Positions 1 to 64,000 of a stretch of DNA of 64,000 bases are shown piece by piece. Under the pieces are notes generated by a model. That model had not been told where the DNA came from. It did not search any database and saw nothing but the letters and a program-made list of their open reading frames with translations. The position numbers and the translations under genes were made by a program. Source of the DNA: Thermus sp. 2.9 (GTDB taxonomy: Bacteria; Deinococcota; Deinococci; Deinococcales; Thermaceae). Location of the stretch: the NCBI RefSeq assembly GCF_000794385.1, contig NZ_JTJB01000035.1, forward strand, positions 1 through 64,000. Reading direction: 5' to 3'. The stretch's first letter is position 1. The number at the start of each line of letters is the position of its first letter.

Positions 1-62
1 TCTCTCCCTTCTCCCGCCCCCTCCGGGGTACAAGGCAATTTACTAGGCAAGCCCAGCACGCC

Positions 63-91
63 TTGACCCTCTTGGGGGCAGGTGCTATCGT
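63..91 (+). promoter_or_regulatory. Promoter of the tRNA operon
   Basis: TTGACC (63-68) and TATCGT (86-91) are separated by 17 bp, close to the sigma-A consensus. The -10 lies 22 bp before the first tRNA. No other gene starts here, so this most likely drives the three tRNA genes. Confidence 0.65.
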
Positions 92-113
92 GGCCTCTGG
101 GGTGGCCAGGCCC

Positions 114-190
114 CGGGGCGTAGCGCAGGCCGGTAGCGCACCTGCTTTGGGAGCAGGGGGTCGCCCGTTCAAATCGGGCCGCCCCGACCA
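114..190 (+). tRNA. tRNA-Pro (anticodon TGG)
   Basis: Full cloverleaf of 77 nt. The acceptor arm CGGGGCG (114-120) pairs with CGCCCCG (180-186), followed by discriminator A and an encoded CCA. The anticodon loop contains TGG, and the T loop has the GTTCAAATC motif. It is the first of three tRNAs in a short cluster. Confidence 0.95.
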
Positions 191-191
191 C

Positions 192-267
192 GCGGGAGTA
201 GCTCAGTTGGTAGAGCATCGGCCTTCCAAGCCGAGGGTCGCGGGTTCGAGTCCCGTCTCCCGCTCCA
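192..267 (+). tRNA. tRNA-Gly (anticodon TCC)
   Basis: 76-nt cloverleaf. GCGGGAG pairs with CTCCCGC, followed by discriminator T and an encoded CCA. The anticodon loop CTTCCAA gives TCC, reading GGA/GGG glycine codons. It starts one base after tRNA-Pro ends. Confidence 0.95.
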
Positions 268-305
268 ACCGGCCGGGGTGGAGCGCCACCCCGGCCTCCT
301 TGCAT

Positions 306-381
306 GGGCCCGTAGCTCAGGGGACAGAGCAGCCGCCTTCTAAGCGGTAGGTCGGGGGTTCGAATCCCTCCGGGCCCGCCA
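306..381 (+). tRNA. tRNA-Arg (anticodon TCT)
   Basis: 76-nt cloverleaf. GGGCCCG pairs with CGGGCCC, followed by discriminator G and an encoded CCA. The loop CTTCTAA gives anticodon TCT. A tyrosine integrase gene ends 74 bp downstream and points at the tRNA, so the 3' end of this gene is the likely attachment site of an integrated element. Confidence 0.95.
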
Positions 382-400
382 AGACCAGAACACAAAGCTT

Positions 401-428
401 CACCCCCCGGTAGCGTGGCCGGGGGGTG
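401..428 (+). terminator. Rho-independent terminator of the tRNA operon
   Basis: Perfect 10-bp inverted repeat CACCCCCCGG (401-410) and CCGGGGGGTG (419-428) with an 8-nt loop, followed by GTTCTGTT. It lies 20 bp after the tRNA-Arg CCA. Confidence 0.75.
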
Positions 429-433
429 GTTCT

Positions 434-454
434 GTTAGCTTATGGTTAGCTTAT
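434..454. repeat. Tandem 10-bp direct repeat between integrase and tRNA-Arg
   Basis: GTTAGCTTAT occurs at 434-443 and again at 445-454, an 11-bp period of about one helical turn. It abuts the integrase stop codon on the side facing the putative tRNA att site. Arm-type integrase or excisionase sites are often short direct repeats in this position; that role is inferred. Confidence 0.5.
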
Positions 455-1635
455 CTAGGCCTGCCCTCGAGGGCCCACCAGGTCTTCTGGGTCCAGGACC
501 CAGCCCCGCCGCTCCTCCTCTAGGAGGTGCCGGTACACCCCTAGGGTGATGTTGGGGTTGGCGTGGCCCAACCGCTCTGAAACGAGCTCCAAGGGGGCCC
601 CGTGGGCCAGGAGGAGGCTCTCGTAGGTGTGGCGGAGGTCGTGGACGCGGAGGTGGGGGAGGCCGTACCTCTGGCAGATGCGGCGCAGGGTGTGGTTGGG
701 GGCGTTCACGTCCAGGGGTCGTTCAGGGTCGTTGCCGGGGAAGACCCAGTCTTCCGGAGGGGGCGGCGCTCCCAAGCGCTCAGTCCACCAGTCCCGGTAG
801 GCCCGAAGGCGCAGGAGGGTGGCTTGGGGGATGGGCACGACCCGGCGGCTCGTGGCCGTTTTGGGTTCGCTTATGGCGGCCTTGCTCCCTTCGTTGGTCC
901 AGACCCGCCGCACGTGAAGAAGGCCTTCCTCTAGGTCTACGTCCGCCCACTTTAGGCCTAGGGCTTCTCCCTTCCGCAACCCACAGGCCAGGCAGAGGAG
1001 GAGGACCAAAGCGGTGCGCCGGTCTGGGTGAGCGTCTAAGGCCTTGAGGAGGACCGCCACTTCTTCCCGCTCCAGGGTCTTGCCAGCCTTAGGTTTGCCG
1101 GCCCCTCGAGGGGGCTTCACCTTCACGGGGGCCACGGGGTTGCGGGCCACGAGCTCCAGGCTCACGGCTTCCTCAAAGAGGGCTCCCGCACCTTGGCCAC
1201 GGTGCGGGGGGAAAGCCCCCGCTCCATGAGGGCGCTCAGGACAGCCCGGATTTGGGTGGGTTGTACCCCTTGCAGGCGGCTAGAGCCCAAGGGGTCCTTG
1301 GCCAGGGGGTCTTTTAGGGAGGGGAGGGCGTAGGTGAGTTCTTGCCGGTACAGGTGGAGGGTTCTGTGGCGCACCTCACGGGCCTTCTGCTTGAGCCAGT
1401 TTTCCGCCCATTCCCGCAGGGTGAGGCTTTCGGGATTGAGGAGCAGACCCTTGAAGAGCTTGGCGGCCATCTCGGTTCGCCAGGCTTCCGCCTCCTTCTT
1501 GGTGGAGAAGGACCGGGTGAGCTTACGAGGCTTCCCCGTGGCCGGGTCGTGGCCCACGGTGATCTGGGCCACCCAGCGCTTTCTGGCCTTGTGGAAGAAA
1601 ACCGTGCCGGTGCCCTTGGCGGAACGCCTGGCCAT
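455..1635 (-). pseudogene. Tyrosine recombinase/integrase, frameshifted
   Basis: A phage-type tyrosine integrase would cut and join DNA at the tRNA-Arg att site. The N-terminal part (1162-1635) has the AP2-like and SAM-like DNA-binding region. The C-terminal part (455-1165) has the catalytic domain, with the HDLRHTY box, the LGHAN motif and the tyrosine in GVYRHL. The two are in different frames: one C appears to be missing near 1183, and restoring it gives a continuous VREALFEEAVSLEL junction. Joined length is about 390 aa, normal for the family. The gene points toward the tRNA, as expected for an int-att pair. It is a real mutation or a sequencing error. Confidence 0.85.
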
Positions 1636-1814
1636 CCTCCCCTCCTCTCGCGCTTTCCCATTATGCTCCCCTCTTGCCCCCGTGGCGGGGGCCTGCTACC
1701 CTGGGCTCGTGGCCCACAAGCGAATACCCCTTCGCGCCTGAGACGTCCTTGGGACCCCTCGAGGGGGAGGAAGAGGCCCGAAGAGGGCCGGAATGCGGCT
1801 TTAGGAGGTATACC

Positions 1815-2801
1815 GTGGGCGTTCCTTGGTACTTCCACCGTCCCCGTCTTTGGGAAAAGGACTGCGCCACCACCCTGGCTCGGCTTTGGGACGTTTGGGG
1901 CCTCTACAGGGGGCTTCACGAGAGGCCCCTCGAGGAGGGCGAGACCTGGGAGGACCGGGAGGAGGCCCTTCTGGTTTTCTGGTGCGACGAGTGGCTTGAC
2001 CTCTTTAACCTTTTGGAGGCGGCCTGGCGCAAGGGGTGCGGGTGGGAGGACGCGCGCCGCCTCCTCGAGGAGGCCCTGACCTACCCGCCCTTCCTCCGGG
2101 ACGTGGAGTATTGGCCCGGCTGGGTTGAGGGCTTCTTCCTCCACGCGGAGGCCCACGGGAAGGAGGTGGCCCTCGAGGCCCGGGCCAATCTGCTGGTGCA
2201 CATGGGCAAGCAAGCGCCCCACCTCACCGCCCTGCGCTTCCCAAAGGGGGTAGAGCCCCCTCCGCCTAACCCCCCTCTTGAGCACCTCGAGGCCTTCTGG
2301 AGGAGGTTGGAGGAGCAGACCCCGGCCCAGGAGGAGGCGGCGGTCTTCTACGTGGGCCTAGCCGCCCTCTTGGGCCTCTACCTCCACCCGGAGGAGGCGG
2401 AGGCCGCCCTCGCCCTGGGGCGGGAGGTGGCCGTGAAGCGGTGGCCCTGGCCCCTCCCCCCGAGCTTCCGCGTTTGGCTCGAGGGGGAAGGCCGCCTCCT
2501 CTACCCCTACCACCCCCTCTTGGTGGCCCGGAGGCGGGCCGCTTTTGTCTGGGAGTACCTGGCCCAGGGCAAGCCAGCCCGGGGGCTCTGGAAACGCCCC
2601 TTTCAGGACCTCCTTCCGCCCCTGGTGGCGGCGGCCAGGACGCACCCCCGGGGGGCGGGGGAGGTGGCCCGCGCGTTCCTGGCCCAGGGGGAGGAGGTAA
2701 GGGCGGGGTTCTTGAGGGAGGGGAGGGAAGAGGAAGCGGCCCTCCTGGAGCGGCTTCTTGAGCCCTTCGCCTCCTTGGCCGCCCTCGAGGGCGGACCCTA
2801 A
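1815..2801 (+). CDS. Uncharacterised helical protein in the integrase region
   Basis: I do not recognise this family. The start is GTG 1815, preceded by a strong AGGAGGT site at 1803-1809; a longer frame exists but lacks a ribosome site. The 328-aa product is rich in Trp, Leu, Glu and Arg, appears mostly alpha-helical, and has no signal peptide, membrane span or obvious catalytic motif. The N-terminus begins with GVPWYFHRPRLW. It sits alone between the integrase and an IS982-type element and ends 4 bp before the IS inverted repeat. The context suggests cargo of an integrated element, but it could equally be a host gene separated from its neighbours. Confidence 0.7.
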   Translation: MGVPWYFHRPRLWEKDCATTLARLWDVWGLYRGLHERPLEEGETWEDREEALLVFWCDEWLDLFNLLEAAWRKGCGWEDARRLLEEALTYPPFLRDVEYWPGWVEGFFLHAEAHGKEVALEARANLLVHMGKQAPHLTALRFPKGVEPPPPNPPLEHLEAFWRRLEEQTPAQEEAAVFYVGLAALLGLYLHPEEAEAALALGREVAVKRWPWPLPPSFRVWLEGEGRLLYPYHPLLVARRRAAFVWEYLAQGKPARGLWKRPFQDLLPPLVAAARTHPRGAGEVARAFLAQGEEVRAGFLREGREEEAALLERLLEPFASLAALEGGP

Positions 2802-2805
2802 CTTT

Positions 2806-3732
2806 ACCCAAGTTGCCACCTATTCTCTGCCTTGGGGATGCAAAAATAGAGGCCGCTAGGCTGAGAGAAACGATAGCGGCCTTCCGCATTATGGACGACC
2901 CGCTCCAGGCCATGGGCCACAAGGACGACCCCCAGACCAAGACCCCCTCCAGCGTCCTCCTCACCCTTTGCGTGGTCGCCGCCATGCACTTTGGGGGGAA
3001 CCACAGAAAGACCCCGGCCTTCGCCCGAGACTTCGCCCTCTTCTCCCACATCCCCTCCCCAAGCCGCTTCAGCCGGAGGATCCACCCCCTCAAGCCCTAC
3101 CTCCTGGCCTTCCTCAAAACGTGTTTGCCCTTCGGGCAAAGCAACCCCCTCCTCTCCCGCCTCTGGAAAGACCCGCGTCAAGCCCAGGGGTACGCCCTGG
3201 ATACCTTCCCCCTTCCCACCTGCGAAAACATCCGGGCCCAGAGGTCCAGGCTGACCCCGGGGCGGGTTTACCGGGGATACATCCCCAGCAAGCGGGTCTA
3301 CTTCCACGGCTTCAAGCCGCACTTGTTGGTGGACGACCGCCTCTTTGTGCACGAGGTGGGGTTGACCCTGGGGAGCGCGCATGACCTGAACTCCCTTTTT
3401 CTCCTGCCCCTAGAGGTGGAGGAGGGGAAGCCCCTTTATCTGGACCGGGGGTACGAGAGCCACGTGTGGGAGGAGGTGATGCGGGAGGCTATGGGGATAG
3501 AGGTGATGCCCATTCGCAAGCGGAGGAGCAAGCGGTATGTGCCTTGGTCGCAGTACTTGGCCATCCTGGGGCGGCGGGTGGTGGAGACGGTGGGGAGCAT
3601 GTCGCGCGGGCTCTTCCCTCGGCGCATCCACGCTGTGACCCAGGAGAGGTTTGTCCTGAAGGTGCTCAGCTTTGTCCTGGTCCACAACATCCGGCTTTTG
3701 GCACAGAGGATGGAGTAGGTGGCAACTTGGGT
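2806..3732 (+). mobile_element. IS982-family insertion sequence, 927 bp
   Basis: Perfect 17-bp terminal inverted repeats ACCCAAGTTGCCACCTA at 2806-2822 and 3716-3732 bracket one transposase gene. I see no flanking target duplication (left flank CTAACTTT, right flank TATCTTAA), which suggests later rearrangement or deletion at one side. The right end lies 13 bp before the first ATG of the cation ATPase. Confidence 0.85.
2891..3718 (+). CDS. IS982-family transposase
   Basis: DDE transposase that moves the surrounding IS. The frame is open from within the left repeat, but ATG 2891 is the first good start, giving 275 aa. Family features are the first acidic residue in LDTFPLPTC, the middle block KPLYLDRGYES and the C-terminal RRVVETVGSM segment, with a conserved SFVLVHN end. 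The reading frame is intact, so the element may be active. The stop codon lies inside the right inverted repeat. Confidence 0.85.
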   Translation: MDDPLQAMGHKDDPQTKTPSSVLLTLCVVAAMHFGGNHRKTPAFARDFALFSHIPSPSRFSRRIHPLKPYLLAFLKTCLPFGQSNPLLSRLWKDPRQAQGYALDTFPLPTCENIRAQRSRLTPGRVYRGYIPSKRVYFHGFKPHLLVDDRLFVHEVGLTLGSAHDLNSLFLLPLEVEEGKPLYLDRGYESHVWEEVMREAMGIEVMPIRKRRSKRYVPWSQYLAILGRRVVETVGSMSRGLFPRRIHAVTQERFVLKVLSFVLVHNIRLLAQRME

Positions 3733-3745
3733 TATCTTAAAGTCC

Positions 3746-6165
3746 ATGCGAGGGCTTTCCAGCGAGGAAGCGAGGCGCAGGCTCCAGGAGTTCGGACCCA
3801 ACGCCCTGCCGGAAGAGCCGGAGGAGCCCCTTTGGCAAAGGTTCCTGCGCCAATTCCAAAGTCCCCTCATCTACATCCTCCTCTTCGCCCTCGCCGTTGA
3901 CCTGGCCCTTTGGCTTGCCGAGGGGGCCCATGGCGTTCCCCTGGAGTCCTTGAGCATCCTGGTCATTCTCCTCCTGAACGCCGGGCTTGGCACCTTCCAG
4001 GAAAAACGCTCGGAGGAGGCTTTAAAGCGCCTGAAGGCCTTAGCGGAGCCCCTGGTCTACGTCCTCCGCGATGGCCGCTTTGTACGCCTGCCGAGCCGGG
4101 AACTAGTTCCTGGGGACGTGGTGCGTTTGGAGGCCGGGGACCGCATCCCCGCGGACGGCGTCTTGCTGGAAGGAAGCGGGGTCTTGGTGGACGAAAGCGT
4201 CCTCACCGGGGAAAGCGTGCCCGTGGAAAAGGGGGTGGGGGAGGAGGTCCACGCCGGGACCCTCCTCGTGCGGGGGCGGGCCCTTGTGGAGGTGACCCGC
4301 ACCGGGCTCAAAAGCGCCATGGGGCGCATCGCCGCCCTCCTCGCCGGGATGGAGGAGGAAAAAACCCCTTTAGAGCGCCGGCTCCACGCCTTCGGAAACC
4401 GGGTGGCGCGTTGGGTGCTTCTCCTCGCCCTGGCCCTGGTCCTCCTCGGCTTTTGGGTGGAGGGGTTTTCCGCCAAGGTGGTCCTCTTCGCCGTGGCCTT
4501 GGCGGTGGCGGCCGTGCCCGAGGGGCTTCCCGCCATCCTCACCTTGGCGTTGAGCCTGGGGATGGAGCGCATGGCCCGCCGCAAGGCGGTGGTGCGGCGC
4601 CTGGCCGCGGTGGAGGCCTTGGGGAGCGTGACGGTGATCGCCACGGACAAGACGGGCACCCTCACGGAAAACCGCATGGAGGTGGAAAGCGTGGTGGGCC
4701 CAGACCCCGAAGGGGCCCTCCTCGCCATGGTGCTCTGCAACGACGCCGATCTCGCCACGGGGGCGGGGGATCCCTTGGAGCTCGGCCTCCTTCGCTACGC
4801 CGCCAAGGCCGGCTTGGACGTGGAGCGGCTTAGGCGGGAGTACCCCCGCCTTTCCGAGCGCCCCTTTGACAGCGCCTGGAAGTACATGCGGGTGACCACG
4901 CCAAAGGGGAGCTACCTCAAGGGGGCGCCCGAGGCCCTGATCCCCAGGCTTGCCCTCCCTGAGCAGGAAAAGGCCCGCCTCCTGCAGGAGGCGGAGGCCC
5001 ACGCCGCCAAGGGGTACCGGGTATTGGCCCTGGCCTTTGGCGAAGGTGAGCGGGAGGAAGGCCTCCGCTTCCTCGGCTTCGTTTTGCTCCTGGACCCACC
5101 CCGGCCCGAGGTGCCCGAGGCCATGCGCCGGATCCTGGAGGCGGGGGTACGGGTGGTGATGGTCACGGGGGACCACCCCGCCACCGCTCTGGCCATTGCC
5201 CGGCGCATCGGCCTTCCGGTGGAAACGGTGGCCACGGGGGAGGACCTCGAGGACCTCTGCGATGAGGACCTGTTAGAGGTGGACGTGTTTGCCCGGGTGA
5301 AGCCGGAGCAAAAGCTACGGATTGTGGACGCCCTTCAAAGGGCGGGGGAGGTGGTGGCCATGACCGGGGACGGGGTGAACGACGCCCCGGCCCTCAAGCG
5401 GGCGGACGTGGGGGTGGCCATGGGCGAGCGGGGCTCGGAGGTGAGCCGGGAGGTGGCGGATCTGGTCCTTCTGGACGACAACTTCGCCACCCTGGTGGCC
5501 GCCATTGAGGAGGGGCGGAGCATCTACGAGAACATCCAGAAGTTCCTCCGCTTTCTCTTCTCCACCAACCTCTCGGAAATCCTGGTGGTGGCGGCGGGCA
5601 TGGTCTCGCCGCTATCTTGGGCTTGAGGGACGCCGCCGGCCACCTCCTCTTGCCCCTCACGGCGGTGCAGATCCTCTGGATTAACCTGGTGACGGACGGC
5701 CTCCCCGCCCTGGCCCTGGCCCTGGACCAAAACCCCGGGGTGCTTAGGCGCCCCCCGCGGCCCAAGGAAAGCCCGCTTCTGGACGGGCCTTCTCTGCGCT
5801 TTGTCCTCCTCACGGGGGGGGTGAAGGCGGGGCTCGCCCTGGGCCTTCTCGCCCTTCTTCCCCTCTGGGTGGGGGTGGAGGCGGCCCGGAGCACCACCTT
5901 CCACTTCATGGCCGTGGGGCAGCTCTTCTTCGCCTACGCCGCCCGGCACACCGAGCTCGTCCCCCTACCGAACCCCTACCTACACGGGGCCGTGGCCCTG
6001 GGGATTTTGGCGCAGCTCGCCCTGGGCACCTGGTTCCCAGGGCTCGTGGAGGCGGTGCCCCTTCCCCCTTGGCTTTGGGGGGGGGTGATCGCCCTGGCCC
6101 TTCTGGCCTGGGGCCTGGCGGAGGCGGTGGACCGGCTAGTATGGCGAAAGGAGGTGTTGCGGTGA
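3746..6165 (+). pseudogene. P-type cation-transporting ATPase, frameshifted
   Basis: P2-type ATPase that would export a cation such as Ca2+ across the inner membrane. Visible features are the N-terminal cation-ATPase domain (GLSSEEARRRLQEFGPN), the actuator TGES, the membrane PEGLP motif, the DKTGTLT phosphorylation site, and TGDGVNDAP in the hinge. One base is missing near 5603-5606: the first frame stops at 5626 after LFSTNLSEIL, and the last four membrane helices (LTAVQILWINLVTDGLPA onward) continue in the next frame to 6165. The N-terminus starts just after the IS and may be slightly shortened. The stop overlaps the CBS gene by GTGA. Confidence 0.85.
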
Positions 6166-6612
6166 AGGCGAAGGACGTGATGGTAAGTCCGGTGGTGAGC
6201 GTGCCCCTAGGCGCCACCTTGGACCAGGTGGCGCGGCTCATGGTGGAGCGGCGCATTGGAAGCGTGCTGGTGGTGGACGGGCAAGGTAAGCTGGTGGGCG
6301 TCGTCACGGAAACGGACTTCCTCAAGGAGCGGGGGATCCCCTTTTCCACCTACCGGGCCCCCATGCTCTTGGGCCGCTTTCTGGACGGGGCGGGAATAGA
6401 GCGGATCCTGGAGGAGGCCCGCACCACCCGGGTGGAGGAGATCATGACCGCCCCAGTGCACGCCGTGGGCCCCGAGGAGCCCTTGGCCCGAGTTTTGGAC
6501 CTCATGCTCACCTACGACATCAACCACGTGCCCGTGGTGGACGAGGGGGGGCAAGCCCGTTGGCATCATCTCCCGCTTTGACCTCCTAAGGCTCCTCCAG
6601 GCCCGCCTATGA
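6162..6612 (+). pseudogene. CBS-domain protein, frameshifted near the C-terminus
   Basis: Two tandem CBS domains, which usually bind adenine nucleotides and act as sensors. GTG 6162 follows an AAGGAGGT site and overlaps the ATPase stop as GTGA. The first domain runs from MVSPVVSVP to GVVTETDFLKERG, the second from IMTAPVHAV onward. A run of seven G at 6545-6551 is one base too long; with six, the frame continues as GGKPVGIISRFDLLRLLQ and stops at 6612, overlapping the next gene by ATGA. The coupled trio suggests a cation-handling operon. The frameshift may be an artefact. Confidence 0.8.
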
Positions 6613-7031
6613 CCGGGCTCGCTTTCTTGGGCGTGGCCTTGGTGGTCTTCGCCGAGGCGCGGGTGGCCCACTAGGGGGACGCCCTGGCGGAGAAGCGGGG
6701 CTGGGGCCGGGCCTGGGCGGGGGCCGCCACCTCCCTGCCCGAGGTGGTGGCGACATTGAGCGCCGCCCGGATTGGAGCCTTTGACCTGGCGGTGGGGAAC
6801 GTCCTGGGCTCCCACCTCTTCAACGCCCTCATCCTGGCCTGGCACGACCTCCTTTACCCCCAGGTCCTTTTTCCCGGAGGCCCACGAGAGCCACCCGCCA
6901 GCGCTTCTCGTCGCCTTGGCCATGTAGGGCGTGGTCTTGGAGGGGATGAGCTACCAGGCCGTGCGCAAGCTGGCCGTGATGCCCTGGCCCTTTACCTCCT
7001 CGGGCTTCTTTGGCTTTACGCCCTGCGGTGA
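6609..7031 (+). pseudogene. Sodium/calcium exchanger-family membrane protein, degraded
   Basis: Remnant of a Na+/Ca2+ exchanger-type antiporter. Recognisable pieces include GDALAEKRGWGRAW, ATSLPEVVATLSAARIG and DLAVGNVLGSHLFNALIL (the alpha-repeat region), and a C-terminal LALYLLGLLWLYALR in another frame. It has an in-frame TAG at 6672, a second TAG near 6926, at least one frameshift around 6875, and missing segments. Stop substitutions and deletions make this genuine decay rather than miscalled runs. Its 3' end overlaps the convergent usp gene by 16 bp. Confidence 0.75.
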
Positions 7032-7456
7032 GGCACCACCAGGACGGGCTTGGGGCTTTTGCGCACCACCTCGAGGGCCACGCTCCCCAGGAGCACGCTG
7101 TCAAGCCCCGTGCGGCCGTGGCTGCCCATGACGATGAGGTCGTGTCGTTCCGCCTCTTTTAGGATCACTTCCGCCGCCCGGCCCTCCAGTAGGTGGGCCT
7201 CAAAAGCTACCTCCAGCTCCTCCGCCAGGTGGGTTCCCCGGTCCAGGGCCTGAAGCCCCACCTGGCGCAGGTCCTCTAGGAGGGCGCGGTGGTAGGGAAG
7301 GGTTTCCGGGCCCAAAAGGAGCTTGGGCCCTAAGGGCTCCAAAACGTAAAGGAAGCTGACCTTGGCCCCCAGGGCCTTGGCCAAGCGGAGGCCTTCCTCG
7401 AGGCCAACCTCGGCGGCCTCGCTCCCATCCGTGGGCAACAAGAGGCGCTTATACAT
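7016..7456 (-). CDS. Universal stress protein (UspA family)
   Basis: 146-aa cytoplasmic USP. It begins with the family-typical MYKRLLLPTDGSEAA and carries the ATP-binding pattern G-x2-G-x9-G-S in MGSHGRTGLDSVLLGS, so it is of the nucleotide-binding subclass. The C-terminal strand VLVVPH is also typical. It lies 3 nt downstream of RNase J on the same strand and is probably cotranscribed with it. The exact stress role is unknown. Confidence 0.9.
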   Translation of the reverse strand: MYKRLLLPTDGSEAAEVGLEEGLRLAKALGAKVSFLYVLEPLGPKLLLGPETLPYHRALLEDLRQVGLQALDRGTHLAEELEVAFEAHLLEGRAAEVILKEAERHDLIVMGSHGRTGLDSVLLGSVALEVVRKSPKPVLVVPHRRA

Positions 7457-7459
7457 CCC

Positions 7460-9187
7460 TTACCCCTCAATGACCACGGGCAGGATCACGGGGTCGCGGC
7501 CCGTGGCCTTCTTCAAGAACTTCTTCACCGGGTAGTAGATGTCGTCCCGGATGCGCTCCAAAGGCTTTTTCTCCCGCACGCCGTTTTGCAAAGCCTCTAG
7601 GGCCATGCGCCGCACCTCCCCCAAAAGCCTTTCCCCCGCCTTCACGAAGCCCCGGGACACCACCTCCACCACCGGGTCCTCCCCCGCCAGGGCGGTGATG
7701 ACCACCAGGCCCTCCTCCGCCATGTGGCGCCGGTCGGCCAGGATCTCCTCGGTGATGTCCCCCACGCCCAGGCCGTCCACGTAAAGCACCCCGTGGGGCA
7801 CCTCCCCCGCCTTCTCAAAGGTGTCCCGGGTGAGGCGGTACACGGCCCCGTTTTCCCCGATCAAGGTCTTCTCGGGCGGACGGCTCATCCCCTCCGCCAG
7901 CCACTTGAAGTTCACTTGATGGCGCACCTCCCCGTGCCACGGGAGGAAGAAGCGGGGGGTGGTGAGGTTCAAGATGAGCTTGAGCTCCTCCTGGGAGGCG
8001 TGGCCCGAGGCGTGGACCTTGTAGGTGGGGGGGTAGAGGACGTACGCCCCCAGGGCGTACAGGCGGTTGATGACCCGGTTCACCGCCTCCTCGTTGCCGG
8101 GGATGGGGCTAGAGGAAAGGATCACCGTGTCCCCGGGCTTGATGGCCATCTTGGCGTGCCCCTCAAAGGCCAGGCGGTGGAGGACGGACATGGGCTGGCC
8201 CTGGCTTCCCGTGGCCAGGATGAGGACCTGGTGGTCGGGGAGGTCCTTCACCTCCTCCAGGGTGTAGAGGCGGTCCTTCACCTTGAGGTAGCCCAGCTCC
8301 ATGGCGATGCGGCTGAACTTGAGCATGCTCCGCCCCTCCATGGCCACCTTGCGCCCGTACTTCTCCGCCGCCCAGATCACCGACTGGATGCGGTGGATGT
8401 GGCTGGCGAAGGTGGTGACGAAGACCCGCCCCGGGGCGCGGCCGATGACCCGGTCCAGCTCCTTGGCGATCTCCATCTCGCTCGGGGTGTAGCCGGGCCG
8501 CTCGGCGTTGGTGGCGTCGGCGATGAGGAGCAAAACCCCTTCCGCCCCCGCCTGGGCCACCTTGGCCAGGTGGGAGACCTTGCCGTCAATGGGCGTGGCG
8601 TCCAGCTTGAAGTCCCCGGTGTGAACGATGGTGCCGATGGGGGTGCGGATCACCACCCCGGAGTTGTCGGGGATGGAGTGGGTCATGCGGAAGAGGTCCA
8701 GGTTGAAGTACCGCCCCACCTGGATGCGGTCGTCGGGGGAGACCTCCTTCAGGTTGAAGGCCCCGGGCCTCAGGCCAAACTCCTCCAGCTTGCCCTTCAA
8801 AAGCCCCAGGGTGAGCTTGGCCCCGTAGATGGGCACGGGGCTTTCCTTGCCGAAGACCATGGGCAGGATGAAGGGGAGGCCTCCGATGTGGTCCTCGTGG
8901 CCGTGGGTGAGGACCCAGGCCTTGATGCGGTGGCGGTTTTCCACCAGGTAGTCCACCCGGGGGATGAGGAGGTCCACCCCGGGCATCCCCTCGTCGGGGA
9001 AGGCTAATCCCCCGTCCAGGACGAAGATTTCCTCGCGGAAGCGAAAGGCGGTGATGTTCTTGCCGATCTCCCCCATCCCCCCCAAGGGGATGATCTCCAC
9101 GGCGTCCTGGGGGCCGCTTGCGGCAACCGGGGTCTCTTGCGGCCGCTTCTTGCGCCTCCTCCTGGGCTTGCGTTCTTGCGTTTCCAT
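7460..9187 (-). CDS. rnj: Ribonuclease J
   Basis: Metallo-beta-lactamase/beta-CASP ribonuclease with 5'-3' exo- and endonuclease activity in mRNA decay and rRNA maturation. The 575-aa length is normal. It has a basic N-terminal tail (PRRRRKKRP), the zinc motif THGHEDHIGG, downstream metal ligands HTGDFK, the beta-CASP region, and the C-terminal dimerisation domain. GGGAGGT precedes ATG 9187. It follows pnp on the same strand with a 55-bp gap, giving an RNA-decay cluster rpsO-pnp-rnj-usp. Confidence 0.95.
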   Translation of the reverse strand: METQERKPRRRRKKRPQETPVAASGPQDAVEIIPLGGMGEIGKNITAFRFREEIFVLDGGLAFPDEGMPGVDLLIPRVDYLVENRHRIKAWVLTHGHEDHIGGLPFILPMVFGKESPVPIYGAKLTLGLLKGKLEEFGLRPGAFNLKEVSPDDRIQVGRYFNLDLFRMTHSIPDNSGVVIRTPIGTIVHTGDFKLDATPIDGKVSHLAKVAQAGAEGVLLLIADATNAERPGYTPSEMEIAKELDRVIGRAPGRVFVTTFASHIHRIQSVIWAAEKYGRKVAMEGRSMLKFSRIAMELGYLKVKDRLYTLEEVKDLPDHQVLILATGSQGQPMSVLHRLAFEGHAKMAIKPGDTVILSSSPIPGNEEAVNRVINRLYALGAYVLYPPTYKVHASGHASQEELKLILNLTTPRFFLPWHGEVRHQVNFKWLAEGMSRPPEKTLIGENGAVYRLTRDTFEKAGEVPHGVLYVDGLGVGDITEEILADRRHMAEEGLVVITALAGEDPVVEVVSRGFVKAGERLLGEVRRMALEALQNGVREKKPLERIRDDIYYPVKKFLKKATGRDPVILPVVIEG

Positions 9188-9242
9188 AAACCTCCCATCT
9201 TCCCGGCTAGGCCGGGGTTACGGCTTGGGGAACCCCCAGGGG

Positions 9243-11387
9243 CTAGCCGCGCCGCCTGGGGGGGATTTTGCCTTCCAGCTCGGGCCGGATCAGGTCGATC
9301 TTGCCCCGCTCGTCGATGCGGTGCACCTTGACCTTGATCACGTCGCCCACCTTAAGGTGGTCCTCCACCCGCTCCACCCGGCCGGGGGCGATCTGGCTGA
9401 TGTGAAGGAGCCCTTCGGTGCCGGGGAACAGGCTCACGAAGGCCCCAAAGGGGGTGATCTTGGTGACGGTACCCTCGTAGACCTCGCCCACCTTGGCCTC
9501 GCGGGTGAGGTCTTCTATGCGCTTCTTGGCCTTTTCCGCCGCCTCGAGGTCCGCGGAGTAGATGCGCACCGTCCCGTCTTCCTCTATGTCCACCTCCACG
9601 CCCAACTCCTCCAGGGCCCTCACGTTCTTCCCCCCAGGGCCGATGACCAGCCCGATTTTCTCCACCGGCACCTTGAGGGTGAGGATCCTCGGGGCGAAGG
9701 GCTTGAGCTCGGGGCGCGGGGCGGGGAGGACGCTTTCCATGATGGAGAGGATCTGAAGCCGGGCTTCCCGGGCCTGCATCAGGGCCTCCTTGAGCACCTC
9801 CCGGGGCAACCCCCCCACCTTGTTGTCCATCTGCAAGGCGGTGACCCCGTCCCGGGTGCCCGCCACCTTGAAGTCCATGTCCCCGAGGGCGTCCTCGAGG
9901 CCCAGGATGTCCGTGAGGATCACCGCCCGGTCGCCTTCCCACACCAGGCCCATGGCCACCCCGGCCACGGGCTTTTGGATGGGCACCCCGGCGTCCATGA
10001 GGGCCAGGCAGCCGGCGCAGACCGTGGCCATGGAGCTGGAGCCGTTGGACTCCAGCACGTCCCCCACCACCCGGATGGTGTAGGGGAAGCTTTCCTCAGG
10101 CGGGAGCACCGCCCTTAGGGCCCGCTTGGCCAGGTTGCCGTGGCCCACCTCCCGCCGGGAAACCCCGCGGAGCCGCTTCACCTCCCCGGTGGAGTAGGGG
10201 GGGAAGTTGTAGTGGACCAGGAAGGGGTCGGTCTCGTCAATCCCCAGGTCGTCAATGATCTGCTCGTCCCTGCCCGTGCCCAAGGTGACGGTGCCCAGCA
10301 CCTGGGTCTCCCCCCGGGTGAAGACTGCCGAGCCGTGGGCCCGGGGCAGGACGTCCACCTCCACCCAGATGGGCCTTAGGTCCTTGGGGCCGCGGCCGTC
10401 CGCCCGCTTGCCCTCCTCCAAGACCAGGCGCCGGAGCTCCCGCCGCACCACCTCGTCAAAGGCGCTCTCGTAGAGGGGCTTTTTGCTCTCGTCCGGGGTG
10501 CCGTCCTCCAGCCGGGGCAGGACCTCGGCGATGAGGCTTTCGGCGAAGGCCTCGAGGGCCCGGCTCCTTTCCCCCTTGCTCGCCGTCTGGAGCACCTGGG
10601 AAAGCCCCCGCTCCAGGGCCAGGCGGTAGAGGGCTTCCTTCTCCTCCTCGGGAAGGGTTTCCGGGGGCGTCCAGGCCATCTTGGGCTTGCCGAGCTCCCT
10701 CGCCATCCTTTCCTGGAGCTCCAGGATGGGCTTCATCTCCTTGTGGGCGAACTCCAGGGCCTGGACCAGGGTCTCCTCGTCCACCTCCTTCGCCCCGGCC
10801 TCCACCATCAGGATGGCCTCCCGGCTTCCCGCCACCACCAGGTCCAGCTGGCTTTCCTCCAGCTCCTGGAGGGTGGGGTTGAGGACGAACTGCCCGCCGA
10901 TGAGCCCCACCCGCACCGCGGCGATGGGGCCTTCCCAGGGAATGTCGGAAAGCATAAGGGCGGCGCTGGCCCCAATGGGCCCCAGGATGTCGGGGGGGTT
11001 CTTCTGGTCCGCGGAAAGCACCGTGAGGATGACCTGCACCTCGTGGCGGAAGCCCTTGGGGAAGAGGGGCCGGATGGGGCGGTCCGTCATTCGGGCGGAA
11101 AGGATGGCCTTTTCCCCCGGGCGCCCCTCCCGGCGCATGAAGCTCCCCGGGATCTTGCCCACGGCGTAGTGGCGCTCCTCAAACTCCACGGTGAGGGGCA
11201 GGAAGTCCGCCTGGATGGGCTCCTCCGAGGCTTGGGCCGTGGCGAGGACCACGGTGTCCCCGTAGCGCACCAAGACGGAGCCGGAAACCTGCTTGGCGTA
11301 CTTGCCCGTTTCCAGAACCAAGGGGCGTCCCGCCACCTGGGTTTCGTATCGGAAGGCTTGGGGTGTGTTGGGTGTGACTTCTGGCAT
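9243..11387 (-). CDS. pnp: Polyribonucleotide nucleotidyltransferase (PNPase)
   Basis: Phosphorolytic 3'-5' exoribonuclease of the RNA degradosome. The 714 aa contain two RNase PH-like domains (the second with [12 protein letters not shown] and the FPPYSTGE segment), a helical linker, a KH domain ([17 protein letters not shown]) and a C-terminal S1 domain ([19 protein letters not shown]). A GAGGAG site lies before ATG 11387. It is 58 bp downstream of rpsO, the classic rpsO-pnp pairing, with a small GC hairpin between them. Confidence 0.97.
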
Positions 11388-11404
11388 ACGCTCCTCTAAG
11401 CGAA

Positions 11405-11428
11405 GGGCGGAGCCCTAAGGCCCCGCCC
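11405..11428 (-). promoter_or_regulatory. GC hairpin in the rpsO-pnp spacer
   Basis: GGGCGG (11405-11410) pairs with CCGCCC (11423-11428) around a 12-nt loop that can pair partly. There is no T-tract, so this is more likely an mRNA processing or partial-termination structure between rpsO and pnp than a full terminator. Confidence 0.35.
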
Positions 11429-11445
11429 CCGACCTAAACCCCAGT

Positions 11446-11715
11446 TTACTTCCTCAGGCCCAGCTTCTCAACCAGGGCGCGGTAGCGTTCAGGGTCTTCC
11501 CGCTCCAGGTAGCGAAGAAGCCTGCGGCGCTGCCCCACCAGCATGAGGAGACCCCGGTGGGAGTGGTGGTCGTGCTTGTGCACCTGGAGGTGCTCGGAAA
11601 GCTTGTTGATGCGCAAAGTGAGTAGCGCCACCTGCACCTCGGTGCTCCCCGTGTCCCCGGGGAAGCGGGCGAACTCCTCTATGACCTTCTGCTTCTCTTC
11701 CTTGGTGATGGGCAT
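11446..11715 (-). CDS. rpsO: 30S ribosomal protein S15
   Basis: 89-aa primary 16S rRNA-binding protein of the small-subunit platform. Family signatures are [33 protein letters not shown]-like [11 protein letters not shown], and QRRRLLRYL. The start at ATG 11715 is preceded by GGAGGT. It is the first gene of the rpsO-pnp-rnj-usp run on the minus strand. Confidence 0.97.
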
Positions 11716-11779
11716 CTTGACCTCCGTCAGGGGGGAAGGCGCCTTTTTGCCCCTTCCTCCTCAAAGCCCGCTTCGGGCC

Positions 11780-12934
11780 TCACCTAGGATAGGCCCCCCG
11801 CCCCTTCCCGTCAAGGAGGAAGAGGAAAAGGGCCAAGAGGGCGAGGCTTGCCCCCGCGGCGAAGGCCACCTCGGGCCCCAAGGCCTGCCAAAGAAGCCCG
11901 AAAAGCAGGCTTGCGGGAAAGAGAAGCACCCCCACCACCGTGTGGTAGAGCCCGATGGCACTGGCCTTGGCCTCTTTAGGGACCAAGGTGGCGAGGTAAG
12001 CGCGGCTGCTCCCCTCAAACGCGGCGGAGTAAAGGGCGTAAAGGAGCAAGAAGGCCACCCCCCAGGCGGGGCTTTCCGCCCAGGCGAAGCCCAGGTAGAC
12101 CAAGGCGTAAAGGAAAAACCCCAGGGCCACCACCCGCCTTAAGCCCACCCGGTCCGCCAGGCTCCCCAAGGGGTAAGAGAGCAGGGCGTAAAGGAGGTTG
12201 TAGCCGGTGTAGGCCAAGGTCACTGCCTCTTGGGAAAGGCCCAAGTTCCTGAGGCGGAGGAGGAGAAAGGCGTTGGAGGAAAGCGCCAGGGCGAAGATGC
12301 CCGAGATGAGGAGAAGGCGGCGGTAAGAGGGGGGCATGGCCCTAAGCCCCAAGGGGGGCAGGGCGGGAGGAGGCCCCTGGCGAGGGGCCTCCCGCACCAA
12401 GAAGAGGGCCAGAAAGGCCAGGCTTGCGGGGATGGCCGAGGCCCAGAAGACCCCCCGCACCCCCAGGTGGGGAAGGAGGAGGAAGGCGAGGAGGGGGCCA
12501 AGGGTGGCCCCCAAGGTGTCCAGGCCCCGGTGAAGGCCGTAGGCCCGGCCCAAGGCGTCTTGCGCCACGCCCTCCGCCAGGAGGGCATCCCGGGGAGCGG
12601 TCCTTAGCCCCTTCCCCGTGCGGTCTAAGAAGCGGTAAAGGAGGACGTGGAAAGGGCTTTGCGCCAGGGCCAAAAGGGGGCGGAACAAGGCGGGAAGGCC
12701 GTAGCCGAGGAGGAGCAGGGGCTTGCGCCGGCCCAAGCGGTCGGAGACCCTTCCCCCCACCACCTTGAAAAGGCTCGCCGTGGCCTCGGCCACCCCTTCC
12801 ACCAGGCCCAAAGTCCCCGCCCCGGCCCCCAGGCTGGCGAGGAAGAGGGGCAGAAGGGGATAGACCATTTCGCTGGCCACGTCCATGAGGAGGCTCACCA
12901 GGCCCAAGAGGTAGACGAGGGCGGGGAGCCTCAC
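11780..12934 (-). CDS. MFS transporter
   Basis: 384-aa major facilitator with about 12 hydrophobic spans. The start is GTG 12934, overlapping the stop of the upstream membrane gene as GTGA; longer in-frame extensions overlap that gene and lack coding character. It has the loop 2-3 motif GRVSDRLGRRKPLL, the DRTGKGLRTAPRDALLA segment after helix 4, and a second-half GSLADRVGLRR motif. This pattern fits the drug/unknown-substrate MFS group. Its position after the ba3 oxidase genes is the same as I recall in T. thermophilus. The substrate is unknown. Confidence 0.9.
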   Translation of the reverse strand: MRLPALVYLLGLVSLLMDVASEMVYPLLPLFLASLGAGAGTLGLVEGVAEATASLFKVVGGRVSDRLGRRKPLLLLGYGLPALFRPLLALAQSPFHVLLYRFLDRTGKGLRTAPRDALLAEGVAQDALGRAYGLHRGLDTLGATLGPLLAFLLLPHLGVRGVFWASAIPASLAFLALFLVREAPRQGPPPALPPLGLRAMPPSYRRLLLISGIFALALSSNAFLLLRLRNLGLSQEAVTLAYTGYNLLYALLSYPLGSLADRVGLRRVVALGFFLYALVYLGFAWAESPAWGVAFLLLYALYSAAFEGSSRAYLATLVPKEAKASAIGLYHTVVGVLLFPASLLFGLLWQALGPEVAFAAGASLALLALFLFLLDGKGRGAYPR

Positions 12935-13410
12935 GGCCGGAACCTCGCGTAGAGCCCGAGCAAAAAGGGCTCCGGCAACACCATGAGGACGGAAAGGGGA
13001 TCTAGGGGTGCCGGGGCGAGCCAGGCCAGTCCCAAGGGGGTGGCGAAGGGGAGGGGCAGGGTGCGGGTGAGGAGGAAGAGGCCTAGGAGGGCAAGGGAAA
13101 GCCCCACCCCTAGCCGCCACACTTGGGGGGCGAAGGGAGGCTCGGAGTCGGGGTACATGAAGCGGAGGACCACCAGGGCCAGGGCGTGCGTCACCTTTAG
13201 GGCCAAAAGGACGAGGAAAAGTTGGCCGTAGAAGTAGTACTCGGAAACGAGGCCGTAGCGCACCGCCTCGGCTTCGGAGAGGCCCAAAGCGCTTCCACAG
13301 AGGCCCTGGCCCAAGGCCCCCCCGAGCCCCAGGCCCAAAAACTGGAGGAAGAAGGGGAGAAGGCTTAACCCCACCACCCAAGCTAGCCCAGGACCGGACA
13401 CGAACCCCAC
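12931..13410 (-). CDS. Uncharacterised membrane protein of the ba3 oxidase locus
   Basis: 159 aa with about four hydrophobic spans and no recognised domain. Around the second span is the segment YYFYGQLFLVLLALKVTHAL. It starts at GTG 13410 with no clear ribosome site and ends in a GTGA overlap with the MFS gene, so the two are translationally coupled. It lies just downstream of cbaA, separated by a strong hairpin. Conserved placement beside ba3 oxidase would suggest a role in oxidase assembly or copper/heme supply, but nothing in the sequence proves this. Confidence 0.75.
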   Translation of the reverse strand: MGFVSGPGLAWVVGLSLLPFFLQFLGLGLGGALGQGLCGSALGLSEAEAVRYGLVSEYYFYGQLFLVLLALKVTHALALVVLRFMYPDSEPPFAPQVWRLGVGLSLALLGLFLLTRTLPLPFATPLGLAWLAPAPLDPLSVLMVLPEPFLLGLYARFRP

Positions 13411-13440
13411 GGCTATAGCCTCTTTCTCCGTGGCGAAAAG

Positions 13441-13470
13441 GTCAAGGGCCGGAAGGCCCCGGCCCTTGAC
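13441..13470 (-). terminator. Terminator after cbaA
   Basis: A 12-bp perfect inverted repeat, GTCAAGGGCCGG (13441-13452) and CCGGCCCTTGAC (13459-13470), with a 6-nt loop. On the minus strand it is followed by CTTTT. It starts 10 bp after the cbaA stop and separates the oxidase operon from the downstream membrane-protein/MFS pair. Confidence 0.8.
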
Positions 13471-13479
13471 CCAAGGCGC

Positions 13480-15168
13480 TCACCAAAGGCGCACGCCCGG
13501 CACCGGGTTCAGGTTGCTGAAAAGCTGCACCAAGGTGGGGCCGTAGGCCAACACCACCAGGATCACCGCCACGGCGAACCAGAAGCCGATGCGGTCCATG
13601 GCCTGGACGAGCCGCCGGTCCTCGGGGCCGGAGATCACCTCGGCGAAGGGCACGGGGGCTTCGGCCAGCTCCGGCCGCCGCTCCCGGCCCAGAAGGACGC
13701 TGAAGAGGCCGTAAATGAAGAGGATGAGCGCCACCAGAAGCACGATGCCCGCCAGGATGTTGAAGACCATGGGCACGGCGGCGTGGGGGTAAGCGTCCGG
13801 GACCTGGGCGATATAGGCCCTGCGGGGCACGTTGAGAAGCCCGGCCCAGTGCAGGCCCACGGCCATGAGCATCATGCCGATGAACCAAAGCCACACCACC
13901 GCCAGGCCCAGCCGCCTTTGGGCGTCGGAGATGGGCTTGCCCGTGAGGTTGGGGATGAGCCACCATAAGGAGCCCATGGCGGTGAGGGTCACCAGGCTCG
14001 CCACCTGCAGGTGGAAATGGCCGGGAATCCAGGCGGTGTTGTGCACCACGTAGTCCAGGGTGAAGCTGGCGTTCACGATGCCGCCCGCGCCGCCGGGAAT
14101 GAAGCCCAGAAGGCCCAGCACCGGGGCCACAAAAGCGGGGTTATCCCAGGGTAGAGCCTTGATCCAGCCGAAAAGCCCCTTGCCGCCCCGCATCCTCCCA
14201 GCGAACTCCAGGCTGGCCGCAATGGTGAAAGCGGTCATGAGGCTCGGCACCGCCACGAAGAGGGTGAGGATGGAGTGGATCAGCTTCCAGGTGGGGTCAA
14301 TCCCGGGGTCGGCGAACTGGTGGTGGAAGCCCACGGGGGTGGAAAGGAGGAGGAAGAGGAGGAAGGCCAGGCGGGCCATGGGGTCGGAGACCAGCTTGCC
14401 CCCCGCCTGCTTGGGGAGAATGGTGTAGATGATGGCGTAGGCCGGCAGGAGCCAGAAGTAGACGATGGGGTGGCCGGTCCACCAGAAGAGGGTGCGGGCC
14501 ACCAGGGGGTCAACCCCTTGGATGAGGCCAAAGGACCAGGGCAGGAGGAAGAGAACCGCCTCGAGGACAAGCCCGATGGAGGCCAGGAACCACATGAGCC
14601 AGAAGACCACGGCCATGTAGGTGACCAAGGGGGTCACCTTCCCCGGGTTTTGCGCCTTCCAGCGGCGCCAGAGGTCCAGCACCACGTAGATGCTCACCCA
14701 AGTGGAGAGGACGAAGACGCTGGCCCCCAGGTAGAAGGCCCAGTGGCCCTTAAGGGGCGGGTAGAAGGTGTAGAGCACCGTGGCCTCGTTGGCCAGGAGG
14801 GGAAGCGCCGCCACCAAAAGCCCCAGGAAGGCCATCCACCAGGAAAGCCACACCAGGCGCATGTTGGGCCGGAGGTTCAGCTCCCGGGCAGGCAGGTAGA
14901 CCATGATGGCCTGGGCGAAGAGCTGGGTGAAGACGATGGCGTTCAGGACGCCGTGTAGGGTCAGGCCCTGGTAGTAGGACTGGACGAAGGGCAAGAGGCG
15001 CTTAAGGAGGGGGTAGGCGTCCACGTTGCCGTAGTTCAGGGCCTGGAAGGGGCCGAAAAGGCTTCCCACGATCACGGCGATGAAGCCCAGGACCAGGAAG
15101 TAGAGGGTGGCCTTCTTTTCCGGATAGGCCTCGTAGATACGGCTTATTTCTCCGCTACGCACCGCCAT
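13480..15168 (-). CDS. cbaA: Cytochrome c oxidase ba3 subunit I
   Basis: Catalytic subunit of the B-type heme-copper oxidase, which reduces O2 to water with proton pumping and is favoured at low oxygen. The 562 aa match the length known for the Thermus enzyme. Heme b ligand H72 lies in GLTLHGVLNA. The CuB and crosslinked-Tyr region is WTGHPIVYFWLLPAYA. The heme a3/b ligands sit in the WIPGHFHLQVA segment. About 13 membrane helices are visible. It follows cbaB by 3 nt, with the ribosome site AAGGAG inside the end of cbaB. Confidence 0.97.
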   Translation of the reverse strand: MAVRSGEISRIYEAYPEKKATLYFLVLGFIAVIVGSLFGPFQALNYGNVDAYPLLKRLLPFVQSYYQGLTLHGVLNAIVFTQLFAQAIMVYLPARELNLRPNMRLVWLSWWMAFLGLLVAALPLLANEATVLYTFYPPLKGHWAFYLGASVFVLSTWVSIYVVLDLWRRWKAQNPGKVTPLVTYMAVVFWLMWFLASIGLVLEAVLFLLPWSFGLIQGVDPLVARTLFWWTGHPIVYFWLLPAYAIIYTILPKQAGGKLVSDPMARLAFLLFLLLSTPVGFHHQFADPGIDPTWKLIHSILTLFVAVPSLMTAFTIAASLEFAGRMRGGKGLFGWIKALPWDNPAFVAPVLGLLGFIPGGAGGIVNASFTLDYVVHNTAWIPGHFHLQVASLVTLTAMGSLWWLIPNLTGKPISDAQRRLGLAVVWLWFIGMMLMAVGLHWAGLLNVPRRAYIAQVPDAYPHAAVPMVFNILAGIVLLVALILFIYGLFSVLLGRERRPELAEAPVPFAEVISGPEDRRLVQAMDRIGFWFAVAVILVVLAYGPTLVQLFSNLNPVPGVRLW

Positions 15169-15171
15169 GGC

Positions 15172-15678
15172 TCACTCCTTCACCACGATCTTGCCGAACA
15201 TGTTCTGGTGGCCGAGGCCGCAGTACTGGTTGCAGATGATCCGGTACTCCCCCGCCTTCCGGAAGGTGTAGCGCACGGTGGAGACCTCCCCGGGAAGCAC
15301 CTCCACGTTGATGTTCGTTCCCTCCACGTGGAAGCCGTGAATCACGTCCGGGCTCGTGATCTTGAAGACGATTTCGGCCCCCTTGGGCACCTCAATGGGA
15401 TTGGGCTGGTAGCCGAAGGCGAAGGCCAGGACGTGGACGGTGTACTGGTTGGGGCCCGTCTGGACCACCGCCTGGGTGGGGTTGGCCCAAGGGCCTTCCG
15501 TGCGCACCGTGGCGGGGTTCACCCGTTCCAGCTTGCCCGCGGGGATAGCCCCTGCGGTGTGGGTGGCCAAGGTGTAGGCGATGAGGGCGATGAAGACGAT
15601 AAGCATGACCAAGGAGAAGGCCAGCCAGCCCCTCTCGTAGGCCAGGACCGCTTTGTGGGCTTTGTGTTCGTCCAGCAT
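15172..15678 (-). CDS. cbaB: Cytochrome c oxidase ba3 subunit II (CuA)
   Basis: Membrane-anchored CuA domain that accepts electrons from cytochrome c552 on the outer face. The 168 aa have one N-terminal helix (about residues 18-38) and a cupredoxin fold. The CuA ligands are visible: His in VIHGFHVEGTN, then C149, C153, H157 and M160 in CNQYCGLGHQNM, the same numbering as T. thermophilus. It is the middle gene of cbaD-cbaB-cbaA. Confidence 0.97.
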   Translation of the reverse strand: MLDEHKAHKAVLAYERGWLAFSLVMLIVFIALIAYTLATHTAGAIPAGKLERVNPATVRTEGPWANPTQAVVQTGPNQYTVHVLAFAFGYQPNPIEVPKGAEIVFKITSPDVIHGFHVEGTNINVEVLPGEVSTVRYTFRKAGEYRIICNQYCGLGHQNMFGKIVVKE

Positions 15679-15681
15679 GGC

Positions 15682-15786
15682 TTACCCCCTAGCGAAGAAA
15701 AGGGCATATACCCCCAGCCAGAAGACCAAGATGGTGAGGGTAAGAACCACTATTACTCCCATGGCACCGACTGGTTTTTCCTCCAT
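15682..15786 (-). CDS. cbaD: Cytochrome c oxidase ba3 subunit IIa
   Basis: 34-aa single-helix subunit that packs against subunit I in ba3 oxidase. The true start is ATG 15786, behind GGGAGGCAGGGT; a longer in-frame extension would run into the promoter region. The protein begins MEEKPVGAMG, followed by one hydrophobic span ending VYALFFARG. It is the first gene of the oxidase operon, 3 nt before cbaB. Confidence 0.9.
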   Translation of the reverse strand: MEEKPVGAMGVIVVLTLTILVFWLGVYALFFARG

Positions 15787-15858
15787 ACCCTGCCTCCCTA
15801 ACGGCGGTGTGCCGTATACGGGGGTTAGGGTAGCAAAAACCTCGGGGAAGGGTGAAGT

Positions 15859-15898
15859 ACATTTGTCCCTATCGCACGCACTATTTCGGGACAAATGT
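15859..15898. promoter_or_regulatory. Palindromic operator-like site upstream of the ba3 operon
   Basis: ACATTTGTCCC (15859-15869) and GGGACAAATGT (15888-15898) form a perfect 11-bp inverted repeat with an 18-bp spacer. Each arm also begins a near-palindrome of the GGACAnnTGTCC type. On the minus strand the proximal arm lies about 26 bp before a weak -10 (TACCCT, extended by TGC), a spacing that suits a dimeric activator of the CRP/FNR class. The regulator is not identified. Confidence 0.5.
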
Positions 15899-15937
15899 CC
15901 CTACAGAGCTCAACATACCAGAGGGGGGTAAATAGTC

Positions 15938-15962
15938 GGGGCCGGGAAGCACTCCCGGCCCC
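15938..15962 (-). terminator. Terminator of the mglB-mglA operon
   Basis: GGGGCCGGGA (15938-15947) pairs perfectly with TCCCGGCCCC (15953-15962) around a 5-nt loop, 14 bp after the mglA stop. On the minus strand it is followed by GACTATTT. Confidence 0.7.
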
Positions 15963-15976
15963 TGGCCTGGCTTGGC

Positions 15977-16567
15977 TTAGGCCCCGCTTCCCACCCGGGC
16001 CAGGACCAGGCGGCTCACCTCCTTTAGGGTTTCAAACACCCCTTTGCCTTCGGTGGCCACCGCCTCAAACACGGGAAAGCGCCCCTCCGGGTCCACCACC
16101 GCCCGCACCATCTCCACGGGGAGGGCGTCGGGGAGGTCGCGCTTGTTCACCTGGAGGACCACGGGGAGGTCTTCCACCTTGAGGCCGTATTCCGCCAGGT
16201 TCTCCCGCATGTTGCGCATGCTCTCGGCGTTGGCCCGAAGGCGGTTAGGGGCGGAGTCGGCCACGAAGACGATGCCGTCCACGCCCCGGAGGATGAGCTT
16301 GCGGCTTGCGTTGTAGAAGACCTGTCCGGGCACGGTGTAGAGGTGGAAACGGGTTTTAAAACCCTTGACCTCCCCCAGGTCCAAGGGCAGGAAGTCAAAG
16401 AAGAGGGTGCGCTCGTCCTCGGTGGCCAGGGAAACCATCTCCCCCTTGCGGCCTTCTGGGATCTTGCCGTAAATCCACTTGAGGTTGGTGGTCTTGCCCG
16501 AGAGGCCGGGGCCGTAGTAGACGATTTTGAAGTTGATCTCGCGGTTGGCGAAGTTGATGGTGCTCAT
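15977..16567 (-). CDS. mglA: MglA small Ras-like GTPase
   Basis: 196-aa cytoplasmic polarity GTPase controlling type IV pilus placement and twitching. It has the P-loop [12 protein letters not shown], the switch II region [13 protein letters not shown] and the NKRD guanine-specificity motif. The atypical G3 (TVPGQ) is characteristic of MglA rather than Ras. It starts at ATG 16567, one base after the mglB stop, so the GTPase and its activator are cotranscribed as in T. thermophilus. Confidence 0.95.
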
Positions 16568-16568
16568 G

Positions 16569-17060
16569 CTAGTTGCCGAAGAGTTCGTCCAAAAGGGCCT
16601 TGGCTTCCTCGCGGTACTGGGTGTCCAGGTTGAGCTTGGGCGGATTGGCCAGGGCTTCCGCGGCGAGCCTAGCCAGGGCTTCCGCCGCCCGCTTGCCGTA
16701 AAGCTTCACCTTGCCCAAAGGGGCGTTCTCGTCAAAGACCAGAACCAAAAGGGCGTGCTCCCCGGCCTCGTCCACGTAGAGGCCCATGCGCTCGCCCTGG
16801 TGCACCACTTCCTGGAAGCGGGCCTCGCCCAGAAGCTTGGCCAGGGCCTGGGTGGCGGCGGCGTTGCCCGCCACCAGGGTGGCCAGGGAGTCTAGGGGCG
16901 GGGGCTTAGGGGCCCAGAGGGCCTCCTTGTGGGCTAGAACGAAGCCCTTGCGGTCAATGAAGAGGGCGTAGCGGGCCCCGGTTTCCCGTAAGGTTTCCTC
17001 CAGGACGTCCATGGCCCGCTCGTAGGGGCCTCCGTAGAGGACCAGGGAAGGTTCCACCAT
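16569..17060 (-). CDS. mglB: MglB roadblock/LC7 GTPase-activating protein
   Basis: 163-aa roadblock-domain protein that dimerises and stimulates GTP hydrolysis by MglA at the trailing pole. The roadblock core is visible from [27 protein letters not shown] through the [18 protein letters not shown] helix. It starts at ATG 17060, only 17 bp from the divergent peptidase gene. A -10-like TAGACT lies 9 nt upstream of the ATG, so the transcript would have almost no leader. Confidence 0.92.
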
Positions 17061-17062
17061 AG

Positions 17063-17075
17063 TATGCTCAGTCTA
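17063..17075. promoter_or_regulatory. Overlapping divergent -10 boxes for mglB and the M20 peptidase
   Basis: The 17-bp spacer 17061-17077 holds TATGCT (17063-17068, plus strand, 9 nt before ATG 17078) and TAGACT (complement of 17070-17075, minus strand, 9 nt before ATG 17060). The two hexamers are symmetric and nearly abut, and neither gene has a ribosome site. Both transcripts would start within 2-3 nt of their start codons. Confidence 0.5.
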
Positions 17076-17077
17076 CC

Positions 17078-18403
17078 ATGAGGCCTTTTTTGGAGGAGGC
17101 AAGGGCGCTTCTTGCGGAGCTGGTGGCGCTGCCCACGGTGAGCGCCGAGGGCAAGGCCTTGGCCGAGGGGGCGGAAAAGGTGGCGGCGCTCTTCAGGGAC
17201 CTAGGGCTGACGGCGGAGCTAGCGGAGGGGTATGGTCCTCCGGTGGTCTACGCCGAGGGCGGGGAGGGGGGGAAGACCCTTCTTTTTTACAACCACTACG
17301 ATGTCCAGCCCCCGGACCCCTTGGAACTTTGGGAAAGCGACCCCTTTACCCTGGTGGAGCGGGACGGAGCCTGGTACGGCCGGGGCACCCATGACGACAA
17401 GGGGGAGCTGGTGGCCAGGCTTATGGCGCTCAAGCTTTTCCGGGAGAAGCACGGGTTTTTGCCCCGGGTGAAGTTCGTGGTGGAGGGGGAGGAGGAGGTG
17501 GGGAGCCCCCACCTCGAGGCCTACGTGGAAGCCCACGCCCCCCGCCTCCAGGCGGACGCCATCCTCTGGGAGGCGGGCGGGGTGGACGCGAGGGGGCGGC
17601 CCTACCTCTACGCCGGGCTGAAAGGGATCGTGGCCTTGGAGCTACGGGTGCGCACCGCCCGCTATGACCTGCACTCCTCCTACGGGGCGGTGGTGGAAAA
17701 CCCCATCTACCGCCTGAGCCGGGCCCTGGCCTCCCTGCGGGACGAGGAGGGGAGGGTCTTGATCCCCGGCTTCTACGCCAAGGTGCGCCCCCTCACGCCT
17801 TTAGAGCTGGAGGTCTTGGCGGAGATCCCCGACGAAAGCGAGGCGTTGAAAGAGGCCTTCGGCGTGCGGGACTTCCTGGGCGGGGCCAGGAACCTGGAGT
17901 TCAACCAGAGGCTGTACGCCGAGCCTTGCGTGAACATCAACGGCTTCCATTCGGGCTACGGGGGGCCTGGTTCCAAGACCGTGCTTCCGGCGGAGGCCTA
18001 CGCCAAGCTGGACTTCCGCCTGGTGCCGGACCAAGACCCCGAGGAGATACCCTCGCTCCTAAGGGGCCACCTCGAGGCCCAAGGCTTCCACGACGTGGAG
18101 GTGGTGGTCCTGGAAAAGGGGGAGCGCCCCGCCCGCTCCGACTTATCCCACCCCTTCGTGGACCTGGCGCGGAAGGCGTTGGAGGAAGCTTTTGGGGCGA
18201 AGGCGGTCCTCTACCCCAACATGGCGGGCTCCGGCCCCATGTACCCCTTCCTCCACCACCTGAAGGCCCCGGCGGTGGGCCTGGGGGTGGGTTACCCGGG
18301 GAGCCGCGTGCATAGCCCCAACGAGCACATCCGCATCCGGGACTTTGAGCGGGGCACCCTGGCCATCCTGCGCCTGATGGAGCGCTTCTTCGGTATCCTC
18401 TAA
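17078..18403 (+). CDS. M20-family metallopeptidase (dipeptidase-like)
   Basis: 441-aa dinuclear zinc peptidase of the M20/ArgE/DapE group. Metal-binding blocks are FYNHYDVQP, GRGTHDDKG (the bridging Asp) and the catalytic EGEEEVGS, with a later MAGSGPMYPF and the C-terminal HSPNEHIR histidine. The dimerisation lid is present between about residues 190 and 300. The closest functional class is a cytosolic dipeptidase, but the substrate cannot be read from the sequence. The agmatinase-like gene follows after 5 bp. Confidence 0.9.
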   Translation: MRPFLEEARALLAELVALPTVSAEGKALAEGAEKVAALFRDLGLTAELAEGYGPPVVYAEGGEGGKTLLFYNHYDVQPPDPLELWESDPFTLVERDGAWYGRGTHDDKGELVARLMALKLFREKHGFLPRVKFVVEGEEEVGSPHLEAYVEAHAPRLQADAILWEAGGVDARGRPYLYAGLKGIVALELRVRTARYDLHSSYGAVVENPIYRLSRALASLRDEEGRVLIPGFYAKVRPLTPLELEVLAEIPDESEALKEAFGVRDFLGGARNLEFNQRLYAEPCVNINGFHSGYGGPGSKTVLPAEAYAKLDFRLVPDQDPEEIPSLLRGHLEAQGFHDVEVVVLEKGERPARSDLSHPFVDLARKALEEAFGAKAVLYPNMAGSGPMYPFLHHLKAPAVGLGVGYPGSRVHSPNEHIRIRDFERGTLAILRLMERFFGIL

Positions 18404-18408
18404 AGGCT

Positions 18409-19290
18409 ATGCGCCTCGTCTTTGGCGAACAGGACACCCCTTACGAGGCGGCGCGGGTGGTGGTCCTGCCCGTGCCCTACGATCTTTCCCTTTCCTTCCT
18501 CCCCGGCGCCCGCCGGGGCCCCGAGGCCATCCTCCTGGCGAGCCGGGAACTGGAGCCCTTCCTCCTGGAGCTCGGCATCGCCCCCGAGGAAGCGGGGATC
18601 CACGCCGCCGAGCCCGTGCCCTGGGTGGCGGGAAGCGCCGAGGCGAGCCACCGCCTAATCCGGGAGGCGGCTTTGGCCCACCTGAAGGCGGGGAAGTTCC
18701 TGGTGGCCCTCGGGGGGGACCATTCGGTCACCCATCCCCTGGTCGTGGCCCACCGGGAGGCCTTGGGGGAGTTGTCCCTCCTCCACATTGACGCCCACGC
18801 CGACCTCTACCCGGAGTGGCAGGGTTCTCCTTACTCCCACGCCTCCCCCTTTTACCGCCTCCTCCAGGAGGGGTTTCCCCTGGTCCAGGTGGGGATTAGG
18901 GCCATGGACCTTGACTCCTTGCGCCTGGCAAGGGAGCGGGGCGTGGCCCTTTTCCCCGCCCACCGGCTGCACAAAGAGGGGCTTCCCCTAAAGGAGATCC
19001 TGGCCGCCTTGGGGAAGCGGGTTTACATCAGCTTTGACTTTGACGCCCTGGACCCCGCGGTGATGCCCAGCGTGGGCACCCCCTTGCCCGGGGGGCTCAC
19101 CTACCGCCAGGCGGTGGACCTCCTGGAGGCGGTCTTCGCCGAGAAGGAGGTGGTGGGCATGGACTTCGTGGAGCTTTCCCCTAACGGCCAGTTCCACGCC
19201 GAGATGACCGCGGCCCAGCTCGTCTACCACGCCATCGGCCTGAAGGCGCTCCAGGCCCGGTGGCTTTCCCCGGAAGGGGAGCACAGTTAG
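18409..19290 (+). CDS. speB: Agmatinase / N1-aminopropylagmatine ureohydrolase
   Basis: Manganese ureohydrolase of the arginase family, 293 aa. Metal ligands are in GGDHS, HIDAHADLYP and SFDFDALDP. In T. thermophilus the SpeB homologue hydrolyses N1-aminopropylagmatine to spermidine, a route used because thermophiles need long polyamines. By similarity this enzyme probably does the same, though agmatine cannot be excluded. It follows the M20 peptidase closely and is likely cotranscribed with it. Confidence 0.92.
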   Translation: MRLVFGEQDTPYEAARVVVLPVPYDLSLSFLPGARRGPEAILLASRELEPFLLELGIAPEEAGIHAAEPVPWVAGSAEASHRLIREAALAHLKAGKFLVALGGDHSVTHPLVVAHREALGELSLLHIDAHADLYPEWQGSPYSHASPFYRLLQEGFPLVQVGIRAMDLDSLRLARERGVALFPAHRLHKEGLPLKEILAALGKRVYISFDFDALDPAVMPSVGTPLPGGLTYRQAVDLLEAVFAEKEVVGMDFVELSPNGQFHAEMTAAQLVYHAIGLKALQARWLSPEGEHS

Positions 19291-19306
19291 GAAGGGCGTC
19301 TTCCCG

Positions 19307-19312
19307 TAGCCT
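19307..19312 (+). promoter_or_regulatory. -10 box of a leaderless gene (alpha/beta hydrolase)
   Basis: TAGCCT is followed by exactly 6 nt and then ATG 19319, with no ribosome site, in the 28-bp gap after speB. Confidence 0.4.
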
Positions 19313-19318
19313 TGGGGC

Positions 19319-20167
19319 ATGCGCCTCGGCCTCTTTCTCTTCCTTTTTGCCCCCGCCCTAGCCCAGGTCCTCACCCTCCCCGAGCTTCGGGCCCGGACCT
19401 ACGGGGAGGGGGGCTTCCGGGTGGAGCGGGTCTTGGAGGAGGGGGCCCGCTTCACCCGGGTGCAGTTTTCCCACCTTTCCGATGGCCTTAGGGTCCACGG
19501 CTTCGCCAACCTCCCCAAGGGCCAGGGGCCCTTCCCCGTGGTGGTGGTCCTCCACGGCTACGTGGAGCCGAGCCGCTACCGCCTCCTGGCCTACACCACC
19601 CGGTACGCCGACTGGCTTGCCCAGGAGGGCTTCTTGGTCCTCCACCCCAACTACCGGGGCCACCCCCCCTCGGAGGGGGCCCCGGCCCAGGGGCTTCGCC
19701 ACGCCTACGCCGTGGACGTCCTAAACCTTTTGGCCGAGGTGCGCCGGGGAGCCTTTCCCCAGGCGGATGCCTCCCGCATCGCCCTCTTCGGCCACTCCAT
19801 GGGGGGCGGCATCGCCCAGGTGGTGAGCCTGGTGGACCCCAAGCTTAAGGGGGTGGTCCTCTACGGAAGCATGAGCGGGGACGAAAGGCGTAACCTGGAG
19901 AGGATCCTCCAGTGGTCCGGGGGCAGGCGGGGTGGGGAGCTTTACACCCTTTCCCCCGAGGTCCTGCGCCAGGCCTCCCCTTGGACCTACCTGGCGGAAC
20001 TCTCCGTGCCCTACAGCGTTCACCATGGGCTACAGGACGCCCAGGTTCCCCCTGAGTGGTCGTGGGCGCCTTGCCGGAGGCTTAAGGCCCTGGGCAAGCC
20101 CGTGGAGTGCTTTAGCTACCCGGGGGGGCACCTCTTCCAGGGCAGACTTGACCGCTATACCGCATAG
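19319..20167 (+). CDS. Alpha/beta hydrolase (S9-like), 3' end altered by an IS
   Basis: 282-aa predicted secreted or membrane-anchored hydrolase. An N-terminal signal (LGLFLFLFAPALAQ) precedes the fold. The nucleophile elbow is GHSMGGG, the oxyanion segment VVLHGYVEP, the acid near GLQDAQVPP, and the catalytic His in YPGGHLF. An ISAs1-type element inserted just after HLFQG, so the last residues now read RLDRYTA from IS sequence. Removing the IS and one target copy restores EVDRRSGSVP and a stop at 21329. All catalytic residues lie upstream of the insertion, so the protein may still work. Confidence 0.88.
   Translation: MRLGLFLFLFAPALAQVLTLPELRARTYGEGGFRVERVLEEGARFTRVQFSHLSDGLRVHGFANLPKGQGPFPVVVVLHGYVEPSRYRLLAYTTRYADWLAQEGFLVLHPNYRGHPPSEGAPAQGLRHAYAVDVLNLLAEVRRGAFPQADASRIALFGHSMGGGIAQVVSLVDPKLKGVVLYGSMSGDERRNLERILQWSGGRRGGELYTLSPEVLRQASPWTYLAELSVPYSVHHGLQDAQVPPEWSWAPCRRLKALGKPVECFSYPGGHLFQGRLDRYTA
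20134..20142. repeat. Left 9-bp target-site duplication of the ISAs1-type element
   Basis: CTTCCAGGG directly precedes the IS left end. The same nine bases follow the right end at 21287-21295. Confidence 0.9.
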
Positions 20168-21286
20168 AGCCCCAGGAAGCGCAGGGCGGAGAGGGGGTTG
20201 AAGGAGAAGGCCTCCAAGGCCGCCTTCTTCTCCCTGACCCCTTGGCGGTGAAGCATGGAGACCAGAAAGGCCCGGAGGGCCGCCAAGACCTGTGCCCCCA
20301 CCCCCCGCACCTGGCAGGCATCCTCGTGGAGGAGAACGTCCCGTACCCAAAAGGACCGGTTCTCTACCTCCCACCGGTAAAGGAGAAGCTCCCCAAGCCG
20401 CCTCGCCTCCGCCACCTCCGGCCCCAAGCTGGTGAGGGCGTAGCTCACCGTCCGCCGCACCTCCCCCGTCCCCTTGTGCCTCACCTCCCGCTCCATCCGC
20501 ACCACCTGCCTGGCCCCAGGGAAGGCCCGCACCTCTTCCGGCAGGTAGGGGGAAGCCCAAACCCGGTAGGTCCACACCTCCCCATCCCGCACCAGATTCC
20601 ACACCGCCTCGGTCTCGCCAGGAAGCCGCCTCTCCTCCATGCCCTTGAACACCTCCAAGGCCCACTCCAAAAGTTCCCCCTGGTTAGCCTTCAGGACAAA
20701 GAGGTACGCCCCCCTTTTTGCACCACCTTCCCCGCTAACTCCGGGTACAGGTACCCCGCGTCCCCCACCACCACCTTCCCCTTGAGCCCCTCCGCCCCCA
20801 GGCGGTCCAGGAGCTCCAAAAGGGCTTGGTCCTCCCTCCCCTCCGCCCGGGCCTGGGCCAGGGTGGTATGGAGGTGCAGGGCCAGGACCTCCACCAGCTT
20901 CACCTGGGCGCTTTTCCCCTTGCCGCTTCCCCGCAGGTGCTTCCCGTCTACCACCAGGACTTCCCCAAGGTCGGCTTCGGGGAAGACCTGGAGGAGGGCC
21001 GCTTGGAGCTTTTCAGGATCCAGGCGGTGAAGGAGAAGGGTGATGGCGGTGTGGCCTGGGGCCTTGCGCAGGCCCAGGTGGGGCAAGAGGTGGGGGTTGG
21101 CGCGGGCGAAGCGTTCCACGCCCCTCAGGGAGTCCACGCGGGAAAGAAAAGCCACCAGGATGAGGGCCAGGAGGCCCCAAAGGGGGTACTGCCGGTTGCG
21201 GGCCCGGGGGTCGGGGATCTGGGACAGGGCTTCGCGCAGGGTCATGCCCCCTCTTTACTCCAGGAGCCGCATATAGGTCAAGTCTG
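20143..21286 (-). mobile_element. ISAs1-family insertion sequence, 1144 bp
   Basis: Terminal inverted repeats begin CAGACTTGACC at both ends (20143-20153 and complement of 21276-21286), with imperfect extension through TATA and GCGG blocks. A 9-bp target duplication CTTCCAGGG flanks it. It carries one transposase gene on the minus strand. The clean duplication indicates simple, fairly recent transposition into the 3' end of the hydrolase gene. Confidence 0.93.
20155..21245 (-). pseudogene. ISAs1-family transposase, split by a -1 shift
   Basis: DDE transposase. The N-terminal half (20691-21245) has IPDPRARNRQYPLWGLL, VVDGKHLRGS and VVGDAGYLYPE. The C-terminal half (20155-20670) has the RWEVENRSFWVRDV block with the catalytic Glu, typical of ISAs1. 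The frames meet at A5G6 (complement of 20709-20719); seven G would give a continuous KGGAYLFVLKANQG. This is a base deletion, a miscalled run, or a slippage site used to make full-length enzyme. Confidence 0.88.
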
Positions 21287-21295
21287 CTTCCAGGG
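21287..21295. repeat. Right 9-bp target-site duplication of the ISAs1-type element
   Basis: Second copy of CTTCCAGGG, immediately after the IS right end. The displaced last codons of the interrupted hydrolase follow it. Confidence 0.9.
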
Positions 21296-21367
21296 AGAGG
21301 TGGACCGCCGCTCCGGGAGCGTGCCTTAGCCTTCTTAAGGCGGGTCCTGCGCTAGGCTTTTAGGGGT

Positions 21368-21532
21368 ATGGCCGCCTTCTTCGCCGCTTGGGACAAGCTC
21401 CTTTTCGCCGTCGGGTTTGGCCTTTTGGTGCTGGCCGCCTTGGCCCGGGTCTTGGGGGTGCGGGGTAGCGGGGCCTTCCTCCTCCTGGGCCTTTTCGCCT
21501 GGCTCCTCGGCCTACTCCTTCGGCTAGAATAG
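21368..21532 (+). CDS. Small two-span membrane protein
   Basis: 54 aa starting at ATG 21368 (MAAFFAAWDK), with two hydrophobic stretches joined by a short RVLGVRGSG turn and ending LLLRLE. A -10-like TAGGCT sits at 21353-21358, 9 nt upstream of the start. It ends 6 bp before the next gene. Coding character is supported by the absence of stops and by codon use like its neighbours. I know no function. Confidence 0.55.
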   Translation: MAAFFAAWDKLLFAVGFGLLVLAALARVLGVRGSGAFLLLGLFAWLLGLLLRLE

Positions 21533-21538
21533 CTTCCC

Positions 21539-22441
21539 GTGGCCAAGCGCGTGGTATCCGTTTCCCTGGGGTCAAGCCGCCGCGACTCCGTGGCGGAGGT
21601 GGAGCTTATCGGGGAGAAGGTGGTCTTGGAGCGGCGGGGGACCGACGGGGACCTAAAGAAGGCGGTGGCCCTCATCCGGGAGTTGGACGGCCAGGTGGAC
21701 GCCATCGGCCTTGGGGGGATTGACCTCTATTTGGTGGCCGGGGGCCGGCGCTACGTCATTAAGGACGCCAAGCGCCTCAAGGAGGCGGCGCGGAAGACCC
21801 CGGTGGTGGACGGCTCTGGGCTCAAGCACACCCTGGAGCGGCGGGCGGTGGGGGAGCTCGCCCCCCTCATAGACTGGAAGAACACCAAGGTGCTTCTCCC
21901 TTCCGCCGTGGACCGCTTCGGGTTGGCGGAGGCCCTTTGGGAGGCGGGGGCCAAGGTCCTCTACGGCGACTTCATCTTCGCCTTGGGCCTGCCCATCCCC
22001 CTCTATAGCCTTTCCTTTTTGCAGAAGCTCGCTTACCTCCTCCTTCCCCTCCTCACCCAGCTTCCCTTTCACCTCCTTTACCCCACGGGGGAGAAGCAGG
22101 AAGGCGGCAGGGTGGACTGGCGGAGCCGTTACTACCGTTGGGCCGATTTGGTGGCCGGGGACTGGCATTACATCCGCCGCTATATGCCTGAGGACATGCG
22201 GGGGAAGACGGTGCTCACCAACACCACCACCCTCGAGGACGTGGCCTTCCTAAGGGCGCGGGGCGTGAGGCGCCTCATCACCACCACCCCCCGCCTGAAC
22301 GGCCGGAGCTTTGGCACCAACGTCATGGAGGCCCTCTTGGTGGCCTTGGCGGGGCGGGAGCTCACCGAGGCGGATTACCTTCGGTATATTGACCTCTTAG
22401 GGCTTAAGCCCCAGGTCTTGGACCTGCAGGAGGAAGCATGA
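21539..22441 (+). CDS. Conserved protein annotated in relatives as quinate/shikimate 5-dehydrogenase-like
   Basis: 300 aa starting at GTG 21539, 8 nt after a TAGAAT box and without a ribosome site. It has a Rossmann-like N-terminus (VVSVSLGSSRRDSVAEVEL), GGIDLYLVAGGRRYVIKDA, a hydrophobic middle segment around PLYSLSFLQKLAYLLLP, and NTTTLEDVAFLRARGVRRLI near the C-terminus. Thermus/Deinococcus homologues are, as I recall, called quinate 5-dehydrogenase, but I see no classical shikimate dehydrogenase substrate motif, so that name is doubtful. It overlaps efp by ATGA, which implies coupling with translation-factor synthesis. Confidence 0.7.
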   Translation: MAKRVVSVSLGSSRRDSVAEVELIGEKVVLERRGTDGDLKKAVALIRELDGQVDAIGLGGIDLYLVAGGRRYVIKDAKRLKEAARKTPVVDGSGLKHTLERRAVGELAPLIDWKNTKVLLPSAVDRFGLAEALWEAGAKVLYGDFIFALGLPIPLYSLSFLQKLAYLLLPLLTQLPFHLLYPTGEKQEGGRVDWRSRYYRWADLVAGDWHYIRRYMPEDMRGKTVLTNTTTLEDVAFLRARGVRRLITTTPRLNGRSFGTNVMEALLVALAGRELTEADYLRYIDLLGLKPQVLDLQEEA

Positions 22442-22992
22442 TCAGCGTGACCGACCTACGACCCGGAACCAAGGTGAAGATGGAGGGCGGCCTCTTTGAG
22501 TGCGTGGAATACCAGCACCAGAAGATCGGCCGCGGGGGGGCCAAGGTGGTGGCCAGGTTCAAGAACTTGGAAACCGGGGCCACCATTGAGCGCACCTTCA
22601 ACTCGGGGGAGAAGTTGGAGGACATCTACGTGGAAACCCGCGAGCTCCAGTACCTCTACCCCGAAGGAGACGAGCTCGTCTTCATGGACCTGGAAACCTA
22701 CGAGCAGTTCCACGTGCCCAAAGACCGGGTGGAGGCGGCCCGCTTCCTCAAGGAGGGGATGACCGTGCTGGGGGACATGTACGAGGGCCGCCCCCTCAAA
22801 ATCACCCCACCCACGGTGGTGGAGCTCAAGGTGGTGGACACGCCCCCCGGGGTGCGGGGGGATACGGTTTCCGGGGGCTCCAAGCCCGCCACCCTGGAAA
22901 CCGGGGCGGTGGTGCAGGTCCCCCTGTTTGTGGAGCCGGGGGAGGTTATCAAGGTGGACACCCGCACCGGCCAGTACGTGGGCCGGGCTTGA
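22438..22992 (+). CDS. efp: Elongation factor P
   Basis: 184-aa factor that rescues ribosomes stalled on polyproline. The three beta-barrel domains are evident; the tip residue is Arg32 in QKIGRGGAKV. The conserved C-terminal block is PPGVRGDTVSGGSKPATLETG. The length equals the T. thermophilus protein. Its ATG overlaps the upstream stop (ATGA). A GC-rich terminator follows. Confidence 0.97.
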   Translation: MISVTDLRPGTKVKMEGGLFECVEYQHQKIGRGGAKVVARFKNLETGATIERTFNSGEKLEDIYVETRELQYLYPEGDELVFMDLETYEQFHVPKDRVEAARFLKEGMTVLGDMYEGRPLKITPPTVVELKVVDTPPGVRGDTVSGGSKPATLETGAVVQVPLFVEPGEVIKVDTRTGQYVGRA

Positions 22993-23004
22993 GGGAGGGG
23001 AAGG

Positions 23005-23028
23005 GGGGCCCGGGGACACCCGGGCCCC
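23005..23028 (+). terminator. Terminator after efp
   Basis: GGGGCCCGGG (23005-23014) and CCCGGGCCCC (23019-23028) form a perfect 10-bp stem with a 4-nt loop, followed by TCCACGTTTT. It lies 12 bp after the efp stop. Confidence 0.7.
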
Positions 23029-23104
23029 TCCACGTTTTGACCTGGTCTAAGCAGGCGTGGCCCTTGCCGACCATAAGGTAAGCTTTATGCCACGAGGTGC
23101 CCCT

Positions 23105-23598
23105 ATGACGCCCAAGGAGCTCAAGCAGATCCTGCAGGCTTTGGTGGAGCACGGGGTGAGCGAGCTCACCCTGGAAACCCCCGACTACAAGCTCACCGTG
23201 CGGCGTGGGGGGGAGGTGCAGGTGGTGGCGGTGCCTGCCCCAGCCCCGGCCCAGGCCCTGGCCCCCCTACCCCAGGCCGAGGTTCCCCACCCCCCCGCCC
23301 CCGCCTCCACCCCGGCGGAGGCCCCCAAGGCGCCTCCCAAGGAGGACGAGTGCGCCGGGTGCGTGGAGATCCGCGCCCCCATCGTGGGCACCTTCTACCG
23401 GGCCCCGGCCCCCGATGCCCCCCCTACGTGAAGGAGGGGGACCGGGTGGAGAAGGGCCAGGTCCTCTGCATCATTGAGGCCATGAAGCTCATGAACGAGA
23501 TTGAGTCGGAGGTTTCCGGGATCGTGAAGAAGATCCTGGTGCAAAACGGGGAGCCCGTGGAGTACGGCCAGCCCCTCTTCCTCATCCAGCCGGTATGA
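23105..23598 (+). pseudogene. accB: Acetyl-CoA carboxylase biotin carboxyl carrier protein, apparent frameshift
   Basis: BCCP carries biotin between the carboxylase and transferase of acetyl-CoA carboxylase. ATG 23105 follows GAGGTG. The N-terminal domain ([20 protein letters not shown]) is followed by a long Pro/Ala linker, then the biotinyl domain with lysine in [15 protein letters not shown]-run at 23418-23424 has seven bases; eight are needed to join [14 protein letters not shown]. Because the gene is expected to be essential, the missing C is most likely a sequence error. The stop overlaps accC by ATGA. Confidence 0.92.
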
Positions 23599-24932
23599 AA
23601 AAGGTCCTCATCGCCAACCGGGGCGAGATCGCCTTACGGATCATCCGGGCCGCCAAGGAGCTCGGCATTAAAACGGTGGTGGCCCATTCCACCGCGGACG
23701 AGAAGAGCCTGCCCGTCCTCCTGGCGGACGAGGCCATCTGCATCGGCCCACCCCCCTCGGGCCAGAGCTACCTGAACATCCCCAACCTCCTCTCCGCCGC
23801 CATCGTCACCGGGGCGGATGCCATCCACCCGGGCTACGGCTTTCTTGCGGAAAACGCCACCTTTGCCGAGATGTGCCGGGAGCATGGCATCACTTTCATC
23901 GGCCCCACCCCGGAGAACATGCGGGCCCTGGGGGACAAGGCCACGGCCCGCAAGGTGGCCCGGGAGGCAGGGGTGCCCACGGTGCCCGGCACCGACGAGG
24001 TGGGGAGCGTGGAGGAGGCCAAGCGGGCGGCGTTGGAGATCGGCTACCCCGTGATCCTGAAAGCCTCCGCCGGGGGGGGCGGCCGGGGCATGCGGGTGGT
24101 GCACACGGAGGAGGAGCTGGAGCGGGCGGTGCAGCAGGCCCAGGAGGAGGCCCGGGCCGCCTTCGGCAACCCCGCCGTCTACCTGGAGAAGTACATTGAG
24201 GAGCCCAAGCACATAGAGATCCAGGTCCTGGGGGACGGGGAGCGGGTGGTCCACCTCTGGGAGCGGGACTGCTCCATCCAGCGCCGCCACCAGAAGCTTT
24301 TGGAGGAGGCCCCGAGTATCCTTCCCTACGAGACCCGCAAGGCCATCGCCGAGGCGGCGGTGCGCCTGGCGGCCCACGTGGGCTACGTGTCCGCGGGCAC
24401 TCTGGAGTTCTTGGTGGACAAAGAGGGGAACTTCTACTTCATTGAGATGAATACCCGCATCCAGGTGGAGCACCCCGTGACCGAGATGATCACGGGGATA
24501 GACCTGGTCCAAGCCCAGTTCCGTATCGCCCAGGGGGAGAAGCTTTGGCTGAAGCAGGAGGAGATAGGGGTCCGGGGCCACGCCATAGAGGTGCGGGTGA
24601 ACGCCGAGGACCCGGAGAAGGGCTTCAGGCCCTCCATCGGCAAGGTGGAAACCCTTCTTTTCCCCGGGGGGCCCGGCGTCCGGGTGGACAGCCACCTCTA
24701 CGCCGGCTACCAGATCCCGCCCCATTACGACAGCCTCATCGCCAAGATCATCGCCTGGGCCCCCACCCGGGAGGAGGCCATCCGCCGCATGGAGCGGGCC
24801 CTTTCCGAGACGGTGATTGAGGGCCCGGGGCTCAAGACCACCATCCCCTTCCACCAGAAGGTGATGCAAAACGCTTTCTTCCGCCGCGGGGCGGTCTACA
24901 CCAACTTCGTGGCCCGGCGGATGGAGATGTAG
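23595..24932 (+). CDS. accC: Acetyl-CoA carboxylase biotin carboxylase subunit
   Basis: 445-aa ATP-grasp enzyme that carboxylates biotin on AccB using bicarbonate. Features are the N-terminal [23 protein letters not shown], the Gly-rich ATP loop [10 protein letters not shown], and the catalytic block [14 protein letters not shown]. Length is normal. It is translationally coupled to accB. The transferase genes accA/accD are not in this window. Confidence 0.97.
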
Positions 24933-24944
24933 ACTGGGCGTGTG

Positions 24945-25274
24945 ATGGTGGATTACGAGATCAGCGACCATGCCCTCGAGGCCCTGGTCCTCCACGCCTT
25001 GGAAGGCCTGGAGGGGGTGCGGCCCTGGGAAGCCGCCCCCCGCTCCTTGGGGGAGGTCTTCCGCCGCGTCAAGCCGGTGAAGGTGGAAAGGACCCCGGAG
25101 GGGCTCGTGGTGGACCTGGTCCTTTCCGTGGACTACGGCCTGGCCATCCCGGAGCTGGCCCAGTCCGTGCAAAAGGCGGTGGCCGAGGCCCTATTCCTGG
25201 CCACCGGGGAGGCGGTGAAGGCGGTGAACCTCACCGTGGCCCAGGTGGAGTACCGCAAGGAGGTCCATGCTTAG
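24945..25274 (+). CDS. Asp23/Gls24-family protein
   Basis: About 109 aa. It starts at ATG 24945 or the adjacent GTG 24942, with no clear ribosome site. The Asp23 pattern is present: ISDHALEALVLHALEGLEGV, then VDLVLSVDYGLAIPELAQSVQKAVAEAL, and VNLTVAQVEY at the end. Family members are linked to envelope stress or to fatty-acid enzyme clusters. Gene order accC-asp23-nusB, with an 8-bp overlap into nusB, is common in Gram-positives and Thermus. No catalytic function is expected. Confidence 0.8.
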   Translation: MVDYEISDHALEALVLHALEGLEGVRPWEAAPRSLGEVFRRVKPVKVERTPEGLVVDLVLSVDYGLAIPELAQSVQKAVAEALFLATGEAVKAVNLTVAQVEYRKEVHA

Positions 25275-25722
25275 GCGGGCGCGGGAGCTGGCCATGCGCG
25301 CCCTCTTCGCCCACACCCAAGGGGGCGTGGACCTGGAGGAGGCCTTCCGCCACGCCCTGGAGGAGATGGGCGGGGAGGACGACCCGTACGGGGACGCCCT
25401 GGACGAGGAGGGGATCGCCTTCGCCAGGCGGCTCCTGGAGGGATACAAGGCCCACCAAGAGGAGGTGGACCGGGTGCTTGGGGAAACGGTGGAGGGTTGG
25501 GACTTCGCCCAGATGTCCAAGACCGACCTCACCGTACTCCGCCTGGCCACCTACGAGATGCTCCACGAGCCCACCCCCTTTGCCCCCCTCATTGAGGTGG
25601 CGGTGAAGATCGCCAACCGCTACGGTGGGGAGCACTCCGGGGCCTTCGTCAATGGGGTGCTGGGCCGCCTTTACCGGCGGATCCAGGAGGGGGAGCTTAA
25701 GGCCGTGGCCAAGGAGGCTTAG
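25267..25722 (+). CDS. nusB: Transcription antitermination factor NusB
   Basis: 151-aa all-helical factor that binds boxA RNA with S10 for rRNA antitermination. Visible motifs are the Arg-rich N-terminus RRARELAMRALFAHTQGG, FAQMSKTDLTVLRLATYEML, and IEVAVKIANRYGGEHSGAFVNGVLGRL. The frame overlaps the Asp23-like gene by 8 bp, and folD starts right after it. Confidence 0.95.
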   Translation: MLRRARELAMRALFAHTQGGVDLEEAFRHALEEMGGEDDPYGDALDEEGIAFARRLLEGYKAHQEEVDRVLGETVEGWDFAQMSKTDLTVLRLATYEMLHEPTPFAPLIEVAVKIANRYGGEHSGAFVNGVLGRLYRRIQEGELKAVAKEA

Positions 25723-25723
25723 G

Positions 25724-26577
25724 ATGACCCTAGCCCGTACGCTTTCCGGCCACGAGGTGGCGGAGGCGGTCTACGCCGAACTCCGAAAGAAGCTCGCCGC
25801 CCTTTCCTTCGTTCCCTCCTTGCGGGTGATCCGGTTGGGGGAGGACCCGGCCTCGGTGTCCTACGTGCGGCTCAAGGACAAGCGGGCCCGGGAGCTTGGG
25901 TTTAAGAGCCAGGTGGAGGTCTACCCCGAGGACTTCCCGGAGGAGGCCCTTCTTTCCCGCATCGCCGAGCTCAACGCCGACGAGGAGGTGGACGGGATCC
26001 TGGTGCAGCTTCCCCTTCCTCCCCACATCCGCGCGGAGCGGGTCCTCGAGGCCATCCACCCCCTGAAGGACGTGGACGGCTTCCACCCGGTGAACGTGGG
26101 GCGGCTTTGGAGCGGGGGGGGAAGGGCTTTTCCCCTGCACCCCCTTAGGCATCCTCCGTCTCCTCCAGCACCATGGGGGTGCCGCTACGGGGCAAGGAGG
26201 TGGTGGTCCTGGGCCGCTCAACATCGTGGGGGAAGCCCTTGGCCGGGCTTCTTCTGCGGGAGGACGCCACGGTCACCGTGGCCCACTCCAAGACGGAGGG
26301 CCTCCCCGAGGTGACGCGCCGGGCGGAGGTCCTGGTGGTGGCCGTGGGTCGGCCCCACCTGGTGCGCAAGGAGTGGGTCCGCCCCGGCGCCATCGTGGTG
26401 GACGTGGGGGTGAACCGGGTGGAGGGGAGGCTCCTTGGGGACGTCCACCCCGAGGTGGCGGAGGTGGCCTCCGCCCTGACGCCCGTCCCCGGGGGCGTGG
26501 GTCCCATGACCGTGGCCATGCTCATGGCCAACACCTTGAAGGCGGCCCTCCTGAGGCGGCATGGAGCTTCTTCATAA
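25724..26577 (+). pseudogene. folD: Bifunctional methylenetetrahydrofolate dehydrogenase/cyclohydrolase, frameshifted
   Basis: FolD interconverts methylene-, methenyl- and formyl-THF for one-carbon metabolism. The N-terminal half shows YVRLKDKRARELG (catalytic Lys), GILVQLPLP and KDVDGFHPVN. The NAD(P) half shows [14 protein letters not shown], VDVGVNR and [11 protein letters not shown]. Frame breaks lie at a G8 run (26114-26121), a G5 run (26175-26179), a missing C near 26219, and a G5 run (26228-26232). Correcting them gives an ordinary FolD of about 285 aa. Four errors in 120 bp suggest poor local sequence rather than decay. Confidence 0.88.
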
Positions 26578-27016
26578 CCAGGTATTCTGGACCGCCATCC
26601 TGGCCAACTTCCTGGCCCAGACCCTGAAGCTTTTCCTCTACTACCTCCTGGAGGGCCGCTTCCAGTGGGAGCGCTTTTTGGAAACCGGGGGGATGCCGAG
26701 CTCCCACTCCGCCACGGTGAGCGCCTTGGCGGTGGCCGTGGGCCTGGAGGAGGGGTTTGGCAGCTCCCTTTTCGCCGTGGCCGCCGTCTTCGCCCTCATC
26801 GTCATGTACGACGCCACCGGCATTCGCCGCGCCGCTGGGCTTCACGCCCAACTCCTCAACCAGCTCGTCCAGGAGCTCCAGAAGGTCCTGGAAAAAGGCC
26901 CCGCCCCCGAGCCCTTGAAGGAGCTTCTTGGCCACACCTACCTCGAGGTCCTGGTGGGGGCCCTCCTGGGGGCCTTGGTGGCCTTCCTCAGCTATCACCT
27001 CTTCCCGGCGGCGTAA
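26561..27016 (+). CDS. Divergent PAP2-family (DUF212) membrane protein
   Basis: 151 aa with four to five hydrophobic spans. The family signature is [20 protein letters not shown], a partial phosphatase motif, followed by [21 protein letters not shown] and a C-terminal [22 protein letters not shown]212 proteins resemble acid phosphatases, and activity is unproven for most. It starts 17 bp before the folD stop and is the last gene of the accB-to-PAP2 run. Its 3' end overlaps a convergent small gene by 22 bp. Confidence 0.88.
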
Positions 27017-27195
27017 AAGGCCAGGGTTTGGCCTAGCAGAAAGACGAGAAGGCCCAAAACCGGGGCCAGAAAGAAGACGAAAAGGCTCAGGAAGAGGACC
27101 AGAACCAGGGGCAAGAGGGGCTTTCGGAAGCGGTGGAAGACGAAGAGGTTCAAAAGCCCGAAGAGGAGCAGAACCGCCAAGGCTACGGTTTCCAC
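26995..27195 (-). CDS. Small membrane protein
   Basis: 66 aa starting at GTG 27195 (METVALAVLLLFGLLNLFVF), with a basic turn HRFRKP and two further hydrophobic stretches, ending AAGKR. A TACAAT box lies 8 nt upstream of the start (complement of 27204-27209). It is convergent with the PAP2 gene and divergent from the Fe-S reductase. The positive-inside turn and conserved-looking hydrophobicity support coding; function is unknown. Confidence 0.55.
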   Translation of the reverse strand: METVALAVLLLFGLLNLFVFHRFRKPLLPLVLVLFLSLFVFFLAPVLGLLVFLLGQTLAFYAAGKR

Positions 27196-27214
27196 GGGGC
27201 TCCATTGTACGCTC

Positions 27215-27242
27215 TTGCCATGGGCGGGGAATGGGGTAAACT
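27215..27242 (+). promoter_or_regulatory. Promoter of the Fe-S membrane reductase
   Basis: TTGCCA (27215-27220) and TAAACT (27237-27242) with a 16-bp spacer, 27 bp before the ATG, which has its own AAGGAGG site. Confidence 0.6.
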
Positions 27243-27269
27243 TTTACCGAGTATAAGGAGGGCGTTTCC

Positions 27270-29244
<1,975 letters not shown>

Positions 29245-29255
<11 letters not shown>

Positions 29256-29770
29256 GGTAGACGGCGAAGGCCCGGTAGCCCTCCCGCCACCCCTCCCCGT
29301 AGGCCCTTAGGGCGAGGCCAGGGGGAGGGGTTAGGAGTTCGTAAGGGCCCCAGTAGAAGGGGCTACCCTCCTTGCCCCGGCGCCTCGCCTCCTCCTGGGT
29401 GAAGCCCTCCACCAGGAGGAGCCCCCCCGGGGCGGAGGAGGGGGGCGAGGGAGCGGAGGAGGGGCCGGTTCACGTAATAGGCGAGGACGATGCCGGCGAA
29501 GGGGCCTTGGGGGAGGGTGGGGTTGGCCTCGAGGTCTCCTTCCACCAGGGTGAGGCCCGGGGTGCCCTTTAGGCGCCCTAGGGCCACCCGGCTTTTCTCC
29601 ACCAGGACCACGGGGTGGCCCCGCCCGAGGAAATAGCGGGCGTTCCGCCCCAAGCCCCCCGCCAGGTCCAAGATTGGGCCTTCCGGCACAAAGGGCCCAT
29701 AGGCCCGGACCACGAAGGCGGGGGGGCGGTCCTGTGCTTCTTGGTAGAAGGCGTCCCAGTCCCTAGGCAC
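29245..29770 (-). pseudogene. SAM-dependent methyltransferase, frameshifted
   Basis: Class I methyltransferase of about 174 aa when repaired. It begins PRDWDAFYQEAQDRPPAFV; the SAM motif is ILDLAGGLGRNARYFLGRGHPVVLVE, with LVEGDLEANP as the acidic loop. A seven-base G-run (complement of 29422-29428) should be six; correction gives RPGGLLLVEGFTQEEARRRG and runs to a stop at 29245. It overlaps terC at its 5' end and the reductase gene at its 3' end. This resembles tellurite-resistance TehB-like methyltransferases, notable beside terC, but the substrate is unknown. Confidence 0.78.
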
Positions 29771-30433
29771 GGCGGCGGAAGGCGAGGAAGCTTCCCACGA
29801 GGAGGATAAGGAAGGTGCCGCTCCAGAAGAGGGCCTTGGGAAGTTCCAGGGCGAGCTCGGGGCGGTGGAGGAGGTGGGCCAGGGTGGCTTCGCCCTCCAG
29901 GAGAAGCTTTACCCCCGCCCAGCCCACCAGGGCGTAGGCCACCTTTTCCAGCCCGGGGAACCGCTCCATGAGGGCTACCACGCTGCTGGCCAAAACGCGG
30001 ATGAAGAGGATGCCCAAGGCCACGCCCAAAAACACCAGGACAAGCTCCTTGGAGAAGGCCACCACCGCCAGGATGGAGTCCACGGCGAAGGCCAAGTCCA
30101 CCAGGTTGATGAGGAGGACGACCCGCCAAAACTCCCGGGCGGCGGCCTCGGGGAGGGGCTTGGCCTCCCCGTGGTCCCGGAAGTGTTGATGCATGAGGTG
30201 GAGGAGGTAAAGCCCCCCCAGGATCTCCACCCACCAGAGCTGGATGAGGTAGACGGCGAAGAGGAGGGCGAGGCCCCGAAGGACGTAGGCCCCGAGGATT
30301 CCATAAAAAAGGGCCCGCCGCCTTAGGTGGGGCGGGAGGGGCTTCACCATCACCGCAAGGACCAAGGCGTTGTCCCCGGAAAGGAGCGCCTCCAAGGCGG
30401 CCACGGAGAGGAGGACGAGGAGGGCCTCGAGGC

Positions 30434-30437
<4 letters not shown>
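29763..30437 (-). CDS. TerC-family integral membrane protein
   Basis: 224 aa with about seven hydrophobic spans. The start is ATG 30437, overlapping the esterase stop as ATGA; a much longer in-frame extension is a shadow of the esterase. Family motifs are LEALLSGDNALVLAVMV and INLVDLAFAVDSILAVVAFS, with the paired acidic residues that bind metal. TerC/Alx proteins are tied to tellurite resistance and Mn2+ export. The methyltransferase gene follows with an 8-bp overlap. Confidence 0.9.
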
Positions 30438-32320
<1,883 letters not shown>

Positions 32321-32328
32321 CGTAAAGA

Positions 32329-33153
32329 TCAGATTTTCTCCAGATCGGGGTAGAGGAGGAGGAGCTCCTCCTCGGTGAGGGCTTCTTCTTCACGCTCCGG
32401 AGTCCAGGAGAGGTAGAAGGCGAGGAGGGTGAAGGGGCTTGACCCCGCCAAGTCCAAAAGGGCCTCCTTCACCCCCGCCCGGCCCAAGGGGCGCTTGGGG
32501 GTGAGGGGCCTGCGGTCCGCCAGGAGAAGGCTCACCACCAGGTAGCGCCCCCCGGGCTCGGGCCTCGCCCGGTAGGCCTCCGCCACCTGCCTTTTCCCCT
32601 CAAAGTGGCGGAAGGTTTCCTCATACTTGCTCCGCTCCTCCAGCATCCAGGCGTCAAAGCGGGCCAAGGCCTCTTCCTCGGAGGCGTTTTCCACCTCGTA
32701 GCGAGCGAAGCGCCAAGCGGGCTCCTCCCTTAAGAGGAGCAAGGCGGCCTCGTCCAGGAGGTCGGCAAGCCCCTTGGCCGTGGTGGTGTCCGCCTCCTCG
32801 GCCAGGCGCCTGAGGGCCCTTTGCACCTCGGGCCGCTGCAAAAGGGCGAGGCGCAGGCGGGCGGCGCTGGCCCCCTGGCCTTCCCCCGCCTGCCTAAGCC
32901 CCCGCACCATGAGGAAGGCCACCAAGGCGAGACCGAGGAAGACCGCCACCGGTACCAGGCCCAGGCTACCCCCGCCCCCGGGGTAGACCACCACCGGGCC
33001 GGGGTAGGTGGGCACCGGCACCGGGTAGCTGGGGGCGGGCCCGGGGGCCATGGGCGGGGGGCTTGGGCTGTAGGGCCGCCCCCCCACCCCGCCCCCGCTC
33101 TTCTGGCCCAAGGCCAGGCCCAACAGGAGGACGAGGACCCAAAGCCGCGCCAC
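32329..33153 (-). CDS. DUF1517-like secreted or membrane-anchored protein
   Basis: 274 aa. A signal-like N-terminus (LWVLVLLLGLALGQ) leads into a Gly/Pro/Tyr-rich low-complexity stretch (SGGGVGGRPYSPSPPP), one strong membrane span (LGLVPVAVFLGLALVAFLMV), then a soluble domain with ADTTTAKGLADLLDEAALLLLREEPAW, typical of DUF1517. Plant and cyanobacterial relatives have no firm function. It starts at leaderless GTG 33153 behind TATGCT. It is divergent from lon and convergent with ldh. Confidence 0.78.
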   Translation of the reverse strand: MARLWVLVLLLGLALGQKSGGGVGGRPYSPSPPPMAPGPAPSYPVPVPTYPGPVVVYPGGGGSLGLVPVAVFLGLALVAFLMVRGLRQAGEGQGASAARLRLALLQRPEVQRALRRLAEEADTTTAKGLADLLDEAALLLLREEPAWRFARYEVENASEEEALARFDAWMLEERSKYEETFRHFEGKRQVAEAYRARPEPGGRYLVVSLLLADRRPLTPKRPLGRAGVKEALLDLAGSSPFTLLAFYLSWTPEREEEALTEEELLLLYPDLEKI

Positions 33154-33159
33154 CGCCTT

Positions 33160-33165
33160 AGCATA
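33160..33165 (-). promoter_or_regulatory. -10 box of a leaderless gene (DUF1517-like)
   Basis: TATGCT on the minus strand (complement of 33160-33165), 6 nt, then GTG 33153. No ribosome site is present. Confidence 0.5.
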
Positions 33166-33215
33166 AGCGCTTGTGCCTCGGGACCCTTTGCACTAAATGG
33201 GAGTTCGCAGTAAAC

Positions 33216-33242
33216 TTGACATAGGTAGGCTTAGACTATGGA
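33216..33242 (+). promoter_or_regulatory. Promoter of lonA
   Basis: A perfect TTGACA (33216-33221) with a -10-like TATGGA (33237-33242) after 15 bp. An upstream in-frame ATG at 33238 falls inside this -10, which supports ATG 33268 as the real start. Confidence 0.5.
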
Positions 33243-33267
33243 CGAAACGAGCCAAAGGAGGGAAACC

Positions 33268-35682
33268 ATGCTGCCAGAAACCTTGCCCGTCTGCCCCGTG
33301 CGGGGGTCGGTCATCTACCCCACCATGGTCATGCCCATTGACGCGGGCCGGCCCATCTCCATCCGGGCCATTGACGAGGCCTTGGCCCGGGAGCGGGTGC
33401 TTCTCATCGTGAGCCAAAAGGACAAGGAGGTGGAGGCCCCCAAGCCCTCCGACCTCTACGAGGTGGGCACCGCCTGCAACATCCTGAAAATGCGCAAGAA
33501 CCCGGACGGCTCCGTCCAGGTCCTGGTGCAGGCCTTCGCCCGGGTGCGGGTGACGGAGTGGCTGGACCTGGGGGACCACCTCGAGGCCAAGGGGGTGGTC
33601 CTGGCGGACGAGCCCGGCGACCCCACCTTGGTCAAGGCCCTGGTGCGGGAGGTGAAGGACAAGTTCCAGGCCCTCCTCAAGGAGGGGCGGTACCTGCCCC
33701 CGGAGGTGGTCCAGTTCATCCTCAACCTGGAGGACCCTTCCCAGCTCGCCGACTACATCGCCTTCCACATGGACTTCCGCCTGGAGGACAAGCAGAAGGT
33801 CCTGGAAACGGCGGAGGTGGCGGAGCGGCTCAAGCGGGTCCTGGTCTTCTTGCAGGCGGAGCTGGACCTCATCGAGACGCAAAAGCGCATCCAGCAGCAG
33901 GTCAAGGAGGAGATTGACCGCAACCAGCGGGAGTACTTCCTCCGGGAGCAGATGAAGGCCATCCAGCGGGAGCTCCACGGGGAGGAAGGGGAAGAGGAGG
34001 TGGAGGAGTTTCGCAGGAAGGTGGAGGAGCTCAACCTGCCCCCGGTGGTGCGCCAGGAGGTGGAGCGGGAGCTCAACCGCTTCGCCCGCATGCACCCCGA
34101 CTCCGCCGAGGCCAGCGTCATCCGCACCTACTTGGACTGGATCGTCAACCTCCCCTGGAACAAGCGCACGGAGGACAACCTGGACCTCAAGCGGGCCAAG
34201 GAGATCCTGGAGCGGGACCACTACGGCTTGGAGAAGGTCAAGGACCGGGTCCTGGAGTTCTTGGCGGTGCGCAAGCTGAAGGCGGAACGGGCTAAAAGGG
34301 GCGAGATTCCCGAGGAGGAGGTGAACAAGGGGCCCATCCTCCTCTTCGTGGGGCCGCCCGGGGTGGGGAAGACCTCCATCGCCAAGAGCATCGCCGAGGC
34401 CCTGGGCCGCAAGTACGTGCGCATCTCTTTGGGCGGCGTGCGGGACGAGTCGGACATAAGGGGCCACCGCCGCACCTACATCGGGGCCATGCCCGGCCGG
34501 ATCATCCAGGGCCTGCGGCAGGCGGGCACCAAGAACCCCGTCTTCCTCCTGGACGAGGTGGACAAGCTCGGCATCTCCTACCAAGGGGACCCGGCGGCGG
34601 CCCTCCTGGAGGTCTTGGACCCCGCCCAGAACAAGGAGTTCGTGGACCACTACCTGGGGGTACCCTTTGACCTCAGCGAGGTGATGTTCATCTGCACCGC
34701 CAACTTCCCCCAGAACATCCCCGCCCCCCTTTGGGACCGCATGGAGGCCATTGAGTTCACCAGCTACATTGAGCAGGAAAAGCTGGAGATCGCCAAGCGC
34801 TACCTCCTGCCCCGGCAGCTTCGGGAAACGGGCCTGGCCGAAGGGCAGGTGGTGGTGACGGAGGCCGCCCTCATGCGCCTCATCACCCACTACACCCGCG
34901 AGGCCGGGGTGAGGCAGCTGGAGCGGGAGATCGGGGCCCTTTTGCGCAAGGCGGCCCGGCAGATCCTGGAGGAGGGCAAGAAGCGGGTGCGCATCACGGA
35001 AAAGGACCTGGAGAAGTACCTGGGCCCGCCCCGCTTCCTTCCCGAGACCGAGGCCCGGGAGCCGCAGGTGGGCGTGGCCACGGGCATGTACTACACCCCC
35101 GTGGGCGGGGACATCATGTTCGTGGAGGTTTCCGTCATGCCCGGCAAGGGCAACCTGATCCTCACCGGGCAGCTGGGGGACGTGATGAAGGAGTCGGCCC
35201 GGGCGGCGCTCTCCTACGCCAAGAGGAACGCCCTCCGCTTCGGCATCCCCTTGGAGCGCTTTGAGAAATCGGACATCCACATCCACGTGCCCGCCGGGGC
35301 CATTCCCAAGGAGGGGCCCTCCGCCGGGGTGGCCATCGTGAGCGCCTTGGTTTCCGCCCTCACGGAGGTGCCCGTGCGCCACGATATCGCCATGACCGGG
35401 GAGATCACCCTCACCGGGCGGGTCCTGCCCATCGGCGGGGTGAAGGAGAAGGTCCTGGGGGCCCGGCGGGCCGGGATCCGCGAGGTGATCCTGCCCAAGC
35501 CCAACCAGGCGGACCTCTCGGACATCCCCGCCCCCTTGCGCCAGAACATGACCTTCCACTTCGCGGAGCACCTGGACCAGGTGTTGGACCTGGCCCTTTT
35601 GGGGGGCTTGAAGGCCCTCGAGGCCCGCGCCCAAAAGACGAGGGCTAAAGGGCGCAAGAAGGAGCTCGTGGCCCACGCTTAA
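33268..35682 (+). CDS. lon: ATP-dependent Lon protease (intact copy)
   Basis: LonA degrades damaged and regulatory proteins. ATG 33268 is chosen because AAGGAGGG lies just upstream, giving 804 aa. The order is the LAN substrate-binding domain ([18 protein letters not shown]), coiled helical linker, AAA+ module ([18 protein letters not shown]; Walker [10 protein letters not shown]; sensor TCTANFPQN-like region), and protease domain with Ser in KEGPSAGV and Lys in [15 protein letters not shown] second, frameshifted Lon lies at 53904-56290. Confidence 0.95.
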
Positions 35683-35703
35683 GGGCCCAGCGCCCTGGAG
35701 GGA

Positions 35704-36801
35704 TTAGCTCCCCAGGGCCTTCTCGTACACCTCCAGGTACTGCCGGGTGATGCGCTCAGGGTGAAAGCGCTCCTGGGCGTACTCCCGGGCCCTTCGCCGC
35801 ATCTTGGGGAGCTCGGGGTGGGCCAAAAGCTCCAGGATGGCCGCGGCGAAGCCCTCCAGGTCCCCGAGCTCCACCAGCCTTCCCACCTCTGGCCGGACGA
35901 GCTCCGGCACCCCGCCCACCGCCGTGGCCACCACGGGCACCCCACAGGCCAGGGCCTCGAGGGCCGCCTGCCCAAAGGACTCCTCCTCCGAGGCTAGGAG
36001 GAAGAGGTCCGCCGCCCCCAGGACCTCCTCGGGGTGGGGCGTGGGGGGGTGGAAGGTGACCCAGGGCTCCACCCCGAGCTCCCGCGCCACCCGCCTGGCC
36101 TCCGCCTCCTCGGGGCCCTTGCCCAAAAGAAGGAGGCGCGCCTTGACCTTGGGGCGCACCTTGGCGAAGGCCCGCACGATGTCCGGCACCCGCTTGATGG
36201 GCCGGAAGTTGGAGGCGTGCACCAAAAGCCACTCCCCCTCCTCGGTGTAGAGCCCCTTACGTTCCGGGCGCGGGTAAAAGCGCTCGGGATCCACGGCGTT
36301 GTGGATCACCGTGGGCTTTACCCCAAAAGCCCTCTCCGCCTCCTTCGCCAAGGCCAGGCTCACCGCCGTGGTGGCCTGGGCCGCCTGCAAGGCCCGCCTC
36401 GTGGGCCCGTGGAAGGCGGGGTCCATGCCCAAAACGGAAACATCCGTGCCGTGGAGGGTGTGCACCAGGGGAAAGCCCTCGCCCAAGCCCAGGTAGCTAG
36501 CGGCGGCGTGGGGGATGGCGTAGTGGGTGTGGACGAGGTCCAGCCCGAGCCGCTTGGCCTCCCGCTCCAAGGTCCCCGCCAGGGACAGGGTGTAAAGGGG
36601 CCCGGGGAAGACGGGGTAAAAGGGCAGGTCCACGGGGATGAAGGCCACGGGGCTATCCTTGGGCAGGCGGAAGGGGCGCTCCGTGGCGAAGAGGTAAACC
36701 TGGTGGCCCATCCGGGCCAGGCGGTGGGCGAGCTCCGTGGCCACGATGCCGCTTCCCCCCAGGCCCGGGTAAGCCACTAGGCCAAGCCTTAGGGGCCTCA
36801 C
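35704..36801 (-). CDS. bshA: N-acetyl-alpha-D-glucosaminyl L-malate synthase (bacillithiol synthesis)
   Basis: 365-aa GT4 glycosyltransferase that joins UDP-GlcNAc to L-malate, the first step of bacillithiol synthesis. The BshA signature is the N-terminal LGLVAYPGLGGSGIVATELAHRLA, with HTHYAIPHAAAS for malate/donor binding, the GT4 block LASEEESFGQAALEALACGVPVVAT and E-x7-E. It starts at GTG 36801. It is convergent with lon (22 bp apart). BshB and BshC are not in the window. Confidence 0.9.
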   Translation of the reverse strand: MRPLRLGLVAYPGLGGSGIVATELAHRLARMGHQVYLFATERPFRLPKDSPVAFIPVDLPFYPVFPGPLYTLSLAGTLEREAKRLGLDLVHTHYAIPHAAASYLGLGEGFPLVHTLHGTDVSVLGMDPAFHGPTRRALQAAQATTAVSLALAKEAERAFGVKPTVIHNAVDPERFYPRPERKGLYTEEGEWLLVHASNFRPIKRVPDIVRAFAKVRPKVKARLLLLGKGPEEAEARRVARELGVEPWVTFHPPTPHPEEVLGAADLFLLASEEESFGQAALEALACGVPVVATAVGGVPELVRPEVGRLVELGDLEGFAAAILELLAHPELPKMRRRAREYAQERFHPERITRQYLEVYEKALGS

Positions 36802-36857
36802 CCGGGGCGCCCTCCCCTTCGTTTCCTTGGCCTAATCCTCGAGGCCATGCCCCAAGT

Positions 36858-37964
36858 CTAGCGCAGGGCCCGCGCGCCCAAGGCTAAGAAGAGAAGGTTC
36901 GCCCCCCAGGCCCCAAGCTCCGGGGGTAAAGCCCCAATCCCCGCCAAAGAGCGCCCGAGGAAGAAGGTCCCGTAGTAGGCGAGGGCCAACACCACGCTCA
37001 TCCCCAAGGCGAGCCCCGTGCTCCTCCCATAGCGCAGGGCCATGGCCGCCGCCAGGAGGACCAGGACCAGGTTGGCGAGGGGCAGGGCCAACTTGGAGTG
37101 GAACTCCAGCCGGGCGCGCCAGCGCTCCAGGGGGGCCAGGAAGGGATCCCGCGCCTTCTTCCAGGCCTCGGAGAGGCTATCCTGGCCAAAGCTAAAGGTG
37201 TCGGCGTAGTCGGCGATGGCGCGGGACCGGGAGAGGTCCGACTCCACCTCCAAAAGGGGCCCTTGGCTCACCACCTTGAAGACGCGGCGCACCTGGCCGA
37301 GGAGGTTCTCAGCCCCTTCCAGGCCCGGCACCTCCTTAAAGTCCACCCGGTAGTAGCGATAACCCTCCAGGGTGATGACCTTGCCCTCCCACCGGCCACG
37401 CTCAGCGAAGAGGAAGGTGCCCTCTTCCCCCTGGAAGGCGCTAATCCTCACCTGGAGCATTTCCTTGGTCCGCCAGTCAAAGCCCTCAAAGTAAAGGCTC
37501 TTGCCCTTGCCGATGGGGATCTGGAGCCCCACGAGCCGGTGGAGCCCTGCCCCTTGGGTGTGGATCTCGTCCCACCAGGCCACCCGCACCCGCTCGTTGT
37601 AGTGGGGCACCAGGTACTCCTGGAGGTAAAGGGCCGCTCCCGAGAGCGCTCCTCCCACGACCAGGAGGGGTAGGGCGGCCCGGTGGAGGGGGATGCCCCC
37701 CGAAAGGAGGGCGAACTGGGCTCCCTCCGCCGAAAGCCGGCCGAAGACCAGGACCGTGGTCACCACGGTGGCGATGGGGAAGACCTGAACCAAGACCCCG
37801 GGCACGTGGTAGGAAAGCCAGCGGAGGACCTTCAGTAGGGGCACCCCTTCCAACCACCGGGCCCCGGCATAGAAGAAGCCGAAGAGGTACACGGCGGTGA
37901 GGAAAAGGAGGGCCAGGAAGAGGACGGGGAGGCTTTCCCTCAGGACGTAGCGGTAAAGGGTCAT
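36858..37964 (-). CDS. LptF/LptG-family permease
   Basis: 368-aa permease of the envelope lipid transport type. Membrane spans lie near the N-terminus (SLPVLFLALLFLTAVYLFGFFY, and two more before residue 120), then a periplasmic beta-jellyroll domain (about 130-270), and three spans at the C-terminus. The YVLRESLPVLFLALL start and the SGGIPLHRAALPL loop fit the YjgP/YjgQ family. It overlaps the upstream LptA/C-like gene by 4 bp (ATGA). Thermus lacks classical LPS, so the cargo may be another outer-envelope glycolipid. Confidence 0.88.
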   Translation of the reverse strand: MTLYRYVLRESLPVLFLALLFLTAVYLFGFFYAGARWLEGVPLLKVLRWLSYHVPGVLVQVFPIATVVTTVLVFGRLSAEGAQFALLSGGIPLHRAALPLLVVGGALSGAALYLQEYLVPHYNERVRVAWWDEIHTQGAGLHRLVGLQIPIGKGKSLYFEGFDWRTKEMLQVRISAFQGEEGTFLFAERGRWEGKVITLEGYRYYRVDFKEVPGLEGAENLLGQVRRVFKVVSQGPLLEVESDLSRSRAIADYADTFSFGQDSLSEAWKKARDPFLAPLERWRARLEFHSKLALPLANLVLVLLAAAMALRYGRSTGLALGMSVVLALAYYGTFFLGRSLAGIGALPPELGAWGANLLFLALGARALR

Positions 37965-38581
37965 GGGAGGCGGCTGGCGTAGGCGACAAGGCGCAAGGCT
38001 CCCTCGGGTACCCTGGTGGAGGCCAGGACCTTACCGCTCTGGAAGCGGAGGTGGAGCCTAGCGGAAGCCCCTTGTCCCCGGAGGGTGGCTTTACCCTCTT
38101 GGTAGGTGAAGCTTCCCAAGGCCAGGGCTTCCCGCCCTTTGAGGTCCACCACTAGGGTTTCCGCCTGGAGCCTGGGGCTGTCCGCCTGGACCTTGCCCTT
38201 TAGGACCACCACGTCCTCGGCGAATAGGGCGAGGGCCCTTTCCGCCCGTAGCCCCTTGAAGTCGGCGTTGGCGAAGACCAGGCCTTGGAAGCGGGCCTCC
38301 TGTTTGGGGATGTCGTGCTCCATGCTTTGGGCTTGAAAGGTTTCCTTGCCGGAAAGGAGCTCCACCCCTTTGGCCCGCACGAAGCTCCCTTCCTTGTACT
38401 CAATGTAGCTCCCCTTCAGGCGGAGGCCGTTTTCGTTGTCCACAAGGACGCCTCCCTGGGGGAGGGTGGTGACGCCGGTGTCCAGGTCCACCCGCTGGGG
38501 GCCAGTTGGCTCCACGCTAAAGGTGGCGAAGCGGGCTGCCAGGGCGAGGCCGAGGAAAAGGGGGAGGAGAAGCCCTCTCAT
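37961..38581 (-). CDS. LptA/LptC-like periplasmic bridge protein
   Basis: 206 aa with an N-terminal signal (LLLPLFLGLALAARF) and an OstA-like beta-jellyroll: repeated strand pairs such as GLRLKGSYIEYKEGSFVRAKGVELLSG-type units and ALFAEDVVVLKGKVQADSPRLQAETLVVD. It would extend the jellyroll of the coupled permease across the periplasm. It begins at ATG 38581, 6 nt after TAAAGT. A third IS sits only about 20 bp upstream, so its -35 region has been replaced. Confidence 0.75.
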   Translation of the reverse strand: MRGLLLPLFLGLALAARFATFSVEPTGPQRVDLDTGVTTLPQGGVLVDNENGLRLKGSYIEYKEGSFVRAKGVELLSGKETFQAQSMEHDIPKQEARFQGLVFANADFKGLRAERALALFAEDVVVLKGKVQADSPRLQAETLVVDLKGREALALGSFTYQEGKATLRGQGASARLHLRFQSGKVLASTRVPEGALRLVAYASRLP

Positions 38582-38587
38582 GGAAGC

Positions 38588-38593
38588 ACTTTA
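38588..38593 (-). promoter_or_regulatory. -10 box of the LptA/C-like-LptF operon, next to an IS end
   Basis: TAAAGT (complement of 38588-38593) lies 6 nt before ATG 38581. The IS begins at 38601, so the -35 position now falls inside IS sequence. Confidence 0.5.
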
Positions 38594-38600
38594 TCCCATT

Positions 38601-39515
38601 CCTTCGTGTGCTACCTCATAGCTCCACCCCGGCCATCCTGAGAAGCACCCGGCTACGTATGAGGTTGTGAACAAGCAGGATGAGGTTCACCCGGGCCACC
38701 AGCCCCCAGTAGGACCGGGCCTCTATCCGATGAAGCCCCAAAGACCGCACCATCACGCTGAAGCGGGTCTCTATCCAGTTCCGTACCCTTCCCATCCACC
38801 CTCTCCACCCCGTCTCCACCACCCTTCCTCCCCTGACCCGATAGGGTGGTGTCTTGACTCCCTGGACCCAACGAAAGCCCCGGTCCCCGAGGACCGCGGG
38901 CAGACCGTCCAGCAGGTCCCTCCCCCAGGTCTCCCGGGCATTACCGGGGAGAATGGCCCAACGAAAGAAGAGACCCCGCTCGTTCATCACTGGCATGAGG
39001 ACGTAGCCCGCGAAAGCCCCCAGAGGTCCTACCCCCATCGCGGCCTCGGGAAGAGAGAGGCCGTGGATGCGGTGGCCGTGGGCCAGGGGGATAGGCTTGA
39101 GGTCCACCACCTGCAGGAGGCCTTGTCCCCCAGAGAGCCTCATGGCCAGGTGAGCCAACAACCCCTGGGCCTTCTGAAGGACCCGGTAGAAGCGGGAGAG
39201 GTGGGGGAGGGAGGGGAAGTAGGCCTTGAGGGTGGTCTTGGCGGCCAAGTAGCCTTTGGCGAGGTCTTGGCCTTGCAAAAGGAGAAAGATGGCGAGGGTT
39301 AGGAGCTCGGCCAGGGTAGCCTTCTGGTGCTTTTGCTTTGGGGGGAGCTTGAAGTCCTGAGCTTGCAAGGCCTTGAGTTCGTCATCCACCCAAATGTAGG
39401 TAGCCACCAGAAGGGTTTCCGCGTCAAGATAGTAAAGGGGGTGCTCACGATCTTGCTGCATAGCACCCCCTCTTTTTTCACATCCCGAGGGTCCAGATCA
39501 AGTAGCACACGAAGG
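38601..39515 (-). mobile_element. IS982-like insertion sequence, 915 bp
   Basis: Inverted ends CCTTCGTGTGCTAC at 38601-38614 and complement of 39502-39515. CATT flanks both sides (38597-38600 and 39516-39519), a probable 4-bp target duplication. One intact transposase gene is on the minus strand. It differs in sequence from the element at 2806-3732. Confidence 0.82.
38616..39461 (-). CDS. Transposase, IS982-like DDE type
   Basis: 281-aa transposase with an N-terminal helical region (ATYIWVDDELKALQ), first acidic block VVDLKPIPLAHGHRIHG, middle block AVLGDRGFRWVQGVKTP, and final RNWIETRFSVMVRSLGLHRIEA with the catalytic Glu, then VNLILLVHNLIRSR. The block order matches IS982 relatives, but similarity is weaker than for the other copy, so another IS4-superfamily assignment is possible. 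The frame is intact. Confidence 0.8.
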   Translation of the reverse strand: MQQDREHPLYYLDAETLLVATYIWVDDELKALQAQDFKLPPKQKHQKATLAELLTLAIFLLLQGQDLAKGYLAAKTTLKAYFPSLPHLSRFYRVLQKAQGLLAHLAMRLSGGQGLLQVVDLKPIPLAHGHRIHGLSLPEAAMGVGPLGAFAGYVLMPVMNERGLFFRWAILPGNARETWGRDLLDGLPAVLGDRGFRWVQGVKTPPYRVRGGRVVETGWRGWMGRVRNWIETRFSVMVRSLGLHRIEARSYWGLVARVNLILLVHNLIRSRVLLRMAGVEL

Positions 39516-39617
39516 CATTTCCCTTAGCGCCACGTTAGCCCAAGGTTTTGGTAGAGTTTAGCCCGTGCGCTTCCTGACCCTAGCCTAGGCGTTGCCCTCG
39601 CGCCCCTTTTCCCTTTT

Positions 39618-41000
39618 TTGGCTTGGCTTGCCCCTTTCTTCTTGCAAGAGCTGCGCTTCCTCCCGCGGCTTTCCCTGTGGCTCCTTGTGGCTTACGCTTT
39701 TTCCCTTCTCCTCCCATCCCTCTTTGCCCCCGAGCCCTTGGCCTTTCCCTTGGCCCTTTTCCGCCTCCTTTACGTATTTGGGCTCGTGGGGGTGGGGGTG
39801 GCCCTGGGGAGGCGTTTTCCCGGCCGGGCCTTGGCTCCGTTGGGGGTAGGGCTTTTCTTGCTCTACCTCACCGCCTTCGTTGCCACCTACTGGGCCTATG
39901 GGGACAAGATGGCAGAGGTTCGCCTCACGCACCCCTTCCATAGCCCCGTGGGGCTTGGGCTCATGGGGGCGGTGGGGGTGTTCCTGGCCCTTTACGTGCG
40001 CTACCCGTGGCCCTTTCGTCTCCTCCTGGGGCTCCTTGGGGGGGCGGTCCTCCTCCTTTCGGGAAGCCGGGGGGGGATGCTGGGCCTCCTCCTGGGAGGG
40101 GCGGGGGGGCTTCTTTTCCGGGGGCGGGGGCTTTGGGCCCTGGGCCTTGCCGGGCTGCTCCTCTTCGTCGCGGGCTTTTTGGACACCCCGGTGACGGAGC
40201 GGTTTTTCCAGGGGCACCTTTCCGGGCGGGAGGGTGTTTGGCTTAGGGCCTACGAGGTTTACGCCGCCCACCCTTGGACCGGGGTGGGGCCCTACCTCCT
40301 GGGGGATTACCTCAAGGGGGTGCTTTTTGGGGACTGCTTCCTCTTTCCCCTCCTCGAGGCCAAGGGCCTCCGCTGCCCCCAGGCCTTGGTTCCCTGGGGG
40401 GGGTTGTGGACCTTCGCCCACAACCACCTCCTCCACGCCCTGGGGGAAAGCGGGGTGGTGGGGGCTTTGGGGCTTGCCCTCCTGGTGGGCGGTTTCCTCG
40501 CCGCCGCCTGGGGGGAAGGGCTTCTCTTTTCCCTTCTCCTGGCCTACGTGGCCATGGGGATGGTGGATAACCCCTTTAATGTCCCAAGCCCCTTCCGTGG
40601 GGAGATCTTCTTCCTGGCAGGGGGCATCGCCCTTTCCCGCCGCGCGCCGGGACCTGCCACCTGGGGCTTGGCTGGGGGGGTGACCCTGCTTTGGGCCCTA
40701 CCCTTTTTCTACTTGGCCCTCACCCCCCTGCCCTCCGCCCCCCGCCTTCTCTACGCCGCCTTGGGCCGGGAGGGTGGGGTGGTACGGTTCGTGGGGGGGG
40801 AAGGGTATAGGGTCCAGGTGTGGGTTTGCGCTAAGGGGTGTCGCCGGGTGGGGTGGGAGTGGGATGGGGGGCAGACCATCGCTTTCCGTCTTCCCGAGGG
40901 CCTGGCGCCTGGGACCTACCGCCTGCGGGTGTTCCTTTTCGCCCCGGGGCGCCTGGCGCAGCGGCCGGTTTACGTGCTGGAACGGGAGGTGGTGCGGTGA
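39618..41000 (+). CDS. O-antigen ligase/polymerase-like membrane protein
   Basis: About 460 aa with ten or more hydrophobic spans. A large external loop carries HPWTGVGPYLLGDYLKG and FAHNHLLHALGESGVVGALG, the WaaL/Wzy signature. The C-terminal 100 residues form a small beta-rich tail. The TTG 39618 start is only the first usable one after a stop; a GTG at 39565 behind TAGAGT is in another frame, so the N-terminus may be affected by an indel. It is coupled to the next gene by GTGA and probably acts in surface glycan assembly. Confidence 0.8.
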   Translation: MAWLAPFFLQELRFLPRLSLWLLVAYAFSLLLPSLFAPEPLAFPLALFRLLYVFGLVGVGVALGRRFPGRALAPLGVGLFLLYLTAFVATYWAYGDKMAEVRLTHPFHSPVGLGLMGAVGVFLALYVRYPWPFRLLLGLLGGAVLLLSGSRGGMLGLLLGGAGGLLFRGRGLWALGLAGLLLFVAGFLDTPVTERFFQGHLSGREGVWLRAYEVYAAHPWTGVGPYLLGDYLKGVLFGDCFLFPLLEAKGLRCPQALVPWGGLWTFAHNHLLHALGESGVVGALGLALLVGGFLAAAWGEGLLFSLLLAYVAMGMVDNPFNVPSPFRGEIFFLAGGIALSRRAPGPATWGLAGGVTLLWALPFFYLALTPLPSAPRLLYAALGREGGVVRFVGGEGYRVQVWVCAKGCRRVGWEWDGGQTIAFRLPEGLAPGTYRLRVFLFAPGRLAQRPVYVLEREVVR

Positions 41001-41407
41001 GGTGGGTTGAGCTTGCAGGGGGGGTGGGGCTTGGGTTGGCCTTGGGGCTAGCGGCTACCGCTTTGGAGCGGGCTTTTCACCCCAATCCCGTACCCCTCGC
41101 CCCTTGCTGGCCGGCTCCCTTGCCCGAGCGGGCGGAGCTTTGGACCACGGGGGCGGTGGAGCTCTCCTTGTGCCGCCCCGCCACCTTGGTCTTGGACCTC
41201 GAGGGCACCCCCGCCCGGGGCAAGGGGCCTCATACCCTGGTGGTGGAGGGGGACCGGGTGCTTTGGGAGGGGGAGGTGCTGGGAAAAAAGACGCTTCGGG
41301 TGAAGATTTCGGGCCGCGGGGTGGTGGTACTGGCCTTTACCGACGACCTTTACCTACCTCCCCAGGACCGGAATCTCTTCCTGCGGGGGCTCAGGGTGGA
41401 GCCTTAG
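40997..41407 (+). CDS. Membrane-anchored beta-rich protein coupled to the O-antigen ligase-like gene
   Basis: 136 aa from GTG 40997, which overlaps the upstream stop as GTGA. One N-terminal membrane anchor (VELAGGVGLGLALGLAATAL) is followed by a soluble beta-rich part: ELSLCRPATLVLDLEGTPARGKG, HTLVVEGDRVLWEGEVLGKK, and VVVLAFTDDLYLPPQDRNL. The latter resembles carbohydrate-binding folds with a metal-linked DDxYxPPxDRNL end, like the tail of its neighbour. Function is unknown; a glycan-binding partner is the natural guess. Confidence 0.7.
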   Translation: MRWVELAGGVGLGLALGLAATALERAFHPNPVPLAPCWPAPLPERAELWTTGAVELSLCRPATLVLDLEGTPARGKGPHTLVVEGDRVLWEGEVLGKKTLRVKISGRGVVVLAFTDDLYLPPQDRNLFLRGLRVEP

Positions 41408-42111
41408 GCGGGGCGGTAAGCCTCCTCCCGCCGGTGCTTCAGGAGGGGGTAGCGGGCCCGGTAGGCCTCGAGGAAGCCCCAGTCCGGCTCGGCCAGGAGG
41501 AGGCCCTCCTCCTCCCTGCGGCCCAGGACCCGCCCGTCTGGGGCCACAAAGAGGCTTGGGGTTCCCGTGTCCGCCCGGCTCGCCAGGAGGAGGTAGGCTT
41601 GGTTTTCCGCCGCCCGGGCCCGGGCCAGGACCTCCATGAGCTCGGCGTAGGCCCCGGGCCAGGCGGCCCCCACCAAAAAGGCCTGGGCCCCCAGGAGGGC
41701 GTAGGTGCGGAAGAGCTCGGGGAAGTCCAGGTCGTAGCAGAGGGCGAGGCCCAAGGTCCGGCCCTCGTGGAGGAGGAGGACCGGGCCCGGCCCGGGGAGG
41801 AGCCCTTCGTCCCCTTCCTCTTCTGGCGTGAGGTAAAGGTGGACCTTGGCGTAGATGGGGCCTTGGGGGAAGACCTGGAGGCGGTTTTCCCTCGCGGCAA
41901 GAAGACCCGCCACCACCCTTAGGCCAAACTCCCCCGCCAGCGCCGCCAAGGCTTCGGGCAGGTCCGGGCTTTCCCGCCTGCCCAGGATGAGCTCGGGAAG
42001 GAGGAGAAGCCCCGCCCCTTCGGCCCGGGCTTCTTGGGCTAAGGGGCGGAGGGCTTGGAGGAGTTCTTTTGGGCTATCCCGCTTGGCGAGGTGGGCCAGG
42101 GCGAGGCGCAT
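41404..42111 (-). CDS. Carbon-nitrogen hydrolase (nitrilase superfamily)
   Basis: 235-aa amidase-like enzyme. The catalytic triad is visible: Glu in LLLLPELILG, Lys in IYAKVHLYLTPEE, and Cys in LALCYDLDFPELF. It is shorter than usual (about 260-290 aa), but all catalytic blocks are present. It starts at ATG 42111, directly after the bioY stop with no gap, so it is cotranscribed with the biotin transporter gene. The substrate is unknown; omega-amidase-like activity is plausible. Confidence 0.88.
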   Translation of the reverse strand: MRLALAHLAKRDSPKELLQALRPLAQEARAEGAGLLLLPELILGRRESPDLPEALAALAGEFGLRVVAGLLAARENRLQVFPQGPIYAKVHLYLTPEEEGDEGLLPGPGPVLLLHEGRTLGLALCYDLDFPELFRTYALLGAQAFLVGAAWPGAYAELMEVLARARAAENQAYLLLASRADTGTPSLFVAPDGRVLGRREEEGLLLAEPDWGFLEAYRARYPLLKHRREEAYRPA

Positions 42112-42717
42112 CTACTTACGGCCCAAACAGCGCCAGGCTGTGGGCAGGAGAAGGGCGGCGAGCACCGCCTTCACCAGGTCCCCAGGGAGGAAGGGGAAGA
42201 GCCCCATGGCCAAAAGCCCTCCCATCCCCGTGAACTTGCCCACCCCCACAAGCCAGGCCCCGAGCCAGGGAAGCCCCACCAGGTAGAGGAGGGCGTTCCC
42301 CAGGAGCATGGCCAAAAGGGTGCCGAAAAAGCTCCGGTCCAGGCCGAACCGCTCCACCAAAAGCCCCACCAGGCCCGCCGCCAAGGGGAAGGCCAGGAGG
42401 AAACCCCCCGTGGGGCCCAGGATCCTGGCCACGCCCCCCGTGCCCCCGGCGAAGACGGGAAGGCCCATGGCCCCTTCCAGGAGGTAGGCCAAAAGGGCCA
42501 GGAAGCCGAGCCGGCTCCCCAAGGCCGCCCCCACCAGGAGGATGCCCAAGGTTTGAAGGGTGAGGGGCACGGGGGTGAAGGGGAGGGGGATGGCCACCTG
42601 GGCGGTGAGGGCCACGAAGAGGCTTCCCGCCAGGATGAGGCTTAGGTCGCGGGCCAGGGTGCGCTTGGGCCAAAGGGTCTTGACCAAAGGAGTGTAGGCC
42701 AGGGCTTCGGTCTTCAT
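42112..42717 (-). CDS. bioY: Biotin transporter BioY
   Basis: 201-aa S-component of the ECF-type biotin transporter with about six spans. ATG 42717 is chosen because GAGGAGGT lies upstream; a longer in-frame start at 42738 overlaps that site. Family motifs are VAIPLPFTPVPLTLQTLGILLVGAALG, FAGGTGG, and GPTGGFLLAFPLAAGLVG. A BirA-like operator overlaps its promoter, fitting biotin repression. No ECF ATPase or T-component is nearby. Confidence 0.93.
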   Translation of the reverse strand: MKTEALAYTPLVKTLWPKRTLARDLSLILAGSLFVALTAQVAIPLPFTPVPLTLQTLGILLVGAALGSRLGFLALLAYLLEGAMGLPVFAGGTGGVARILGPTGGFLLAFPLAAGLVGLLVERFGLDRSFFGTLLAMLLGNALLYLVGLPWLGAWLVGVGKFTGMGGLLAMGLFPFLPGDLVKAVLAALLLPTAWRCLGRK

Positions 42718-42731
42718 AAGCACCTCCTCGT

Positions 42732-42764
42732 TCGTCAACCACGCTATAGCCCAAGGGTTTACAT
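42732..42764 (-). promoter_or_regulatory. BirA-like biotin operator upstream of bioY
   Basis: On the minus strand ATGTAAACC, 15 bp, GGTTGACGA. The known BirA consensus is TTGTAAACC, 14-16 bp, GGTTTACAA, so the half-sites match at 8/9 and 7/9. The site covers the spacer and -10 of the bioY promoter. Confidence 0.7.
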
Positions 42765-42769
42765 GTCAA
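42743..42769 (-). promoter_or_regulatory. Promoter of bioY
   Basis: Minus-strand TTGACA (complement of 42764-42769) and TATAGC (complement of 42743-42748), 15-bp spacer, 26 bp before the bioY start. It is embedded in the BirA-like operator. Confidence 0.6.
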
Positions 42770-42900
42770 GGGTCTTACCGGTGCGGGCCCAGGGCCTTAA
42801 GGATCTAGGGGTATACTGGAGCCGTGCCTTCTTTGCCTTGGCGTCCCAAGCCCTTTGCCTTGGGATGGCGAGGTTGGAAGGGCTTCCAAATAGGAGGTGA

Positions 42901-43899
<999 letters not shown>

Positions 43900-45069
43900 A
43901 TGCGCACCCTGCGCGACCTGGACCCCAGGGGGAAGCGGGTTCTGGTGCGGGTGGACTACAACGTCCCCATCCAAGGGGGGGTGGTCCAGGACGAAACCCG
44001 CATCCAGGAAAGCCTCCCCACCCTGCGTCACCTCCTCGCCGGGGGGGCTTCCTTGGTCCTCCTCTCCCACCTGGGCCGGCCCAAGGGGCGTGACCCCAAG
44101 TATTCCCTGGCCCCCGTGGCCGAGGCCTTGGCCCACCACCTTCCCGGGGTGCGCTTTGTACCCCATAGCCCCGGTTCCGAGGAGGCCTACCAGGCGGTGC
44201 GGGCCTTGGGGCCAGGCGAGGTGGTTCTCCTGGAAAACGTCCGCTTTGAGCCGGGGGAGGAAAACAACGACCCCGAGCTGGCCGCCCGCTACGCCCGGCT
44301 TGGGGACGCCTTCGTCCTGGACGCCTTTGGGAGCGCCCACCGGGCCCACGCCAGCGTGGTGGGGGTGGCGCGGCACCTTCCCGCCTACGCCGGCTTCCTC
44401 ATGGAAAAGGAGGTGCGGGCGCTTTCCCGTCTTTTGCAAAACCCTGAGCGCCCCTACGCCGTGGTCCTGGGCGGGGCCAAGGTTTCCGACAAGATCGGGG
44501 TCATTGAAAGCCTCCTTCCCCGCGTTGACCGCCTCCTCATCGGGGGGGCCATGGCCTTCACCTTCCTCAGGGCCTTGGGGGGCGAGGTGGGGAAGAGCCT
44601 GGTGGAGGAGGACCGCCTGGACCTGGCCCGGGACCTTTTGGCCCGGGCGGAGGGCTTGGGCGTGAAGGTCCACCTGCCCCAGGATGTGGTGGCGGCCACG
44701 GAGATAGCCCCGGGGGCAAAAACCCAGGTCTATCCCGGGGACGCCATCCCCGTGCCCTACATGGGCCTGGACATCGGCCCCAAGACCCAAGCCGCCTTCG
44801 CCGAGGCCCTGAAGGGGGCCAAGACGGTGTTTTGGAACGGGCCCATGGGCGTCTTTGAGGTGCCCCCCTTTGACCAGGGGACCTTGAGCGTGGGCCGGGC
44901 CATCGCCACCCTCGAGGGCGCCTTCACCGTGGTGGGCGGGGGCGACTCGGTGGCGGCGGTGAACCGCCTGGGGCTCAAGGAGCGCTTCAGCCACGTGTCC
45001 ACCGGGGGCGGGGCCAGCCTGGAGTTCTTGGAGAAGGGCACGCTTCCCGGGATTGAGGTCCTGGAGTAG
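43900..45069 (+). CDS. pgk: Phosphoglycerate kinase
   Basis: 389-aa kinase transferring phosphate from 1,3-bisphosphoglycerate to ADP. It has the [11 protein letters not shown] substrate segment, [34 protein letters not shown], and the C-terminal nucleotide block [13 protein letters not shown] with [16 protein letters not shown]. It starts immediately after gap and is followed by a strong terminator. Confidence 0.97.
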
Positions 45070-45080
45070 GGTTGCCTCCT

Positions 45081-45110
45081 CCCCGCCCCCCTTCGTGGGG
45101 GCGGGGTTTT
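45081..45110 (+). terminator. Terminator between pgk and tpiA
   Basis: CCCCGCCCCC (45081-45090) and GGGGGCGGGG (45097-45106) form a perfect stem closed by a CTTCGT loop, followed by TTTT. It lies 12 bp after the pgk stop and only 4 bp before the tpiA -10 box. Confidence 0.8.
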
Positions 45111-45113
45111 CGC

Positions 45114-45119
45114 TATGAT
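45114..45119 (+). promoter_or_regulatory. -10 box for leaderless tpiA
   Basis: TATGAT, then 6 nt, then ATG 45126. There is no ribosome site. The box abuts the T-tract of the pgk terminator, so termination and re-initiation occupy about 30 bp. Confidence 0.55.
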
Positions 45120-45125
45120 GGCCCC

Positions 45126-45874
<749 letters not shown>

Positions 45875-45878
<4 letters not shown>

Positions 45879-46270
45879 GGGAGTACCCGGATGGTGCCCT
45901 CCTCCGCCACCACGTGAAAGTGCCGGTCCAGGCTTAAAACCAGGCCCCCACTCCGCTCCGCCACGGCGACGACCGCGGCATCGGCCAAGCCTAAGGGCAG
46001 GTCCCGGTACCGGGTCACGAGTGCCCTGACCCGGGGCAGGTCCTTTTCCCCGCACTCCAGGGAGAAGGCCCCGGCCTCGAGGTCTTGGAGGAGGGCCTCG
46101 AGGGCCGCAAGGCCCAGGCGCCTTTCCACGAGGTAGGCGATCTCGGCGAGGATGCCCATAGGCACCAGGTAGGGACCAGGATCAAAAAGAAGGAGCGCCT
46201 TGACGCGGCCGTGGTCCGGGTCCTTCCGGTTCAGGAGGGCGAAGAGGGCGGAGGTGTCCAGGGTGATCAT
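45875..46270 (-). CDS. PIN-domain ribonuclease toxin (VapC-like)
   Basis: 131-aa PIN nuclease. The acidic metal-binding residues appear in [13 protein letters not shown], in the middle Glu of [15 protein letters not shown], in [14 protein letters not shown], and in the terminal LSLDRHF. Such toxins cleave tRNA or rRNA and are neutralised by a coupled antitoxin. ATG 46270 overlaps the antitoxin stop as ATGA. It is convergent with tpiA. Confidence 0.88.
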
Positions 46271-46500
46271 CGCTCAAGCCAGGCCCTTGCCAGCCACCCC
46301 TCGGAGGTGCGCCCAGAGAGTTCCTCGTCCTCGCCCACGCCTAAGGAACGAAAGGTGGGTCTTTGACGCTGGGCAAGGTAGGCGGCCAAGGCCTCCCGGA
46401 TGAGCTCTGCCTGGCTTTTGCCCTCCCGCCGCGCAGCTTCCTTTAGGGCCCGGTGAAGCTCAGGAGGGAGGTAGAGGGTTGTCTTCTCCCTGCCTTCACT
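46267..46500 (-). CDS. Ribbon-helix-helix antitoxin (VapB-like), start unresolved
   Basis: A frame of about 75 codons reads GREKTTLYLPPELHRALKEA, then ARREGKSQAELIREALAAYL and ends [12 protein letters not shown]: a CopG/RHH DNA-binding antitoxin with a C-terminal toxin-binding tail. No ATG, GTG or TTG lies in frame after the upstream TAA at 46501-46503; a GTG at 46499 and an ATG at 46512 are in another frame. A one-base indel near 46490-46498 is the simplest explanation. It is coupled to the PIN toxin by ATGA. Confidence 0.75.
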   Translation of the reverse strand, partial: SEGREKTTLYLPPELHRALKEAARREGKSQAELIREALAAYLAQRQRPTFRSLGVGEDEELSGRTSEGWLARAWLER

Positions 46501-46631
46501 TTACGCCACATGTGGTCGGCATCACATCTGTGGGATCCGAAAGGACCACGGTCGGTCAACCCTAGCGAGACTGGGAGCAGTTCTTCCTCAAGAACTCCAA
46601 GAGAGCCAGCCCATGGGGGTTGGCAGCTGGC

Positions 46632-46637
46632 TAAAAT
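46632..46637 (+). promoter_or_regulatory. -10 box of a leaderless gene (ABC ATPase)
   Basis: TAAAAT, then 6 nt, then GTG 46644. This is the best start for the broken ABC gene. Confidence 0.45.
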
Positions 46638-46643
46638 GGTCCC

Positions 46644-47570
46644 GTGGCCCTGAAGTTCCCGGCAAGCCCCCTGGCCCCTGTCCTCAGCCTGCTTCGGCAG
46701 GCTGGAAGCCTTAAAAGGGGTCCACCTGGAGCTTAGAACCGGGGAAATCCTGGGCCTTTTGGGCCCCAACGGGGCGGGCAAGACCACCCTCATCAAGGTC
46801 ATCCTCGGCCTCCTCCTCCCGACGCCGGGGAGGTGGTCTTGGAGGAGGGCGGGGCGCGGCGCAGGCCCCAGGGCCACGAGTTTGGCGTCCTCCTGGAAGG
46901 AAGCCGCAACCTCTACGTCAACCTGAGCCTCCTGGTGAACGCCCTCTACTTCGGGGGCATCCGGGGGCTTGCCCCAAAGGAAGTCCGCCCCCGGTTTGAG
47001 GCCTGGCTGGAGCGCTTCGGCCTAAAGGACCGCCTCCACGCCCCCCTCGCTTCCCTCTCCCGGGGCATGCAGCAGAAGGCAGCCCTGGCCCTGGCCCTCG
47101 CCCTCAAGCCCCGCTTCCTCCTCCTGGACGAACCCACCCTGGGCCTGGACCCCGTGAGCCGGAGGGAGTTTGAGGGCATCCTCTTGGAGCTCAAGAAAGA
47201 GGGGTGGGGGATCCTCCTCACCTCCCACGACCTGGAGGTGGTGGAGCGGGTGAGCGACCGGGTGGCCTTCCTCCACCGGGGAGAGGTGCGGCGGCAAGGC
47301 CCCACCCGGGCCCTCCTCCTAGACTGGGCCGGGGAGGGGTACCGGGTGCGCCTCGCCGGGCCCAAGGCGGAGGTCCTTCTCAAAGCCTTAGGCCCTGGCT
47401 GGAGCGCGGAAGGCCCCGAGGTCCTCTTCTTCCTGGGGCCGTGGGAGGCGCTGCGGGAGGCTTTGGGTACGCTCCCCGTGGAGGTCCTCGAGGTCTCCAG
47501 GGGGACGCCGAGCTTGGAGGCCCTCTTCCTTCACCTCTTCGGGGAGGCCAGCCCTTTCCCCAGCGCATAA
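46644..47570 (+). pseudogene. ABC transporter ATP-binding protein, frameshifted
   Basis: ATPase subunit of an ABC-2-type exporter. Walker A is [15 protein letters not shown] in one frame (46687-46820). After C3 at 46818-46820, where four C are expected, the frame changes to [17 protein letters not shown], signature LSRGMQQKAALA, Walker B RFLLLDEPTLGLDP and switch His LLTSHD. A second indel between about 46656 and 46687 is needed to connect GTG 46644 (VALKF) to [10 protein letters not shown]. No permease gene is adjacent, so the transporter is orphaned here. Confidence 0.82.
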
Positions 47571-47578
47571 CTTTGCGC

Positions 47579-47584
47579 TACCCT
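47579..47584 (+). promoter_or_regulatory. -10 box of a leaderless gene (aminotransferase)
   Basis: TACCCT, then 6 nt, then ATG 47591. It lies 8 bp after the ABC gene stop. Confidence 0.4.
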
Positions 47585-47590
47585 ATCTCC

Positions 47591-48715
47591 ATGCGCCTCC
47601 ACCCCCGCACCGAGGTGGCCAAGGAGAGCATCTTCCCCAAGATGAGCGCCCTGGCAAGGGAGCTTGGCGCGGTGAACCTGGGGCAGGGCTTTCCCTCTAA
47701 CCCCCCGCCCCCTTTCCTGCTGGAGGCGGTGCGCAAGGCTTTGGGCCGGTACGACCAGTACGCCCCCCCGGCGGGGCTTCCCCTCCTGCGGGAGGCCTTG
47801 GCGGAGGAGTTTGGCGTTTCCCCGGAGGGCGTGGTGGTGACCTCGGGGGCCACGGAGGCCCTTTACGTCCTCCTGCAGAGCCTCGCTGGCCCGGGGGAGG
47901 AGGTGGTGGTCCTGGAGCCCTTTTTTGACGTCTACCTGCCCGACGCCTTTCTAGCGGGGGCGGGGGCGCGGCTCGTGCGCCTGGACCTAACCCCGGAGGG
48001 CTTCCGCTTAGACCTCGCCGCCTTGGAAAGGGCCGTCACCCAAAGGACCCGGGCCATTCTCCTCAACACCCCCATGAACCCCACGGGCCTGGTCTTCGGG
48101 GAGGAGGCGCTGAAGGCCATTGCTGCCTTGGCCCGCAAATACCAGCTCTTTTTGGTCTCCGACGAGGTTTACGACGAGCTCTACTTCGGCGAAAGGCCAA
48201 GGCGCCTCGGGGAGTTTGCCCCCGAGCGCACCTTCACCGTGGGGAGTGCGGGGAAGCGCCTCGAGGCCACGGGCTACCGGGTGGGTTGGATCGTGGGGCC
48301 GGCGGAGTTCATGCCCACCCTGGCGGGGATGCGCCAGTGGACGAGCTTTTCCGCCCCCACCCCCTTGCAGGCGGGGGTGGCGGAGGCCTTGCGGGTGGCG
48401 CGAAAGGAGGGGTACTACGAGGCCCTGCGGGAAAGCTACCGGAAGCGGCGGGACCTCCTCTTGGCGGGCCTAAGGTCTTTGGGGCTAAGGGTCTATCCCC
48501 CTGAAGGCACCTACTTCCTCATGGCGGAGCTTCCGGGCTTTGACGCTTTCTGGCTCGTGCGGGAGGCGCGGGTGGCCTTAATCCCCGCCTCCGCCTTCTA
48601 CCGGGAGGACCCACCCCCTTACCTCTTCCGCTTCGCCTTTTGCAAGAGCGAGGAGGAGCTAACCTTAGCCCTGGAGCGGCTTGGGCGTGTGGTAAACTCC
48701 CCCCGTGAAGCCTAA
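47591..48715 (+). CDS. Class I/II PLP aminotransferase (glutamine:phenylpyruvate / kynurenine type)
   Basis: 374 aa of fold-type I. Signatures are the N-terminal VNLGQGFPSNPPP, NTPMNPTGLVF, SDEVYDELYF, and the PLP lysine in GSAGKRLEATGYRVGWIVG. The sequence resembles the Thermus glutamine aminotransferase/kynurenine aminotransferase group, which transaminates phenylpyruvate or methionine keto acids; exact specificity is not readable. The start is leaderless, and its 3' end overlaps the pdhA start by 11 bp. Confidence 0.88.
   Translation: MRLHPRTEVAKESIFPKMSALARELGAVNLGQGFPSNPPPPFLLEAVRKALGRYDQYAPPAGLPLLREALAEEFGVSPEGVVVTSGATEALYVLLQSLAGPGEEVVVLEPFFDVYLPDAFLAGAGARLVRLDLTPEGFRLDLAALERAVTQRTRAILLNTPMNPTGLVFGEEALKAIAALARKYQLFLVSDEVYDELYFGERPRRLGEFAPERTFTVGSAGKRLEATGYRVGWIVGPAEFMPTLAGMRQWTSFSAPTPLQAGVAEALRVARKEGYYEALRESYRKRRDLLLAGLRSLGLRVYPPEGTYFLMAELPGFDAFWLVREARVALIPASAFYREDPPPYLFRFAFCKSEEELTLALERLGRVVNSPREA
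48693..48698 (+). promoter_or_regulatory. -10 box for leaderless E1 alpha gene
   Basis: TAAACT, then 6 nt (CCCCCC), then GTG 48705. It is embedded in the last codons of the aminotransferase gene. Confidence 0.55.
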
Positions 48716-49745
48716 GGTGGTGCGGTACCTAGATCGGGGAGAGTTCCCCCTGGGGGCGGAGGAGGCCCTCGCCCTCTACCGGGCCATGCGGCGGGCCCGG
48801 TTTTTTGACGAGAAGGCCATGACCCTGCAACGGCAGGGGCGGCTTGGGGTGTACGCCCCCTTCATGGGGCAGGAAGCGGCCCAGGTGGGGGTGGCCTTGG
48901 CCCTGGGGGAGGGGGACTGGGTGGTGCCCAGCTACCGGGAAAGCGCCCTGCTCCTCGCCCGGGGGCTTCCCATCCACACCCTCCTCCTCTATTGGCGGGC
49001 GCACCCCGCGGGCTGGCGCTTTCCCGAGGGGGTGCGGGCGGTGAACCCCTACATCCCCATCGCCACCCAGATCCCCCAGGCGGTGGGCCTGGCCTTGGCG
49101 GGGCGCCACCGGGGGGAGAACTGGGTGGTGGCCACGAGCATCGGGGATGGGGGGACGAGCGAGGGGGACTTCCACGAGGGGCTCAACTTCGCCGCCGTGT
49201 TCCAGGCCCCGGTCCTCTTTTTGGTGCAGAACAACGGCTACGCCATCAGCGTTCCCAAGAGCCGGCAGATGCGGGTGGAGTACATCGCCCAAAGGGCGGA
49301 GGGCTACGGGATGGAGGGGGTGGTGGTGGACGGGAACGACGCCTTCGCCGTCTACCTCGAGGCCAAGAAGGCGGTGGAGAGGGCGCGGAAGGGGGAAGGC
49401 CCCACCCTCCTCGAGGCCCTCACCTACCGCCTCGCCCCCCACACCACCTCCGATGACCCCTCCCGCTACCGCTCCAAGGAGGAGGAGGAGGCCTGGCGGC
49501 GAAAAGACCCCGTGCTTCGCCTGCGGAAGGCCCTGGAGGAAAAGGGGCTTTGGGGCGAGGAAAGGGAAAGGGCGCTTCTTCAGGAGCTGGAAGAGGAGTT
49601 TGAGCGGGAGCTCGCCCGGGCGGACAGCGCCCCCGAACCCCGGCCCGAGGAGATCGTGGAGCACGTCTATGCCGATATGGGGCCGGACCAGAGGCGGGCT
49701 TGGGAGGCCTTGCGCCAAGGCCTTCACGTGGAGGAGGTATGGTGA
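48705..49745 (+). CDS. pdhA: 2-oxoacid dehydrogenase E1 component, alpha subunit
   Basis: 346-aa thiamine-diphosphate subunit of a pyruvate or branched-chain 2-oxoacid dehydrogenase complex. The ThDP motif is [21 protein letters not shown] followed by LFLVQNN. The phosphorylation-loop region [15 protein letters not shown] is conserved with E1 alpha of both complexes. ATG of the beta gene overlaps its last codons (7 bp). E2/E3 genes are not in the window. I prefer pyruvate, but the branched-chain form is possible. Confidence 0.9.
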
Positions 49746-50734
49746 AGGAGAAGACGCGCGTCCTCAACCTGGTCCAGGCCATCCACGAGGCCTTGGACCT
49801 GGCCCTGGCCCGGGACGAGCGGGTCCTGGTCTTTGGGGAAGACGTGGGGCGGCTTGGGGGGGTGTTCCGGGTCACGGAGGGGCTACAGGAGAAGTACGGG
49901 GAGAACCGGGTCTTTGACACCCCCTTGGCGGAAAGCGGCATCCTGGGCCTGGCCATCGGTCTCGCCATGGGCGGGATGCGCCCGGTGGCGGAGATCCAGT
50001 TCGCCGGCTTCCTCTACCCCGCCTTGGACCAGATCCTCTCCCACCTGGGCCGCTGGCGGCACCGGAGCCGGGGCCGGGTGGGGCTTCCCCTGGTGGTGCG
50101 GGCCCCCTATGGCGGTGGGGTTCACACCCCCGAGCAGCACGCCGACTCCCCGGAGGCCATCCTCTGCCACACCCCGGGGGTGAAGGTGGTCATCCCCTCC
50201 AGCCCGGAACGGGCGAAGGGGCTTCTCCTTGCGGCCATTGAGGACCCGGACCCCGTGTTTTTCCTCGAGGCCATCAAGCTCTACCGGGGTGCAAGGGCGG
50301 AGGTCCCCGAGGGCTACTACACCCTTCCCCTGGGCAAGGCCCGCATCCTGCGGGAAGGGAAGGCCGCCACCCTCATCGGCTACGGGGGCATGGTGGAGGT
50401 GATGCTGGAGGCGGCGGAGGTGGCGGCCAAGGAGGGGGTGGAGGTGATGGTGGTGGACCTGGAGACCCTGGTGCCCCTGGACGAGGATACCCTCCTTTCC
50501 GCCGTGAAGGAGACGGGCCGGGCCATCGTGGTCTACGAGGCCATGCGCACCGGGGGCTTCGGGGCGGAGATCGCTGCCCGCATCGCCGAGGGGGCCATAG
50601 ACTACCTCCAGGCTCCCGTGGTGCGGGTGGCGGGGTACGACGCGCCCTACCCGCCCTTCAGCGCCATTGAACACCTTTACCGTCCCGGTGCCCGCCGGGT
50701 CTTCGCCGCCTTGCGCCGGGTGCTTCGCTACTAA
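49739..50734 (+). CDS. pdhB: 2-oxoacid dehydrogenase E1 component, beta subunit
   Basis: 331-aa partner of E1 alpha. ATG 49739 has GAGGAGGT just before it, within the end of pdhA. Conserved segments are [58 protein letters not shown] and [20 protein letters not shown]. The C-terminal transketolase domain ends [13 protein letters not shown]. It forms an alpha2beta2 E1 with the upstream gene. Confidence 0.92.
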
Positions 50735-50803
50735 GGGCGGCTTACGGGCTGCTACACTGGGGAGCGCAGGGTCCGGGATCCCCCCGGGAGCCCTGGGAGG
50801 CGT

Positions 50804-52126
50804 ATGCGCGCGCACATCATCACCTACGGATGTCAGATGAACGAGTACGACTCCCACCTGGTGGCCAGCGAGCTGGTGAGCCTGGGGTGGGAGCTGGTGG
50901 ACACGGTGGAGGAGGCGGACTTCGTCTTGGTGAACACCTGCGCCGTGCGGGGCAAGCCCGTGGAGAAGGTGCGCTCCCTTTTGGGCCAGCTCCGCAAGGA
51001 GAAGGAAAGGCGGGGCCTCCTCATCGGCATGATGGGCTGCTTGGCTCAGCTGGACGAGGGCCAGCAGATGGCCAAGAAGTTCGGGGTGGACATCCTCTTG
51101 GGCCCGGGGGCCCTCACCTCCTTGCCCGAGGCCCTGAAGCAAAACGAGCGCTTCTATGACCTCACCTTCCGGGACGACCTCCTGGACTACATCCCCCCAC
51201 CCCCCAAGGGGGCCCTTTCCGCCCATGTGAGCATCATCCGGGGGTGCAACCACCACTGCACCTACTGCATCGTGCCCACCACCCGGGGCCCCGAGGTTTC
51301 CCGCCACCCGGACCTGATCCTGAGGGAAATTGAGCTCCTAAGGCAGGCGGGGGTGGTGGAGATCACCCTCCTGGGCCAGAACGTGAACTCCTACGGCAAG
51401 GACCAGCCGGGCTACCCCAGCTTCGCCGAGCTTTTGCGCATGGTGGGGCGGATGGGTATCCCCCGGGTGCGCTTCCTCACCAGCCACCCCGTGAACTTCA
51501 CGGACGACATCCTCGAGGCCATCGCCGAAACCCCCAGCATCTGCCGCTACATCCACCTCCCCGTGCAGTCGGGCTCCGACCGGGTGCTGCGGCGCATGGC
51601 CCGGGAGTACCGCCGGGCCCACTACCTGGAGCGGATCCGGCGCATCCGGGAGGTCCTGCCCGACGCCGTGCTCTCCACGGACATCATCGTGGGGTTCCCT
51701 GGGGAAACCGAGGAGGACTTCCAAGAAACCCTCTCCCTCTACGACGAGGTGGGCTACGACCAGGCCTATATGTTCATCTACTCCCCCCGCCCCGGCACCC
51801 CCGCCTACAAGCACTTCCAGGACCTGCCCCGGGAGGTGAAGGTGGAAAGGCTACAGCGGCTCATTGAAAAGCAAAAGGAGTGGAGCTACCGCCGTAACCT
51901 GGAATGGGTGGGGAAGACCGTGGAGGTCCTGGTGCGGGGCGAGGCCAAGGAGGAGGGCTTCGTCCAAGGGCACGACCGGGGGAACCACCCGGTCCTGATC
52001 CCTGCGGCCCAGGCCCCCACCCCCGGGCTGTACCAAGTGGAGATCAAGCAGGCCACGCCCCACCTCCTCTTCGGCGAGGTGGTGGGGGCCCGGGAGCCCG
52101 CGCCCATCCCCCTGCCCGTGGCCTAA
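50804..52126 (+). CDS. miaB: tRNA-2-methylthio-N6-dimethylallyladenosine synthase
   Basis: 440-aa radical-SAM methylthiotransferase acting on A37 of tRNAs reading U-starting codons. The N-terminal UPF0004 domain has three cysteines ([25 protein letters not shown]). The radical-SAM cluster is [11 protein letters not shown], and the C-terminal TRAM domain is [26 protein letters not shown] lies before the ATG, and a TACACT -10 lies near 50753. Confidence 0.96.
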
Positions 52127-52135
52127 GGAGGCGGC

Positions 52136-52468
52136 GTGGCCCCGGTCCTGCCCCTAAGCGCCGCCATCGCCCTTTTCCTCCTCCTTTGGGCGGGTTTGCG
52201 CTTTGCCGCCTGGGGCCTTCTCCTGGCCTTGGGCCTCGGGGTTTTGGCCTACCTGGGGGTGGCCCGCTGGCAAGGCCTGATGCTTCGCCAAGGGCCTTCC
52301 CGAGCGGCCTGGGAGCGGCTTGCCATGAAGGAGGCCTGGCGACGGGGGGGATTTTTGCGCCCCCAAGACCTCTTGGCCTACATGGAGGAGGGAAAGGCGA
52401 GGGCGCTTTTGGAGGGCCTGGCCGCCCGGGGGCTTTGCCGCAAGGAGGGGGAAGGCTACCGCTTCTGA
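52136..52468 (+). CDS. Small membrane protein with a C-terminal winged-helix-like tail
   Basis: 110 aa from GTG 52136 behind AAGGAGG. Two N-terminal hydrophobic spans (PLSAAIALFLLLWAGLRFA and LLLALGLGVLAYLGVA) precede a basic cytoplasmic part, RQGPSRAAWERLAMKEAWRRGGFLRPQDLLAYMEE, ending LLEGLAARGLCRKEGEGYRF. The tail has the spacing of a small winged helix. It is coupled to the flavoprotein gene by TGATG. Function is unknown. Confidence 0.72.
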   Translation: MAPVLPLSAAIALFLLLWAGLRFAAWGLLLALGLGVLAYLGVARWQGLMLRQGPSRAAWERLAMKEAWRRGGFLRPQDLLAYMEEGKARALLEGLAARGLCRKEGEGYRF

Positions 52469-53340
52469 TGCGGGAAGCCGGGGTGGTGGTCCTGGGGGCC
52501 GGGGTGGCGGGGCTCACCCTGGCCCGCCTGCTTTGGGAGCGGGGGCGGTCCGTTTTGGTGGTGGCGGAAGGCCTGGGGGAGGCGAGCCGCCCGCCCGTGG
52601 CCCTGGTGAACCCCTTAAGGGGGCGGCGCTTCACCCTGGCCGAGGAGGGAGAAAAGGCGTTGGAGGCCGCCCTCGCCTTCTATGGCCGCCACGCCCCCTT
52701 GCACCTTGGCGTCTACCGCCCCGTGCCCGAGGGGGAGCGGGATAAGGTGGCGAAGCGGCTTGGGGGGCTAAGGCACCGCTGGGAGGGAGGGGGCGTGGTC
52801 CTGGAGGAGGCCTTTTGGCTGGAGCCGAGGCCCCTCTTGGCGCGGCTTGCGGAAGGGCTTCCCCTCCTGCGCCGCAGGGTGGTGGCCTGGGAACCCCCCT
52901 ACCTCTGGCTGGAAGGAGGCGAGCGGGTGCGGGGGGAGGTTTTGGTCTACGCCGGGGGCGGGCGGGGGGCGCACCTTTTGGGCCTCTTGGGTCGGCACAT
53001 CCCCGGACTTGTCCTTACCCTCTTGGACTACTTCCCCCGGGCCTTGAGTTACCGGGTGTACCTGGCGGGAAGCGCCCTCGGGGGGAGCTACCTGCCCCAA
53101 GGGGAAGGCCCTGACCCTCCGCCCCCCACGGAAGGGGAGGTGGAGTGGCTTCTTTCGGGGGCGGAGGCTTTGGTGGGCTACCGGCCCCAGGTGGCCTCCG
53201 CCTGGCGGGGGGTGCGCTTCCGCCTGGGGGGCTTCCCCTACCTCTTTTCCGTGGAGGGGGGGTACGCCCTCACGGGCCTGGGCTCCACCGGATTCCTGTA
53301 CGCCCCCCTTTTGGCGGCGCGGCTAGCGGAAAAGCTCTAG
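52468..53340 (+). CDS. FAD-dependent oxidoreductase (DAO family)
   Basis: 290-aa flavoprotein with FAD-binding VVVLGAGVAGLTLARLLWERG, a second dinucleotide block GEVLVYAGGGRGAHLLG, and a C-terminal GYALTGLGSTGFLYAPLLA typical of glycine-oxidase/D-amino-acid-oxidase-like enzymes. It is shorter than ThiO or DadA (about 340-420 aa), so the substrate domain is reduced. ATG 52468 overlaps the preceding stop. mobA follows closely, but no pathway link is obvious. Confidence 0.82.
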   Translation: MREAGVVVLGAGVAGLTLARLLWERGRSVLVVAEGLGEASRPPVALVNPLRGRRFTLAEEGEKALEAALAFYGRHAPLHLGVYRPVPEGERDKVAKRLGGLRHRWEGGGVVLEEAFWLEPRPLLARLAEGLPLLRRRVVAWEPPYLWLEGGERVRGEVLVYAGGGRGAHLLGLLGRHIPGLVLTLLDYFPRALSYRVYLAGSALGGSYLPQGEGPDPPPPTEGEVEWLLSGAEALVGYRPQVASAWRGVRFRLGGFPYLFSVEGGYALTGLGSTGFLYAPLLAARLAEKL

Positions 53341-53346
53341 ACTGGG

Positions 53347-53903
53347 ATGGTGTATAGCGGCGCGGTCCTGGCGGGGGGAAGGTCTCGGCGCTTCGGGGAG
53401 GATAAGGCGCTGTACCCTTACCGGGGTAAGCCCCTTTTGGCCTGGGTTTTGGAGAGCCTCGAGGGGGCGGCGGAGCGCTTCATCGTGGCGGGCCGCCCCT
53501 ACGAGGGCTTCGGGGTGCCTGTTTACCCCGACCTCCTTCCGGGGGCGGATAGCCTCTCCGGCCTACACACCGCCTTGGCGCGCGCCCAACACCCATGGGT
53601 GGCGGTGGCCGCCTGCGACCTGCCCTTTCTCTCCCGGGCCTATTGGGACTTCCTGTTTGAGAAGACCCAAGCCTCCCCCCACCCCGTGGTGGTGGCGGTG
53701 AACCCGGAGGGCCATCTGGAACCCCTCATGGCCTTTTACCACAAGGACTGCCTGCCTCAGGTGGAGCGGCAGATCCGGGAGGGGGATTTCCTCCTGCGCC
53801 GGGTGATGGAGGTTTTGGGGGCTACCCGGGTGGCGGCGGGGGAGGTGGTGGAGCGGTTTGGCCCCAGGGTGTTCCTCAACGCCAACCGCAAGGAGGAGTT
53901 ACC

Positions 53904-53907
<4 letters not shown>
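53347..53907 (+). CDS. mobA: Molybdenum cofactor guanylyltransferase
   Basis: 186-aa nucleotidyltransferase converting molybdopterin to the guanine dinucleotide form for DMSO-reductase-family enzymes such as nitrate reductase. The GTP-binding signature is AVLAGGRSRRFGEDKALYPYRGKPLL, with AACDLPFLS as the metal-binding Asp block and EPLMAFYHKDCLPQV. It starts at ATG 53347, or at GTG 53350, which lies exactly 6 nt after TAGACT. It overlaps the convergent second lon gene by 4 bp. Confidence 0.9.
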
Positions 53908-56290
<2,383 letters not shown>

Positions 56291-56349
56291 CTGCCTTCCA
56301 TGATAAGGGAGGAGGCGGGCGCTTTAGCGCCCGAGGGCACAAAGAGGGC

Positions 56350-56871
56350 TTAGAGCCCCACGGTGACGTGGGCCTTCATTTCCTCTAGACGGATTTCACC
56401 TAGGCCGGGCGGCACGCTTCCTTCCAAGGCCACGCCCAACCAAAGCCGCCCTTGGCGGAGGCCCTGGAGTAGGGTATCCCCCGTGAGGGTGAAGGGAATT
56501 TCCGACTGGCCTCCGAAGTCCAGGGTTCCCACTCTTTCCCCGGCCTTGCTGGCGGGGCAAAGAACAAACTGGTTTGTGGCGTAGCATTCGCTTCCGGGTT
56601 CTTGGGCGCGGGCGTAGACGAGAACCCGGGCGTTTAGGGGCAGGTTGGCCCTAGCCACTCCCTGTACCCATAGGGCCCGCACCACGTCCAAGGGAGGCGG
56701 GTTTAGGGTGATGGGGGTTTTGGGGTAGACCACGTAGGGCTCCCCGAAGGGGCTTGTGGGAGGGAGGCCGTCTAGGTTGAGGCTCGTGGAGCCCAGGTCC
56801 ACGGTGAAGGTGTAGCTGCAGGCGGCGAGGAGGGTAGCCAGGATGAGGAAGGAAAGGCGCATCTTCCGCAC
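56350..56871 (-). CDS. Predicted lipoprotein of unknown function
   Basis: 173 aa with a lipoprotein signal: basic start (MRKMR), hydrophobic core SFLILATLLA, and lipobox LLAAC with Cys at about residue 18. The mature part is beta-rich (FTVDLGSTSLNLDGLPP, RANLPLNARVLVYARAQEPG, IRLEEMKAHVTVGL), with two further cysteines around ECYATNQFVLCP. It starts at leaderless GTG 56871. It is the last gene before lon2 and divergent from pyrD. No family recognised. Confidence 0.72.
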   Translation of the reverse strand: MRKMRLSFLILATLLAACSYTFTVDLGSTSLNLDGLPPTSPFGEPYVVYPKTPITLNPPPLDVVRALWVQGVARANLPLNARVLVYARAQEPGSECYATNQFVLCPASKAGERVGTLDFGGQSEIPFTLTGDTLLQGLRQGRLWLGVALEGSVPPGLGEIRLEEMKAHVTVGL

Positions 56872-56877
56872 GGGGCC

Positions 56878-56883
56878 ATTCTA
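56878..56883 (-). promoter_or_regulatory. -10 box of the leaderless lipoprotein gene
   Basis: TAGAAT (complement of 56878-56883), 6 nt, then GTG 56871. It lies in the 19-bp divergent gap with pyrD. Confidence 0.5.
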
Positions 56884-56890
56884 CCGGAAA

Positions 56891-57934
56891 ATGGAAAGGA
56901 TGCACCGCCTCCTCTTCGCCCTGGATCCGGAAGCCGCCCACGAGCTCGCCCTGAAGGCCCTCGCCTTATGGTCGGGAAGGGGGCCCCTTTTGGAGGTGCC
57001 GGGAAGGCTCCTTAGGGTGGAGGACCCTAGGCTTAGGGTGGAAGCTTTGGGCCTCACCTTCCCGAACCCCTTGGGCCTGGCGGCGGGCATGGACAAGGAC
57101 GCCCGGGCCCTGGGGGCTTGGTGGGCCTTGGGCTTTGGCTTCGCCGAGGTGGGGACCCTCACGCCAAGGCCCCAGGAGGGAAACCCCAGGCCGAGGCTCT
57201 TCCGCCTGCCCGAGGACGGCGCCCTCATCAACCGCATGGGGTTCAACAACCGGGGGGCCCTCGAGGCGGCCCAACGCCTCGCCGCCTTCCGGGCCCGGGG
57301 GCTTCCCCTCCCCGTGGGGGTGAACCTGGGGAAGAACCGGGAAACCCCCTTGGAAAAGGCGGCGGAGGACTACCTGGAGGCGCTTCGCCTCCTGGAGCCC
57401 CACGGCGACTACTTCGTCCTCAATGTGAGCTCCCCCAACACCCCGGGCCTGCGCACCCTGCAGGAAGGTCCTTTTCTGGACGAGCTCCTCTTTCGCCTGC
57501 GGCCTGCCACGGGAAAGCCGCTTCTCCTCAAGGTGGCCCCGGACCTCCCCTTGGAAGCCTTGGACCAGGTGGCGGCCTTGGCCCTGAAGCACCGCCTCGA
57601 GGGCCTGGTGGCGGTGAACACCACCCTAAGCCGCGAGGGGCTAAAGAGCCCCTTGGCCCGCGAGGCGGGGGGGCTTTCGGGCAGGCCCTTGAAGCGGAGG
57701 GCCCTCGAGGTCCTGCGGCACCTGGCCCAGGTGCCGGGCCTCACCCTGGTGAGCGTGGGCGGGGTGGAGACCCCAGAGGACCTCTGGGAGCGGCTCAAGG
57801 CGGGGGCGAGCCTGGTCCAGGTCTACACCGGCTTCGTCTACGGGGGTCCCCTTTTCCCAAGGCGGCTTCTGAAGGGCCTCCTCGCCCTCATGGCGGCGGA
57901 GGGGGTGGCTCTCTTGCGGGACCTCAGACGGTGA
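56891..57934 (+). CDS. pyrD: Dihydroorotate dehydrogenase (quinone), class 2
   Basis: 347-aa FMN enzyme oxidising dihydroorotate to orotate with quinone. The N-terminal helices HRLLFALDPEAAHELALKAL form the membrane-associated quinone tunnel of class 2. The active site has Ser in FVLNVSSPNTPGLR, plus MGFNNRGALEA, VAVNTTLSREG and the FMN-phosphate site VGGVETPEDLWE / VQVYTGFVYGGP. ATG 56891 or 56900 could start it; 56900 has weak GGAAAGG. The other pyr genes lie just downstream on the opposite strand. Confidence 0.93.
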   Translation: MERMHRLLFALDPEAAHELALKALALWSGRGPLLEVPGRLLRVEDPRLRVEALGLTFPNPLGLAAGMDKDARALGAWWALGFGFAEVGTLTPRPQEGNPRPRLFRLPEDGALINRMGFNNRGALEAAQRLAAFRARGLPLPVGVNLGKNRETPLEKAAEDYLEALRLLEPHGDYFVLNVSSPNTPGLRTLQEGPFLDELLFRLRPATGKPLLLKVAPDLPLEALDQVAALALKHRLEGLVAVNTTLSREGLKSPLAREAGGLSGRPLKRRALEVLRHLAQVPGLTLVSVGGVETPEDLWERLKAGASLVQVYTGFVYGGPLFPRRLLKGLLALMAAEGVALLRDLRR

Positions 57935-58403
57935 GGCGGCAGCCGCAGCGCAGTTCCAGCTCCACCGGGGAAACGTAGCGGAAGGCCCCATCTTGGCGCA
58001 GGTGGAGCACGAGGAGGGTGGAGGGGTCAAAGACCACCACGTCCTTGACCCCTTGGGAGAGGTAGAAGCGCGGGGCGATCTCCAGGTCCTTGGCCTCGTA
58101 GCCCCGGCTCACCACCTCCACCACCGCTTCGGGGAGGAGGGTGATGGCCTCGTCCAGCTCCTCGGGTTCGCGGCAGAAGAGGGCGATGTCGGGCCTTTTG
58201 TAGGAGCCATCGGGGAAGCGCACGTACACATCGGCCACGTGGATGCAGGGACAAGAGGAGCCTTCCGTGGGGCGAATGCTTTGGCGGATGCGGTCCACGG
58301 CCTTTTGGTGGCGGTAGGTGGGGTGGGCTTCCCAAAGGGGAAGCCCACCCACCCATTCCAGCCGGAGGCCGATCTCGTCCGCTTCCAGGAGCTTCTTCAG
58401 CAC
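57924..58403 (-). CDS. Uma2-family (DUF820) putative endonuclease
   Basis: 159 aa of the restriction-endonuclease-like fold. Family marks are the YRHQKAVDRIRQSI helix, VADVYVRFPDGSYKRPDIALFC (PD...(D/E)xK-type Asp), AVVEVVSRGYEAKDLEIAPRFYLSQGVKDVVVFDP (the E-V-S...K core). Uma2 genes are abundant in cyanobacteria, Deinococcus and Thermus with no settled role. It starts at leaderless GTG 58403 from a promoter inside the 3' end of pyrC, and overlaps the convergent pyrD by 11 bp. Confidence 0.85.
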   Translation of the reverse strand: MLKKLLEADEIGLRLEWVGGLPLWEAHPTYRHQKAVDRIRQSIRPTEGSSCPCIHVADVYVRFPDGSYKRPDIALFCREPEELDEAITLLPEAVVEVVSRGYEAKDLEIAPRFYLSQGVKDVVVFDPSTLLVLHLRQDGAFRYVSPVELELRCGCRLTV

Positions 58404-58407
58404 ACCC

Positions 58408-59684
58408 CTATTCTAGCGCCTCGTGGACCACCCGGCCTTCCACCAGGGTGAGGACGGGCCACCCCCCGAGGACCCACCCCGCCCAGGGGGAGAAGCGGGC
58501 CTTGGAGGCGAAGGCCCTGGGGTCCACGGGCCTTTCCTTGGGGGAAAGGAGGACCAGGCTCGCCTCCGCCCCCACCTCCAGGCGGAGGGGCTTTAGGCCC
58601 AGGACCCGCCTCGGGCCATCGGTGAAGAGCGCCACCAGCCGGGGGAGGGGGAAGCCCCGCTTGAGGTGGAGCTCGGTGTAGAGGAGGGGGAAGGCCACCT
58701 CGAGGCTGGGGATGCCGAAGGGAGCCCGGAGGAGGTCCATCTCCTTCTCCGCCTGGGTGTGGGGGGCGTGGTCCGTGGCGATGGCGTCCAGGGTGCCGTC
58801 CAAAAGCCCTTCCAGGAGGGCCTCCTGGTCCTCTTTTGTCCGGAGGGGCGGGGCCACCTTGAAGAGGGGGTCAAAGTCCCTTAGCGCTTCCTCGGTGAGG
58901 GTGAGGTGGTGGGGGGTGGCCTCCGCCGTCACGGGGAGGCCCTGCCGCTTGGCCTCCCGGATGAGCTCCAGCCCCCGCTTGGTGGAAAGGTGTTGCACGT
59001 GGAGGTGGGGCTTGGCCTGGCCCCGCCTGAGGGCGTAGCGGAGGACCTCCAGGTCCCGGGCGATCCGGGCCGCCTCCGCCTCGGGGGGGTTTCCGGGAAG
59101 GCCCAGGCGGTCGGCCAGCATCCCGTCGTTCATCACCCCGCCCCGGCGCAAGGAGGCGTCCTCCGCGTGCACCGCCACGGGAAGGCCTAGGGGGGCGGCC
59201 TGCAGGAGCCCTAGGGCCAGGACGCCTGCGTCCTCGTTGGTGCGGCCGTCGTCCGTGAGGAGGGCAGCCCCCGCCTCCCGAAGAAGCCCCGCCGGGGCCG
59301 GGTGCTTCCCCTCTTGCCCCAGGGTGAGGGCGGCGGCGGGGTGGAGCCGGGCGAGGCCCAGGGCTATGGCCTTTCCCCGAAGGGCCCGCACCGCCTCGGG
59401 GGTGTCCACGGGGGGCTTGGTGTTGGGCATGCTCACCACGTCCGTGTACCCACCCCTCACCGCCGCCAAGAGTCCCGAGGCCAGGTCCTCCTTCACCTCC
59501 TCCCCGGGCTCCCGAAGGTGGGCGTGGAGGTCCAGGAAGCCGGGGGCGAGGAAGCACCCCGTCCCGTCCACCACCTTGTGGGCATCTCCCCCTTCCAGGG
59601 AGAGGATCCGGCCTTCCCCGAGGAGGACGTCCGTGGGGCCCCGCTCTCCGAGGGCGTCCACCAGGCGCACGTTCTTGATGAGGA

Positions 59685-59688
<4 letters not shown>
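58408..59688 (-). CDS. pyrC: Dihydroorotase
   Basis: 426-aa zinc amidohydrolase closing carbamoyl-aspartate to dihydroorotate. Metal motif is [15 protein letters not shown]; further ligands are in AVHAEDASL and [12 protein letters not shown], with the final Asp in [12 protein letters not shown] 59688 with GGGAGGAAG is the start and overlaps the pyrB stop as GTGA; a 612-aa in-frame extension is a pyrB shadow. This is class I (PyrC with HxH and HAPHT). Confidence 0.95.
58410..58415 (-). promoter_or_regulatory. -10 box of the leaderless Uma2 gene
   Basis: TAGAAT (complement of 58410-58415), 6 nt, GTG 58403. The hexamer overlaps the last codons of pyrC. Confidence 0.5.
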
Positions 59689-61214
<1,526 letters not shown>

Positions 61215-61296
61215 ATTTTCCCCCTTTCCGGCCTCGCGGGACCGGTTTAAAGGCCACCCCCACCTTACACCTCGGGGCCCTTTGGCGCAAGCGAAA

Positions 61297-61320
61297 CCCG
61301 CCCAGGAAGCCCTGGGCGGG
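61297..61320 (-). terminator. Terminator after the SPW protein gene
   Basis: CCCGCCCAGG (61297-61306) and CCTGGGCGGG (61311-61320) form a perfect 10-bp stem with an AAGC loop, followed on the minus strand by TTTCGCTT. It is 16 bp after the stop. Confidence 0.75.
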
Positions 61321-61335
61321 GGCTTTGGGTGGGCC

Positions 61336-61665
61336 TTAAGCCGCCTTGGGCTTTTCCCGGGTGACGCTCAGGGCCAAGGCGCCCACCAAAAGGCCCACGA
61401 TGACGGCGTTCCACAGGGCGTTCGCCACCCCGCTAAACCCCAGGATCCAGGGGGAGAGGATGAGCCAAACGCCCAAAAGGACGTTCAGCCACTCCTCCCA
61501 CAGGGGGCCACCCCGAAGGTGCAAGAGGGCCATCAGCCCCACCACCACCCCCACGACCAGGGCGTTCCACATGGCCGCGGGGGTGCCGCTAAAGCCGAGT
61601 AGCCACGGGGAGAGGATGAGCCATACGCCCAGGACGAGATTGGCCCAGTCCTGCCAGCGCGTCAT
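61336..61665 (-). CDS. SPW-repeat membrane protein
   Basis: 109 aa built from two near-identical halves, each with a WxxWxNxxLGVWLILSPWxLGFSG block followed by a second span. SPW proteins are small four-helix membrane proteins with no established role. ATG 61665 follows AAAGGAGGTGGG. A strong terminator follows the gene. Single-gene unit between the pyr operon and the TauE operon. Confidence 0.88.
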   Translation of the reverse strand: MTRWQDWANLVLGVWLILSPWLLGFSGTPAAMWNALVVGVVVGLMALLHLRGGPLWEEWLNVLLGVWLILSPWILGFSGVANALWNAVIVGLLVGALALSVTREKPKAA

Positions 61666-61729
61666 GGTTGCCCACCTCCTTTCACCCTTTATTGTGAAAG
61701 GGTTTGAGCGCGAGGAATAGTGCCAAAAG

Positions 61730-62485
61730 TCACCTTTTTCCCCCGGAGGGACGGACGTACCGCCACCCCGTCCAGAGGAGGACGGCGGCGAAGACCAGCC
61801 GTAAGGCCCCTTCGGGCAGGAAGTGGGCGAGCTCCCCCCCGAAGAAGGTGCCCGCCAGCACCCCGGGCACCAAGCCCAAGGCGAGGGCCCTGTCCACGTT
61901 GCCCAGGCGCAGGTGGGTGTAGGCGCCCACCAGGCTCGCGGGCACCATGGCGAGGAGGCTCGTCCCCTGGGCGGTGTGCTGGGGCATGCCCAGGAGGAGG
62001 ACCATGGCGGGGACCATGATGGTCCCCCCGCCCACCCCCATCATCCCGGAAAGGAAGCCGGTGAAGGCCCCCGCCAGGAGGAGGGTTAGGTCCTCCAAGA
62101 GCTCGCCCCGCACCAGGCCCATGGGGGCCAGGTGGGGCCTCAGGAGAAGAAGGAGGCTTACGGCCATGAGGAACCAGCCGAAGGCCCGCTTGAGCTCCCT
62201 TTCGGGGAGGCCGTGGGCGTAGCGGGCGCCCAAGCGGGCGGTGAGGATGGCGGTGAGGGCCAGGAAGAAGGCCGCCTTGGGGTCCAAGGAGCCTTGGAGG
62301 CCGTAGGTGAGGGCGCCCACCAAGCCGGTGAAGAAGACGGCCACCAGGCTCGTGCCGTGGGCCCTGTGCTGGGAAAGCCCGAGGACGCCCACCATGAGGG
62401 GAATCATCACGGTTCCTCCCCCAAGGCCCACCAAGCCCCCAAACGCCCCGCCCAGAAAACCGATGAGGAGGCTCATGGGGCTCAT
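61730..62485 (-). CDS. TauE/SafE-family sulfite or anion exporter
   Basis: 251 aa with about eight spans in two repeats, each with the glycine-rich motif: GGAFGGLVGLGGGTVMIPLM and FLSGMMGVGGGTIMVPAMVLLLGMPQHTAQGTS. This pattern defines TauE/SafE (DUF81) permeases, which export sulfite, sulfoacetate or related anions. ATG 62485 overlaps the upstream dehydrogenase stop (ATGA). It is the last gene of the tldD-dehydrogenase-permease run. Confidence 0.9.
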   Translation of the reverse strand: MSPMSLLIGFLGGAFGGLVGLGGGTVMIPLMVGVLGLSQHRAHGTSLVAVFFTGLVGALTYGLQGSLDPKAAFFLALTAILTARLGARYAHGLPERELKRAFGWFLMAVSLLLLLRPHLAPMGLVRGELLEDLTLLLAGAFTGFLSGMMGVGGGTIMVPAMVLLLGMPQHTAQGTSLLAMVPASLVGAYTHLRLGNVDRALALGLVPGVLAGTFFGGELAHFLPEGALRLVFAAVLLWTGWRYVRPSGGKR

Positions 62486-63423
62486 ACTACCGGGTTTGGG
62501 GGCTCGCGCCCCTCCAGGACGGCGAGCAGGTTTTCCACCGCCACCTCGGCCATGCGTTCCCGGGTGCGCCTGCCCGCCGAGCCGATGTGGGGGGTGATGA
62601 CGGCGTTGGGCAGGGCGTAGAGGGGGTGGCCCGGAGGCAGGGGCTCGGGGTCGGTGACGTCCAGGCCCGCCCCGAGGAGGTGGCCCTTTAGGGCCTCCAC
62701 CAGGGCCTCGGTGTCCACCAGGGCGCCCCGGGCGGTGTTGACGAGGATGGCCCCAGGCTTCATGGCGAAAAGCCTTTCCCGGTTCAGGAGGCGGTGGGTC
62801 TCCGGGGTGAGGGGGGCGTGGAGGGAGACGATGTCTGCGGTGGCGAGGAGGTCTTCAAGGGGAAGGAAGGGGTAGGGGAGGGGCTTGGGGGTACGGCTCG
62901 TGTAGACCACCCGCATCCCGAAGGCCAAGGCCCTCTTGGCCCACCGCCTGGGCGATGCGGGCCCATGCCCACGAGGCCCAGGGTGAGGCCCTGGAGGTCC
63001 GGGCCCAAGAGGAGCTCGGGGTGCCAGGCCCGCCAGTGCCCGCCTCGGGCGTGGGTCCACCCCCTCCACCACGCGCCGGGCCACGGCGAGGAGGAGGGCC
63101 AGGGTGAGGTCGGCGGTGGCCTCGGTGAGGACGTCGGGCGTGTGGGTGACGCGGATGCCCCTAAGCTGGGCCGCCTCCAGGTCCACGTGGTCCACCCCCA
63201 CGCTGTAGCAGGCGATCACCTTGAGGTTTTTCCCCGCCCGGTCCATGACCTCGGCGTCTATGCGGTCCTCCACGATGGGGATGAGGCCGTGGACGCCCTC
63301 CACCTTCCTCAAGAGCTCCTCCCGGGGGAGGAAAAGCCCCTCGTGGACCTCCACCTCCAGGCCCTTCGCCTTTAGGCGCTCCAGGGCCTGCCCCGGCAGG
63401 GTGCGGGTGACGTAGACCCTCAT
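62482..63423 (-). CDS. D-2-hydroxyacid dehydrogenase (glyoxylate/hydroxypyruvate reductase type) with a scrambled NAD-binding segment
   Basis: 313 aa from ATG 63423. The N-terminal substrate domain ([35 protein letters not shown]) and C-terminal catalytic parts ([45 protein letters not shown]) are normal. Between VVEGVD and KRALAFG about 45 residues are nonsense Arg/Pro/Gly. Three one-base excesses (G run 63053-63055, G run 62959-62961, C run 62940-62942) explain it: removing them restores [23 protein letters not shown] with the Rossmann GxGxxG. As written the enzyme could not bind NAD. Confidence 0.85.
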
Positions 63424-63983
63424 GCCCCGGCGAAGGAGAGCTCGGCCACCGCCACCAGGGGGCTGCCGAGGGCGCTTGGGCCCATGGGGTGCCACCCCAG
63501 CTCCGCTCCCAGGCCCTCCACCCCTTGCAAGAGTTCCAGGAGGTTTCCGCTCACGGCGAAGTTCTCCAGGGGGTACTGGGCCTTGCCCTCCTCCACCCAA
63601 AGCCCCAGGGCCTGGAGGGAGAAGTCCAGGGTGATGGGGTTGGCCCCGGCATGTAGGCCCTGGGGAGTGCGCTTGCGGAAGTCCAGACCACCTTGGCCCC
63701 GCTCGTCCACCCGCCCCAAGGCGCCCCGGGCCCGGAGGAGGGTTTCCAGGGCCTCCAGGAGGCCTTCGCGGGTGAGGTGGTTGGTGTAGACGTAGACCAC
63801 CTGGGGGCCGAAGAAAAGCCGGATGCCCGCCCCGTAGTCCAGGCCGGAGATGGCCTCTTCCAGCCTTGCGGAGCGCACCCGCATGCGCCGCTTTAAGGAG
63901 CGTTCGGCGTAGACCTCGGCGAAGTCCGCCCCAGCCTGAAGGGCCCGCCGGAGCACCGCCTCCACCGCTTCGGTTGGGAGCAT
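63420..63983 (-). pseudogene. TldD/PmbA-family metalloprotease with a large internal deletion
   Basis: 187 aa against about 440-480 for the family. The N-terminal part (VEAVLRRALQAGADFAEVYAE, SGLDYGAGIRLFFG, TNHLTREGLLEALETLL) runs to about residue 100. It then joins directly to the C-terminal part ([49 protein letters not shown]). The middle, including the zinc HExxxH motif, is absent, so it cannot be an active protease. The reading frame is kept. It starts at leaderless ATG 63983 behind TAGAGT. Confidence 0.8.
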
Positions 63984-63989
63984 GGCAAG

Positions 63990-63995
63990 ACTCTA
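63990..63995 (-). promoter_or_regulatory. -10 box for the leaderless TldD-like gene
   Basis: TAGAGT (complement of 63990-63995), 6 nt, then ATG 63983; no ribosome site. Confidence 0.45.
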
Positions 63996-64000
63996 CCGTG

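Follow-up and report, generated by a model that had tools for sequence, protein, structure and literature searches.

The window analysed here, a 64,000-nucleotide stretch of DNA from Thermus sp. 2.9, carries on its minus strand the gene bioY for the biotin transporter substrate-binding component (42112..42717), which starts with an ATG at 42717, stops with a TAG at 42114-42112 and is preceded by a ribosome-binding site reading GAGGAGGT (42722..42729, minus strand, direct reading). Its product is a member of the BioY family, since it matched PF02632 at 135.4 bits, above the curated cut-off of 25; the same Pfam family was matched in 49 of the 50 family genomes compared. The TAG of bioY touches, with a junction of 0 nt, the ATG of a nitrilase-superfamily CN_hydrolase gene on the same strand (41404..42111, 235 aa; PF00795, 70.2 bits, cut-off 23.2), and the divergent gene beside bioY is gap. 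Two further minus-strand open reading frames of the window were recognised by eye, one resembling an insertion-sequence transposase (38616-39461) and the other a PIN-domain (VapC-like) protein (45875-46270), the latter beside a tpi-like gene, also named by eye.

Direct reading of the minus strand from 42769 to 42715 gave TTGACATGTAAACCCTTGGGCTATAGCGTGGTTGACGAACGAGGAGGTGCTTATG, within which positions 42764-42732 read ATGTAAACC CTTGGGCTATAGCGT GGTTGACGA. The promoter-upstream half-site ATGTAAACC (42756..42764, minus strand) and the downstream half-site GGTTGACGA (42732..42740, minus strand) are inverted 9-mers with 15 bases between them, the arrangement of a BirA operator, in which two inverted GT(A/C)AACC-type half-sites stand about 15-16 bp apart. 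The E. coli BirA consensus is TTGTAAACC-N15/16-GGTTTACAA, and when TTGTAAACC-N15-GGTTTACAA was sought in the window at a tolerance of three mismatches, the bioY palindrome was the sole match, where 0.01 was expected by chance. Across the 2.40-Mb assembly, TGTAAACC-N14..16-GGTTNAC matched once and its control not at all, and GTMAACC-N15-GGTTKAC with up to one mismatch occurred at a single place, again the palindrome before bioY; the reversed-pattern control of this last search also yielded one place in the assembly at one mismatch, so that the loose search alone is no proof. All genome-wide pattern searches allowing mismatches were made with N15 spacing.

Thirty-eight sites at other loci served to build a weight matrix from which the window's own clade (L002-L006, the window plus four nearest relatives) was excluded. 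By this matrix the bioY palindrome took the first rank in the window with 28.9 bits, against 18.7 bits for the next different place and 15.7 for the best of 12 mononucleotide shuffles. The claim of an earlier, sequence-only reading that ATGTAAACC-N15-GGTTGACGA at bioY matches the BirA operator was thus borne out, the pattern being unique in the assembly by these searches and first in rank by the matrix. A site-like N16 sequence was also observed on the plus strand at 62711-62744 (18.7 bits), above the best of the 12 shuffles (15.7) and well below the bioY site.

The palindrome precedes a biotin uptake gene (bioY by Pfam) and overlaps conserved promoter-like columns, which we take as the predicted promoter. 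A -35 hexamer TTGACA (42764..42769, minus strand, direct reading) shares its last base with the first half-site. In 27 aligned promoter rows, comprising 26 Thermus and G049, TTGAC was found immediately before or overlapping that half-site in 24 and TTGA in 26; G042 has TTGCCT at this position. Among the 22 Thermus sites with N15 spacing, the spacer columns T10 (20/22), A11 (22/22) and T15 (22/22) were strongly kept and T14 more weakly (18/22), which defines the -10 element as TAnnnT, here TAGCGT (42741..42746, minus strand), at 17 bp from TTGACA. The TTGACA/TATAGC promoter that had been proposed from the sequence therefore stood in its -35 part, which does overlap the operator, and had to be corrected in its -10 part: TATAGC would need a spacing of 15 bp, whereas the conserved columns agree with TAGCGT and its 17-bp spacing. 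Transcription of bioY is predicted to start inside the second half-site, near 42734, and a BirA protein sitting on the operator would for that reason block the polymerase.

Downstream of the palindrome, 21 of the 26 Thermus bioY leaders read (L007-L026 and L028) showed in single-sequence folds a hairpin of 5-7 bp directly after the operator, with stems that vary among loci (GACCAC/GTGGTC, GAACCCC/GGGGTTC, GGCCAC/GTGGCC) and z values of -1.2 to -5.8 against mononucleotide shuffles, 14 of the 21 being at -2 or lower. An automatic consensus fold of the 21 leaders predicted no pairs, the aligner having probably shifted the stems. The clade of the window (L002-L006) is without the hairpin, and three of its members are almost leaderless. 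The hairpin may shield the mRNA at its 5' end.

The operator was found before bioY in all Thermus genomes (n = 27/27), with at most one mismatch over the two cores; 23 of these sites have N15 spacing with 0-1 mismatch and four have N16 (G037, G042, G044 and G046). Exact N15 matches were present in 16 of the 27, every one of them at bioY, and all 28 exact N15 matches of the 50 family genomes lay either before bioY (n = 16) or before birA (n = 12). In 16 genomes of the sister genus g4, putatively Meiothermus-like, including G008 and G014, the operator runs directly up to the GTG start of birA, so that all the HTH-bearing g4 birA genes (16/16) have it, and in G049 it ends at the birA start, ahead of a birA-bioY-nitrilase cluster. 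In total, 17 relatives have an operator ending at the birA start codon, 12 of them exact and five with one mismatch. Near the birA genes of Thermus itself (25 genomes) no site with two or fewer mismatches was found, hence no birA autoregulation is predicted in this genus.

Away from bioY, the N15 pattern at one mismatch occurred at 13 places in the 27 Thermus genomes, two of which were at bioB. The remaining 11 represent a mild excess over the five given by the reversed-pattern control in the same genomes (this control gave 25 places over the other 23 family genomes); they include three instances of one shared sequence (G023, G024 and G046) and a pair before ffh (G039 and G048; gene named by eye), and were taken as chance. 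A bioB gene scored above the cut-off in only two of the 50 family genomes, G048 and G039, and in both a pattern search that was blind to bioB had located a one-mismatch site, reading TTCGTAAACT-N15-GGTTTACGAACATG, 49 bp upstream of the region matched as bioB; taken with 9-base half-sites, this site ends two bases before the likely ATG, which was chosen by eye. Because both genomes share one site sequence, they were counted as one case. The relatives thus keep the operator at bioY orthologues as well as at birA and bioB. At these two loci (L095:6190-6235 and L097:5655-5700) bioB is divergent from a panD-like gene, by eye, and appears nearly leaderless, and the BirA-type site overlies its likely promoter.

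A BirA with an HTH, the regulator to be looked for according to the sequence-only reading, was detected in the assembly of the window: its only PF03099 match (E up to 0.001) is a 294-aa BirA that combines HTH_11 (30.0 bits, Pfam cut-off 25) with the BPL catalytic domain. HTH_11 was likewise present in all the readable Thermus BirA proteins (25/25), in all the BirA proteins of operator-bearing relatives (15/15) and in the N-terminal pieces from G008 and G014, and all the genomes with a readable HTH-bearing BirA (42/42) have a site at bioY, in Thermus, or at birA. Two genomes that have the bioY site, G039 (birA broken) and G043 (no birA found), stand outside this count. In G039 both bioY and birA read as broken (L109, L215-L217), the copies of its relative G048 being intact, and assembly errors are possible.

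Six genomes without a detectable BirA HTH (G001-G004, G006 and G012) had no operator at birA or bioY; genome-wide, they contained no exact match and seven one-mismatch places, none at either gene. The BirA proteins of G001, G002, G003, G004 and G012 gave no HTH match at E up to 1, and no place with up to three mismatches was found just before their birA genes, except in G012, where a single N16 place with three mismatches was regarded as background. The 3.7-kb birA loci of G001 and G002, where the birA start was extrapolated for this search, contained no site of up to one mismatch anywhere. In G003 and G004 the BirA protein keeps an N-terminal stretch of similar length, suggesting that the HTH domain is degenerate rather than deleted. 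In G006, which has no bioY, BirA is represented by a piece of 117 aa at the end of a contig that gave no Pfam match, and its birA locus showed no site of up to one mismatch, with a two-mismatch place about 1.2 kb off.

A 45-row tree built from the BirA catalytic domain, without the partial sequences of G006, G008 and G014 and the broken or missing ones of G039 and G043, needs two changes to account for this distribution and therefore two independent joint losses of the HTH and the operator. The branch of G012 is long, and with two pairs a sign test is unable to reach 0.05; the joint loss is suggestive and does not amount to a significant test.

The palindrome is, with high probability, the operator of a bifunctional ligase/repressor BirA, which would shut off the bioY-nitrilase transcript when biotin is high. 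The biotin repression of bioY anticipated by the sequence-only reading is strongly supported by the HTH-bearing BirA, the sites in every Thermus genome, the sites at birA and bioB and the joint absence of domain and site; promoter use, binding, ligand, repression and co-transcription at the bioY operon we infer. In known systems, BirA bound to biotinoyl-AMP dimerises and occupies its operator once the acceptor protein is saturated. In the proposed circuit, BirA that holds biotinoyl-5'-AMP and is free of acceptor protein would, with biotin plentiful, dimerise and bind both half-sites; as these extend from the last base of the -35 box as far as the predicted start of transcription, RNA polymerase would be excluded and the bioY-nitrilase transcript would stop. 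With biotin scarce, the operator would be free, the importer would be made and the amidase would be translated right behind it. Given that no bioB above the family cut-off was found in the assembly, the bioY-nitrilase operon is probably its whole BirA regulon, a scavenging circuit.

One could imagine that the palindrome is used by a different regulator or by the promoter of the divergent gap gene, the intergenic region being common to bioY and gap in the same arrangement in 24 of the 26 Thermus bioY loci read. This is highly improbable, as bioY or birA keeps the site even at loci where no neighbouring gap was found (L023, L026 and L027), showing that the operator goes with bioY and not with gap, and the site stands before birA in 16 g4 genomes and before bioB, and is missing at both birA and bioY where the BirA HTH is undetectable. 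The candidate -10 element of gap, a TATACT-like sequence recognised by eye at 42812-42817, also lies outside the palindrome, and a role as an element of the gap promoter was therefore rejected in favour of BirA control of bioY.

The nitrilase gene was intact (full-length, without a stop) in 19 of the 27 Thermus genomes and lay directly behind bioY in all 19. Among the other Thermus genomes, all of which keep bioY, it was absent in five (G025, G031, G035, G041 and G042, with just a weak partial match at another place in G031), and three had a broken copy (G036, G043 and G045), although the break in G043 may be an error of an assembly that is 65% complete. In G049 the gene follows bioY by about 80 bases in the birA-bioY-nitrilase cluster, whose surrounding genes differ. 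A nitrilase relative of 40-48% was found in 21 of the 22 genomes of the sister genera g2-g4, never in the vicinity of bioY on the contigs as assembled, a few of them short. In a genome scan that gave at least 69 nitrilase loci, a BioY profile built from this family only detected BioY in the flanks of the eight Thermus loci and in none of the flanks (4 kb or less, some cut by contig ends) of the 61 other relatives.

The encoded protein has a PF00795 CN_hydrolase domain with the catalytic Glu-Lys-Cys residues (E40, K89 and C125), invariant in all the aligned sequences (35/35), and its structure model (pLDDT 96.2) has the nitrilase fold. Its best structural match was mouse NIT2 (Z 31.9, 2.0 A over 234 residues), followed at Z of about 30 by XC1258, yeast Nit2, NitFhit and the Pyrococcus and Nesterenkonia amidases, with many nitrilase-superfamily enzymes at Z of about 28-30; its best PDB sequence match was a Nesterenkonia aliphatic amidase (E 1.3e-13). 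The best NCBIfam model, deaminated-glutathione amidase (NF033621), scored 69.1 bits, below its cut-off of 355, and the protein was not assigned to that family. The bioY-linked nitrilases, that of G049 included, are without a segment after the catalytic Glu which the unlinked relatives keep (e.g. SGYRYPDA); this could alter the pocket, which does not in itself point to biotin.

Co-repression of the nitrilase with bioY had also been predicted, and the gene anatomy supports co-transcription, to judge from the 0-nt junction, the position behind bioY of every intact Thermus copy and the G049 cluster; we infer co-transcription from this arrangement, and biotin-controlled expression of the nitrilase together with bioY appears likely. 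The further hint that the amidase may be linked to biotin or biotin-amide salvage kept its basis in the position behind bioY, a guilt-by-association lead, and was weakened by the loss or breakage of the gene in 8 of 27 genomes, by the unlinked relatives and by the amidase-type fold, so that a biotin-amide substrate is speculative.

We consider it somewhat probable that the nitrilase is a general enzyme of the NIT2/omega-amidase-like or aliphatic-amide kind that ended up behind bioY in the Thermus lineage, expressed with bioY and without a specific biotin role. This agrees with mouse NIT2 as the best structural match and other Nit/amidase matches at Z of about 30, with the aliphatic amidase as the best PDB sequence match, with a best NCBIfam score (69 bits) far below 355, with the location of the g2-g4 relatives elsewhere and with the repeated loss of the Thermus copies; on the other hand, that every one of the 19 intact copies in Thermus, and the copy of G049 as well, adjoins bioY suggests selection for co-expression. 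That adjacency is what favours a biotin-salvage unit, in which the nitrilase would free biotin from amides (biocytin, biotinyl-peptides, biotinamide) for the ligase: the gene occupies a BirA-controlled position, the G049 cluster persists despite rearrangement, and the linked copies retain the catalytic residues while missing the post-Glu segment. Such a unit is nevertheless unlikely in view of the eight Thermus genomes that keep bioY with the nitrilase absent or broken, the g2-g4 relatives away from bioY, the 61 other relatives whose flanks showed no BioY, nearest solved relatives of the aliphatic-amidase and NIT2 types, and a literature search in which nothing on point was found for a bacterial biotinidase-nitrilase. 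Less likely still is its most specific form, a biotin-amide hydrolase (biocytin/biotinyl-peptide amidase) recruited into the biotin regulon in the ancestor of Thermus and the genus g5, where loss of the segment would have opened the pocket for a larger substrate and let a biotin-auxotrophic thermophile use protein-bound biotin debris.

Clear comparative evidence extends BirA repression to the Thermus family, and the Thermaceae offer a natural experiment in which the repressor loses its DNA-binding domain and the operator goes missing with it. Should the amidase free biotin from amides, the locus would hold a bacterial biotinidase-type gene and a one-operon scavenging circuit, easily testable in Thermus; should it not do so, the genetics of thermophiles would still gain in the bioY promoter a candidate for regulation by biotin.

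BirA-operator control is a known kind of system. Biotin protein ligases of Group II have an HTH and those of Group I are without it; the BirA of the window's assembly, with HTH_11 and the BPL catalytic domain, resembles Group II, whereas the family as a whole contains both states, with G001-G004, G006 and G012 lacking a detectable HTH. The nitrilase shares the Glu-Lys-Cys residues and the fold of the NIT2/omega-amidase and aliphatic amidase enzymes, and differs from them in being short (235 aa), without the post-Glu segment and placed behind a BirA operator. Operator binding by B. subtilis BirA was measured and needs biotin and ATP, according to the excerpts of PMC4016012, in which its operators are said to differ from those of E. 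coli in sequence and spacing, whereas binding in Thermus is predicted here by comparison. In the literature searched, no BirA operator of Thermus or Meiothermus and no bioY-linked nitrilase was found, the excerpts of PMC3840689, PMC4016012 and PMC4861984 containing neither; an earlier prediction is possible in RegPrecise, a collection of BirA sites according to the excerpts of PMC4016012, or in the Rodionov 2002 biotin-regulon paper. The Thermaceae sites are like E. coli bioO and, as far as the excerpts of PMC4861984 describe it, Lactococcus lactis bioY1 in having inverted GT-AACC/GGTT-AC type half-sites, separated by about 15-16 bp, ahead of a gene for biotin synthesis or transport; the bioY1 site is reported there to extend over the region between -10 and -35. 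Unlike both, the Thermaceae half-sites favour GTCAACC/GGTTGAC, the predicted start of an mRNA with a short leader or none lies within the second half-site, and the regulon of the window's assembly appears to consist of a single operon with an amidase gene in it.
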